Source: a virus
Direction: 5' to 3' (one strand)
Length of the DNA stretch: 44,796 bases
Virus record (IMG/VR): IMGVR_UViG_3300022188_000019
Location: 1-44,796 of that record
The stretch's first letter is position 1. Each line of letters starts with the position of its first letter. Positions 1-44,796 of the stretch are shown here, one piece after another. The notes under the pieces were generated by a model, which did not search any database, was not told where the DNA came from, and was given only the letters and a program-made list of their open reading frames with translations. Both the position numbers and the translations under genes were made by a program.

Positions 1-707
1 TGTATCTGTTCCCATGATTTTGTGAGAAGCAGGCGCTTAAATCTGTTCAGCCTATCTCCTATATGAGACAACAATGTCGAATACACGATATATACTTCAT
101 CATCAGGATTAATAAATGGTATAACGATGTGCTCTATCTTCGTGTAATATGGCTTCAAAATGTCATTATCGTTTTCATCAAGGTAAAGATAATCCATAGC
201 CAGATTTATTTTTGTAAAACTCGATAGTGCTACTGGGTCTTTTTCAAATATCGATGAGAATTGTCTTAGTGAAACTGTAAGTATATCCAGAACTCTATTG
301 AAAGATTCAAGTGTTAGGTCTGTGTTCATGGATAAGGAATAAGCGCGCTCCAACTGGCTATATACATCAAAGGGTGTTAATGAAGAAGCGCCGCCTCTTG
401 AAGATACATCTGTTATAATAGACAAATACTCATTAAAAGGCTCACACACAATAGTATCTTTATTTCGCTTTAGGTTTTCGCGCATTGTCGATGGCTTCGT
501 GTAATAGAGATAATAAGCGCCCACATCATATAGATTTACTTTCCACTCACCATTTTTATACACAGTTGGTTGAAACACATAATCGTCACTATCGCATTTA
601 TGTACAGAAATAACACCATGTTCATACTTGATGATATCATTGTGAACAAGATTATTATAAATTCTTGGATAAATCATCCGAAAGTCCATTTTATAAATGC
701 TATTCAT
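1..707 (-). CDS. Hypothetical protein, cut by window edge
   Basis: Reading leftward, an open frame of 235 codons runs from an ATG at 705-707 (complement) off the left edge with no stop. A strong SD (GGAGGG, complement of 715-720) lies 7 nt upstream, which fixes the start. The product begins MNSIYKMDFRMIYPRI, is rich in aromatic and charged residues, and shows no signal peptide, membrane segment or family motif I recognise. It starts 15 nt after the DNA polymerase stop codon in the same direction, so it belongs to the replication operon, but its function is unknown. It carries several copies of the polar GCGCTT motif (for example near 334, 388 and 513). Confidence 0.8.
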   Translation of the reverse strand, partial: MNSIYKMDFRMIYPRIYNNLVHNDIIKYEHGVISVHKCDSDDYVFQPTVYKNGEWKVNLYDVGAYYLYYTKPSTMRENLKRNKDTIVCEPFNEYLSIITDVSSRGGASSLTPFDVYSQLERAYSLSMNTDLTLESFNRVLDILTVSLRQFSSIFEKDPVALSSFTKINLAMDYLYLDENDNDILKPYYTKIEHIVIPFINPDDEVYIVYSTLLSHIGDRLNRFKRLLLTKSWEQI

Positions 708-721
708 TATTAAACCCTCCT

Positions 722-3082
722 TTAAAATAGTCTCTGTTGTAAACTATCATCAATCTTTATACCAAATGATTCCCATGCTGTAAGAACATATTCTCTATAT
801 TTATCATATGCAATATTCAAGTTCATTTTATCAATATTTACCACTTCGGATTCCAGCAAAACATGTGGAACAATATTATCACCTTCCCTTACAAAAACAT
901 AAAACACCTTCGTTCCGTGTGGTATATATGAAAGTTTTGTTTTTTCTTTGTATTTTTGGGATAAGCGCGCGCTTAACGATGTCTTTGATTTATACTCCTC
1001 CGTATCACGCACTGAACTATACTGCACAAACTTGCTATTGGGCTGCTTATGTAACTCATGTAAAAACTTTTCAAGATCTGATATATCAAGTCCTTCAAAA
1101 ACATGTTTTATTGCAAGCCATATCGCATCATTTTGAATAGGCGCGTTCTTTGAGTTCACAAAACCAGAACCATGCAACTCATAAGTGCCATCTTTATTCC
1201 TCAAAACATAGGTTTTCATCTTTCTTACATATATCGAATCAAACTCATCAAGACTCAAAAGCGTATAAATCTCCTTGATTCCATATTTGTTCTGCACATA
1301 TTCTCTTATCTTATCATTTATTTCATCAACATCTATATCCCCAAACACATAAAAACCATCAGTATCAATCTCAATCACATTATCAGCAATAAGATTTTCC
1401 GTAACATATAAAGAAAGATCGCGGGCATATCCAACTGTAGCCATAGCAACAGAAAGGTCACCGTATTTTTCATTTTTAAGTCCGTTTATTCCGTAAATTG
1501 AATTCATAATAACTTTGATAGCGTTTTGGCGCGCCTTCAAAACCTTTTTCTCACTTGGATCTGAAATAGTCTTTAGTCGTGATTTTACTTTCTTCCTTGC
1601 ATCGTAAAGCGTTTTCAATGCAGTGTAGAAGCCCGACCTTTTCGACTGATCAATCTCAATATATATCGTCTTATTTATATTTGTCTCAAATATTTTAAGA
1701 TACAACTTATCACCTTTCCTCGCTGCAAGAATTTTATCAGTCTGTTTTTTACAATACGGTTCAACCTTAACAACTCTCGTAGTATCAGCACCTATGTTCA
1801 GCGTCATCATAGTCGTGGGATAGTAAGACGAAAAGTCAATTTTCTTAACATTTTCATAGTAACCCGTGCGTTTCACATCAACATAAGCCGCCCGGTATTT
1901 ACCCCAGAGTTTAGGACCAAAAAGCTTATATATCTTTCCATCAATACTATATTTCTGATTGTTCGAATACAATGGAAGACATACTTCATCTCCTGCCAAA
2001 AGAATCCTCGCACTAAATATCCTTGGAACAAAAGCCGGATATGAATCCAGAATTGACTCAAGTGGAACATTTAAAATCTCAGCAACATTTACAGATGTCG
2101 GTAAATAATTTATTGCAAGATCATATGTTATTTTAATATCGTTCTTATGATACTCCTTAAGCATCTCCGTTCCTATAATCTTCCGCATATCGTGGTCGTA
2201 CAGCCTTATAGTATCAAGACCGTAATATTCAGCAATAGTTTCGAGTTTCCTATCAGGAACTTTTCCGGAAAGACTTTGGTCCTCCATAACAGTCGGCCAG
2301 AGATCATAATGAACTGTTCCAAACACAGGATATATTAAAAATTCATTACCGACTTCTCTAACACGGAAAACTTTTGAAACATATTCCTCAAGACCGAGGA
2401 GAAGCGCCCGCTGAATTAGGTATTTTAAGTCAAAGTCCTTTGAGTTATAGCCAACAAGAATATCAGGTTTGTATTTGTAAAGAAAGTTAAAAAAGTATTT
2501 GAGAAGCGCCGGCTCTTTTTCACCTATTTCGTCAATAGAATCAATATATCTCGTATAATAATTTTCACCATCGTAAAAACCTATTGCTATAACTGGATTC
2601 TTGTCATACCGCGGGAATGTTATACCATCACTCAATACCTCAATATCAAAACTCACGATCCTTAAAGCGCGCTTCCTTTTATGCTTATCAAAGAATTCAG
2701 GCATAAAGATATAAGCCGCCTCGTTCCGTGTAATATGCAAATAGGGAACGCGCTTCTGCCTTACACTCTTATACACATCACGAAAAACCTCATGTTTCAC
2801 CTCTAAAACATTAAAATGTGAATACTTATTCTTAAATTCATATGACAGTCCTTTATTCGCAATTATCGAAAAATACACTGGCTTCAAACTACCAACAAGT
2901 TTCCCAACATTCGGATCAGCACGATTTAATATAGGCACGCGTGATATATCATGTAAAACAAAAAGCATCTCCGTAGTCGGTAGTCTATCCTCATCATAGT
3001 CAGACCCGGATAAATATATCTTTCTACCAAAGTCTCTTATTGATAAGACTTGATCAGTTATTATAGAACTTTCGGCAATCAT
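722..3082 (-). CDS. polB: Family B DNA polymerase with 3'-5' exonuclease
   Basis: Replicative DNA polymerase, 786 aa, about the size of archaeal and phage family B enzymes. The N-terminal part holds the proofreading exonuclease: Exo I SFDIEVL (D146, E148), Exo II VGYNSKDFD (about 210-218) and a degenerate Exo III around Y320/D321. The polymerase core has motif A as DFSSYYP (416-422; the usual form is DxxSLYP), motif B with K523 and NSIYG (527-531), and motif C DTDG (573-576), followed by a KxKTY-like thumb motif. All predicted metal-binding acids are present, so it should be active. The start overlaps the stop of the RecA-like gene (ATGA), implying coupled translation. No intein is present here, although family B polymerases are frequent intein hosts. 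The large size of the recombination set around it suggests recombination-linked replication. Confidence 0.96.
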   Translation of the reverse strand: MIAESSIITDQVLSIRDFGRKIYLSGSDYDEDRLPTTEMLFVLHDISRVPILNRADPNVGKLVGSLKPVYFSIIANKGLSYEFKNKYSHFNVLEVKHEVFRDVYKSVRQKRVPYLHITRNEAAYIFMPEFFDKHKRKRALRIVSFDIEVLSDGITFPRYDKNPVIAIGFYDGENYYTRYIDSIDEIGEKEPALLKYFFNFLYKYKPDILVGYNSKDFDLKYLIQRALLLGLEEYVSKVFRVREVGNEFLIYPVFGTVHYDLWPTVMEDQSLSGKVPDRKLETIAEYYGLDTIRLYDHDMRKIIGTEMLKEYHKNDIKITYDLAINYLPTSVNVAEILNVPLESILDSYPAFVPRIFSARILLAGDEVCLPLYSNNQKYSIDGKIYKLFGPKLWGKYRAAYVDVKRTGYYENVKKIDFSSYYPTTMMTLNIGADTTRVVKVEPYCKKQTDKILAARKGDKLYLKIFETNINKTIYIEIDQSKRSGFYTALKTLYDARKKVKSRLKTISDPSEKKVLKARQNAIKVIMNSIYGINGLKNEKYGDLSVAMATVGYARDLSLYVTENLIADNVIEIDTDGFYVFGDIDVDEINDKIREYVQNKYGIKEIYTLLSLDEFDSIYVRKMKTYVLRNKDGTYELHGSGFVNSKNAPIQNDAIWLAIKHVFEGLDISDLEKFLHELHKQPNSKFVQYSSVRDTEEYKSKTSLSARLSQKYKEKTKLSYIPHGTKVFYVFVREGDNIVPHVLLESEVVNIDKMNLNIAYDKYREYVLTAWESFGIKIDDSLQQRLF

Positions 3083-4083
3083 TTTTTCTTGCTTTTACCC
3101 TTCGATGATTTCTTCTTTTTCTTATTAACTATCTCCTCTATATTACTCCTATCCCAATTATCTATATCAGGTTCAATTACTTCATGCCAAAAATGTGCAA
3201 AATCTCTATAGTTACCTAAAATATCAGCAAAATTATAGGTTTTCTCGTGCACAAGATCAGTGAGTTTTGATCCTTCGACTTTCACACCGAATTCAATATC
3301 TGGTGCAATATCAGACCAAAAATCCATAATTTTACCATCAGAGTTCCTCAGCAAATACATGTGCTGCATACCAACACGAATCGTATTGATCTTAGATTTT
3401 GTCACAGTCATAGTTACCGGTGTAATTCCATATTTTTTCCACTTTTCATCCTTCGGATCAGCCTTAAATCTAAATTCAAGGTGTTTGACAAAATCTTTTA
3501 TTTCAGCACCTGGATTTCTATGTCCACCACCGTATCCGCTTATATTAGCGCGCATTTGATTGATTATTATCCCAACAGCATCTTCTGTTGCAATCCAGTT
3601 CATCCATATTTTGGTTTCGGTTGTTAATAAGCGTGCCAACTCTGCCATACGCTTGCTTTCATCAACATCTTTACTTAACTCATCCTTTGTAACCATTGAT
3701 ACATAACTATCAAAAAGAAACCCGATGAGGCGCGCCCCCCTCTCCTTTATCTCAGCATAAACAGCCCTCATATCCTGAAATATCTGCTCAGCAGACTCAT
3801 CCCTCACAACATATAAAGTATCCGGATTCACTCCAATTTTATCTATATGCCACGATGGATCAAATGACCACTCAGCATCACCCCATAATACATACCCTTC
3901 CAAAGACTTCTGGGCTAACGCAATTATCTTCGATGCAAAAGTAGTCTTACCACTACTTGGATCACCCCATATAAGCACAATCTTTCCCAACGGCCAGCCA
4001 CCAAGTGCCTTGTTCAGAAAAGGAAACTCTTCCGATATATCTAACTTTTTCGGAATGATATCACTCGGTCTTAAAATCGCCAT
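3079..4083 (-). CDS. RecA/UvsX-like recombinase ATPase
   Basis: RecA-fold ATPase, 334 aa. The Walker A motif GDPSSGKTT sits at residues 40-48, after a short N-terminal region ending GGWPLGK, the arrangement of RecA, RadA and phage UvsX or Sak4 proteins. A Walker B-like hydrophobic strand (LIGFLFDSYVSM) follows, and then IIINQMRANISGYGG, which resembles the RecA L2 region. The C-terminal tail is a lysine/serine run, possibly a DNA-binding tail. Likely role: strand exchange or annealing during phage recombination and replication. SD GGAGG lies 8-9 nt before the ATG, and the gene overlaps both neighbours by a few bases. UvsX versus Sak4 versus a KaiC/RadB-like ATPase cannot be settled by eye; the RecA fold itself is clear. 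Confidence 0.85.
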   Translation of the reverse strand: MAILRPSDIIPKKLDISEEFPFLNKALGGWPLGKIVLIWGDPSSGKTTFASKIIALAQKSLEGYVLWGDAEWSFDPSWHIDKIGVNPDTLYVVRDESAEQIFQDMRAVYAEIKERGARLIGFLFDSYVSMVTKDELSKDVDESKRMAELARLLTTETKIWMNWIATEDAVGIIINQMRANISGYGGGHRNPGAEIKDFVKHLEFRFKADPKDEKWKKYGITPVTMTVTKSKINTIRVGMQHMYLLRNSDGKIMDFWSDIAPDIEFGVKVEGSKLTDLVHEKTYNFADILGNYRDFAHFWHEVIEPDIDNWDRSNIEEIVNKKKKKSSKGKSKKK

Positions 4084-4430
4084 CAGCCGCGCCTCCTTCT
4101 ATAAAACTTCTCATACACCTTCTTATAATTCCTAGTATAATAATTATCAGGCAGACTTTCAAGTGAAAAATACTTGAGGTTTTTCTGTATCAAAGCCTTC
4201 ACACCATCGCCGAAATACTTTGCATAAATCTTCAGAGGAATGCGAACTTTGTATTTTTTCAAATAATAATACTTAAACCACTTTGTGAACTTCGAAATAA
4301 CATCAACCGTCGTCTCATCTTTTAGAACATAAACAAGGTTGTTCTTATTATCATCTTTCTTAACAACACATAAAAGATACACTGAAATCTCATCATAATC
4401 AGGCACAAGATAAACTTTCAAATATGCCAT
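4083..4430 (-). CDS. Small hypothetical protein (115 aa)
   Basis: Starts at an ATG (4428-4430 complement) with SD GGAGG about 5 nt upstream; its stop overlaps the start of the RecA-like gene. The protein is lysine- and tyrosine-rich, with YYLKKYKVRIPLKIYAKY in the middle and a very basic end (YEKFYRRRRG). There are no membrane segments or recognisable motifs. Its place between a PD-(D/E)XK nuclease and a RecA-like ATPase suggests a DNA-transaction accessory protein, but that rests on context only. Confidence 0.75.
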   Translation of the reverse strand: MAYLKVYLVPDYDEISVYLLCVVKKDDNKNNLVYVLKDETTVDVISKFTKWFKYYYLKKYKVRIPLKIYAKYFGDGVKALIQKNLKYFSLESLPDNYYTRNYKKVYEKFYRRRRG

Positions 4431-4890
4431 CTGTTTCCTCCTTTATATAACATTCACCCGTATCTATGTTATAATACACTGCCTTCTCTTTCACAAGCAC
4501 ATACGGAAATTTAAGATGCATAATTTTGTCTATATTCATATCATCTTTCTGTAATGAAATATATATCTTATCGCCATCCGAATAAAACCTTGCATATGAA
4601 TTGTATATAACCCTAAAGAAATAAGCGGTTTTCTTCTTTTCAAAATATAACACAAGATACGGAATCTTTCCTCTTACAACAGCGTTTTCGTATATACGCT
4701 CAAGATATTTCTCTTCAACTGTGTAAGTAAGTTTAGGATAACCGATATATTTTACTTCATAAACAGCATCGTCTGAAATAACATCAGAGTCTCCATGAAC
4801 ATTTCCTGATCCTTTTGTAAGCTCACCATCGGTATATGCGGCAACCCATTCCTCAATCTTCCGCCACCGTTTTTCCTCTTTGCTTGCCAT
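4399..4890 (-). CDS. PD-(D/E)XK nuclease, possible Holliday junction resolvase
   Basis: About 163 aa from the chosen ATG at 4888-4890 (complement). I prefer it to the upstream ATG at 4924-4926 because SD GGAGAT lies about 8 nt before it. Residues about 26-47 read KGSGNVHGDSDV followed by AVYEVKY, giving the PD-(D/E)XK triad D36, E45 and K47; the preceding GSG turn is typical of archaeal Hjc and phage resolvase-like nucleases. The C-terminal half is a mixed alpha/beta region with aromatic residues. Likely role: cleavage of branched DNA next to the RecA-like ATPase and polymerase, or a RecB-type nuclease. It overlaps the upstream gene by 38 nt and the downstream gene by 32 nt, so translation is tightly coupled. 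Confidence 0.75.
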   Translation of the reverse strand: MASKEEKRWRKIEEWVAAYTDGELTKGSGNVHGDSDVISDDAVYEVKYIGYPKLTYTVEEKYLERIYENAVVRGKIPYLVLYFEKKKTAYFFRVIYNSYARFYSDGDKIYISLQKDDMNIDKIMHLKFPYVLVKEKAVYYNIDTGECYIKEETDGIFESLSCA

Positions 4891-5179
4891 TGCCAAATCT
4901 CCTATACATTTCGCCTTTGATTGCATCCTTGAGCATGTTTATAAGCGCCGGGTTATACGATCTGCTATCTATCTGCACTGCAATATCATAGAAAGTCTCA
5001 TTGACTTTGAGAAGTGAATATAAAAGTTGAAGCACCCGCGGCGGCGTCTGCTCAATATCAGCCTCAGATACAAAATCACTTAAAATGGGTTTTAAAATGG
5101 TCTTTATATCATTTATATCCATGTTCATCGTAGTCTGATACATCGAATGCAACTGACTTAATATTGATGTGTCAATCAT
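4853..5179 (-). CDS. Small helical hypothetical protein (108 aa)
   Basis: ATG at 5177-5179 (complement) overlaps the stop of the preceding gene (ATGA). The protein looks largely alpha-helical (MIDTSILSQLHSMYQ, later LRQ-like and leucine-rich stretches) and ends with a basic segment (MYRRFGNGKQRGKTV). No family is recognised and no membrane segment is visible. It sits between the possible OB-fold protein and the PD-(D/E)XK nuclease, so a replication or recombination accessory role is plausible but unproven. Confidence 0.72.
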   Translation of the reverse strand: MIDTSILSQLHSMYQTTMNMDINDIKTILKPILSDFVSEADIEQTPPRVLQLLYSLLKVNETFYDIAVQIDSRSYNPALINMLKDAIKGEMYRRFGNGKQRGKTVAED

Positions 5180-5487
5180 TGCTTAACTCTCCTTTTCTTT
5201 ACATTCTCAACAACAACTGATTTCTTTTTATATCTTATAATCTTCCTCAAAGGCTCTATCGAATGTACACCAATCATCGGAATTATATCATCACCTGTAT
5301 CCCAATATCCTATGTATTTACCAACAACAAAATAAGCGTCGCCCCTCTGCACCTTACTTATAAGCCTCTCCGGAATAAAAAGATACCGTTTTTCATCACG
5401 CTCTACAGCCATAGCTCCATAATTGTTCTTCCCACGCTTAGTCTTCTTAGGCTCAGTAGATATCTCAAACACACCAAATACCTCCAT
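5176..5487 (-). CDS. Hypothetical protein, possible OB-fold/SSB-like
   Basis: 103 aa, with a clear SD (complement of TCCTCC at 5492-5497) about 4 nt before the ATG. The segment RGDAYFVVGKYIGYW, followed by an IIPMIGVHSIEPL strand, resembles the 'GD-x-V-x-V-x-G' core and following strands of single-stranded DNA-binding OB folds. The C-terminus is lysine/arginine-rich rather than acidic, unlike bacterial SSB. If it is an SSB it would complete the set with the polymerase, RecA-like ATPase and nuclease. The resemblance is weak and is an inference; a structure prediction would settle it. Confidence 0.6.
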   Translation of the reverse strand: MEVFGVFEISTEPKKTKRGKNNYGAMAVERDEKRYLFIPERLISKVQRGDAYFVVGKYIGYWDTGDDIIPMIGVHSIEPLRKIIRYKKKSVVVENVKKRRVKQ

Positions 5488-5497
5488 TATATCCTCC

Positions 5498-5665
5498 TTA
5501 CTTGACAGTTACAAACCCATCAAAACTCATCTTAACCTTCATAACAGTCCCACATTTCGGACACTTAGGTGGGTTAATAACATTACCGTTATCATCCTCT
5601 TTCACAAGTACATCCTTCTCAATGTGTCCACATTTCTCACACATAAAGTCACGGATCTTGTACAT
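5498..5665 (-). CDS. FmdB-like zinc-ribbon protein (55 aa)
   Basis: Starts at ATG 5663-5665 (complement), where SD GGAGGA lies 5 nt upstream. An ATG further out at 5752 would add 29 residues with no SD and is not favoured. The sequence MYKIRDFMCEKCGHIEKDV, then CPKCGTVMKV, gives two CxxC knuckles, the form of the FmdB-type zinc ribbon (short putative regulators also common in phages). The product probably binds zinc; its partner is unknown. It is the second gene of the leftward operon. Confidence 0.8.
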   Translation of the reverse strand: MYKIRDFMCEKCGHIEKDVLVKEDDNGNVINPPKCPKCGTVMKVKMSFDGFVTVK

Positions 5666-5720
5666 CGATATCCTCCTTTCCCTGTGTTTCAAGTCTATAA
5701 TATGAACATTTTTCGATTTG

Positions 5721-6131
5721 TCAATACATCCAATGCTTAATTGCGTTACCAAATAAGCGCCGCCCTATCTTCGATAAAGTCCTACCAGCAAGCCTATGCT
5801 CATATCTCATTGCAAAAGATTTGCCAGATATGTTGTAAATAATACTTTTCGCTGCTATAAAATTACCAGCATCAGGCCTCGATGAAGTCTGAAGTGCAGG
5901 CGTATCCATCAACCTGAAAGTCTTCCTCTGCATAAACCTCTTTAGTCTGATTGCAACACCATAGGCATCACCTGTCTGCTTCTTGTGAAAGAATCTAAAA
6001 CCAAGATAGCGTGGCTTCGATGTATGATACATGTTCCTATATAGACCCCGTACCCACTCAAATGCCTTAGTAAACTTACCCCGTATACCAGATAATCTCA
6101 AAGGCGGTCTTTTAGGGTAAAATATCTTCAT
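5721..6131 (-). CDS. Basic hypothetical protein, first gene of leftward operon
   Basis: 136 aa, ATG at 6129-6131 (complement) with SD GAGGTG about 5 nt upstream and the promoter at 6152-6180 just beyond it. The protein is very rich in Arg and Lys (KRPPLRLSGIRGKF, RLKRFMQRKTFRL, SKIGRRLF) with few acids and no recognised domain. In composition it resembles the four basic proteins encoded at 19117-21804, although I see no convincing alignment. DNA or RNA binding is a reasonable guess. Confidence 0.72.
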   Translation of the reverse strand: MKIFYPKRPPLRLSGIRGKFTKAFEWVRGLYRNMYHTSKPRYLGFRFFHKKQTGDAYGVAIRLKRFMQRKTFRLMDTPALQTSSRPDAGNFIAAKSIIYNISGKSFAMRYEHRLAGRTLSKIGRRLFGNAIKHWMY

Positions 6132-6151
6132 TAGCTCACCTCGCTTCAGAT

Positions 6152-6180
6152 ATTATACCAGATGAATCGCATTGAGGCAA
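6152..6180 (-). promoter_or_regulatory. Sigma-70-type promoter of leftward replication operon
   Basis: On the minus strand: -35 TTGCCT (complement of 6175-6180), a 17-nt spacer, then a consensus -10 TATAAT (complement of 6152-6157) preceded by TGG, which also makes it an extended -10. The predicted start of transcription is near 6145, about 14 nt before the first ATG. Correct spacing and the position just upstream of the operon make this a strong call. Confidence 0.78.
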
Positions 6181-6190
6181 TACACCGTAT

Positions 6191-6240
6191 GCATAACAGA
6201 AACAAACGAAAAATGTTTTTTTCTTATTTTTCTGTTATGC
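6191..6240. repeat. 12-bp perfect inverted repeat with AT-rich loop
   Basis: GCATAACAGAAA at 6191-6202 is matched by its exact reverse complement at 6229-6240, separated by 26 bp of A/T-rich sequence that itself contains A-run/T-run symmetry. It spans the stop codon of the 667-aa gene (6235-6237). There is no T-run after either arm, so it is not a standard intrinsic terminator. GC skew of the plus strand changes sign here. It may be an operator, an RNA-stabilising hairpin or part of a replication origin. Confidence 0.7.
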
Positions 6241-8238
6241 TACCAATAATTGGAAGGCAAATAAGCACGGCTCCAAGGTCTTTGATGACAGATGGCTGTG
6301 GTAAGATTTTAATATAGCTTTCCCAAGCTGTTCACTGTAAGCAGATATTTGGTCTTTGTGTTTATTGATGACTTGTGTGTATTGATCTAGGATGTTTTCT
6401 ACGATGTTATAGATATTGCTTAGAGTGTGTATGAGTTTTGAGCGGAGGTTTTTGTTCTTTATGTGGTAGCTTATAGTGGTTGTAGTGTGAGTAAGGCTTG
6501 TTTGGATCTTGTAGGTATGGATTCTAAGGTTACTGGTATCTATGATTTGAGTATGTCTATTAGGGTTCCATGAGATCTTGTTTGAGCCATATAATGATGT
6601 CCATGATGGCATATAGTCTTTGAGTATGTGTTCCAGGGACAGTAGCTTATCGTACAGGTTATCAGGTAGGTAGAATCTGTTATTCAGTTTCATTGAGCGC
6701 AGGGTGTAGTAGGTGTGAAGCGCGCCATTGATGAGTGTGGTATCTTTGATGTTCTTACGGAGTTTGAATTGTTTTGTGAATAGCTTAGATAGTTTCTTAT
6801 GTAAGTTATGTATGAATGCAAGGTATCTGATATCGGTAACGACTCTGGGGATGGTACCGAGGGTAGGGATGGATTGAAGCGCGCCTATTATTTGTTCGCG
6901 TATGGAACCCTTAGATTTAATTAATTCGATATCTTTTGTATAAGGATCGTACATCATGATAGACAGGACATCACTGACCTCCATATTTGATTTTCTGCTT
7001 ACAGTGTAGACTTGGGAGGGGGAGAAGCCCGCCGCTTTGCGGAGGATCTTCTTTATGTACTTGCGCTTTGTTCCTTCATGACCGGTTGACCGCCTTAATC
7101 CATATAAGGTGCCTGTGGAAGCAAGCCGCTCAAGGACAGCTCTGCGTATACGGCTTCTCATGCGCGCCACGAGCTGTTCGTGCTTGTGCCCGTGGTTTTG
7201 CCTCACGAGCGCCTTGAGCCCTTGAGGATTATACAGTGATGTACGGTCAAACTCGGATAAAGGAACATAAGCGCCGAATTTTTTGCGATCGATGTAATAT
7301 CTCGTACCTATTATAAGATAAACTTCACCTGTGTCTTCTACATAAATGTAACGGATGTCATTGAGTTGTTTGTATAAGCGCAGCCCTTCTTCAATGTTTT
7401 TTACGCGTGTGATATTATCATCATATGCATAAACTCTCATGTATGCATAATCGGGCTTTTTGTAAAAGAAACCAAGTGCATCTGATATTTTTATGTATTC
7501 ACTGATACCGTGTTTTGCGTTGCGTCTCAGTGATGTATAAGCTGAAATGATCCTTTGAGATATCGGACGAGTTTCTTCCTGTGTGAGGTATATGAGCATT
7601 ACGAGCGCATGATCGCGTGTGTGTTTTGGATATCTGTTCAATGCTTCGATAGCATCATAGCGTACATAGACTTTTCCGAGTTTCCAGCCTACAGGAAGAT
7701 AATTTTCTGTTACGGCATTTAAGAGATTGATATCATCATCGAAATTGTTATTAAATATTGATCTATAAAGCCAGTAAAAATGTTTTCTCGGACTGAGGAT
7801 TGAAATGTTCCTTATCAGATTTGAGTTTTTACGATAATTGATGTTGATAATTCCAAGTTTCTGGAACAGGTCTGTGATTATTTCGAACCATTGGTTTACT
7901 GTGCATTTTTTACCATCGTAATACATTCCATCGAAATATTCCTGAACAAGGTTTTTGAATTGTGTATACGATATGCTTGTCTTTTTATCGCGGTAGAAAA
8001 GTGTTGTAAGGTGAAGGTAAAAGGACATTATACGGTCGGTGAGATGTACGGGTTGTTGTGATTTTCCTGTTGTAGTGAAATAGTCTAAAAGGGTTTCGCG
8101 GATATGGGCGTAGATCGGTATGTAGACCGGGAGGTAATGGGATTTGGGGAAGCGCCGCCCTTTTTTGCGCCGCTTCCTTTTTTTCTGTGTTGTATTCTGA
8201 TCTGCGCCCTTAATATGTTTTTGTTTTTTGTCTTCCAT
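6235..8238 (-). CDS. Unknown 667-aa basic protein, possible initiator or regulator
   Basis: No family recognised. The N-terminus is strongly basic (KKRKRRKKGRRF at about 19-30). Residues about 70-160 contain helical stretches (ISYTQFKNLVQEYF, then VNQWFEIITDLFQKLGI) that could form a winged helix, as in replication initiators. A second basic helical region lies around 370-430 (RMRSRIRRAVLERL), and the C-terminal third is Thr/Ser/Asn-rich. The ATG at 8236-8238 has no SD, and the predicted start of transcription is only about 4 nt upstream, so the mRNA may be nearly leaderless. Its coding strand is C-rich over G, opposite to the surrounding genes. Being the only gene controlled by the left half of the divergent palindromic promoter, it could be a replication initiator or a lytic/lysogenic regulator; both are inference. 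Confidence 0.8.
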   Translation of the reverse strand: MEDKKQKHIKGADQNTTQKKRKRRKKGRRFPKSHYLPVYIPIYAHIRETLLDYFTTTGKSQQPVHLTDRIMSFYLHLTTLFYRDKKTSISYTQFKNLVQEYFDGMYYDGKKCTVNQWFEIITDLFQKLGIININYRKNSNLIRNISILSPRKHFYWLYRSIFNNNFDDDINLLNAVTENYLPVGWKLGKVYVRYDAIEALNRYPKHTRDHALVMLIYLTQEETRPISQRIISAYTSLRRNAKHGISEYIKISDALGFFYKKPDYAYMRVYAYDDNITRVKNIEEGLRLYKQLNDIRYIYVEDTGEVYLIIGTRYYIDRKKFGAYVPLSEFDRTSLYNPQGLKALVRQNHGHKHEQLVARMRSRIRRAVLERLASTGTLYGLRRSTGHEGTKRKYIKKILRKAAGFSPSQVYTVSRKSNMEVSDVLSIMMYDPYTKDIELIKSKGSIREQIIGALQSIPTLGTIPRVVTDIRYLAFIHNLHKKLSKLFTKQFKLRKNIKDTTLINGALHTYYTLRSMKLNNRFYLPDNLYDKLLSLEHILKDYMPSWTSLYGSNKISWNPNRHTQIIDTSNLRIHTYKIQTSLTHTTTTISYHIKNKNLRSKLIHTLSNIYNIVENILDQYTQVINKHKDQISAYSEQLGKAILKSYHSHLSSKTLEPCLFAFQLLVA

Positions 8239-8248
8239 GCTAAGGATA

Positions 8249-8276
8249 ATGATATGGAAGCGCGCCTCTTTGTCAA
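8249..8276 (-). promoter_or_regulatory. Leftward promoter of the 667-aa gene
   Basis: On the minus strand: -35 TTGACA (complement of 8271-8276), a 16-nt spacer, then -10 TATCAT (complement of 8249-8254). The expected start of transcription is about 8242, leaving only about 4 nt before the ATG at 8238. The spacer contains the polar motif GGCGCGCTTCC. Its -35 box is the left end of the palindrome at 8271-8313. Confidence 0.7.
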
Positions 8277-8313
8277 GAGGAAAATAAATAATTTTTTATT
8301 TTTCCTATTGACA
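8271..8313. promoter_or_regulatory. 43-bp imperfect palindrome linking two divergent -35 boxes
   Basis: The segment begins TGTCAA, the leftward -35 read on the plus strand, and ends TTGACA, the rightward -35. Inside, AGGAAAATAAA (from 8278) mirrors TTTATTTTTCCT (ending 8306) with a single-base bulge. Both -35 boxes and the A/T-rich centre therefore form one near-symmetric site. A protein dimer bound here would cover both promoters at once. No other copy was noticed in the window. Confidence 0.72.
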
Positions 8314-8335
8314 TTTATGACTTGTTGTTTATAAT
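8308..8335 (+). promoter_or_regulatory. Consensus rightward promoter of the early/metabolic genes
   Basis: Perfect -35 TTGACA (8308-8313), 16-nt spacer, perfect -10 TATAAT (8330-8335). The start of transcription is expected near 8342, followed by SD AAGGAGG (8358-8364) and the RNase HII ATG at 8371. This is the closest match to the sigma-70 consensus in the window and the likely strong early promoter for the rightward genes. Confidence 0.88.
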
Positions 8336-8370
8336 ACCCAATAGAACAGATCATATGAAGGAGGTTAAAG

Positions 8371-9078
8371 ATGGCTGCTTATCAGATTGGTATTGATGAG
8401 GTTGGAGCTGCTGCGTGGGCGGGGCCTATGGGTATGGCTGGTGTTGTGATAAACAGGTGGGGTATGGAAAGGAAGCCCCGCGATTGTAAGTCGTTTTCGA
8501 GTCATAGTGCTCGTGTGACTTATTTGAAGCGCGCGCTTGATACATCTGATTTTGATTATGTATTTGTTTTGATACCACCGGCATTTATAGATCGTGCTGG
8601 GATGACGGAAGCGCGCCGCTTAGGTGTATTTTTCATAACCACATCGTTTATGGAAGGCCTAGGATATGATGATAATGATATCGAGACTATAATTGATGGT
8701 AAGTATAATTTTGGTGCAAATAAACATTTGATTAAAGGTGATACGAAGTTGCTCAACATTTCGTTTGCATCTGTGATAGCGAAAGTTTTGCGCGATAGAG
8801 TTATGATGACTGTGTTTGATGAGGATCATGATTATTGGTTATGGAAGAGCAATAAAGGGTATTATTCAAAGAGTCATCTTGAGAGAGTGAAGCAGTATGG
8901 TTTAACTGATTGGCATAGGAGACGATGGAGGATAAATGTTGATGCGCATGAATCTGATATTAAAGTTGGTAATGCTGATGATGTTGTTATTGTGATGGGG
9001 AAAGATGTTTTGGAAGATGTTGATAAGTTTAATAAAAAGATAGCGTATAAGAGATACAAGGTGAATTTTATTATGTAA
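8371..9078 (+). CDS. rnhB: Ribonuclease HII-like protein with altered GRG motif
   Basis: 235 aa. RNase HII cleaves RNA in RNA/DNA hybrids and at single ribonucleotides in DNA. Visible are GIDEVG (D9, E10), IIDG (D109), KGD (D124) and ASVIAKVLRDRVM, so the DEDD catalytic set is present, followed by a GYYSKSHLERVKQYG...HRRR tail typical of the family. The family GRG motif after the first Asp/Glu pair, which senses the ribonucleotide 2'-OH, reads GAA here (residues 12-14), a marked change. A C-terminal extension of about 45 residues is acidic, then basic. First gene after the rightward promoter, with an excellent SD. It probably removes primers or ribonucleotides during phage replication; the changed motif may alter junction recognition. 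Confidence 0.88.
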   Translation: MAAYQIGIDEVGAAAWAGPMGMAGVVINRWGMERKPRDCKSFSSHSARVTYLKRALDTSDFDYVFVLIPPAFIDRAGMTEARRLGVFFITTSFMEGLGYDDNDIETIIDGKYNFGANKHLIKGDTKLLNISFASVIAKVLRDRVMMTVFDEDHDYWLWKSNKGYYSKSHLERVKQYGLTDWHRRRWRINVDAHESDIKVGNADDVVIVMGKDVLEDVDKFNKKIAYKRYKVNFIM

Positions 9079-9090
9079 AGGAGCGCGCTT

Positions 9091-9594
9091 ATGAAAGTCG
9101 GCATTTTTGGCAAGATAGATATTGGATTGAAAACTTATCTATCCAATAATGGTCATAAGGTTATCAATTTGCTTGCTTATGACCCTGCTGATGTGAAGGT
9201 CGATGCAATACTTGTTATACATCCTGATAAAATTCTTCATAGTGATTCAGTGAGGAATCTTGATCCGTATTCAGTTGCGGATCAGTATTTTATTTCTATA
9301 ATGCGTTATTTACCGTCGTTAGTTAGTCCGAGGAATAATGTGGGTTATATTCTTTATATAACGAGGGACAAGATAAAGTATTTTGACAAGTATGTTGTTT
9401 CGAGGTTAAAGCAGATGTATAATATTCGAAGGGTTGTGAAGTTAAAGAATGTGAGGCAGGGCATTCGTGCTGTAGTGCGGGCGCTTCAAAAATATTTTGA
9501 TGAAAATTATGAACGCGTTGAATTTAAGTTGTCTATATATAGGGTTTCATTGGCATATCAGCGTGTAAGGAAGATGGTATTTGAAGATGATTAA
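9091..9594 (+). CDS. Hypothetical protein with Rossmann-like start (167 aa)
   Basis: ATG at 9091 has SD AAGGAG 8 nt upstream, and the SD-to-start spacer is exactly the polar motif GCGCGCTT. The N-terminus MKVGIFGKIDIGLKTYL, then NGHKVINLL, has the beta-alpha-beta look of a nucleotide-binding or Rossmann-like fold, followed by DAILVIHPD. The rest is basic and helical. No catalytic motif or family is recognised. It starts 12 nt after the RNase HII stop, so it is co-transcribed. Confidence 0.7.
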   Translation: MKVGIFGKIDIGLKTYLSNNGHKVINLLAYDPADVKVDAILVIHPDKILHSDSVRNLDPYSVADQYFISIMRYLPSLVSPRNNVGYILYITRDKIKYFDKYVVSRLKQMYNIRRVVKLKNVRQGIRAVVRALQKYFDENYERVEFKLSIYRVSLAYQRVRKMVFEDD

Positions 9595-10171
9595 GGGGCC
9601 GATATATCATTCACTCAGGAATTTTTGGGATTATAAGTCGTTTATTGAAGATCACGGTATAACTGGATATAGGAAGACGATTGCGGTGCTTATAAAATAT
9701 TTTTTAGTAGCGCCGGATTATATTGTGGCGTCGCTTGGTGTTCCAGAGGAAGTGCGAAAAAATGTTTCCAATTCAGAATTTTATCCTGCTATTTTTTTGT
9801 ATTTTATGGAGGAGTTCTTTGATATATTGAAAAAACATTACACTGGTAATTTACGGAATGATTTAGCAAAAGCGGTTTTGGATGAAAATGATAGGTATCC
9901 TGTTGTTGCATTTGGGTATATATTTACGAGGTATTCGGAGATGAGGTATGTATGCGGAGAGGAGGCTTATGATGAAGTGTTTAGAAGGCTTGGTGAGTTG
10001 TATCCTGATGTAAAACCTCTTGATTTTTTGGGTCTTATGAATATACTTTCGTATGAGGCTGATAATGTTGTGATATATAATTCGGTTGATGAGCTATTGG
10101 AGATATTGTTGTATGGTAAATTAGAGCAGCAGGAGGGTATTTGGGATGATAAAGGTGAAGAAATTGAGTGA
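9581..10171 (+). CDS. Acidic hypothetical protein (196 aa)
   Basis: Chosen start is TTG at 9581, 7 nt after AAGGAAG (9567-9573); an ATG two codons later (9587) is the alternative. The protein is aromatic and acidic, ending in a run of Glu (LEQQEGIWDDKGEEIE). Helical pattern throughout, no membrane segment, no motif recognised. It overlaps the preceding gene by 14 nt and the dUTPase gene by 26 nt, so translation is probably coupled. Confidence 0.72.
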   Translation: MKMIKGPIYHSLRNFWDYKSFIEDHGITGYRKTIAVLIKYFLVAPDYIVASLGVPEEVRKNVSNSEFYPAIFLYFMEEFFDILKKHYTGNLRNDLAKAVLDENDRYPVVAFGYIFTRYSEMRYVCGEEAYDEVFRRLGELYPDVKPLDFLGLMNILSYEADNVVIYNSVDELLEILLYGKLEQQEGIWDDKGEEIE

Positions 10172-10565
10172 TGATGCAAAGTTGCCGAAGCGCGCTTATG
10201 ACTCTGTTGGTTATGATTTGTATTCAATTGAAGATGTTGAGTTGTTTAAACATGATGTAAAAAAAGTTCATACGGGTATAGCGGTTGAGATTCCTGAGGG
10301 GTATGTTGGGATTATAAAGGAGCGTAGTAGTATTGGATCGAAGGGTATAGCTGTGAGGGCTGGTGTTATAGATCCAGATTATAGGGGGGAGGTTATCGTT
10401 GTGTTGCAGAGTATTAATAATGTGTATTATAAGATCAAAAAAGGTGACAAGATTGCTCAGTTATTGATAGTTCCGGCGCTTATTGATGATATTGTTGAAG
10501 TTGAGGAACTTACACCTACGGAAAGGGGCGCTAATGGATTTGGATCAAGTGATAAAAAGAGTTGA
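10146..10565 (+). CDS. dut: Trimeric dUTPase
   Basis: Hydrolyses dUTP to dUMP and pyrophosphate, keeping uracil out of phage DNA and feeding dTMP synthesis. 139 aa, full family length, with all five motifs in order: DSVGYDLYS, ERSSIGSKG, AGVIDPDYRGEV (catalytic Asp), KKGDKIAQLLIVP, and the C-terminal lid RGANGFGSS (consensus RGxGGFGST). SD GGAGGG lies about 8 nt upstream, inside the preceding gene. It works with the neighbouring RNR in nucleotide supply. Confidence 0.96.
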   Translation: MIKVKKLSDDAKLPKRAYDSVGYDLYSIEDVELFKHDVKKVHTGIAVEIPEGYVGIIKERSSIGSKGIAVRAGVIDPDYRGEVIVVLQSINNVYYKIKKGDKIAQLLIVPALIDDIVEVEELTPTERGANGFGSSDKKS

Positions 10566-11091
10566 GATAAAAAAAGATCTTGATGAGATATCAGAGGTAG
10601 TTTCTGATAGGCTCATAGTTGGTGTTGATATATCGAAGAGAAAAGAATATCTAAGTATTTTTGATATATCTACTGGTGTTTTGTATATTGTTGTTATGGA
10701 GAGAAGCGGCGCTTTTTACTATTCATCTATTCTTGAATTCATGCGTGGCAAATCTATATTACTGCTTGTTGAAAAACCATTTCTGCTTCGTAATATAAGG
10801 ACATATGGTGATCTTTCGAATGTTGCACATGAGTTTTATGTTTTGAGTGAGGTAGCGAATTTGTATTTTGATGCTCACATTGAGGTCAGGTATGTTGAGC
10901 CAACTTTATGGCAGAGTGATATTTTAGGGATAACGGGGAGAGTAAGATCGAAAGAAAGAAAGAAGATTGGGATGGACTATGTAAAAAAATATCTTGACAT
11001 TGACATAAAGGATCATAATGTAACAGACAGCATATTGATATGTTTCTATGCGTATAGAGAATGGTATAATAAAATAAAGATGCCTCCTTAG
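10534..11091 (+). CDS. RuvC/RNase H-fold Holliday junction resolvase-like protein
   Basis: About 185 aa from ATG 10534, preceded by GGAAAGG; the upstream in-frame start inside dut has no SD. The RNase H-like pattern is clear: IVGVDIS (D32) on strand 1, ILLLVEKP (E80) on strand 4, and DHNVTDS (D160, D165) on the last helix, followed by a helical tail. Between them lie VEPTLWQSDILGITGR and the basic RSKERKK, as in RuvC and poxvirus A22-type resolvases. Likely role: cutting four-way junctions before packaging. It overlaps dut by 32 nt. A second junction-type nuclease (PD-(D/E)XK) is encoded at 4399-4890. Confidence 0.78.
   Translation: MDLDQVIKRVEIKKDLDEISEVVSDRLIVGVDISKRKEYLSIFDISTGVLYIVVMERSGAFYYSSILEFMRGKSILLLVEKPFLLRNIRTYGDLSNVAHEFYVLSEVANLYFDAHIEVRYVEPTLWQSDILGITGRVRSKERKKIGMDYVKKYLDIDIKDHNVTDSILICFYAYREWYNKIKMPP
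11062..11070 (+). promoter_or_regulatory. Extended -10 promoter element TGGTATAAT
   Basis: A perfect extended -10 (TGn plus TATAAT) lies in the last codons of the RuvC-like gene. There is no good -35 at 16-18 nt, as is common for extended -10 promoters. The predicted start of transcription, about 11077, falls at the foot of the GATGCCT/AGGCATC stem. The same element recurs at 41595-41603. Confidence 0.5.
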
Positions 11092-11153
11092 CTCCTTTTA
11101 GGTGCAAGGCATCCCTCCCTTGGTGGGCAAAGCTCCTTATTTGGGGCTTTTTG
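11077..11153 (+). ncRNA. Possible ~75-nt structured RNA or leader
   Basis: Between the extended -10 element and an intrinsic terminator lies a compact sequence able to fold into a 7-bp stem (GATGCCT 11079-11085 with AGGCATC 11107-11113), a weak CCC/GGG hairpin around 11115-11127, and the terminator hairpin. Its unpaired parts repeat CTCC four times, which is complementary to SD sequences such as the AGGAGG just before the amidase gene. It overlaps the last codons of the RuvC-like gene. It could be a small RNA with anti-SD loops, or an attenuator leader for the amidase/RNR genes. It is not a tRNA: the T-arm is missing. Confidence 0.35.
11129..11153 (+). terminator. Intrinsic terminator after RuvC-like gene
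   Basis: AAAGCTCC (11129-11136), loop TTATTT, then GGGGCTTT ending in a run of five T (11148-11152). An 8-bp stem with one G-U pair plus a U-tract is a normal rho-independent terminator. It separates the early recombination/dUTPase genes from the amidase and RNR genes, or acts as an attenuator for them. Confidence 0.75.
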
Positions 11154-11174
11154 ATTTATTAGGAGGGTGGAATA

Positions 11175-11780
11175 ATGAGAAATTTTAGGCCAAATAATGG
11201 GATGATAGGTTTATTGCGTAGGAAGGGTTTTCATTTGAACATTAATATTTCAAGTATTTTGAAAGCTTATAATTATTTAAAAAGGTTTTTGGGGGTGCTT
11301 ATGAAATGTAAAAGACCTATAAGGAAGATCATTATACATTGTTCTGCCAGTGATTTTGGTGATGCAAAAGTTATAGATGAGTGGCATCGTATGAGGGGTT
11401 TTAAAAAGATTGGTTATCATTTTGTGATATTGAATGGGAAGAGGCGCGCCCATGAACCTTACAATGAAGATGATGATGGCAAGGTTGAATACGGGCGAGA
11501 TGTATGTGAGCAAGGTGCACATGTGGCAGGACATAATCAAGATAGTATAGGAATATGTTTGATTGGTAATCCTGATAGAATAGGTAAGATTGAAGAATGG
11601 TTTACACCAAAACAGATAGAATCACTTATTCTGCTTTTGAATAGGCTTATGAATGATTTTAACTTGAGTACTTCGAATATTTTTGGGCATAATGATTTTG
11701 CGAATAAAATCTGTCCGGGGTTTCATGTGAAGGAGTTTTTGGAGGATTATGCAAAGCGTTTTGAGAAAGGAGGTAAGTAA
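11175..11780 (+). CDS. N-acetylmuramoyl-L-alanine amidase (T7 lysozyme type)
   Basis: Cuts the amide bond between MurNAc and the peptide in peptidoglycan: endolysin or cell-wall-entry enzyme. The Amidase_2 domain spans about 43-200, with predicted zinc ligands H55 (IIIHCSAS), H172 (GHND) and C180 (ICPG); the H-x7-C spacing matches T7 lysozyme. A 42-residue basic, partly hydrophobic N-terminal part precedes it. The ATG at 11175 has SD AGGAGGG about 6 nt upstream; an internal ATG at 11301 preceded by GGGGGTG could give the bare domain. No holin was recognised nearby. Its position before RNR rather than with lysis genes recalls T7 gp3.5, which also regulates RNA polymerase, but that role is not shown here. 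Confidence 0.9.
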   Translation: MRNFRPNNGMIGLLRRKGFHLNINISSILKAYNYLKRFLGVLMKCKRPIRKIIIHCSASDFGDAKVIDEWHRMRGFKKIGYHFVILNGKRRAHEPYNEDDDGKVEYGRDVCEQGAHVAGHNQDSIGICLIGNPDRIGKIEEWFTPKQIESLILLLNRLMNDFNLSTSNIFGHNDFANKICPGFHVKEFLEDYAKRFEKGGK

Positions 11781-14700
11781 TGTATAAGGGTAATGATGCT
11801 TATGAGGAATGGCGGGCGCTTGTCTGGAATAAATACAAACATAATGAAAATGAGACGCCTGAAGATGTTTTGAATCGTACAGCTGAAGTATATTATCCTC
11901 CGATGAAAGATGTATTTTTCGACGAGAATGGTAATTTAACATATCGTGTTTTTCCTGGTGGGCGGGTTATGTATGCAGCCGGGAAGGAGGGTGCTTCTCC
12001 CTACAACTGCTCAGTGATACCATCACCGGATGATAGTATGGAAGGGATATTTGATACTGCGAAGCGCATGGCTTTGGCTTTTAAGTCCGGGTTAGGTGTT
12101 GGATTGGACATATCTACATTGCGGCCGGAGGGCGCTTCTGTCAAGCGTGGTAGTGCGGGTAGTTCGACTGGTGCATGGTCATGGGCTGAACTTTATTCGA
12201 CTGTAACAGGGCTTGTTGGGCAATCAAATCGAAGGGGAGCTCTTCTTCTTTCCATAGATATATCTCATCCTGATATTTTGAAATTTGTAAAGATGAAGCA
12301 TGATTTAAATCAGGAGAATATTAATTTTATTGCTCAACTTGGAATAACGGAAGACCATCCTTTCTATGAGCAGGCAAAGTATTTATTAAGTCGTCATCAA
12401 GTTAGATATGCAAATATTTCAGTCAGAGTGACTGATGAATTTATGTGTGCTGTCGAGGATGATAAGGATTGGGAATTGTATTATGAAGTCAAGCATGATG
12501 ATGGAACAACTGAAGTTATATCGCAGGCTGTAAAAGCGCGCGATTTGTGGAATCAGATTATTGAGAATATGTATGAGTCATCTGAGCCGGGCTTCTTATT
12601 TATTGATAGAATTCAGGAGAATTATATTTTACATGAGTATGAACCGATAGTAACGACGAATCCGTGTGTTACTGCTGATACATGGGTTATGACATCAGAA
12701 GGGGCGCGCTTCGTAAAAGATCTTATAAACAAACCTTGTGATGTTCTTGTAAATGGAAAACCATATAGATCTGAGAAAGGGTTTTTCCACACTGGGATAA
12801 AAAAAGTTTATCGGATAAGGACAAAGGAAGGATTTGAAATTAAAGCAACATCTGATCATCCTTTTATGAAAGCATCTTATCCTGAGAATAAGTGGGTTGA
12901 ACTTCGTGATCTTCAGGTGGGTGATAGGATATTATTGAATAATCACAGGTCTTTTGATTATGGGGATATTGATCTTTCAGATTTTGATGAGGGTTATAGA
13001 CTTGCTGGTTATGATGACATTGATGAAAAGATTCAGGAATATGAAAGCTTGTCGTATTCATTTCAACTTGGTTTTCTGAGGTCTTTATTTGATCAATTTG
13101 GGCGCGCTTCCATCATTCCAGACGGCGTTATTATATCTTTAACTTCAGGATTTTCTTTTACTACATTTCAGTCTATACAAAGAATGTTATTGAGATTTGG
13201 GATAATGTCCGAAATACAGAAGGTTATGAATAACGGTTATAGGCTTGTTATAAAAGATGATAATGTTAAAGTATTTTATGGTAAAATTGGATTTAGTAAT
13301 CCTGATGAAAACTTAATGCTTGATGCATATATTTCGTCTTGTGATTTGAAAGAAGAGGATTTTGTTGTTGAGATAGAGGGTATTGATTATGTGGGCGAAG
13401 AGGATGTATTTGATATACAGGTAGGCGGCGCTCATTCCTTTGATGCGAATGGTTTTTGGGTGCATAATTGTGGTGAAGTTCCCTTGGGTGAATGGGGTAT
13501 GTGTAATCTTATATCTGTGAATTTGCCTGCACATTTAGATAAGGACAATAATATTAATTGGGGTAAGCTTGAAGAGACTATAAGGTATTCAATAAGATTT
13601 GCGGACGCGCTTATAGACAAAGCATATTATCCATTTGAGGAATTTAAGACATCAGCACAAAGGTTGAGGAAAATCGGACTTGGATTGATGGGGCTTGCTG
13701 ATGTCTTTTTATTTAAGCAGTGTCGTTATGGGTCAGATGAATCTGTAAAGATGTCATCAGAGATAGCGAAGTTTTTTGCAAAGGTTGCATTTGATGAATC
13801 AGTAGAGTTAGCAAAAAAGTATGGGCCCGCTCCTGCTATAGAGGAATATTTTGGAAATGATTTTGAGAAAATGATATTATCATCTAAGTTTTTACAGAAA
13901 CTTACAGAAACTTTTCCGGATCTTGGAGATAAAATAAAGAAGTATGGACTGAGAAATACAAACTTGTTATCTATAGCACCTACTGGTTCAATATCGATAC
14001 TTGCTGGTGTTTCAAGTGCTTTTGAACCTGTGTTTTATTTACATATGAAGCGGTGGTCTGACAGTTTTAAGCGAATGGTTGAATTTGAGCATCCGGCTTA
14101 TACTGAATTGAAACGCCGTGGAGTTATAAAGGATGATGAAAAACCAGATTGGCTTGTTACTGCTGAAGAGATTGATCCGAAAGATAAGCTTAAAATTCAT
14201 GCTGCATTACAGGAGTGGGTTGATTTATCTATATCGAACACATATGTTCTTTCGGAGAAAGTCACTAAAGATGATGTTGCTGATTTTGTTATGAAAGCAT
14301 GGAAATCTGGTGTAAAGGGTGTAACTATTTATCGTCATGGTACTCGTGGTGCTGTGATAAGTGCAGCAGGAGAGAAGAAAGATGAAAAAGATGATGAAAG
14401 GCAGGAGATTACTCTTGATGATATTGATTATAGAAGGGGTTATAGTTTGAATGCCGTATCGTATAAGTTTGTGGATAAGAATGGTAAGAACATTTACATT
14501 AATGTTGCTGGGGAGAGGCGCGCGCCTCTTGAAGTATATTTAGGTTCCAAAAGTATATATCCGCAAGATTTTGTTATAGCATTTAATACGGTGTTATCAA
14601 TGTATTTAAAAGATCTGTATGTGCTTTCTGAAAAGTATGATAAATCATTTTATAAGAGAAAGCTTTCGAAGATTATTGATGAATTAATGGAGATTCGCAG

Positions 14701-15037
14701 TCATGATGGAGCGATGTTTTTCTTAGGTCATAGGATTTATTCACCTGTAGGTTTTTGGGCGATGGCGCTTAAATACTTTAGAGATGGACGAACACCAGAA
14801 AAAGAACTTGAAATTCGTTCATCTATGGTTATGAATATAAATATGAATATGCAAAGAGAAGAAGAGCATAAGGTTATTGATCTTTATCCCGGTGGGCTTA
14901 GTAATCCACCGCAGGATGATGCAATATTAACGAAATGTCCAAATTGCGGCGCTTATATCTGGACAAAAGAGCATGAGTTCGAGTTTGATTGTAATTATCC
15001 TTGTCCGAATTGTGGGTATAGTAATAAGTGTGATTGA
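11780..15037 (+). CDS. nrdJ: Class II (B12-dependent) ribonucleotide reductase with intein
   Basis: Reduces ribonucleotides to deoxyribonucleotides. The extein shows NCSVIPSPDDSMEGIF, then GLGVGLDISTLRPEG, the NPCGE radical-site motif, RNTNLLSIAPTGSIS (a phosphate-binding loop), GVKGVTIYRHGTRG and a C-terminal zinc-ribbon-like set of Cys pairs (CPNCG...CPNCG), the pattern of adenosylcobalamin-dependent NrdJ. The frame is 1085 codons, of which 268 (residues 296-563) are an intein; the spliced protein is about 817 aa. The intein splits NP from CGE, so the +1 residue is the catalytic cysteine itself: no activity without splicing. The start overlaps the amidase stop (TAATG), with SD AAAGGAGG. No B12 riboswitch was recognised upstream. 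No separate radical-generating subunit is needed for this class. Confidence 0.94.
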   Translation: MYKGNDAYEEWRALVWNKYKHNENETPEDVLNRTAEVYYPPMKDVFFDENGNLTYRVFPGGRVMYAAGKEGASPYNCSVIPSPDDSMEGIFDTAKRMALAFKSGLGVGLDISTLRPEGASVKRGSAGSSTGAWSWAELYSTVTGLVGQSNRRGALLLSIDISHPDILKFVKMKHDLNQENINFIAQLGITEDHPFYEQAKYLLSRHQVRYANISVRVTDEFMCAVEDDKDWELYYEVKHDDGTTEVISQAVKARDLWNQIIENMYESSEPGFLFIDRIQENYILHEYEPIVTTNPCVTADTWVMTSEGARFVKDLINKPCDVLVNGKPYRSEKGFFHTGIKKVYRIRTKEGFEIKATSDHPFMKASYPENKWVELRDLQVGDRILLNNHRSFDYGDIDLSDFDEGYRLAGYDDIDEKIQEYESLSYSFQLGFLRSLFDQFGRASIIPDGVIISLTSGFSFTTFQSIQRMLLRFGIMSEIQKVMNNGYRLVIKDDNVKVFYGKIGFSNPDENLMLDAYISSCDLKEEDFVVEIEGIDYVGEEDVFDIQVGGAHSFDANGFWVHNCGEVPLGEWGMCNLISVNLPAHLDKDNNINWGKLEETIRYSIRFADALIDKAYYPFEEFKTSAQRLRKIGLGLMGLADVFLFKQCRYGSDESVKMSSEIAKFFAKVAFDESVELAKKYGPAPAIEEYFGNDFEKMILSSKFLQKLTETFPDLGDKIKKYGLRNTNLLSIAPTGSISILAGVSSAFEPVFYLHMKRWSDSFKRMVEFEHPAYTELKRRGVIKDDEKPDWLVTAEEIDPKDKLKIHAALQEWVDLSISNTYVLSEKVTKDDVADFVMKAWKSGVKGVTIYRHGTRGAVISAAGEKKDEKDDERQEITLDDIDYRRGYSLNAVSYKFVDKNGKNIYINVAGERRAPLEVYLGSKSIYPQDFVIAFNTVLSMYLKDLYVLSEKYDKSFYKRKLSKIIDELMEIRSHDGAMFFLGHRIYSPVGFWAMALKYFRDGRTPEKELEIRSSMVMNINMNMQREEEHKVIDLYPGGLSNPPQDDAILTKCPNCGAYIWTKEHEFEFDCNYPCPNCGYSNKCD
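12665..13468 (+). other. Intein in RNR (268 aa)
   Basis: Starts Cys1 (CVTADTWVMT) directly after NP and ends FWVHN directly before the catalytic CGE. Splicing blocks seen: A (CVTADTWVM), B (KATSDHPF with the TxxH histidine), F (DVFDIQVGGAHSF) and G (WVHN|C). In the middle, GFLRSLFDQFGRASI resembles one LAGLIDADG motif (usual form FLRGLFDADGS) with the acidic catalytic positions lost; no second intact copy is visible. It is probably splicing-competent, with a decayed homing endonuclease. Confidence 0.93.
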
Positions 15038-15063
15038 TAAATATAACATAGGAGGCACTACTG

Positions 15064-16440
15064 ATGGATAAACCGGTGTTTATTACCTATGATATTGGTG
15101 GGTTTGGTGAATTTTCTGTTGGGAGGATTGAGCAACTTTTAGAAGAATTTATTGATAGTGATCAGAGTCAGAGTTTCAAGTATTTCTTGGTATCTGTTTA
15201 TGATGTTAGTGGAAGCACGGCTTATCGTGTTGAGTTACAGATGCGTGCTTTTCTTTATTCGATTTATGGTAAGGATATAAAGCTTGATAAGGATGGCGCG
15301 CTTACATTACTTGACTATATACAGAATAATCTTATAGAAGAAAGGGAGCCGAATAGGGATAAGGTTCAATTGACATATGAGGATATGGAGTTTATTTCGA
15401 ATAACTCGCGGCATGATAGTGCGTTATATTTGATTTCGAAATATCATTTGACTGCGAAGCGCGCGCTTTATCTTATTGATACATTTAACAAGAAAGGCAA
15501 GATTGTGCAGGTTGAGAGCAGTGTTAAGAGGACTTATAATAATGTTTCAGATGATATTACAAAAGATATTGAGTATGATGGTGTTACTTGGAGAGAGATG
15601 TTAAGGGATGTGAATGTTATAAGTGATTTAAACAAGAAGTATGGAGATTTTTATAGTGAAAATTACACATATGAGATTAATCACGATAATCCTATAATTG
15701 TGTTTACTTCTGATTGGCATCTCGGGTCTCGTTATACTGATTACAGGGAGCTTATGAAGCATTGGGAGTTTCTTTTGCAGGATAATGTTTATACCATAGT
15801 TGTTGGTGATTTGGTTGATATGTTTTTGGAGTTCAAGAATAAGAGTGTGATACATTCGCAAATTGTGAATCCTACTTTTCAGATAAAATTATTGAAAAGT
15901 TATCTTGAGGAAGCTTTTGCTACTGGGAGATTTATAGCTGTAGGACTTTCTGAGCAGATGTCTCATGATCAGGCGATGAAGGTTTTGGGTGGTATAGATA
16001 TATATTCCATATTATTTGAAAAGTATGCCAAAAATGTTGCTTTTATGAGGAATAAAGGTCATATATATTTGAAGGTTTTGGATCAGCAGTATGAAATAGC
16101 TATTGGTCATAAGGTTAGTGCATCTAAATTGAATCCATTTTTAGGCGCGCTTAATCTCTGTCGCTATTTTTATCCTAATGCGGATGTTTTGGTTACTGCA
16201 CACACGCATAATCCTGCAAGTGCAGAGGTTTATTATGCGGGTAAGAAGCGCGCGCTTATCAATCTAGGTGCATTTAAAATTGGTGATGATTTTTCTGTTT
16301 CATATTTTGATCCGGTAAATAAGCCTATAATGAAGGCAGTAGTTTTATCAGGGAAGGAGAAGGAGGTGAGGGTATTTGGAGATACCACCGAAGCAAGTAT
16401 ATATGTACATGCACTTAGTAATGGTAAACCAAATGCTTAG
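15064..16440 (+). CDS. Calcineurin-like metallophosphoesterase, variant
   Basis: 458 aa. The C-terminal half holds phosphoesterase motifs: SDWHLG (D217, H219), VGDLVDMF (D249), IGHK and AHTHNP (H380, H382), placed in a two-metal beta-sandwich order. The usual GNHD/E motif between the second and fourth motifs is replaced by VGLSEQMSHD, so one metal ligand and the catalytic His seem changed or displaced. The N-terminal 210 residues are unassigned; about 120-160 could be a helix-turn-helix. Phage relatives include SbcD-like nucleases and DNA ligase-associated phosphoesterases, but no SbcC partner is seen. SD AGGAGG lies 9 nt upstream. Confidence 0.78.
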   Translation: MDKPVFITYDIGGFGEFSVGRIEQLLEEFIDSDQSQSFKYFLVSVYDVSGSTAYRVELQMRAFLYSIYGKDIKLDKDGALTLLDYIQNNLIEEREPNRDKVQLTYEDMEFISNNSRHDSALYLISKYHLTAKRALYLIDTFNKKGKIVQVESSVKRTYNNVSDDITKDIEYDGVTWREMLRDVNVISDLNKKYGDFYSENYTYEINHDNPIIVFTSDWHLGSRYTDYRELMKHWEFLLQDNVYTIVVGDLVDMFLEFKNKSVIHSQIVNPTFQIKLLKSYLEEAFATGRFIAVGLSEQMSHDQAMKVLGGIDIYSILFEKYAKNVAFMRNKGHIYLKVLDQQYEIAIGHKVSASKLNPFLGALNLCRYFYPNADVLVTAHTHNPASAEVYYAGKKRALINLGAFKIGDDFSVSYFDPVNKPIMKAVVLSGKEKEVRVFGDTTEASIYVHALSNGKPNA

Positions 16441-16576
16441 GAAAATTTCTATTGACAAAAGGGATCGTGATGATATTATATATGTTGAGCCTTGGAAAGA
16501 TATGTATGAATATATTGGATTATATGGGACATTATTCAATATAAGGCTTTGGATGCAAAAAGATAGGAGGTATTAA
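16376..16576 (+). CDS. Small hypothetical protein (66 aa), TTG start
   Basis: A TTG at 16376 lies 9 nt after a very strong SD (AAGGAGG, 16360-16366), inside the last codons of the phosphoesterase gene, which it overlaps by 65 nt. The product is Met/Tyr-rich at its start (KQVYMYMHLVMVNQML), then basic and acidic, ending WMQKDRRY. It ends one base before the next gene's ATG. No family is recognised. The SD and tight spacing are the main evidence that it is real. Confidence 0.6.
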   Translation: MEIPPKQVYMYMHLVMVNQMLRKISIDKRDRDDIIYVEPWKDMYEYIGLYGTLFNIRLWMQKDRRY

Positions 16577-16577
16577 T

Positions 16578-16955
16578 ATGTCAGAGATTACTTATCGTCG
16601 GTATTTTTTCATCAAGCCTGATAGGTTTTTGACGGAGGAGAAACCGCCTTCAAAAGATCTTATTTGTGATCTTATGGGTATGCATCCACAAAGGTTTGAT
16701 GAGTGTATTACTGTGAAAGAAGATGGGACATATCAGTTGGATCTGAAGAAATTTGGTATAGCTGAATTTGTTGCATTTGTTACGATGTTTACTGATATTG
16801 ATTGGGTGAATGCATCTGTATCTTGGGTTAGAGCCAGACCGCAGACGAGGAAAGATTATGTTAGTGGCATGATATTTGGTAAAGCTGTGAAGCGTATTAG
16901 AAGGATTCTTAATATTGATGGGAGGGATTCAGATGGAACTGAAGGCAGTTCGTGA
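16578..16955 (+). CDS. Hypothetical protein (125 aa)
   Basis: ATG at 16578 with SD AGGAGG about 7 nt upstream. Begins MSEITYRRYFFIKPDRF; the middle has IAEFVAFVTMFTDIDWV, and the C-terminal part is basic (KAVKRIRRILN). No motif or family recognised. It overlaps the next gene by 23 nt and is part of a run of small early genes between the phosphoesterase and the GroES-like gene. Confidence 0.75.
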   Translation: MSEITYRRYFFIKPDRFLTEEKPPSKDLICDLMGMHPQRFDECITVKEDGTYQLDLKKFGIAEFVAFVTMFTDIDWVNASVSWVRARPQTRKDYVSGMIFGKAVKRIRRILNIDGRDSDGTEGSS

Positions 16956-17331
16956 TAGTGCAATTATTGCGGATTTATTTGTTGTAGAGAAAACATTGAT
17001 ACATACGCCTAATCTTGAAGGGTTATCGCTTTTTGGTTATCTGATTGATATAGATGTGCCTGATTGGGTAGGTTGGGCGAAAGATATTCATGGTGGTCAG
17101 TATGTATTGAGGCAGGCTTGGAAAGGTGATATATTTCCTGAAGGTATTAATCCTGAAATGATATTATCGGACAAGTTAGATGAGGAAGGCGCGCTTATTC
17201 AGACAGATAAGTTCTATGTTTTACCCGGTGATTATGTTCGTAAAGTTAAACCATGGCATATTATAGCAGTATTTGATACTTTGGATGAACTGGTTGATTT
17301 TATAGATAAGTATATATTTTATGAGGAATAG
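16933..17331 (+). CDS. Hypothetical acidic protein (132 aa)
   Basis: The start is ATG 16933, chosen because GGGAGGG (16920-16926) lies 6 nt upstream; a TTG at 16915 in the same frame lacks an SD. The protein is acidic and looks like a beta-rich small domain (LFGYLIDIDVPDWVGWAKDI, later KFYVLPGDYVRKVKPWHI), ending in an acidic helix. No family recognised. Confidence 0.75.
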   Translation: MELKAVRDSAIIADLFVVEKTLIHTPNLEGLSLFGYLIDIDVPDWVGWAKDIHGGQYVLRQAWKGDIFPEGINPEMILSDKLDEEGALIQTDKFYVLPGDYVRKVKPWHIIAVFDTLDELVDFIDKYIFYEE

Positions 17332-17359
17332 TAAACCAATGATTCAATAGGAGGTTATC

Positions 17360-17728
17360 ATGGGAGATGAATTTACTCTTCATGATGGTAAACAAATGAG
17401 TGGTATGGGTTCGGCGCAGGGTAGTGGGGCGTCTAATATTTCACCTGAAGAATATAGGAGGTTGATGGAGGCGCAGTTGAGTCCCGAAGAGCGGGAGCTT
17501 ATAAAGGCTCTTGATAAGCTTCGTTTTTATCAAGCTGTGCTTCCTGATGTTTTGAGTTTGGTTGATAGGGTTAAGTTATGGATGGCTGATGAAGATAAGT
17601 TTTATGATGAATTTAAGAAATATATATCTGATATGAAGGAGACTATAAAGATGTTTTTTGATGACTATAATCTTGTTATGCGTGATTATATTCGTAAAGT
17701 TAGAAAGGCCAAAAGTGAGTTGATGTGA
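17360..17728 (+). CDS. Hypothetical helical protein (122 aa)
   Basis: ATG at 17360, SD AGGAGG 7 nt upstream. The first 28 residues are Gly/Ser/Met-rich and probably disordered (MSGMGSAQGSGAS); from SPEEYRRLMEAQL on it is a charged helical protein that could form coiled coils. Position before the GroES-like gene may hint at a chaperone or assembly accessory role, but nothing in the sequence shows this. Confidence 0.75.
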   Translation: MGDEFTLHDGKQMSGMGSAQGSGASNISPEEYRRLMEAQLSPEERELIKALDKLRFYQAVLPDVLSLVDRVKLWMADEDKFYDEFKKYISDMKETIKMFFDDYNLVMRDYIRKVRKAKSELM

Positions 17729-17738
17729 GGTTGATAAA

Positions 17739-18083
17739 ATGAGGATGTTAGGTACACATGTATTGGTGGAGTATATCTGTCCTGTTGATAGGATTAGTAG
17801 TTTGATAGAAATTCCCGGTGAATATTTGAAGGGTCCTTTTATATTGTGTAAAGTTATTGAAAGGGGTGATGGGCAGTATATAAAGAAGCGTGATAGGGTG
17901 ATACACAAGACATATCCTTCTATAAGGAAAGGTGATCTTGTGATTGTTTCAAGATGGAATACTCAGGTATTATTTGTAGCGGCGGTTGGTGAGAAGAGAA
18001 GGTATTTAATATGTATGATGGAGGATATAGTTGGGAAAGTTCCCGAAGAAAATAAAGATTCCATCTTGGATAAATATGGATGA
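17739..18083 (+). CDS. GroES-like co-chaperonin
   Basis: 114 aa, close to bacterial GroES (about 95 aa) and T4 gp31 (111 aa). The pattern fits the Cpn10 barrel: GTHVLVEYI (strand 1, like RVLVKPL), a flexible stretch SSLIEIPGEYLKGP in the mobile-loop region, FILCKVIERGDGQY (like GEVVAVGPG), then SIRKGDLVIVSRW, and YLICMMEDIVGKV matching the GroES end YLILREEDILAVL. Phage co-chaperonins (gp31, CocO) redirect host GroEL to fold the major capsid protein. No phage GroEL was seen in the window, so it would pair with host GroEL. Weak SD (GAGGT). Similarity is structural in pattern and moderately secure. Confidence 0.72.
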   Translation: MRMLGTHVLVEYICPVDRISSLIEIPGEYLKGPFILCKVIERGDGQYIKKRDRVIHKTYPSIRKGDLVIVSRWNTQVLFVAAVGEKRRYLICMMEDIVGKVPEENKDSILDKYG

Positions 18084-18552
18084 GTATCAGTGGTCCGCCC
18101 ATTATAGAGTTATACATGGTAATAGAAATAAGAATATTTGGGAGAATGAGCGCCGCTTATATAATGTTCTAAAAAAATCTCATAAAGTATTTCATCATGT
18201 ATATTTTGTAAATGATGACAATACAGTTATTCCATATGAATATGATTTCTATTTACCAGATGATAATATAGTTGTTGAGTATAATGGGCGGGAGCATTAT
18301 GATCCATGGGCTGTATTTCATGATGATATTTTCTCATTTCTTCGTAAAGTTTCTTCTGATATGGAGAAGATAAAGATAGCATATGAGCGCGGGCTTCGAT
18401 ATGTTCCGATATCATATGATGATGTTATATCGAAATCAACAGTTGAGCGGGCGCTTAAACATTATAAAACCATAAACGATGTTCTTAATCATTATATCAG
18501 GAGGTATGCTGATTGTCTGAAAATTCCGGAAAAAGACCTTCAGATTTTATAA
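18031..18552 (+). CDS. Vsr/DUF559-like endonuclease
   Basis: Up to 173 aa. The core YEYDFYLPDDNIVVEYNGREHY matches the very-short-patch-repair-like PD-(D/E)XK fold (D, then E-x-N-G-x-x-H), followed by D-x-x-K (SDMEKIKIAYERGLRYVPI), as in Vsr and in freestanding homing or group I-intron-linked nucleases. Start is uncertain: TTG 18031 has SD GGAGG 6 nt upstream; ATG 18076, which overlaps the GroES-like stop (ATGGATGA), has no clear SD. Roles could be a freestanding homing endonuclease, DNA repair, or junction cutting. It overlaps the next gene by 40 nt. Confidence 0.75.
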   Translation: MGKFPKKIKIPSWINMDEYQWSAHYRVIHGNRNKNIWENERRLYNVLKKSHKVFHHVYFVNDDNTVIPYEYDFYLPDDNIVVEYNGREHYDPWAVFHDDIFSFLRKVSSDMEKIKIAYERGLRYVPISYDDVISKSTVERALKHYKTINDVLNHYIRRYADCLKIPEKDLQIL

Positions 18553-19136
18553 AAGAGTCTGTGAAAGGATTGATGAAAACTATTGAGTCGGAGGATGATC
18601 TTGATGCGCGCTTGGAGATTGATTTTGAGGACTTTTTTGCGTTAAATTTTGGTGATATACCTGTTCGTAAGTGTAATAAGGATTGTCCTATATATGATAG
18701 ATGCCAGATGAAAGAGTCTATTGAGTATAATAGTTCTTGTCCGCTTGAGTTAATGTTTGTTGCAGGCGAGGTTGAATCACTTATGAAGCAGTTGGATGTG
18801 GATCCTTCTGATGTTGTGACTATAACGCAGTTTATGAATTATGCGGCGCTTAATTTGTTAACGAGACGGATTTATGAGCAATTAGCGAAAGAGGGTATTA
18901 CGATAGAGGCGCCGGTTGTTGGTAAGGATCAAGTTATAGCGACTGTAACAGAGGCGCATCCATTATTGGATGTTTTAATAAGACTTGATAAGATGAAGCT
19001 TACTATACTTGAGCAGTATCTTGCTACGCCATTATCCAAGGTTAAGGCTAAGATGTCTGATGAGGGTAATTTGCTTGAGGCTTTGGCAAGAGCGGCGAAG
19101 GATATTGAGACATTGAATGATGAAGAAGATAATTAA
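18513..19136 (+). CDS. Cys-cluster protein, possible small terminase
   Basis: TTG start at 18513, 8 nt after AGGAGG (18499-18504); the only nearby ATG in another frame hits a stop at once. 207 aa. Residues about 53-77 carry four cysteines (RKCNKDCPIYDRCQ, then NSSCPLE), which could bind zinc or an Fe-S cluster. The remainder is helical and acidic, ending ETLNDEEDN. It lies upstream of the basic cluster and TerL, a usual place for a small terminase subunit, but no TerS signature is visible. Function is inferred from position only. Confidence 0.7.
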   Translation: MSENSGKRPSDFIKESVKGLMKTIESEDDLDARLEIDFEDFFALNFGDIPVRKCNKDCPIYDRCQMKESIEYNSSCPLELMFVAGEVESLMKQLDVDPSDVVTITQFMNYAALNLLTRRIYEQLAKEGITIEAPVVGKDQVIATVTEAHPLLDVLIRLDKMKLTILEQYLATPLSKVKAKMSDEGNLLEALARAAKDIETLNDEEDN

Positions 19137-19770
19137 AATAAATTCTTTATTGAAGCGGGCGCTTAATAAGGTTAAATTATTGACGGCGCCTCAAAATTAC
19201 CTTGAAAGATTTAAGGGATCTGTAGTTGATGTTGTATCGCCGCTTGTTAAAGATGTATCAAAAGCTAAAGTATCTGTTTTGAGAAATGTAAGATTTCCTG
19301 CAAAAACTTTGTTTCAACATAGACCTGTGATTGCAGATAGTAGGATGATGAGGTTGATGAGGAATAAGGGTATTCCTATAGAGAGGACGCTTCTAAAATT
19401 GTATGAAACAAAATGGCGTAATCTTCTTATGAGGAAGAAGCGCGCTTATCTCAACATGAAGGATGTCAGCAATGTCATTAATAAGTTAACTGATGTTAGT
19501 AAAATACAATCTGCAAAACTAAAGAAGAATTATCATAGGATTATTTCGAAATATAAGAGATATAAGTCCATTCATATTGGAAAGCATAGATCCGATGAGA
19601 GGTATTTCAAATACTTGTTACAGAGGAACTTTGATCAGCGGCGCTCATGGTATCTTTCAGCTGATTTACATAGGTATTTACCGTATGTAAGTGAGCGTAA
19701 GTATCCTAAATCTGTCGGTATTATATCAAGGAAGGATAGAATAGGAATGAGATATAGTCATGTATTATAA
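19117..19770 (+). CDS. Basic virion-type hypothetical protein 1 (217 aa)
   Basis: First of four consecutive basic genes. Lys and Arg dominate throughout (for example RKKRAYLNMK and KLKKNYHRIISKYKRYKS) with few acidic residues, so its predicted charge is strongly positive. No domain is recognised. ATG 19117 overlaps the preceding gene by 20 nt. C-terminus ends RIGMRYSHVL. Candidates: DNA-condensing or internal head protein, or RNA-binding protein. Confidence 0.75.
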   Translation: MMKKIIKINSLLKRALNKVKLLTAPQNYLERFKGSVVDVVSPLVKDVSKAKVSVLRNVRFPAKTLFQHRPVIADSRMMRLMRNKGIPIERTLLKLYETKWRNLLMRKKRAYLNMKDVSNVINKLTDVSKIQSAKLKKNYHRIISKYKRYKSIHIGKHRSDERYFKYLLQRNFDQRRSWYLSADLHRYLPYVSERKYPKSVGIISRKDRIGMRYSHVL

Positions 19771-20668
19771 TCAGGATCCGACATATCCGCAGAATCAACC
19801 TCGTGCTGGTGATCTTGTACCGATGAATATTTCGCGTCCTATGGTTTTTGTTCCTGCGGAGACAACAGTGCGGATGGCGGTTGCTCCGTTTTCTCCGAAA
19901 TATGGTCTTCTAGGCCAGACTGCGAAATTTGTGGTTTCGGATATGCTTGATTTTCTTTTATATCGTCCGAGTGCTTGGCAGTGGAACAAGTATCGTGGTA
20001 TAGTGAGGTATCCTGGGGTTCCGGGGTTAAGGGGTATGTTTGTTGGTCCCCCGAAAGTTTCGCGGTATTCACTTTATGATAGGATGTTTGCGTGGACTTC
20101 AAGGTTTTCGCATAGGATGGGTAGGACTGTTGTGAGGGCTATGTTTAAGTCAATGGGTTATAATGAGTATTTTATGAAGGAGATGTTGAAGGAGTATGAG
20201 CGGGGGGGCTTACATCGAGTTTTCAGTGCATATGAAAATTATGCAAGAAGTTATATAGGTAAGGCAGAAGAGGCTGGTTTGAAAGATGTTGCTGCTCGTA
20301 TACAGGGCAAATTGAATTTTGTGAACAAATTACAAAAGATTTCAAGAAAAATTTCACCGGGTTATATAAAGGTTTCACCGACGATAGCGAAGGTTGGAAG
20401 AGGTGTTTCTACTGCTATGTTGGCATATGAATCAGTTAAAGGTATTGTGTGGTTAACATCAAAGGCATTGAATGCTGGTGTTAGTTTAATGAATAAGGCG
20501 GCGAGTTTGCTCAGGGATGGATATAGTATGCGTTATCGTTTACCTGCGGGTTATGTTACACCTGAGGCTGCGACTATAAGAAATCGGGCGCTTCAAGAAA
20601 TTCATGCATCGCGTTCAAATGTGCGTAATATACTTTTGGGTAATGAAGCATTTTATAGTCATAGGTGA
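19760..20668 (+). CDS. Basic virion-type hypothetical protein 2 (302 aa)
   Basis: Second of the basic cluster. Proline-rich start (DPTYPQNQPRAG), then aromatic, Arg-rich sequence (YDRMFAWTSRFSHRMGRTVV) and a C-terminal part with a weakly hydrophobic helix (STAMLAYESVKGIVWLTSKAL) that could touch a membrane or pack in the virion. Overlaps the previous gene by 11 nt; SD weak. No family is recognised. Confidence 0.75.
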   Translation: MYYNQDPTYPQNQPRAGDLVPMNISRPMVFVPAETTVRMAVAPFSPKYGLLGQTAKFVVSDMLDFLLYRPSAWQWNKYRGIVRYPGVPGLRGMFVGPPKVSRYSLYDRMFAWTSRFSHRMGRTVVRAMFKSMGYNEYFMKEMLKEYERGGLHRVFSAYENYARSYIGKAEEAGLKDVAARIQGKLNFVNKLQKISRKISPGYIKVSPTIAKVGRGVSTAMLAYESVKGIVWLTSKALNAGVSLMNKAASLLRDGYSMRYRLPAGYVTPEAATIRNRALQEIHASRSNVRNILLGNEAFYSHR

Positions 20669-20675
20669 TAGGTAG

Positions 20676-21278
20676 ATGTTTGGTGGTTATAATTACATAG
20701 ACAAGAGGAATTTTATAAGGCGTAATCGTCCTGTAGCGTATAGGCTTTCTAATTTATTCAAGCATTATATAAGGAATGAGCGTTTGATTCATGAGGGGCG
20801 TGCTTCTCTTACTGACAGGTTACCGTTAGCGACGCAGAATTACATACAACGGGTCAGGCGGGGCTTATCGACTTTCAAGAGGAATGGACTTGCTTTATTT
20901 CAACATGAGAGGCAGAAGTTATATGGTATGGCACAGGAAATTAGTCTGCCTGCAAAGATATATAAACAGGCGGCGCTTAATAGATTTGAATACAAAACCG
21001 TTCCGAAAACTTTGAATTTTAGGAAAAGAAATTTTACTGTTTTGAAGAAGATCAAACCATTTGTTTCTCGTTTTAGGGCTAAAAAGGTAACTCCATCAAT
21101 GGTTAGGTCTATATTGAGGTTTGGTTATAAATCGAAGACGACGGATAGGGTTTTGAAGTCTTTTGAAACGGGGTTTAAGCTTGTGGCATCAAGGAGAATA
21201 CGACATTTTGCTGACTTTTTGAAGGAAGGTATTTTATCTATGAAGTATATAAATAGACATTTTGGACTTGTGAGGTAA
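20676..21278 (+). CDS. Basic virion-type hypothetical protein 3 (200 aa)
   Basis: Third of the basic cluster. Dense in Arg/Lys/Asn/Phe (RNFIRRNRPVAYRL, RFRAKKVTPSMVRSILRF), almost without acidic stretches. No domain recognised. Starts 8 nt after the preceding stop, with only a weak SD, so re-initiation is likely. Confidence 0.75.
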   Translation: MFGGYNYIDKRNFIRRNRPVAYRLSNLFKHYIRNERLIHEGRASLTDRLPLATQNYIQRVRRGLSTFKRNGLALFQHERQKLYGMAQEISLPAKIYKQAALNRFEYKTVPKTLNFRKRNFTVLKKIKPFVSRFRAKKVTPSMVRSILRFGYKSKTTDRVLKSFETGFKLVASRRIRHFADFLKEGILSMKYINRHFGLVR

Positions 21279-21282
21279 TTGG

Positions 21283-21804
21283 ATGAAAAAATTAAATGCT
21301 TATAAATATATTCGTGAAGCTTCCATGGGTATTAAATCATTGCATAGTAGGTTGTTAGGTAAGTTCAGGATTTTTAAATCTGGGTTTTATTCTGCGAAGA
21401 ATGTTGGAAAAACAGCGTCAAAAGTGCGCGCTTCACAAAAATTTATTAATTTAGAAAAGAATATTCTGACGAAAGTTTCTGAAAGAGCCAAGTATAAGAG
21501 AGTCATTAGTCGTAATATAAGTATTCCATTTGGTGGTAATAGGAACTTAAAGCTGCCGTATTCAAATGTTCAGAGAAATCAGACGAGTTTTTTTCATGGA
21601 GTTGCGAGGTTTAGTGTCAATGCGTTTTCAAAGCGTCCGGTTGCTGCTTCTGTAGGTATAGCGGCGGCGCTTCTCACAGTTAGTAATCCGAAGAGGATAG
21701 GAGATAGGCTTGCAGTTTATAATACTATGCAGTACAAGGGGCGCTCATGGAGAAGGAATAGTCCATCAGGTGGTTTGGTATTTGCATTGCATAGGGCGAG
21801 ATAA
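21283..21804 (+). CDS. Basic virion-type hypothetical protein 4 (173 aa)
   Basis: Last of the basic cluster, 5 nt after the previous stop. Lys/Arg/Ser-rich, with a short hydrophobic alanine helix near the end (PVAASVGIAAALLTVS) followed by basic sequence ending ALHRAR. It lies directly upstream of TerL. No family recognised; a packaged or DNA-binding role is inferred from charge and position. Confidence 0.75.
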   Translation: MKKLNAYKYIREASMGIKSLHSRLLGKFRIFKSGFYSAKNVGKTASKVRASQKFINLEKNILTKVSERAKYKRVISRNISIPFGGNRNLKLPYSNVQRNQTSFFHGVARFSVNAFSKRPVAASVGIAAALLTVSNPKRIGDRLAVYNTMQYKGRSWRRNSPSGGLVFALHRAR

Positions 21805-21825
21805 CAATTTGCAATTTGATATATT

Positions 21826-24303
21826 ATGAAAGATCTTGATTCACTTTTAAAAAAAGTTGTAAAGGACAAGGTTTTATTTATCAAAACATTCTTTGTTGAT
21901 CCAGATGAACCATCGAAGCCTTTTATTCCGTATGATTTCCAAGAAAAGATGTTAAGGGATGATAGTGCGCTTAAAGTTTATAGATTGGGGCGTCAGACGG
22001 GTAAGACTACGATGATGGCGCTTGAGCCATTATATTATATGTTGACGCGCCCCAATTATAGGGTTGTTTTTGTAGCGCCTGAGGGGCATCAGGTTTTGCG
22101 TTATTTTGAGAGGTATTTACTGTTTTTTCTTCAGAATTCGGTGTTCTCAAATTATATAGAGACTAAGCGTCGAAGTCCTACTGTGTATCTTGCGTTAAAG
22201 AATGGGAGCGCGCTTGAGGGTTTTGTGGGTAATGCTCAGCAGACTGATATTCGTGGTGTTTCTGCTGATATGATAGTTATAGATGAGTGTTTTGATAAGT
22301 TCACTTATGTTATAACACCGAAGGGTAAGAAGTATATTTATCAAATCAAGCCAGGTGATTATGTTTTGGATGCGAGTGGTAAATGGAATAGGGTTTTGGA
22401 GGCGCGCTCCACGGGGCTTAAAAAAACGATCGCGCTTAAAACATTTTTCTTTGATAAGCCGATATATGTGACACCTGATCATCCTTTTTATTATAAGGAA
22501 GGCTGGGTTGAAGTATCGAAGAAAGATACTATTCCTATTTTTGTTGGTGTTCATGATGAATCTATAAATGAGATAGATTTACTTGCTATACATTATTATT
22601 ATTTATTGATAAAATCGCATCAACTTGGATATATAAGGCTTGAGTATAAAGAGTTTAATGTAAATGATAAGTATTTATCTTACTATCTGAGATTTAAACT
22701 TGATATTGAGAAAGTTTATAAGACATTGGAGTCAGTGGAAGAGACTGTAAGAAATCTTGATGAAAAAGATAAGAAACGATTTATCCGGACTGCATCTGTT
22801 TTCCTTTGCAATTATACTCCTGCTATATCAGATGTTTTGAGGGAATTAGGATATGAAGTTCGCTATGGGCAGATTGTGAATTCGAATGACAAATTTGTCT
22901 ATGATGTTGGTATTGGTTTATCATATAATAATGTTGAGAAGGTGCTTGCATTATCAGAAAAATTGAATATACCGGTATCTGATATTTATGATAGTGATAA
23001 TTTTGATATAAAGTCATCAGTGTATTGGGTAAAATACGAATTTTCTGATGGTGGTATGCGTGATGTTTATAATTTAAAAACTGAGTCTGGTACATATATG
23101 ATTTATCATGAGGGTTTTTATATACCAGTTCATAATTGTGATTATTTACATGATAAAGTTTTTAGGTCTATTGGTGGAACTATTTTGGGTAGGCGTAGGA
23201 AGGTGCGCTTCATAGTTGGTTCAACACCAACAGCAAAGAAAGGATATTTCTGGTCGATATGCCAGCCGGGGTCGGGCTTCTCCCAACATCACTATCCATC
23301 GTGGGTGCTTCCTCATTGGACTTGGATGAAGGATGCAGAAAAGTTGGGTATAGATGTTTCAGAGACGCTTGAATTTAAATTTCGACAATCTTGTATGAAT
23401 GATCCGATTGTTTGGAAGCTTGAGGTTGAGGCTGAATTTGTTGATACTGCGGAAAGTGTGTTTTCCGCAAAGGATATTGATTATGCATTACAATCTTATA
23501 ATAGGGATGATTCAAGAGCGAAGCGCGGGCCTATTTTCATGGGTATAGATTGGAATTCAGTAGCGCATGGTATTGTTGTAGTTTTACTTGAGTGGGATAA
23601 CAAAGAGCAGGTTTTAAGATATATTTATGATGAGCAGATTACAAAGGAGAAATATCATCACATATATGCGCGTGAAAGGATAATAGATATTGTTAACGAG
23701 TTTAATGTTGATTATATTTATGCGGACTATGGTTATGGTGAACAGAATATGCAGGAACTTGCGAGGTATGGAGAAAAGATTGGAGATAAGAGACTTGTTG
23801 ATCTTGTTCCTGTTGTTTTTAATAGGAAGATTGATATATTTTTGGGTTGGGCGAGAGAGAAGTTTGATATAAAACAATTTTTGGTGACATTTTTGAATTC
23901 ATTATTGCGCGGTAAACAATTGCAATTAAATCCTGAATTTGCTTCGTCAAAAAATGAAGAATTTGTTTTAGCACAAAATAAGAATAGTATTGAGTATCAA
24001 TTGAGGAATTATCAAATTACTAAAATTACGCCAGAAGGTCATATCAAATATGATGTTGTTCCTGACCATCATCTTATGGCGATGTTTTGTGCTCTTTATG
24101 GTTTTTGGGATGTTATGCAACCTGAATTTGATCCTACTGCAAATAGGTACAAAGCATCGGGTGAATTTAATACAAAATATATGTCTTATGTGCCTATTGC
24201 GGGTATTGTAAGAGAGGATTTATCTGGTAGGATAATAAATAGGACTGCTGATCTTGAGTTAAATCCGTATATTCCGATTGATGAGGAGGATTGGTGGAAA
24301 TGA
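21826..24303 (+). CDS. terL: Terminase large subunit with intein
   Basis: Packaging motor ATPase and nuclease. Walker A is RLGRQTGKTT (G55-T61, Lys60); Walker B is MIVIDE, with the catalytic Glu at residue 154 followed directly by a 283-aa intein (155-437). Spliced, the motif reads VIDECDYL. The C-terminal nuclease shows FMGIDWNS (D575), IYADYGYG (D634) and VPDHHLM (D747). Frame 825 codons; spliced product about 542 aa, normal for TerL. SD is poor (TTGATATATT before ATG), suggesting low expression or coupling. The residue after the intein is Cys, so the splice product keeps Cys next to the catalytic Glu. Confidence 0.95.
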   Translation: MKDLDSLLKKVVKDKVLFIKTFFVDPDEPSKPFIPYDFQEKMLRDDSALKVYRLGRQTGKTTMMALEPLYYMLTRPNYRVVFVAPEGHQVLRYFERYLLFFLQNSVFSNYIETKRRSPTVYLALKNGSALEGFVGNAQQTDIRGVSADMIVIDECFDKFTYVITPKGKKYIYQIKPGDYVLDASGKWNRVLEARSTGLKKTIALKTFFFDKPIYVTPDHPFYYKEGWVEVSKKDTIPIFVGVHDESINEIDLLAIHYYYLLIKSHQLGYIRLEYKEFNVNDKYLSYYLRFKLDIEKVYKTLESVEETVRNLDEKDKKRFIRTASVFLCNYTPAISDVLRELGYEVRYGQIVNSNDKFVYDVGIGLSYNNVEKVLALSEKLNIPVSDIYDSDNFDIKSSVYWVKYEFSDGGMRDVYNLKTESGTYMIYHEGFYIPVHNCDYLHDKVFRSIGGTILGRRRKVRFIVGSTPTAKKGYFWSICQPGSGFSQHHYPSWVLPHWTWMKDAEKLGIDVSETLEFKFRQSCMNDPIVWKLEVEAEFVDTAESVFSAKDIDYALQSYNRDDSRAKRGPIFMGIDWNSVAHGIVVVLLEWDNKEQVLRYIYDEQITKEKYHHIYARERIIDIVNEFNVDYIYADYGYGEQNMQELARYGEKIGDKRLVDLVPVVFNRKIDIFLGWAREKFDIKQFLVTFLNSLLRGKQLQLNPEFASSKNEEFVLAQNKNSIEYQLRNYQITKITPEGHIKYDVVPDHHLMAMFCALYGFWDVMQPEFDPTANRYKASGEFNTKYMSYVPIAGIVREDLSGRIINRTADLELNPYIPIDEEDWWK
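22288..23136 (+). other. Intein in TerL (283 aa)
   Basis: Begins CFDKFTYVITPKG right after the Walker B Glu and ends YIPVHN before Cys+1. Blocks: A (CFDKFTYVI), B (YVTPDHPFYY), F (DVYNLKTESGTYMIYHEGFY), G (PVHN|C). The central approximately 130 residues (LLAIHYYYLLIKSHQLG, later FIRTASVFLCNYTPAI) could be remains of a LAGLIDADG nuclease, but no intact acidic motif is seen. Splicing residues look intact. Confidence 0.92.
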
Positions 24304-25733
24304 GGATATTGTTGCCATTTATACATAGGGATGGTAAGATTTCGTATGATGGTATTGATAATGCGATATTTATAAAATTTGCTGATGGTGGTTTTCAGAC
24401 TGTATATGGTGTTAAATTAGGTGATGGTTATATAGATCTTTCTATAGATAAAACTTTTAAGGTTGTGAAGTTTTTGTATAATTCAGAGCCTTATGAGATA
24501 TATTATGATGAAGATAAAGTCATATTTGATATACCGGAGAGAATAGAGCCACCTGTTCGTGAAACTATTGGTGTGGGGAAGATTACAGATGAAGATATTA
24601 TAGAACAAAATTTTGATGCTGTAATTGATAAAACTGAGCGTAGAATAGTAGAAGCGACAGTTCGTGGTATAAATATACATCGAATGCATAAGGCTTTAGA
24701 TTCTATGGAGGATTTTGTTGATGATCTTATGAGCAATATACAGATATGTTATGATATAAATCAGTATCCAAATTTGGATGTTTATTTAACCCGTGTTAGA
24801 TGTGAGAAGGTAAAACCTGTTGATGGTAAGGTTTGTATTTCGTATAGTGATTATGAGCGTGCTTATAACATTCTACAAAACTATATTCCGGTCAAATATG
24901 GTATAAACCCAGTTGAAGTTTTTTTGTCGAAAGGCAAGCCAGTAAGAAAGTATGACTTTAGTAGTGAAGATATGTTTCGGAAGGATTCTGTGAGTTTACA
25001 GAAGAGGACTAATGATTTAGTTGATATTTCCGCTTTAGGTTATAGAGATATCGGACGGGATGATACCATACATATTTCGTGGGTTATTATATTTGCGCTT
25101 ATATTGAGATTTTTGGCTTCGACGATAGGTATTGTTCCTTTGGTTGGTCCTAAATTAAGAAAGTTTTTCGGTAATCTTGCAGCAAAATTTATGAGTAAAG
25201 CGTATAGTATGAATATAAATGTTGATGATGTAATTGATGGTATTGAGGATTTGGATGAGGTTACGAGTAGTTTAATGAGTGAGGGATCAGATGATTCTGA
25301 ATTGGATTCTGGTAGTACTGGGGGATCAACATCGGGTACTGAAGGTTCATCTAATAATTTTGATAATAACATGGCGGCAATTGGGGATGAATCTGATCGG
25401 TTCTTGAAGAAGATGGAAAATATTATGGGAAAGAATTTGGAGAATGATATTTTATTGAAATCAGCGCAGATTGTAATGAAGTTATATAAGAAAGGGGTTT
25501 TGGAGCAGTATCCTGAGAAATATGCGGCGCTTATCTATAAAGAAAATGTAGACCACATGAGAGATCGGCTTGCTTTTTTAACAGTGTATGATTTTTGGGC
25601 ATATCCAGATCCAGTTCGTATAACGCTTCAAAATGATATTGCGACGAGGCCGCGCTTATCTTTCAACTGGATTCCAGTTTTGGAATATATATATTATATG
25701 TCATCGGGTATTGAATCTAATGAGGAAGACTAG
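24300..25733 (+). CDS. Hypothetical protein with one membrane-like segment (478 aa)
   Basis: ATG 24300 overlaps the TerL stop (ATGA), with GAGGAGG 10 nt upstream; in-frame TTG/GTG codons just before are too close to the SD. The N-terminal region is beta-rich. Around residue 255-285 there is a hydrophobic stretch (WVIIFALILRFLASTIGIVPLV), then a Ser/Gly/Asp linker (GSTGGSTSGTEGSS) and a helical C-terminus. No family known. Between TerL and portal it might be a head or packaging accessory; a membrane link is possible but unproven. Confidence 0.78.
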   Translation: MRILLPFIHRDGKISYDGIDNAIFIKFADGGFQTVYGVKLGDGYIDLSIDKTFKVVKFLYNSEPYEIYYDEDKVIFDIPERIEPPVRETIGVGKITDEDIIEQNFDAVIDKTERRIVEATVRGINIHRMHKALDSMEDFVDDLMSNIQICYDINQYPNLDVYLTRVRCEKVKPVDGKVCISYSDYERAYNILQNYIPVKYGINPVEVFLSKGKPVRKYDFSSEDMFRKDSVSLQKRTNDLVDISALGYRDIGRDDTIHISWVIIFALILRFLASTIGIVPLVGPKLRKFFGNLAAKFMSKAYSMNINVDDVIDGIEDLDEVTSSLMSEGSDDSELDSGSTGGSTSGTEGSSNNFDNNMAAIGDESDRFLKKMENIMGKNLENDILLKSAQIVMKLYKKGVLEQYPEKYAALIYKENVDHMRDRLAFLTVYDFWAYPDPVRITLQNDIATRPRLSFNWIPVLEYIYYMSSGIESNEED

Positions 25734-25739
25734 AAGGAT

Positions 25740-27353
25740 ATGGGTGATATATTTAATGAAATAAAGGCTTTAATTGCATCGGCGCATATTGATACATATG
25801 AAGATGCGGAGTATTCGGTGCATTATGAATTACATGATTTCTTTGTTGGACCTGATTTTGATTTTGATGTTGATACATCTACATTTAAGGTTGATTTTTC
25901 ACAGTCATTAAATCAGCTTTCATTTTTTATTCGTAATGAAGAGCAGATTGCAAATGATGCTGTGAGTGACTATAAAAATTATATACGAGGTAAATATGGT
26001 CATCATTCTGATTCTTTTGATCAGTATTTGGAGAATAGAAGGGCAGGGTATAAGGATCTTTCTGAATATCTTTTAGGAAATATTAGTGATATTGATGAGT
26101 TTGATTACAAGGATGCTAATTTATATGGTAGTGTTTATTATAGATGTGAGACCTGTGGGTTTGCAACGACAGAACAAAGGGCTAAGCAGTATGATTTTAA
26201 ATGTCCTCGGTGTGGTGGTAATCTTGTGAAAGTTGAAACTACTTTTGATGAAGATAGGGATTTGTTGTTTTCAAAAGGTTTCTTTGGTTATAATGTTACG
26301 GTTGATATGGTTCAACTGTCAACATTTTTGGATAAGTTGGAAGAGTTATCTGGTTTGAAGGATGAATTGAATAATATGTTTCAGGAAGTTTTTTCTTTTA
26401 ATTGGACAAAGACTATTTTAGAAGATTTGAGTGATATATTGGATCGGTTTTTGGATGTTATTATTGTTGATCCTATATATCTTATGTGTTGTTTTATAGA
26501 TAATGCTTTATATTTATATGGGAAAGATACGGGTAAGAAAATAAAGAGTTCGCTTAATATTGTTATAAATTTTCTTGAGGTTTTAAGTCTATCTATAGGT
26601 GGGCGGCGCTTAAACCTTCTATTCAATCTTGGGATTGATGTTAAGAGTGTTTTGTATAAGATAATTTATTATCTTTTTGGTTTTGTATCTTTATCTGTTT
26701 GGAAGAATATTTTGTTGAATTGGTTAAGGAATCAATATAGTAAGTTATATGATCAACTTAAAAGTTCTCGTGAGTCTAGAAACTTAGCTGAAAGAACGCT
26801 TGCAAGATGTTTTCAGTGGGATGCTTTTTTGAATTTTGTATTTCATAAGGTTGAGGGTTGGATAAATAGTGTTTTTGCATTTTTGTCAAGGTATAAGAAT
26901 ATCTTGTTGAAATCTCTTTTAGATTTTTCAGCTGATATATCTGCAAATCTTAGGGATGTTTTGAGATTTCATATATTAAAACAATATGAAAACATTTTTG
27001 ATAGGTTGTTAAGGTTTGGGTATTTGGCTGAGATATGTTTGAATGCAGATGATTTGTTTGATGATGAGAAATTGAATGAAGCGGCGCCTCTCCCTTACAC
27101 TAAATGGAAATCACGCTATCAGAGGTTGAACAATGCACAGGTAGATGAGGGAACATTTGTGGATCCTATGGATATGGCTTTGGGTTATGTTGTTGATAAA
27201 ACAATTTTGCCATCTGGTTCAGAGAAATATTTTAATAGTGTAATTTGGTATGATAAAGATAGGGTTGATATATCAAATATTGAAAATATATCAACTGATA
27301 CTATATTATTGACGCTTGAGGATATATTAGAAATGAAGAGGTGGAAAAGATGA
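25740..27353 (+). CDS. Hypothetical protein with zinc ribbon and hydrophobic helices (537 aa)
   Basis: N-terminal acidic part, then a zinc-ribbon-like CETCG...CPRCG pair at about 137-160, then long hydrophobic helices (DPIYLMCCFIDNALYLYG; later VLYKIIYYLFGFVSLSVWKNILL) and a helical C-terminus. No family recognised. It follows the membrane-like protein by 6 nt and its stop overlaps the portal start, so the two are probably assembly partners in the head operon. Confidence 0.78.
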   Translation: MGDIFNEIKALIASAHIDTYEDAEYSVHYELHDFFVGPDFDFDVDTSTFKVDFSQSLNQLSFFIRNEEQIANDAVSDYKNYIRGKYGHHSDSFDQYLENRRAGYKDLSEYLLGNISDIDEFDYKDANLYGSVYYRCETCGFATTEQRAKQYDFKCPRCGGNLVKVETTFDEDRDLLFSKGFFGYNVTVDMVQLSTFLDKLEELSGLKDELNNMFQEVFSFNWTKTILEDLSDILDRFLDVIIVDPIYLMCCFIDNALYLYGKDTGKKIKSSLNIVINFLEVLSLSIGGRRLNLLFNLGIDVKSVLYKIIYYLFGFVSLSVWKNILLNWLRNQYSKLYDQLKSSRESRNLAERTLARCFQWDAFLNFVFHKVEGWINSVFAFLSRYKNILLKSLLDFSADISANLRDVLRFHILKQYENIFDRLLRFGYLAEICLNADDLFDDEKLNEAAPLPYTKWKSRYQRLNNAQVDEGTFVDPMDMALGYVVDKTILPSGSEKYFNSVIWYDKDRVDISNIENISTDTILLTLEDILEMKRWKR

Positions 27354-29863
27354 AAATATTTGATTTTATGAAGATAGTTTTTGATAGATATCCAAAGCCA
27401 ACAACTGTGCATAGTGAAATTAGCAATATAGTCAGTACAGTGAAATCAATTAAGCAGGTTGTTTCTTCTGTGGTAACCAGTAATCTTTATAGTCCATCTC
27501 GCAAGACATTGATTGAATCGAAGTTTCGTGAAGTCTTTAATAATAAACAGGGTGTAAAAGAAATTCGTCCATACTTTGATCCTCTTCAGATTGGTAAGTT
27601 TTATGATTCAGTAACTGGTGATAGGCCAATTATATGTTACAACAGCAACGGGTTTTTTATAACAACATTTGAGAATTTATTTGATATTTATTCGAGGATA
27701 TACTCTGTGCAAGATGAAGATGGTTATGAGGTTATATATCCGGATGATTTATTTACATTGACTGTGGGCCATCGAATTGATTTTACTAAGGGTTTTTATG
27801 ATGTTGTAAAAGGCTTGACAAATAAGCTTGGTTTTAATGCAAGTTTAGCGCGTGTAAAGAGGATAATACGGCATAAGGTTAGTAAAAGGCTTGTAAGGAT
27901 GAGATCGACTTTGGGTGAAAGCACGACTACAGAAGATCATAGTTATATATTGGTCAATGGAAATTTAGCGACGCCATATGCTTTGAAGGAGTATACGCCG
28001 GCGAAGTTGAGGCGTGCTTCATTCAAACTCGAAAGCAACATTTCAATACAACATTCACCAAATTGTGATATAGAAGTTCGTGATGGGAAGGTTTATGTTT
28101 ATACATCATCTGCAAGTGATTTTGCAAAATTCGTGAGATATATGTATGAACTTGGTGAGTATTATGAAGATAATGGGAGGAGATATTATAAAATTCCTGT
28201 TAATGTATTTATTGTGGCGCTTTTGGGTGACTATAATTACAAGGTTGAAGATGATATGATTATTCTTTGTGATGATGAGCCATATTTTGATGAATTATAT
28301 GAGATATTTGGTGATTTAAAGTCGATAAAGAATTGTTTATTTGATGACTTTTTATTTACGCTTATTCTTGCATCTTGTTTTAATTCAAAAGGATATTGGG
28401 AGACATCGAATAAGTTAATGGCCGCTTATATATCTTTTGCCCTATCATTTTTATGGATAGATTATGTTATAAAGTATGAAGATGGTAAATATATTTTTAT
28501 TGATTCAAGAAATATAGGGATGCCTTATTTACATTCAAATGTTGAGTTAGAAGATGTCACGAGTGATTATAGTGAGGGGGGCGCTTCTTATGTCTACGAT
28601 TTATCCGTAGAAGGTACGGAAGTGTTTGCCGATGGGGTGGGGCTTATCCTTCTTCACAACACAGAAGTTTTGGTTCGTCGAGCTGTTGATTATTATGTAA
28701 CTCGTATGCCAATGGAGTCGTGGACAATAGTCTCAGATGATCCAGAGGTGAAAGAGTTTGTTTTGAGATACTTTGAAATATTGAAGAAACTCGGTACTGA
28801 TATTTTTGGTGAACTTGTTGAAGTTTGTGTGAGGCAGTTATTGTTATATGCTAATTGCTTTATATTGAGGAAATATTCAAATAAGAAATATAATGATAAA
28901 AAGATTGTTATAGGTTATGAGGTTATACCGCTTGATACTGTTTCAATTTTGTTTGATACAGATAAAGGAAAGATAGTTGGTTATAATATATCTGGGGAAG
29001 TTTATAAACCTGATGATATTATACATATATATATAAATAGGCATCCTGGGTTTTTATTTGGGACGCCAAATTTATATGCGGCGCTTAATGACATAAAAGT
29101 TTTGAGGATTCTTGAGCAGAATCTCGAAATTTTATCTGCAACTTATTCAAGGCCTCCGCTTGCGATAAAAGTTGGTACAGCACAATCTCCTGCATCGAGG
29201 CCACCGAATGATCCGGCGCTTCTATCAAAATTTACGACTGTCACAGATAAGGATTTACAGAAAGTTAGAGATCAGATAAAGCAAGATGAACCGTTAGGTA
29301 TGTTTATTCTTCCATGGTATCACGATTTGGTTGGCGTTAATGTAACGCCGCCTATGGATCTTGTTCCTGCGATTATGTTATTTAAGATAAGGATTTATCA
29401 AGCTATGGGAGTTGATCCTATTGTGATGGGTGAGACTGTTACTCGTAATCGTGATACTGCTGAGATAGCTGAGATGATAACGAACAGGAATGTTTCTTAT
29501 ATAATGAGGAAAGTTTTGAAGGCTATTGAGGATGAGATTGTAAATAAGGATATATTATCATTATTGCCATTTGAGGCGCGCGCTTATGTCTATTCCGATC
29601 GACTTGATATGCGTGAATATCAACAGAGAATCAATTTAGGTATAATGTTATGGAATGCAGGTCTTTTGAGCATAGATGAATTCAGGCGCGATTATCTTGG
29701 TCTCGATCCGTTGGATTCGGATGGTTATGAGAAGACGATATTTGGTTTGACTGGAAAGCTTATAGAGCCGGCATCAGCGATGTCCAATGAAGCTGAATCA
29801 CGGGTGGCGCCTGAAAATCAATATGGAAAACAATTATCACAACCGAGAGTAAATAGAAGATAA
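27350..29863 (+). CDS. Portal protein with intein
   Basis: The dodecameric portal forms the packaging channel and head-tail junction. After removal of a 342-aa intein the remainder (about 495 aa) shows the portal pattern: DYYVTRMPMESW, EYIPLDTVSILFD-like turns, DDIIHIYINRHPGFLFG, then the long helix region with AMGVDPIVMGETVTRNRD and the C-terminal RAYVYSDRLDMREYQQ helix. Start ATG 27350 overlaps the preceding stop (ATGA); a GTG three codons earlier is possible. The intein lies at residues 96-437 (ATG numbering). Its gene follows TerL and precedes the prohead protease, the usual order. Confidence 0.88.
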   Translation: MKIFDFMKIVFDRYPKPTTVHSEISNIVSTVKSIKQVVSSVVTSNLYSPSRKTLIESKFREVFNNKQGVKEIRPYFDPLQIGKFYDSVTGDRPIICYNSNGFFITTFENLFDIYSRIYSVQDEDGYEVIYPDDLFTLTVGHRIDFTKGFYDVVKGLTNKLGFNASLARVKRIIRHKVSKRLVRMRSTLGESTTTEDHSYILVNGNLATPYALKEYTPAKLRRASFKLESNISIQHSPNCDIEVRDGKVYVYTSSASDFAKFVRYMYELGEYYEDNGRRYYKIPVNVFIVALLGDYNYKVEDDMIILCDDEPYFDELYEIFGDLKSIKNCLFDDFLFTLILASCFNSKGYWETSNKLMAAYISFALSFLWIDYVIKYEDGKYIFIDSRNIGMPYLHSNVELEDVTSDYSEGGASYVYDLSVEGTEVFADGVGLILLHNTEVLVRRAVDYYVTRMPMESWTIVSDDPEVKEFVLRYFEILKKLGTDIFGELVEVCVRQLLLYANCFILRKYSNKKYNDKKIVIGYEVIPLDTVSILFDTDKGKIVGYNISGEVYKPDDIIHIYINRHPGFLFGTPNLYAALNDIKVLRILEQNLEILSATYSRPPLAIKVGTAQSPASRPPNDPALLSKFTTVTDKDLQKVRDQIKQDEPLGMFILPWYHDLVGVNVTPPMDLVPAIMLFKIRIYQAMGVDPIVMGETVTRNRDTAEIAEMITNRNVSYIMRKVLKAIEDEIVNKDILSLLPFEARAYVYSDRLDMREYQQRINLGIMLWNAGLLSIDEFRRDYLGLDPLDSDGYEKTIFGLTGKLIEPASAMSNEAESRVAPENQYGKQLSQPRVNRR
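27635..28660 (+). other. Intein in portal protein (342 aa)
   Basis: Starts CYNSNGFFITTFENL and ends LILLHN before Thr+1 (TEVLVRR). Blocks: B (TTTEDHSYILV), F (YVYDLSVEGTEVFADG), G (LLHN|T). The C-terminal part strongly resembles inteins of archaeal family B polymerases. The middle holds hydrophobic/acidic stretches (FIVALLGDYNYKVEDD) like a degraded LAGLIDADG. It differs in the +1 residue (Thr, not Cys) and in length from the other two, so it is not a recent copy of them. Confidence 0.9.
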
Positions 29864-29880
29864 GACAGGAGTTTGATATT

Positions 29881-31917
29881 ATGGCAACGAAAAAGATAAA
29901 ACTTGAGTGGGATGGTGATGAACTTATTATTCGCAATGTTGAAGTTTCTCATCCGAGCAAAGTAAATGCAAATTTTAGGACATATCCCAATGCAAGACAA
30001 AAGGTTAAAACTTTTGTGAAGCCTTATAACAAGAAAGTTCTTCTTTGGCATAATGATATGGTTGATCCTGTTGGTTATGTTGAGAATGCATATTATAGAA
30101 AGCAGTCTATTAATGATCCGGAAACTGATGCTGTTGTTGTTGATATCAGGCTTGTTGATAAGAATTTTATAGAAAAGTTTTTGAAAGGGGTTTATAATAC
30201 ATTTTCCATAGGTGCTGTTTCAGAGAAAAGTGTTTGTTCTATATGTGGAGAAGAGAATTGTGATCATGTTCCTGGTCAGGTTTATGATGGTAATTTGTGT
30301 TATAGAAAGACATATTTGGATAAGTATGTTGAACTTTCTTTTGTCACAGTTCCTGCTGATGAAAATGCTTTTATACCTATTGAAGAAGTGCGTAATTATA
30401 TGATATCTTCGAATGAGATAGGTGATGATATTGATAGTGATCGAATTATTATAGATACGATAAATATAGAAATAGATAAAATGGGAGGTAATGAAGTGGA
30501 AAATAAAGATGTTAAAATTGATGAGATTGCAAAGGAGTTGGGGTTAACTCCGGAATTTATTGAATTTGCGATAGGTGTTCTTGAGATGTCTATGGATGAT
30601 TTGAAAGAGATTGTCCAGAAGGTTGATAGCGGTGATACTGATGATTTGTTTGATCCTGAATTACTGGATGCTGATAGTGATGATGAGGGAGATGAAAGTG
30701 ATGAAGGTGATGAGGGGGGTGATGATGAAGGTGATGGAGATGGTGATGAGAAGGATAGTGATGGGGGCGCTTCTGACACAAAAGACAAAAAACTTCCTCC
30801 TGTTGGCTCGAAAGCCCGGCAAAAGATGAAGGGCCCCTTCTGTGGGCCTGATAAAACATTTCCCGTGCCTGATTGTAAACATGCTGCTGTTGCGATGGCG
30901 ATGCTTAATTGGCCTGCTGTGAAAAAGAAATACAGTGCTGCGCAGAGGAAGAAGATTGCTGCATGTATTATGAGGGTGGCTAAGCGTCTTGGTTGTCCGA
31001 TGGCAAAGAAAAAGAAAAAGGGTGATGATCTTGAGAAGAAACAGAATCAGAATCAGAAACCTGAAAAGAAAGAGATTTCTCTTGATGCGCTTAAAAAACT
31101 TCATCCTGAGTTTATTGCTTTTGCTATGGATGTTCTTGATGATAATATGCTTATTGAGTTGAATACTATTGCAGAAAGAGCGCTTGAGGGCGCGCTTACA
31201 CTTGACGATATTTGGGATGAGAATTTTGACGCGCCTATATTTGAGAAGGCTGTTGAGGAAGTTGAGTTTGGTAAGTCAGAAGAGGACGGCGCTTCCATTT
31301 ATTGTGGTCCTAATAAGACATTTCCGATACCTGATTGTCAGCATGCTGCTATTGCATTGGCTATGTTGAAGTGGCCGAAGTTGCAGAAAGATTTTCGTGG
31401 ACATATTGGTAAGATTAGGGAAAGTATTTATAGAAAAGCAAGGATGTTTGGTTGTGATTTTGCGCAGAGTGAGAATGATAAGGTAAATGATGATAATGAT
31501 GCTGATATTAAGAAAGATGAAAATACAGTGGTTGTTCCACTTGAGAAATTTGAGCAGATGTTGCTTGATCTTAAAGAGAAGGACTTGAAGATCAAGGCAC
31601 TTGAGGAGGAGATTGAGCGACTGAAAGGCGGGCTTACTGATAAAGCGATTGAGGTTATAAAGGATATATTCAAGACGGTGGCGCCTAAATTTGACATCTC
31701 TGATATGACTGTTGATAATTATGAGGACTATATCAAAAAATACAAAAAGTATGTTGCTGATGAGATCCTGAGGTATATTGAAACAGATGGTGATGAGGGT
31801 AAAGAGGATATTTCTGATGATAATGATGAGCATAAGGATATTCTTGATATTGTTGATGAGTTAGATGAAAATGGTGATGATATTTCGAAAAAGATTTTGG
31901 ATATTCTTGATAAGTAA
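29881..31917 (+). CDS. Prohead protease fused to scaffold-like region (678 aa)
   Basis: Residues 1-170 look like a phage prohead protease: LLWHNDMVDPVGYV (His57 candidate), then YNTFSIGAVSEKSVCSICG (Ser109 candidate) and CDHVPGQ, then VELSFVTVPADENA; this removes scaffold and capsid peptides during maturation. An extended acidic linker follows (about 255-300), then two copies of a CGPxKTFP(V/I)PDCxHA domain (about 320-373 and 475-527), and a coiled coil near 552-585 (LKEKDLKIKALEEEIERLK) typical of scaffolds. Protease and scaffold are thus one frame, with a nested start at 30496. SD AGGAG 9 nt upstream. Confidence 0.82.
   Translation: MATKKIKLEWDGDELIIRNVEVSHPSKVNANFRTYPNARQKVKTFVKPYNKKVLLWHNDMVDPVGYVENAYYRKQSINDPETDAVVVDIRLVDKNFIEKFLKGVYNTFSIGAVSEKSVCSICGEENCDHVPGQVYDGNLCYRKTYLDKYVELSFVTVPADENAFIPIEEVRNYMISSNEIGDDIDSDRIIIDTINIEIDKMGGNEVENKDVKIDEIAKELGLTPEFIEFAIGVLEMSMDDLKEIVQKVDSGDTDDLFDPELLDADSDDEGDESDEGDEGGDDEGDGDGDEKDSDGGASDTKDKKLPPVGSKARQKMKGPFCGPDKTFPVPDCKHAAVAMAMLNWPAVKKKYSAAQRKKIAACIMRVAKRLGCPMAKKKKKGDDLEKKQNQNQKPEKKEISLDALKKLHPEFIAFAMDVLDDNMLIELNTIAERALEGALTLDDIWDENFDAPIFEKAVEEVEFGKSEEDGASIYCGPNKTFPIPDCQHAAIALAMLKWPKLQKDFRGHIGKIRESIYRKARMFGCDFAQSENDKVNDDNDADIKKDENTVVVPLEKFEQMLLDLKEKDLKIKALEEEIERLKGGLTDKAIEVIKDIFKTVAPKFDISDMTVDNYEDYIKKYKKYVADEILRYIETDGDEGKEDISDDNDEHKDILDIVDELDENGDDISKKILDILDK
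30496..31917 (+). CDS. Possible nested scaffold protein (in-frame internal start)
   Basis: Within the protease gene, GGGAGG at 30483-30488 is followed 7 nt later by an in-frame GTG (30496; residue 206 of the long product). Starting there would yield a 473-aa scaffold lacking the protease, the same plan as lambda C/Nu3 and other phages. The long acidic linker, duplicated domains and coiled coil would all be in the short form. This is inferred from the SD and the known precedent; no direct proof. Confidence 0.5.
   Translation: MENKDVKIDEIAKELGLTPEFIEFAIGVLEMSMDDLKEIVQKVDSGDTDDLFDPELLDADSDDEGDESDEGDEGGDDEGDGDGDEKDSDGGASDTKDKKLPPVGSKARQKMKGPFCGPDKTFPVPDCKHAAVAMAMLNWPAVKKKYSAAQRKKIAACIMRVAKRLGCPMAKKKKKGDDLEKKQNQNQKPEKKEISLDALKKLHPEFIAFAMDVLDDNMLIELNTIAERALEGALTLDDIWDENFDAPIFEKAVEEVEFGKSEEDGASIYCGPNKTFPIPDCQHAAIALAMLKWPKLQKDFRGHIGKIRESIYRKARMFGCDFAQSENDKVNDDNDADIKKDENTVVVPLEKFEQMLLDLKEKDLKIKALEEEIERLKGGLTDKAIEVIKDIFKTVAPKFDISDMTVDNYEDYIKKYKKYVADEILRYIETDGDEGKEDISDDNDEHKDILDIVDELDENGDDISKKILDILDK
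30547..31461 (+). repeat. Tandem duplication of an about 120-150-residue unit in scaffold region
   Basis: Unit 1 (about 30547-30999) starts TPEFIEFAIGVL and ends with the CGPDKTFPVPDCKHA...LGCP domain. Unit 2 (about 31102-31461) starts HPEFIAFAMDVL and ends with CGPNKTFPIPDCQHA...FGCD. Order and spacing of both blocks match, apart from the long acidic stretch in unit 1. An internal duplication is the simplest reading. Confidence 0.8.
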
Positions 31918-31938
31918 GCAATTGCGGTATAATATAAT
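31907..31938 (+). promoter_or_regulatory. Candidate promoter before head structural genes
   Basis: Two overlapping TATAAT boxes (31928-31933 and 31933-31938) follow GG; upstream TTGATA at 31907-31912 gives a 15-nt spacer to the first box, shorter than ideal. Located in the 74-nt gap before the 414-aa structural gene and the capsid gene. A plausible late promoter, with moderate support. Confidence 0.45.
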
Positions 31939-31991
31939 AGGCAATAAATTTTGAGTAGTATTAACTTAAATAAGAAAACTCGGAGGTAAAC

Positions 31992-33236
31992 ATGGATTTT
32001 AGAGGAATTTCATCTCAGCTGATGTTGATGGGTACTTTTCCGAATGAATATAAGCCTATTTTTCAGGCTTTTGGGCATGATTATGATCCGTATTCTCTTG
32101 CAACCATAGGTCCGTTTAAGGCGGATGATGGTTTTCCTACACAAATAAAGCCTGTTACAAGGCCGGATATTGAGTATGTGATTCCGGCTGGTAAGGTTGT
32201 GACTTTTAAGGGAATAAATAAATCTGCGGATATTACCATTGGGGGCGCTTCTGAAAAAATCCCCGTTTATGGTGCTGGCCGTGAATCTACGATGACACGC
32301 ACTTATCCTTCTGATACAGTTGCTGATAAAGATTCTTGGCGTGGCACTGACACTATTATGGGCGAGATCATTCCTTGTGCTGGTTGGTATAATGCAGATG
32401 ATGATGGAGGTTCACCTCCAACTGTTTATGATACAGTTGCAGGTTGGGATTATGGTTATGGGTTGAAATCTGGTGACTATGTAGTTTATGATGGTACTAA
32501 TACGGCTGATCTAGTTTATTCTATAGGCGCCACTCTTCCGATTGGAATTGTTATTGAGCCTGTAATGAAATGGAGTAATAAAGCTCATCTGAATTATGTA
32601 AATACTCCTGTTTACTCGATCTGGAGAAATGGTCGGCTTGTTTTGCCTTATGTTTATCTGAAAGGTCTTGCAGGGGACATTTTTTCTGATGTTACTATTA
32701 CAGCTTTAGCCATGCTTCATGGTCATGCAACAGATATTTCGGGTTCTACTGCAGATGTGAACTTTGTTAGAGGATTTGCAAAGATTTCGGGTTTATCGAC
32801 ATTTGTATGGGGTTATGAGAAAGCTTCACAGATTGCTCAAAATCCATATCAGATTGATTATCTTATAAAGCCTGATATTTATGGTAATTATACAACAGCG
32901 CATATTGCTAGTGGTGCTGATCTCTTTAGTGACGATGGACATCCTTTAAATAGAGCTTATCGCGATCGTCTTGTAATTGGTCATATTAATTATGTTGAAA
33001 CAGTTTATCCTCGCGATCTTATGCAATACATTGATACTGATCCTAGGATTCTTATTGGGACAAGTGCTGGTGGAATTGAACCGTTCTTGGCTTACTTCAT
33101 TCATGACTTCATGGTTATTATGGGTGAAGAAACTGGTGTTGATGTTAGTGACTATCTCAAAGCAGATGGTATTGCTAGTCTTGTTAATGATGGTTATTTT
33201 GGCATTGCTGATATTTCTCTTGTGTTTAGTTATTAA
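31992..33236 (+). CDS. Putative head structural protein, 414 aa
   Basis: SD GGAGG ends 7 nt before the ATG. The protein is rich in Gly, Tyr, Asp and Thr with a beta-strand look (FKGINKSADITIGGASEKIPVYG; GYGLKSGDYVVYDG). It contains no known motif. Codon use shifts towards CTT/GCT/CGT and C-ending codons, as in the next gene, which suggests high expression. Lying between scaffold/protease and the capsid gene, it is a candidate decoration (head-stabilising) or vertex protein, which would fit a large T-number head. The role is inferred from position. Confidence 0.75.
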   Translation: MDFRGISSQLMLMGTFPNEYKPIFQAFGHDYDPYSLATIGPFKADDGFPTQIKPVTRPDIEYVIPAGKVVTFKGINKSADITIGGASEKIPVYGAGRESTMTRTYPSDTVADKDSWRGTDTIMGEIIPCAGWYNADDDGGSPPTVYDTVAGWDYGYGLKSGDYVVYDGTNTADLVYSIGATLPIGIVIEPVMKWSNKAHLNYVNTPVYSIWRNGRLVLPYVYLKGLAGDIFSDVTITALAMLHGHATDISGSTADVNFVRGFAKISGLSTFVWGYEKASQIAQNPYQIDYLIKPDIYGNYTTAHIASGADLFSDDGHPLNRAYRDRLVIGHINYVETVYPRDLMQYIDTDPRILIGTSAGGIEPFLAYFIHDFMVIMGEETGVDVSDYLKADGIASLVNDGYFGIADISLVFSY

Positions 33237-33272
33237 AATGAAACTAATAAATTTTTAAATAGGAGGAAATAA

Positions 33273-34784
33273 ATGGAAAAGATCAAAGATAAAATGATGT
33301 CACTTTATCAGGGTATGTCCAAATCTGATAGAATTAAGTTCGATATGATATATCGAGCATTTACAAACCATGGTGTTGTTGATGTTAGTTCACTGCGGGA
33401 TGTTGTGACCGAGGATTCTGGTAATACAGAGGATGAGGTTATTAAAAATATTGCTGAGCAAGGAACAATTGCTCTTGATATTAAAGATGTGCTTTCAAGA
33501 GAAAACTGGGCTGCTGTTACTGGTTATACCATTTCTATTCTTATGGCACAGGCGATTGAGCCGGAGCTTCTTGTGACCAACCTCTTTACCAAAATTCAGG
33601 ATCCTGGTATGCAACTGAACTCTATTGAAGTTTATGTTCCTGATGAGCTTACTGTTTATGAGCTTGATAGGAATTCCGTTCGTCCTACGCCTAATCCCCA
33701 GATGAGGCAGCAGACTTACAAGATTCGTCTTGAAACTCGTAGATATGGTGTTTTCCTGCAGTTTGAGGAAGAGTATCAGGATCTTCCTATAAATTGGGAT
33801 CTGGTTTCTATCTGGCTTAAACAGGCTTCTAAAGCGCTCGCGAGGCATAAAGAGAAGCTTGCGATCAGTAAAATGCTTGAAGATGGTATGACGCTTTACA
33901 ATAATGCTGATACTACTTCTGCTGTCTTTCATGAGTTTACTCGTGGGCGCGATATTGAGGGCCGAAAGAATGGAACTATGAGCCCGCGTGACTTTATGCG
34001 TGGTTATGCTCATCTTATGAGTCTTGGTCATACTCCTGATACTGTTATTATGCATCCTTATGCTTGGCAGGTGTTCCTCTTCTCTCCGATGACTCGTGAG
34101 ATTCTTATGAATGGAAATGTTGTGCAGCCTGATTATACTGGTGTTAATGTTGAGACTCAGACATTCCTGCCTAATATGCCGTTCGGTAAACTTGGTCTGA
34201 AGGGTATTTTTGGTAATGTTTCGCCTGATGAATTGTTTGGTAAGATTGGGGCGGCGCTTCTCCCTGCCGTTAACAATCCGTGGGTGCTTAATCCTCTCAC
34301 AACAAGGATGATTTATCGTCCCAACTGGATGCCTAATGGAATGAACTTTATTATCACCCCGCATATAAGTTGGGTGCCGGATGGTAGTTCTCTCTTGACT
34401 GAAGTTTCTAGTGATACTGAGCCAACACATAATTTGTGGGCTAAGATCACAGGTGGAGAATATACTGGACTTGGTGAGGATGGATCTGTTGTTTCTGGAG
34501 ATGAGAGGGTGGCTGCTTATGTTAATTTGGATGCGCCTGTGACAGATATTGTTATGTGTGATTCTGGTGGAGTTGGATTTCTTTATCAGAAGCAACTGCC
34601 TACGCCAAGAGAATGGAATGATCCTATGAGAGATATTCTTAATATGAAGATTGTGGAGCGTTATGGGTTTGCTACTGCATATCAGGGACAGGCAATTGGT
34701 GTGTTTAAGAATATTGCGGTTGATGAGCAGTATGTTGCTGATCTTATGTCTGCTGTGACATTGACAGCGGGACCTCGGGGTTAA
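33273..34784 (+). CDS. Major capsid protein, HK97-like
   Basis: 503 aa. An N-terminal helical region of about 90 residues (MEKIKDKMMSLYQGMSKSDR) could be the delta domain or be removed by the prohead protease. The remainder has the HK97-fold look: MRQQTYKIRLETRRYGVFLQFEEEY (a long strand/E-loop like region), long helices with ASKALARHKEKLAISKML, and the P-domain loop TPDTVIMHPYAWQVFLF typical of capsid sequences. Excellent SD (AGGAGG). Codons are of the highly expressed kind. It is followed at once by a strong terminator. Prediction rests on fold pattern plus gene order. Confidence 0.85.
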   Translation: MEKIKDKMMSLYQGMSKSDRIKFDMIYRAFTNHGVVDVSSLRDVVTEDSGNTEDEVIKNIAEQGTIALDIKDVLSRENWAAVTGYTISILMAQAIEPELLVTNLFTKIQDPGMQLNSIEVYVPDELTVYELDRNSVRPTPNPQMRQQTYKIRLETRRYGVFLQFEEEYQDLPINWDLVSIWLKQASKALARHKEKLAISKMLEDGMTLYNNADTTSAVFHEFTRGRDIEGRKNGTMSPRDFMRGYAHLMSLGHTPDTVIMHPYAWQVFLFSPMTREILMNGNVVQPDYTGVNVETQTFLPNMPFGKLGLKGIFGNVSPDELFGKIGAALLPAVNNPWVLNPLTTRMIYRPNWMPNGMNFIITPHISWVPDGSSLLTEVSSDTEPTHNLWAKITGGEYTGLGEDGSVVSGDERVAAYVNLDAPVTDIVMCDSGGVGFLYQKQLPTPREWNDPMRDILNMKIVERYGFATAYQGQAIGVFKNIAVDEQYVADLMSAVTLTAGPRG

Positions 34785-34810
34785 TATATGATATATAGCG
34801 AGTAAAATAA

Positions 34811-34844
34811 GGCTGGCTGGTCGATGTGCCAGCCAGCCTTTTTT
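34811..34844 (+). terminator. Strong intrinsic terminator after capsid gene
   Basis: GGCTGGCTGG (34811-34820), 8-nt loop, CCAGCCAGCC (34829-34838), then TTTTTT. A perfect 10-bp GC-rich stem plus U-tract is the clearest terminator in the window. No promoter is visible between it and the next gene, so neck genes probably depend on read-through, which would hold them below capsid levels. Confidence 0.93.
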
Positions 34845-34865
34845 GAAAAAGTTTAAGGGGGTTAA

Positions 34866-35261
34866 ATGTTGAAGTGGATAATTGATGTACATAGTGGTAT
34901 GAAGATTCCTGTGGGTAATCTTGTTTTTGGTCGGGATATTTTCATTTTTCCTTTTGTTAAGGATATTTGGAAAAATCCTTATTTTCGTATTGGTATAGAA
35001 GAGGGTTATTATTATATCATATCGGAAAATTTGGTATCTGATGACCGTGCGCTTGACATATATATGCATATAATAAATAATGAACCTGTTATTTTGAAAG
35101 ACAAAAAGGAAGTTGAGTTTATACAATGGTTGCAGAAACTTTCGCGCAAGAAGATAGATTATAAGTTAAGTGAAGAAATGGGAAAGAAAAAGTCTTCGAA
35201 GAAATCTAATAATAAGCGCGCTAAGTCAAAATCTCGGTCTAAAACCAAATCTAAGAAATAA
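34866..35261 (+). CDS. Hypothetical protein with Lys/Ser-rich tail (131 aa)
   Basis: ATG at 34866 preceded by AAGGGGG. The N-terminal two thirds is a mixed aromatic/charged domain (WIIDVHSGMKIPVGN; GYYYIISENLVSDD), and the last 30 residues are a Lys/Ser/Arg tail (GKKKSSKKSNNKRAKSKS), likely disordered and nucleic-acid-binding. The tail resembles the end of the RecA-like protein. Located between capsid and neck genes. No family recognised. Confidence 0.75.
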   Translation: MLKWIIDVHSGMKIPVGNLVFGRDIFIFPFVKDIWKNPYFRIGIEEGYYYIISENLVSDDRALDIYMHIINNEPVILKDKKEVEFIQWLQKLSRKKIDYKLSEEMGKKKSSKKSNNKRAKSKSRSKTKSKK

Positions 35262-35266
35262 TAATT

Positions 35267-36574
35267 ATGGGAAAGGTTGTAAATATAAGTCCAGAATCTT
35301 ATTTGGATAAAAATGGTGTTATTCATATTGAGTTTGATACTGCATATGAACAATCAAGTATAACGGATACTACTATAAGTTTGTTATATGAAGAAAGTAT
35401 ACCATATGATATTGATTATAATGTAAACTTTGTTGATGATAAAAAAATTGATGTAGTATGTAATAATCTATATGTTGGGAAGCATGTAAGATTAAGCATT
35501 GTTGGTGGTAGTTTTGGAATAAAGTTTGTTGATGGAAGTGAACTTGATCAGCCAATTTATACGAGGATTTATGAAGTTGTTGATGAGGAATCTGCTAGTG
35601 AAGAAGGAGAAGAAATTCATATAGAACATTTGCAGGTTATTGAAACTATTCCGGATGATAATTATAGTAACTATAAAGGGAAACAAATTATATTCAAATT
35701 TAATGGTATGATAGATGCATCTATGGATTCAACTATATCTGATCATGTTTTAATCTACATTAGACCACCTTTCACATTTCAATCAACAAAGCATATATAT
35801 TTTCCGAGTGAAGGTTATTTAAGTTCAGATTCATATGATGTTAATATATCTGATGATAGACATAGTATTATAGTGACCTTTCATGATGATTCTGTTCCAT
35901 CTAATGCTGTTGTTAATGCAATATTGTTACCTGAGATAGTGGCTGATGGTTCAACTGGACTTTCGTCAATGAATGATGAATTTGAGATTGTTTTTTCGAT
36001 GAATTATACACCTATTGTAATAGATCCCAATGTTATAAGGGTTTTAGGTTATGGCGAGGGGCTTACTGATGAGGCAATCGCGCGCTTAATTTTGCTAAAT
36101 GAAGCAATTGTTGATATGTTATATACATGTAATTTGGATTGGAATAATCCGCCTTGGTGCGTGCCTCTATATATCATTGAATCTGTAAAGTCAGCAATTG
36201 CTGAAGTGAAATCGGGTGTTGTTCATTTCTTAGGTGGATCTTTCAGTAAGAATTTAGGTGATCTGAAGATATCTTATTCTACCGGACCATATGCTCCCGG
36301 TAGATCTGATTTGAATGCATTATATAATTTGTTAGCAAATTGTTGTGAGTTAGTTGGTATACAGCAGGCTGTGCCGGGCGCTTCTTCTTCTTACCCAGTC
36401 CCATATTACAATAAAATGACATATAAGAGATTTCCAGTGTTGGAGGATAGATTGAGTCTTGAACCGGGATATTGTGATGGTGTATATTTTCAGAGGATAA
36501 ATTTGCGGCGTCATATGAATTTGTTTGAGATAACTAATGATATGAGAGGGTCGAATAACGGATTTAATAAATGA
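35267..36574 (+). CDS. Putative neck/head-tail connector protein (435 aa)
   Basis: Starts 6 nt after the preceding stop with no SD. The N-terminal 250 residues look like two beta-sandwich (Ig-like) domains (HIEFDTAYEQSSITDT; KQIIFKFNGMIDASMDST). The C-terminal part switches to helices (LTDEAIARLILLNEAIVDMLY) like head-tail connector proteins. Stop overlaps the next ATG (ATGA). The role comes from gene order (between capsid and sheath) and domain look. Confidence 0.65.
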   Translation: MGKVVNISPESYLDKNGVIHIEFDTAYEQSSITDTTISLLYEESIPYDIDYNVNFVDDKKIDVVCNNLYVGKHVRLSIVGGSFGIKFVDGSELDQPIYTRIYEVVDEESASEEGEEIHIEHLQVIETIPDDNYSNYKGKQIIFKFNGMIDASMDSTISDHVLIYIRPPFTFQSTKHIYFPSEGYLSSDSYDVNISDDRHSIIVTFHDDSVPSNAVVNAILLPEIVADGSTGLSSMNDEFEIVFSMNYTPIVIDPNVIRVLGYGEGLTDEAIARLILLNEAIVDMLYTCNLDWNNPPWCVPLYIIESVKSAIAEVKSGVVHFLGGSFSKNLGDLKISYSTGPYAPGRSDLNALYNLLANCCELVGIQQAVPGASSSYPVPYYNKMTYKRFPVLEDRLSLEPGYCDGVYFQRINLRRHMNLFEITNDMRGSNNGFNK

Positions 36575-37122
36575 GAAAATTTAAAGACATGGAAATGAAT
36601 TCCGATTGGGCATCCTATTCATCTACAGATCCTATAGATTTAAGACTTGAGATGGATGCAATTTTTGATGGTGGGCTTGGTGTTGGACCAAGTGGTTATT
36701 GGGTTATTTATAGACATTATGATAGGAATAAAAAATCCAAGTATTATTCGAGGTTTACTGATGAAGGGGTTGGGGGGCCTCCATATGAATACACTGAGTA
36801 TTTAGTGAAAACATATAGGGTTCCAGTCACGAGAAAACTTACTGCAGGAGAGGATGAGGCGCCTATCGGTACTGTTCCGACGAATGAGTTTATATATTAT
36901 TTTAAAGTTGATGATCTTAGTCTTGAAATTCTTCCTGAAAATGATATGATATATGAGATTGAGGATGCAAATATAAAGCCTGCTGATATAAGGTATGCCA
37001 AGCGTATAGAACGATATCGTGTCAAATCATATCAGAGATATAGGCAGGCTGGTGGAAGAATTGAGTACTATGCGGTTTATGCGGTTATTGATATTTCATC
37101 TGAGGATGATAGGAGATTATGA
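36571..37122 (+). CDS. Putative neck/head-closure protein (183 aa)
   Basis: ATGA overlap with the previous gene. Contains SGYWVIYRHYDRNKKSKYYS and PPYEYTEYLVKTYRVPV, a pattern seen in small neck proteins of contractile-tailed phages, then a beta-rich YFKVDDLSLEILPENDMIYEI region. Its stop overlaps the next start. Assignment is by position and a remembered pattern, not by alignment. Confidence 0.6.
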   Translation: MRKFKDMEMNSDWASYSSTDPIDLRLEMDAIFDGGLGVGPSGYWVIYRHYDRNKKSKYYSRFTDEGVGGPPYEYTEYLVKTYRVPVTRKLTAGEDEAPIGTVPTNEFIYYFKVDDLSLEILPENDMIYEIEDANIKPADIRYAKRIERYRVKSYQRYRQAGGRIEYYAVYAVIDISSEDDRRL

Positions 37123-37829
37123 GTGAAAAAAATTTAAAAGATTTTATGAATAAATTTATTGCTAATGTTGGTGATTTATATGATCCAAGACACTTTTATT
37201 TTAGTGAGGTTGCACAGAGGCGCGCTTCAAATGTCAACTTAATGGGCGCGCTTAAAATCATAAATGACATTATCGAAGTTATAAGACCCCAATGTAAGTT
37301 TCTTCCTGTTTACAACAGATCATTTATTACAGCGATAAGAGATTATTATTTAGGAAATACTGGGCATCAGGTTGAAGTTGAGTTACCTGATGAAATAATT
37401 GCATATTCGGTTTTTTCAGATGAACAAGGTACTATGGGTGGTCATAAAGAAGGGTATAGTCCGCAATCTGTTTCTCCGAGACCTGCAGGACAGATGAAAT
37501 ATGGTGATTATGTTGTACCTGTTTATGTTGAACCCAAAGATTATTTGGTAGATTTTATATATTTTTCGAAAAATAATGAAGATCTTTTAGCATTGGTTGA
37601 ATGGTTTCAAGTTACGATGCAGACGATAATAAAACCTGTTTTAGTGAGAGCAGGTGTATTAAGGGTTGAGCATAGAGTTACTGGAGATGATGAGGTATTA
37701 TCGGAAATTTCTCCTGCGATCAGGCTTCCGCGTTCGAGGTATTATATAAGGGTTCAGCGTATTTATATAGATTTTGGACCTATAATTGATGGTTTCATTG
37801 TAAAATATTTTAGTTTGGAACAAACATAA
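37119..37829 (+). CDS. Putative tail-completion/terminator-type protein (236 aa)
   Basis: ATG 37119 overlaps the previous stop; SD AGGAGA lies a few bases upstream. Alpha/beta composition: helices at the start (LMGALKIINDIIEVIRP), then strands (DYVVPVYVEPKDYLVDFIYF) and a final strand RYYIRVQRIYIDFG. Position directly before the sheath gene suggests a tail terminator or head-tail joining role; not shown by motif. Confidence 0.6.
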   Translation: MSEKNLKDFMNKFIANVGDLYDPRHFYFSEVAQRRASNVNLMGALKIINDIIEVIRPQCKFLPVYNRSFITAIRDYYLGNTGHQVEVELPDEIIAYSVFSDEQGTMGGHKEGYSPQSVSPRPAGQMKYGDYVVPVYVEPKDYLVDFIYFSKNNEDLLALVEWFQVTMQTIIKPVLVRAGVLRVEHRVTGDDEVLSEISPAIRLPRSRYYIRVQRIYIDFGPIIDGFIVKYFSLEQT

Positions 37830-37846
37830 ATTAAATGGAGGAAGAT

Positions 37847-40800
37847 ATGGCAAGGGAAATAAGAACTCGATATGTTTCAGAGGTTAATATTTTGCATGAT
37901 TATGTGGGTGAAGCGCCCACTTTGAGCGTGCTCATTATAGGTACTGCAACTGATGGGCCTGCTGAAAGACCTGTTCTTGTAAGGTCGATGAGGGAAGCTA
38001 GAAGAATCTTTGGTGATATTGGAAGGGGCACGCTTCTTGAGGGTTACCATGAGTTTATTTTGGGCGCTTCTGATAGTGATACTATAAGGACGGTTGCATA
38101 TCTTATGCGTCTTGATACTGGAAGAAAGGCCTCTGTTGAAATTCCGGAATCTTCGAGTGGGTCGGGCGCTTCCGCGGCTGAAGAGCCGCCTGCGACTGCT
38201 CTTAGGATTGATGCGCTTTATGCGGGCGCTTCTTACAACGATATTTCCATTCACAGTAGGTATACATCGGATGGTCCGGCAGTTGTTATAACTCTTTCGG
38301 GGTCGAAAGATCCTTCTGGTGAGACTACAGAATATTACTTCCATTATGATCTTTCTGGAACAGATACGACTAAGATAAATACGCTTAATGAGCTTGCTGA
38401 AGAGATTAACAGACATCCTGTTCTTTCTGCTTGGATACAGGCGACTGTTGTGAATATTCCTTTGCAGTTTGCTATGAATCTTAATTTTGGTGGTGATGAT
38501 GATTATATAACAAATTTTACTGAGTGGGCTGTTGGTGTTGATAGTGAAGATAATGTGATTTCTCTTGCGGAGAGATTTGATGGAGATCCTGCTCCAAGTC
38601 ATGATAATCCATCTACTGATGAGCTTGGAAGGTGGGCTTATGTTGATATGGATGGTAATACTGTTGTTGATACGGGACTTACATCTGCTGGGAGAATACT
38701 GCGCTCGTCTGATTCTATAGTTGAGTTTAGGCGCGCTTATCTTCATAAACCTGAAGAGATTACTATAAGTGCTGGTTATTCTAGATATAGGTCGACGGTG
38801 CCTATTTATCCGATTTACAATCATGAATCTACATATAAATGTTATCCTATTTTGGCGTTAACAGATTATGACAACGATGGATTTCGGTGGTCAAGATACA
38901 ATTATGTGAGAAAATGGAATGATACAGCAGTGCACAAGCTTCCTGTTTATCCTGTTTCTGAGGGTGTGTTTAGGATTGATAGTATTTTGAACCCTGATGG
39001 TAGTGTGAGTGGTAATAGGGTGGAGGCGCCTCTTTTCCTTCCGCTTGATATTTATACATCGGATGTATTTGAGAAGGTAAGTAGTGTAGATGGATCAACA
39101 AATGTCTTTTATAGATGGAAGGTAAGTACTGATTTGGAAGAGATTGCTTCTATTCCAAAAGAAGATACTGATAATCGTTTTGCTTCGGATATAGATGATG
39201 TTAAGGTTGTTAGGCTTGTGAATTTTGGAAAGTATACTTCAAATGATCTTTCTATGGTAAATGTTTTGAAGGGTATGCTTCCTGCTGCTGTCTATCAGAC
39301 TGATGATGGTTATACTGGTGATAGTTATACTTTTGAGGATATAACATATGATATTTATCAAATGGGTGCTTTAGATTTAGTTCTATCTGGTGATGGAACT
39401 AATGTTGATCAAGCGATAATTATTGATATTGGTACTAATTATAGTGGCACTTTGAAAATTCTATTTCCGGGTGCTAGTAATATTAATTCGTCAAGTCCTG
39501 TGGTAGAAGTAAAAGTTTATAATGGTTCAAGTTGGGAGAACCCAACTTTTGAAAAAGGTGGTGATTATGTAACTGTAACATATGATGGTTTCAATAAGGT
39601 TCTAATTTATATTACTGATAATACTACTAAGACGATAACAACTCATGGTGTATTCATTACTGATGATACTGATTATACATCAGATAAGATTCTTGCTGTT
39701 ATAGGTCATATTAATGCAAATGGTTTACTTGGGACACCTTTTGGTAGTGATTATATAGATATTCTTGGCAAGAATTGGACGATCGGTGGGCTTCTTTCTG
39801 CATACTATGATATGATTGGTTATCCAACATCGGCTGACTGGGACAGCAGTGACCTGTCGAATCTTGTTTCTAATTTCCATGATAATACAACAGAGCGTTA
39901 CAACACACCTGATTTTGCGCTAAAATACTCAACGAATAGTGAGATTTGGAATGATGTTCCTATTACTTGGACGGATAGTACGGGAAAGACGCGGCTTCTT
40001 TATACAATAACTTGGGAGTATAACGGCGAAGAGGATATGTTTGAAGATAGTACAGATCGCAATAAAATTATTTTTGAGTTTGTCCCGGATGCGGATGAAC
40101 TTACTGAAGAGGACGCGCTTATTCTTTCCAGCTATCCTTTCTTGAATGTTGAATATGATGGATCGTCGGTTAATGTTTCTCTCAAGAGCGGTTTCCTCTT
40201 CAGAGTTGTTGGATATAGCACAAGATTTGAGCTTAACTATGTTACGCATGAAAGTCTTTTGAACAATTGGAATGACTATACTATATCGGGTGATTATGTT
40301 GTCTTTAAGAATCCTTATCCTTGGGATCTGAAAGTGTATGTTGCTTCGGCTTACAAGATGCGCGAGGGGATTGATTATAGTTATTCAAAGTCTGAGGCAA
40401 AGATTTCAATTCTGAATGACGAATTGATACCTGATACTTCTGTCCTTAAGAATATGTATGTTTTCTTTGATTATGAGTATGAGCCTGAATGGTTTGATAC
40501 AACGAGGATGTATTTACTGTCTGGGGGGAGTGATGGTATTGATGAGCTTACTAATACTGATTTGAGAAATAAATATGAGTCTGCTCTTGAAAAGATAAAG
40601 TCGTCCGGTAATTTTGCTGTGATCGTACCGAAGGGCGCTTATATCGATCTGACTGACAATGTATTTGATCCTGATACTGGTAGGCGTGTTGAAATGCCGG
40701 TTGATTTTCTTGGACTGTTTGATGAGTTTACAAAGGAGATGGAGACAGAAGCGCCCACTACTGTGATACTGTCGCCGAAACCTATAATGCCAAGTGGTAG

Positions 40801-41500
40801 TTATAGATTTCCTTATACTGCTGACCAGATAAGTGATTTTGTTGATAGGCTAACAAATATTGCTCGTACTGATGCAGATGCTGTTGCGCCGAAGGTTTCT
40901 GTGATAGATAATCCGGCGCTTATGATTGTTGCTAATCCAGTTGTTCTTAATGTTGCTGGTGTTACATATATTGGTGATGCTACAGCATATATTGCTGGAG
41001 TTATGGCATCTCTTGCTTATGATTATAGATCTGCGAGTACTGCTACATTGACAAACTATCCTCTTACCAATGGTGTTCGCGGTGCGTTTATGCTTACACC
41101 TTCTCAGGAGGAGGCGCTTCTCGGTATGCGCTATACAGTTATAAACCGTGCTGATAATAGATGGAGGATTGTTAGGGATTATACTCTTACAGCGCCAACA
41201 AGTGCATTCTATAGAGCAACACATAGGTTTATCATTCATGCTATCAGGCTTTCAGTTGAGCGGCTTCTCCGTCCGTATATTGGGCAGATGCTTACGAAAG
41301 AGATGCAGATTGCAATTGAAAGCAGTGTTGATCGCGCGCTTATGCCGTGGGTTCAGTCTGGAATTATACAGGATTATAAGAAATCTATCAACTGGGCAGA
41401 GGTTTCGCTTGGTAAGGCTGTGAATATAATTCCGGTGGATATTTATGTGACTCGGTCGGTTATTGTTGATGGGTTCAATATTACAATACATGTGAAATAA
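37847..41500 (+). CDS. Contractile tail sheath protein, unusually long
   Basis: 1217 aa from ATG 37847 (SD GGAGGAAG immediately upstream; an ATG at 37835 lies before that SD). N-terminal sheath region: LSVLIIGTATDGPAERPVLV, then REARRIFGD and YHEFILGAS, with VAYLMRL. C-terminal conserved region: RWRIVRDYTLTAP, FYRATHRFIIHAIRLSVE, and a final strand VIVDGFNITIHVK, which in sheaths swaps with the neighbouring subunit. Most sheaths are 350-700 aa (T4 gp18 659); about 600 extra residues in the middle are beta-rich (GDGTNVDQAIIIDIG; DGFNKVLIYITDNTT), probably surface domains. Highly-expressed codon pattern. Terminator at 41558 follows. Confidence 0.88.
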   Translation: MAREIRTRYVSEVNILHDYVGEAPTLSVLIIGTATDGPAERPVLVRSMREARRIFGDIGRGTLLEGYHEFILGASDSDTIRTVAYLMRLDTGRKASVEIPESSSGSGASAAEEPPATALRIDALYAGASYNDISIHSRYTSDGPAVVITLSGSKDPSGETTEYYFHYDLSGTDTTKINTLNELAEEINRHPVLSAWIQATVVNIPLQFAMNLNFGGDDDYITNFTEWAVGVDSEDNVISLAERFDGDPAPSHDNPSTDELGRWAYVDMDGNTVVDTGLTSAGRILRSSDSIVEFRRAYLHKPEEITISAGYSRYRSTVPIYPIYNHESTYKCYPILALTDYDNDGFRWSRYNYVRKWNDTAVHKLPVYPVSEGVFRIDSILNPDGSVSGNRVEAPLFLPLDIYTSDVFEKVSSVDGSTNVFYRWKVSTDLEEIASIPKEDTDNRFASDIDDVKVVRLVNFGKYTSNDLSMVNVLKGMLPAAVYQTDDGYTGDSYTFEDITYDIYQMGALDLVLSGDGTNVDQAIIIDIGTNYSGTLKILFPGASNINSSSPVVEVKVYNGSSWENPTFEKGGDYVTVTYDGFNKVLIYITDNTTKTITTHGVFITDDTDYTSDKILAVIGHINANGLLGTPFGSDYIDILGKNWTIGGLLSAYYDMIGYPTSADWDSSDLSNLVSNFHDNTTERYNTPDFALKYSTNSEIWNDVPITWTDSTGKTRLLYTITWEYNGEEDMFEDSTDRNKIIFEFVPDADELTEEDALILSSYPFLNVEYDGSSVNVSLKSGFLFRVVGYSTRFELNYVTHESLLNNWNDYTISGDYVVFKNPYPWDLKVYVASAYKMREGIDYSYSKSEAKISILNDELIPDTSVLKNMYVFFDYEYEPEWFDTTRMYLLSGGSDGIDELTNTDLRNKYESALEKIKSSGNFAVIVPKGAYIDLTDNVFDPDTGRRVEMPVDFLGLFDEFTKEMETEAPTTVILSPKPIMPSGSYRFPYTADQISDFVDRLTNIARTDADAVAPKVSVIDNPALMIVANPVVLNVAGVTYIGDATAYIAGVMASLAYDYRSASTATLTNYPLTNGVRGAFMLTPSQEEALLGMRYTVINRADNRWRIVRDYTLTAPTSAFYRATHRFIIHAIRLSVERLLRPYIGQMLTKEMQIAIESSVDRALMPWVQSGIIQDYKKSINWAEVSLGKAVNIIPVDIYVTRSVIVDGFNITIHVK

Positions 41501-41557
41501 AATTTTAGCTTAATTTTAAAATAAACTTCGTTTCAAATTTCAACCTCTAGTTAATGA

Positions 41558-41588
41558 AAGCGCCCCGATTTGGGGCGCTTCTCTTTTA
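41558..41588 (+). terminator. Intrinsic terminator after sheath gene
   Basis: AAGCGCCCC (41558-41566), loop GATTT, GGGGCGCTT (41572-41580), then CTCTTTT. Nine GC-rich base pairs plus a T-rich tail. Its right arm is itself a copy of the polar motif (GGGGCGCTTCT). Confidence 0.88.
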
Positions 41589-41594
41589 CCACTT

Positions 41595-41627
41595 TGGTAT
41601 AATAAGATGAGCCGGGTGGGTGCTCAT
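41595..41627 (+). promoter_or_regulatory. Extended -10 promoter with 5'-end hairpin for tube genes
   Basis: TGGTATAAT at 41595-41603 is a perfect extended -10. No recognisable -35. The predicted start, about 41610, falls at the start of an ATGAGC (41607-41612) / GCTCAT (41622-41627) stem with a G-rich loop, which would cap the mRNA 5' end. The tube gene's GTG follows at 41668. Arrangement matches that at 11062-11113. Confidence 0.6.
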
Positions 41628-41667
41628 TGATATAAATTAACAAACTTCTAAAACTTGGAGGTGAAAA

Positions 41668-42474
41668 GTGTCGCTGAGATTAACTGAAAATAAGTATGCG
41701 CGCTCATTTAATTCATTTTCTGGTGCAGATATTTTTGTGATATTTGAGGATGCTGTTGTTGGTACGATGACATCTATTAACTGGTCAGTTACAAGGGAGA
41801 AGGCGCCTATATATGTCATGGGGCATACAGATGCTGTTGGTGTGAGTATGGGTAAGCGTGCTATTGCGGGATCTATGTCTGGAATGATTTTTGATAGATG
41901 GACACTTTATGATCTTGCTTGGGATTCCAATCCTGATGGTAGTTCTACTGGGCATAGACATAGTTTTGCTACATATGCTCAGAAGACTGGTGATATTATG
42001 ATTCCGGGGGGCCTCTCCTATGTTGATTACTCCAATGCTGGTTATGCTGATATTGAGAATGCTGATCCTTTTGTAGCTGGTTCAAGAATTTGGCCCGTTC
42101 AGAATTGGAGTCAATTTCTTGGTTGGAAAGAGGCGCGTGTTGTTTATGCTGACCAAATTCTTCCTATGGATGTGACTATAGCTGCGATTAATGATGCAGG
42201 AAATATGGCTGCGATGAGGCTTTTTGGTATAAACATACTTACTGAATCTGGTGGTGTATCTATTGATGATGTGGCTATGGAAGCTCAGTATACTTATTTT
42301 GCATTTTCTTATCTGCCGTTCTTACCGCAGTATATGGGTGGTCAATTTGAGAATGATATTACAGAGGCTAATATGATGGATGGTATTATGGGTGTGTTTG
42401 GTGCACCGGGTGCTACTACGCTTCAGGATGTGATGCAAAAGCTTAGGAAGACATCAATCGTTAGTGGCGGATAA
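41668..42474 (+). CDS. Putative tail tube protein (268 aa), GTG start
   Basis: GTG 41668 with SD GGAGGTG 5 nt upstream. Begins SLRLTENKYARSF; contains GADIFVIFEDAVVGTMTSINWSV, later PIYVMGHTDAVGVSMGKRAIAGSMSGMIFD, the tube/baseplate beta-barrel pattern (strand, 'G..P' turn, 'G.. v.G...i' strands). Comes directly after the sheath, as tube genes do. Codon use is that of highly expressed genes. Paralogous with the two genes downstream. Confidence 0.75.
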   Translation: MSLRLTENKYARSFNSFSGADIFVIFEDAVVGTMTSINWSVTREKAPIYVMGHTDAVGVSMGKRAIAGSMSGMIFDRWTLYDLAWDSNPDGSSTGHRHSFATYAQKTGDIMIPGGLSYVDYSNAGYADIENADPFVAGSRIWPVQNWSQFLGWKEARVVYADQILPMDVTIAAINDAGNMAAMRLFGINILTESGGVSIDDVAMEAQYTYFAFSYLPFLPQYMGGQFENDITEANMMDGIMGVFGAPGATTLQDVMQKLRKTSIVSGG

Positions 42475-43652
42475 TGTTAGGATTAACAGAAAATCAATAT
42501 CGTGATCGGGTCCACTTTGGTGGGCCCGATCATATTCCAATTGTTGTAATGGGTGGACATATTTATCCAAGTTTATTTATTCAGACGGTAACTTTGTCGT
42601 ATTATCTTGACCTTGTGCCTGTAAGGGCGCTTGGTAGTCGGGCGCCTCTAGCTCATAGATTTAATTCTTTGACGGTTGCAGGCACAATAATTTCGTATGT
42701 TACGGACAAGATGCCATTTTATGATATTGTAAAGGATCTTAAATATTCTAATTATTTTTTTGCTCACACACAAAATGTTAAAACTTTTCAGATACCACCT
42801 TTTGATTTAATGATATTTAGTATGAGTGAAGCTGGTCGTATGTCTATTTCTGCTATTTATGGTGTAACATTGAACCAAGGTGGATATACTTTTTCTATTC
42901 AAGATACATTTACTGAAGCTGTTTTTCAGTATCAGGCGGCGGATTTTACAGAAGGGGCACCTCGTTTAGTTACTTCATCGCAAACATCAGCGCAATTTGA
43001 GTATACTGATCTATTTTCTCGGTATGATATTTTAGGCATGTATACAGATTCTGGTGTTGCTTTTAGTGAGGTTCTTGGTTCACTTGCTTTGATAAGACGG
43101 AAAATGTTTGCGATCATCGAATATTTGCAAAGTCCTAATGTTCCAGAGGATTTGAAAAAGATTTATATTGATAAATATCTTGAGTTACAGGAGAAATATA
43201 AAGAGATATCGAGTGATCTTGATACAATGATAGATTTTTCTGAGTATAGGCGTAGCACGATATCTTATGCTGATTTCTTTGAGGGGAAGGCTATGGATGC
43301 TATATCTTTTAATACGGATCCTGAGTGGGGCGGCGCTTCTAAAGGTTTTATTGGAAGCATATTTTCTGATGTTGAAAAGCCTGAAATATCTCATATATAT
43401 GAAGATGTAAAAAATATATTGTTACCATATCCGCAGTATCAGACATCATCTACTACGCATAATACATATAATTTTTATATAAGTGAATATAATACAGCGA
43501 TTGCATTGTATAATTCTGGTCAGTTAAGAGAGGCAAGAAAAAAAGTTTTGTATCTTTTGAATAAATTATCGAGATATAGATCAAATGAAGATTTTCGTAG
43601 TCTTTATGAGCGCGCTTATGATCTTTATAAAAAGCTGATGTATGAATCATGA
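42474..43652 (+). CDS. Tube-like paralogue with C-terminal extension (392 aa)
   Basis: Start overlaps the tube stop (TAATG). N-terminal 150 residues follow the tube pattern: LGLTENQYRD (compare LRLTENKYAR), HIPIVVMGGHIYPSLF, VPVRALGSRAPL, SLTVAGTIISY, PFYDI. The C-terminal half is helical (QSPNVPEDLKKIYIDKYLELQEKYKEI) and could be a linker or baseplate-binding part. A strong hairpin at 42502-42533 lies in the early coding part. Confidence 0.7.
   Translation: MLGLTENQYRDRVHFGGPDHIPIVVMGGHIYPSLFIQTVTLSYYLDLVPVRALGSRAPLAHRFNSLTVAGTIISYVTDKMPFYDIVKDLKYSNYFFAHTQNVKTFQIPPFDLMIFSMSEAGRMSISAIYGVTLNQGGYTFSIQDTFTEAVFQYQAADFTEGAPRLVTSSQTSAQFEYTDLFSRYDILGMYTDSGVAFSEVLGSLALIRRKMFAIIEYLQSPNVPEDLKKIYIDKYLELQEKYKEISSDLDTMIDFSEYRRSTISYADFFEGKAMDAISFNTDPEWGGASKGFIGSIFSDVEKPEISHIYEDVKNILLPYPQYQTSSTTHNTYNFYISEYNTAIALYNSGQLREARKKVLYLLNKLSRYRSNEDFRSLYERAYDLYKKLMYES
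42502..42533 (+). other. Strong intragenic hairpin early in tube-like paralogue
   Basis: GATCGGGTCCAC (42504-42515), loop TTTG, GTGGGCCCGATC (42520-42531), pairing over 12 bp with a single G-U pair, and extendable by about two more outer pairs. Not followed by a T-run, so not a terminator. It starts about 28 nt into the gene, within the ribosome's early path, and could tune expression of this gene relative to the upstream tube gene. Confidence 0.75.
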
Positions 43653-44796
43653 GATCAAGACGGGCAAAACCTAGGGGTGTGCAGTATTTAACAAGATCTG
43701 ATTTTACAGATATAAAGAATATAAGGAGATATGCAGTTCCTGACTATTTTAATATTCCATATTTACAGGATTATTTTACACCCGCAATGATAAAAATATT
43801 TTTTGGAGATATTTGTATAGCAGATGCTGTTATGTTATCATATGTTATACAGGATAATAAAAGGCCTATTTATGGATATTCAGATAGGTTTATGGCATCT
43901 GTTGAAGAGGGTAACTATCTTGTAAGTGGACAGTTTGCCATAAATTTTAAGGAAGTTGGTTATTTACCAGTTGTGTTAGATCTGATATCCAATTCAAATC
44001 TTGTTACAATAACGAATGACAAGGCAAATAAAGTGTATAATGTTCTTGAATTTTTTGAACATAAATTTAAAGGGTTTGATAGGCAGAAGCAGATTGCTTT
44101 TGCGAAAAGGTTGGTAAATCATTTTCATTATATGTTTAATATATCTTATGAGAAGCTTGCAAAGTTCTTTGGGTTTTCGAATGGTGAATTTGACTGGAAT
44201 AATTTTGAAATAAATTATGACACGGTTGTTACTTTGTTGAGACTATATAAGACTATTATGAGAATGAGTATAGATCCATATTTTGGTGAAACTCCTTATA
44301 CAGAACTTTTTAATGAGTATACTTTTAATGATGTTGTAAAGTCATTATCTCATAAGTCTCCAGTTTCGCCAGTGTATTGGGAAAGTTCAGTTGTTCATAA
44401 TATTGCTGCACCATTGACTGTTGAGGATATATTTACTGAGTCATCTATTGAAGGTCTTTTTGAGTATATTGAAGATACTTTATGGGGATATACAACAGAA
44501 AGACAGGCATATATAAAACCAGTTATGCAACATGATATGGTAGATGTAGGATATGGTTATGGGACGCGGGCGCTTCAATCAACATTTGACATAATAATCC
44601 GTTATGGTGAAGAGCAATCTACATCAACTGATCATACGATACAAGTTATAAATGATGTGCATATAACATCTGAAGGGCAGGTAATAAATATTGGTCAACC
44701 TGATGTTATTTTAACATCGTATGAATTTTTCGCGAGAACAGTTAATGAGAAAATTTTGGATGAGTCTGGGGTGCGCTTAAAAGTTGATTTATCAAG
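43649..44796 (+). CDS. Third tube-like/baseplate structural protein, cut by window edge
   Basis: ATG 43649 overlaps the previous stop (ATGA) and the frame stays open to the end of the window (382 codons). Begins MRSRRAKPRGVQYL. Contains MIKIFFGDICIADAVMLSYV, later RPIYGYSDRFMASVEEGNYLVSGQFAINFKEVGYL, the same 'PIYG...v..G...v.G...i.f' pattern as the two genes before. The following part is helical (KQIAFAKRLVNHFHYMF) and then beta-rich. Likely a tail or baseplate structural protein. Confidence 0.78.
   Translation, partial: MRSRRAKPRGVQYLTRSDFTDIKNIRRYAVPDYFNIPYLQDYFTPAMIKIFFGDICIADAVMLSYVIQDNKRPIYGYSDRFMASVEEGNYLVSGQFAINFKEVGYLPVVLDLISNSNLVTITNDKANKVYNVLEFFEHKFKGFDRQKQIAFAKRLVNHFHYMFNISYEKLAKFFGFSNGEFDWNNFEINYDTVVTLLRLYKTIMRMSIDPYFGETPYTELFNEYTFNDVVKSLSHKSPVSPVYWESSVVHNIAAPLTVEDIFTESSIEGLFEYIEDTLWGYTTERQAYIKPVMQHDMVDVGYGYGTRALQSTFDIIIRYGEEQSTSTDHTIQVINDVHITSEGQVINIGQPDVILTSYEFFARTVNEKILDESGVRLKVDLS

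Follow-up and report, generated by a model that had tools for sequence, protein, structure and literature searches.

Two divergent near-consensus promoters and a probable shared UP-like element in a phage contig

Introduction

In a viral contig of 44,796 nucleotides (IMG/VR record IMGVR_UViG_3300022188_000019; this whole stretch is called the window below), two promoters point away from each other at positions 8249 to 8335, and the DNA from one -35 box to the other reads as an imperfect palindrome. Does this symmetry mark the site of a regulator that governs both sides together, or does it follow from the promoters themselves? An initial annotation had taken the former view and described the locus as a decision or timing switch.

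Gene layout and relatives of the window

The window is 44.8 kb of DNA with a G+C content of 37%. The genes on the two sides of the locus run in opposite directions, and the following features frame it:

Left of 8.24 kb, leftward genes: 667-aa orphan, small genes, Holliday-junction resolvase, UvsX/RecA-like recombinase, family B DNA polymerase
Right of 8.37 kb, rightward genes: RNase HII, dUTPase, amidase, ribonucleotide reductase, exonuclease, terminase, portal, capsid, sheath
6235..8238, - strand: 667-aa orphan gene with a predicted N-terminal winged helix, no Shine-Dalgarno site and a leader of 2-5 nt
8371..9078, + strand: RNase HII-like gene, 235 aa (Pfam RNase_HII, E 4.6e-17)
8358..8364, + strand: Shine-Dalgarno AAGGAGG of the RNase HII-like gene
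6152..6180, - strand: candidate promoter TTGCCT-17-TATAAT, read by eye, for the leftward genes beyond the 667-aa gene

It had been held that the site parts the 667-aa gene from the early genes. The 667-aa gene is indeed on the left, but the recombinase and DNA polymerase genes stand further left, possibly under promoters of their own. The layout also lends no support to a decision switch. No lysogeny gene was found among the proteins scanned and no repeated operator set, and the flanks are devoted to replication and recombination on the left and to nucleotide metabolism on the right.

Capsid alignment was the sole source of relatives, all of them distant. The capsid and terminase share 22-30% identity with those of Moorella phage MTATph1, Bacillus phage KLEB27-3 and Acinetobacter phage ME3, and the late-gene order of MTATph1 is similar to that of the window. 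Because of these matches and this gene order, the window probably comes from a phage with a contractile tail and a genome of more than this length; the phage belongs to a little-known lineage, distantly akin to the three named. Within the terminase large subunit (21826-24303), an intein-like stretch appears in the alignment between the ATPase motifs, and the terminases of the relatives seem to be likewise interrupted. Another insert may be present in the ribonucleotide reductase, which is 1085 aa long.

Close relatives were found among phages neither by megablast of half the window nor by distant blastn of 6100-8500. A tblastn of the 667-aa protein gave nothing in phages and plasmids, and peptide scans gave nothing either in viral contigs (667-aa protein, RNase HII, PolB, terminase) or, for the 667-aa protein, in genomes. 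Only one of 47 records, a sequence of 108.9 kb (G005), carries both PolB (37% identity) and RNase HII (31%). In this record, the nearest usable relative, the RNase HII gene is the last of a rightward operon and leftward genes converge on its 3' end, whereas the gene heads the operon in the window. As it follows other rightward genes there, the divergent arrangement is not common to both.

A divergent promoter pair of one class

Two divergent promoters with 16-nt spacers had been placed at this locus, and both are there:

8271..8276, - strand: -35 box TTGACA, leftward promoter
8249..8254, - strand: -10 box TATCAT, leftward promoter (predicted start 8240-8243)
8308..8313, + strand: -35 box TTGACA, rightward promoter
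8330..8335, + strand: -10 box TATAAT, rightward promoter (predicted start 8341-8344)
8257..8266, + strand: copy of the genome-wide GAAGCGCGCC motif, within the spacer of the leftward promoter

The rightward promoter (TTGACA at 8308-8313, 16 nt, TATAAT at 8330-8335) matches the consensus at 12 of 12 positions and the leftward one (TTGACA at 8276-8271, 16 nt, TATCAT at 8254-8249) at 11 of 12. Among sites with a spacer of 16-18, the former is the only 12/12 match in the window (shuffle mean 0.075), and eight sites reach at least 11/12, against 2.95 in shuffles. By its sequence, the pair is one of divergent near-consensus promoters of the sigma-70/sigma-A type, beyond what chance would give.

The exact pattern TTGACA-N16..18-TATNAT is found four times in the window, every time with a spacer of 16 nt; records of related phages, which are as long as 235 kb, have 0-3 such sites each. 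The four sites are:

5697-5724, - strand
8249-8276, - strand: the leftward promoter
8308-8335, + strand: the rightward promoter
16452-16479, + strand

As all four have 16-nt spacers, they suggest one promoter class, possibly early. Three of the four read TATTGACA. At the 16452 site, AGGAAAA also stands directly upstream. A tendency of loosely matching strong promoters to cluster at spacer 16 was considered as well and was unsupported in the count of 5/6 + 5/6 matches; the exact sites alone cluster.

A shared A/T tract as a UP-like element

Between the two -35 boxes lies the most A/T-rich DNA of the locus:

8281..8303, no strand: 23-nt pure A/T run, proposed shared UP-like element, at about -40 to -60 of both promoters

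No other pure A/T run in the 44.8 kb is as long, the next being 18 nt. With the starts set 7 nt after the -10 boxes, at 8342 and 8242, the -40 to -60 regions of the rightward and the leftward promoter fall on identical bases, 8282-8302. The A/T content of the upstream tracts is 91%, as compared with 63% in the background. The score against the UP consensus is 10/14 for both promoters, which is mildly above background and is reached by about 6% of random places. A UP element at this position is contacted by the C-terminal domain of the RNA polymerase alpha subunit and acts in Bacillus (PMC4495994). Strong GGAGG Shine-Dalgarno sites are present in the window and, together with the distant kinship to Moorella and Bacillus phages, they fit a host with UP-type promoters.

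The site is thus best read as two strong early promoters of the same class, set back to back and sharing a UP-like element, and we regard this reading as probable. Host RNA polymerase would read both promoters, the rightward one leading into RNase HII and nucleotide metabolism and the leftward one into the 667-aa winged-helix protein. The alpha-subunit C-terminal domains would use 8281-8303 as a UP element from either side, so that both units could be strongly on together at the start of infection, ahead of any phage regulator. The palindrome would then be mostly a by-product of two like promoters facing apart, since the shared element and the two like -35 boxes would explain the A/T centre and most of the symmetry. 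The finding is genuine, but paired strong promoters on a shared A/T tract look like a well-built early-gene start site of a familiar type. If this reading is true, the locus is a compact case of a phage firing its replication-side and nucleotide-side units together through one A/T element, and a convenient place to test whether a single UP element can serve two polymerases or sets them in competition.

Symmetry beyond the -35 boxes and a possible operator

The palindrome and its inner arms are placed as follows:

8271..8313, no strand: 43-bp imperfect palindrome, arms 8271-8291 and 8293-8313, 17 of 21 matched, single central base
8278..8284, + strand: AGGAAAA, the left inner arm, with symmetry outside the -35 box
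8300..8306, + strand: right inner arm TTTTCCT, pairing with AGGAAAA

The palindrome is where the initial annotation had put it. When the intergenic region was shuffled 2000 times and the window 12 times, 17 of 21 arm matches never arose. Six of the 17 matches are the two -35 boxes; they come free, as identical -35 boxes facing apart are themselves an inverted repeat. Without the boxes, the inner 31 bp match at 11 of 15 positions (p 0.006 by dinucleotide shuffle). The pair AGGAAAA/TTTTCCT is a run of seven symmetric base pairs (p 0.003-0.006) with a gap of 15 bp. The best axis of symmetry for the A/T core is 8291.5, which differs by half a base from the outer centre at 8292.

As a control, viral contigs were scanned for consensus promoters in divergent pairs whose -35 boxes are 15-45 bp apart, which gave at least 120 stretches with 114 distinct centres; in these pairs the right spacer is 17 nt and the -10 boxes are exact, so that they are similar in kind to the window's pair, not identical. 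Among the matches listed, the 114 centres have a mean symmetry of 0.43 and an A/T fraction of 0.74, against a background of 0.63, and the window's inner symmetry of 0.73 is equalled or exceeded in 2 of 114. Two contigs (L098, 3689-3786; L100, 1290-1378) have an 11-bp element, GAACTATTTTT / AAAAATAGTTC, exactly mirrored next to the two -35 boxes, which shows that such upstream elements occur elsewhere. Taken as a whole, the symmetry beyond the -35 boxes appears modestly above expectation.

The inner AGGAAAA/TTTTCCT symmetry is not demanded by a UP element. It is here that an operator has to be weighed. A dimer, possibly of the 667-aa winged-helix protein, would bind AGGAAAA-15 bp-TTTTCCT and lower or stop both promoters, giving an autoregulated early-to-middle timing. 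Besides the seven consecutive symmetric pairs outside the boxes and the scarcity of such symmetry among the control pairs, the spacing suits this proposal, as the centres of the inner arms are 22 bp apart, or about two helical turns, on the same face of the helix as a dimer needs. The N-terminus of the 667-aa protein is confidently predicted as a winged helix (mean pLDDT 83), and the sites of phi29 p4 are A-tract inverted repeats that likewise have a 15-bp gap and lie over -35 boxes (PMC3100819). However, the bases are unlike those of the p4 site, and the p value of the inner symmetry is 0.04 once the composition of each half is kept. The dyad has no second copy in the window, whose 13 copies of AGGAAAA, counted over both strands, mostly lack a partner, and 667 aa is unusually large for a local repressor. 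On this balance, an operator is possible but doubtful. If true, it would name a target for an orphan phage DNA-binding protein.

The operator and the UP-like element may coexist. In such a combination, the 667-aa protein would be produced early from its almost leaderless mRNA, and its dimer on AGGAAAA-15-TTTTCCT, within the shared element, would hide the booster from the alpha subunit and shut both early units, which we think unlikely. The earlier proposal of one symmetric protein at the centre is upheld in part, in that the symmetry exceeds the -35 boxes, but such a protein is not needed, as a shared UP-like element would explain the A/T centre and mirrored A/T elements also adjoin the -35 boxes of other divergent viral pairs.

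A role of the palindrome in RNA is rejected, for it lies upstream of both predicted starts; Rfam also gave no match. The palindrome pattern TGTCAANAGGAAAA..TTTTCCTNTTGACA was not found in viral contigs. A looser pattern had six genome matches (Flavobacterium, Dyadobacter and MAGs), which are near-perfect hairpins, have no -10 boxes where looked at, and are unrelated. In three Flavobacterium-type genomes (L218, L219, L223), the near-perfect hairpin TGTCAACAGGAAA...TTTCCTGTTGACA has shared flanks and is a dispersed element, unrelated to the window.

The 667-aa gene and its protein

Searches of Pfam, PHROGs, NCBIfam and PDB sequences with the 667-aa protein gave nothing. Its whole-length structure prediction is poor (mean pLDDT 43) except for the winged helix, while residues 36-165, predicted alone, give a winged helix at about 39-162 with a mean pLDDT of 83. 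The fold matches are many, weak and generic, including MarR/PadR regulators, ORC winged helices, plasmid Rep initiators and MukF; with E above 0.01 and Z below 8, they indicate a winged helix and nothing finer. From this predicted fold, the protein may bind DNA, as a regulator or as a replication initiator.

The start codon of the gene has no Shine-Dalgarno site, unlike most ATG genes of the window. As it lies 2-5 nt from the predicted transcription start, the leftward mRNA would be translated close to leaderless, for which the lambda cI mRNA offers a comparison (PMC9031893). The gene also seems to be its own transcription unit, since the candidate promoter at 6180-6152 would serve the next leftward genes and another palindrome follows the gene:

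6191..6240, no strand: strongest palindrome of the window, 23-nt arms, 87% matched, at the 3' end of the 667-aa gene

This inverted repeat is longer and better matched than the one at 8271-8313, and is a candidate terminator, possibly bidirectional, or origin structure.

The gene stands apart in composition. Of the 39 genes, it alone favours C and A at third codon positions (its GC3 skew is -0.39, that of the others +0.34 to +0.86), and its GC3 of 0.45 is the highest in the window, as if it were foreign or ran against the direction of replication. A 2-kb acquired cassette, with the 667-aa gene and its flanking A/T palindromes as the insert and 8271-8313 as a boundary hairpin, would suit this composition and the presence of a palindrome at both ends. 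The two ends have no matching terminal repeats or target duplication, though, no integrase or transposase was seen among the proteins scanned, and the gene carries the AAGCGC motif at normal density and in the usual orientation relative to transcription. We regard such an insertion as very improbable.

A polarised motif and the question of an origin

The motif KAAGCGC(C/G)C is about 11-fold over-represented across the whole window, with 103 AAGCGC against 9.4 expected. It occurs in all reading frames and intergenically, for instance at 8257-8266, 8527-8541 and 8609-8617, and 35 of 75 Ala-Leu pairs are encoded by GCGCTT. Up to about 8.6 kb it lies on the + strand and from about 9.1 kb onwards on the - strand, so that transcripts have GCGCTT. 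The enrichment was found in none of the relatives checked. A Chi-like, uptake-like or RNA-level signal is possible. The main surprises of the window, apart from the promoter pair, are this motif with its polarity, which is more striking than the pair, and the unusual base composition of the 667-aa gene.

The flip in polarity around 8.3-9.1 kb bears on a further proposal, in which the locus is a replication origin. The A/T palindrome would melt or bind an initiator, the 667-aa protein being Rep-like, and the promoters would provide activating transcription. The locus holds the longest A/T run of the window, replication genes lie to its left, and the winged-helix matches include, though weakly, the plasmid Rep initiators 5kbj and 4pql and phage replication proteins. 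The sign of the GC skew, however, changes at about 6.1-6.2 kb (6131-6240), at the stronger palindrome 6191-6240 and not at 8.3 kb. There are no iterated initiator boxes near 8.3 kb, and the fold matches, at the scores given above, go no further than a winged helix. An origin at this place is very unlikely.

Comparison with known systems

Against lambda-type control, 7900-8700 contains no repeated dyad, only the single palindrome, and no small repressors such as CI and Cro flank the locus, which has RNase HII on one side and the 667-aa orphan on the other. Divergent regulator/target pairs of the TetR/MarR type share one palindromic operator. The window resembles them in having a palindrome between divergent genes, one of which encodes a predicted winged-helix protein, but that protein has 667 aa and belongs to no known family.

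In pLS20, the core promoters Pc and Pr overlap, and the operators are iterated with looping (PMC4207663). As in the window, the divergent promoters lie between a gene for a DNA-binding protein (predicted in the window) and an operon, but neither the overlap nor iterated operators are seen here. Bidirectional promoters with one shared symmetric -10 have starts 10-23 bp apart (PMC12825309). In them, too, the symmetry of the sequence yields divergent transcription; the promoters of the window, however, have separate -10 boxes (8249-8254 and 8330-8335), are joined at the -35/UP side, and have predicted starts about 100 bp apart.

Dimers of phi29 p4 bind A-tract inverted repeats that are imperfect, have arms 15 bp apart and overlap the -35 boxes of A2b and A2c (PMC3100819). 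There, as in the operator reading of the window, a symmetric phage dimer would touch promoters on both sides. The sequence is CTTTTT-15-AAAATG at four sites in phi29, and AGGAAAA-15-TTTTCCT at one site in the window, and no relative of p4 was recognised among the window proteins scanned. The initial annotation had rightly set the locus apart from lambda operators, but this does not make it special, as the p4 dimer sites also overlap early-promoter -35 boxes (PMC3100819).

For the preferred reading, a shared UP-like element, the likeness is with strong phage early promoters of the phi29 type (Bacillus) that carry UP elements (PMC4495994), in the TTGACA/TATAAT cores, the A/T tract at -40 to -60 and the use, predicted for the window, of the host polymerase. 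The difference predicted from the sequence is that, in the window, a single tract would serve two promoters pointing apart.
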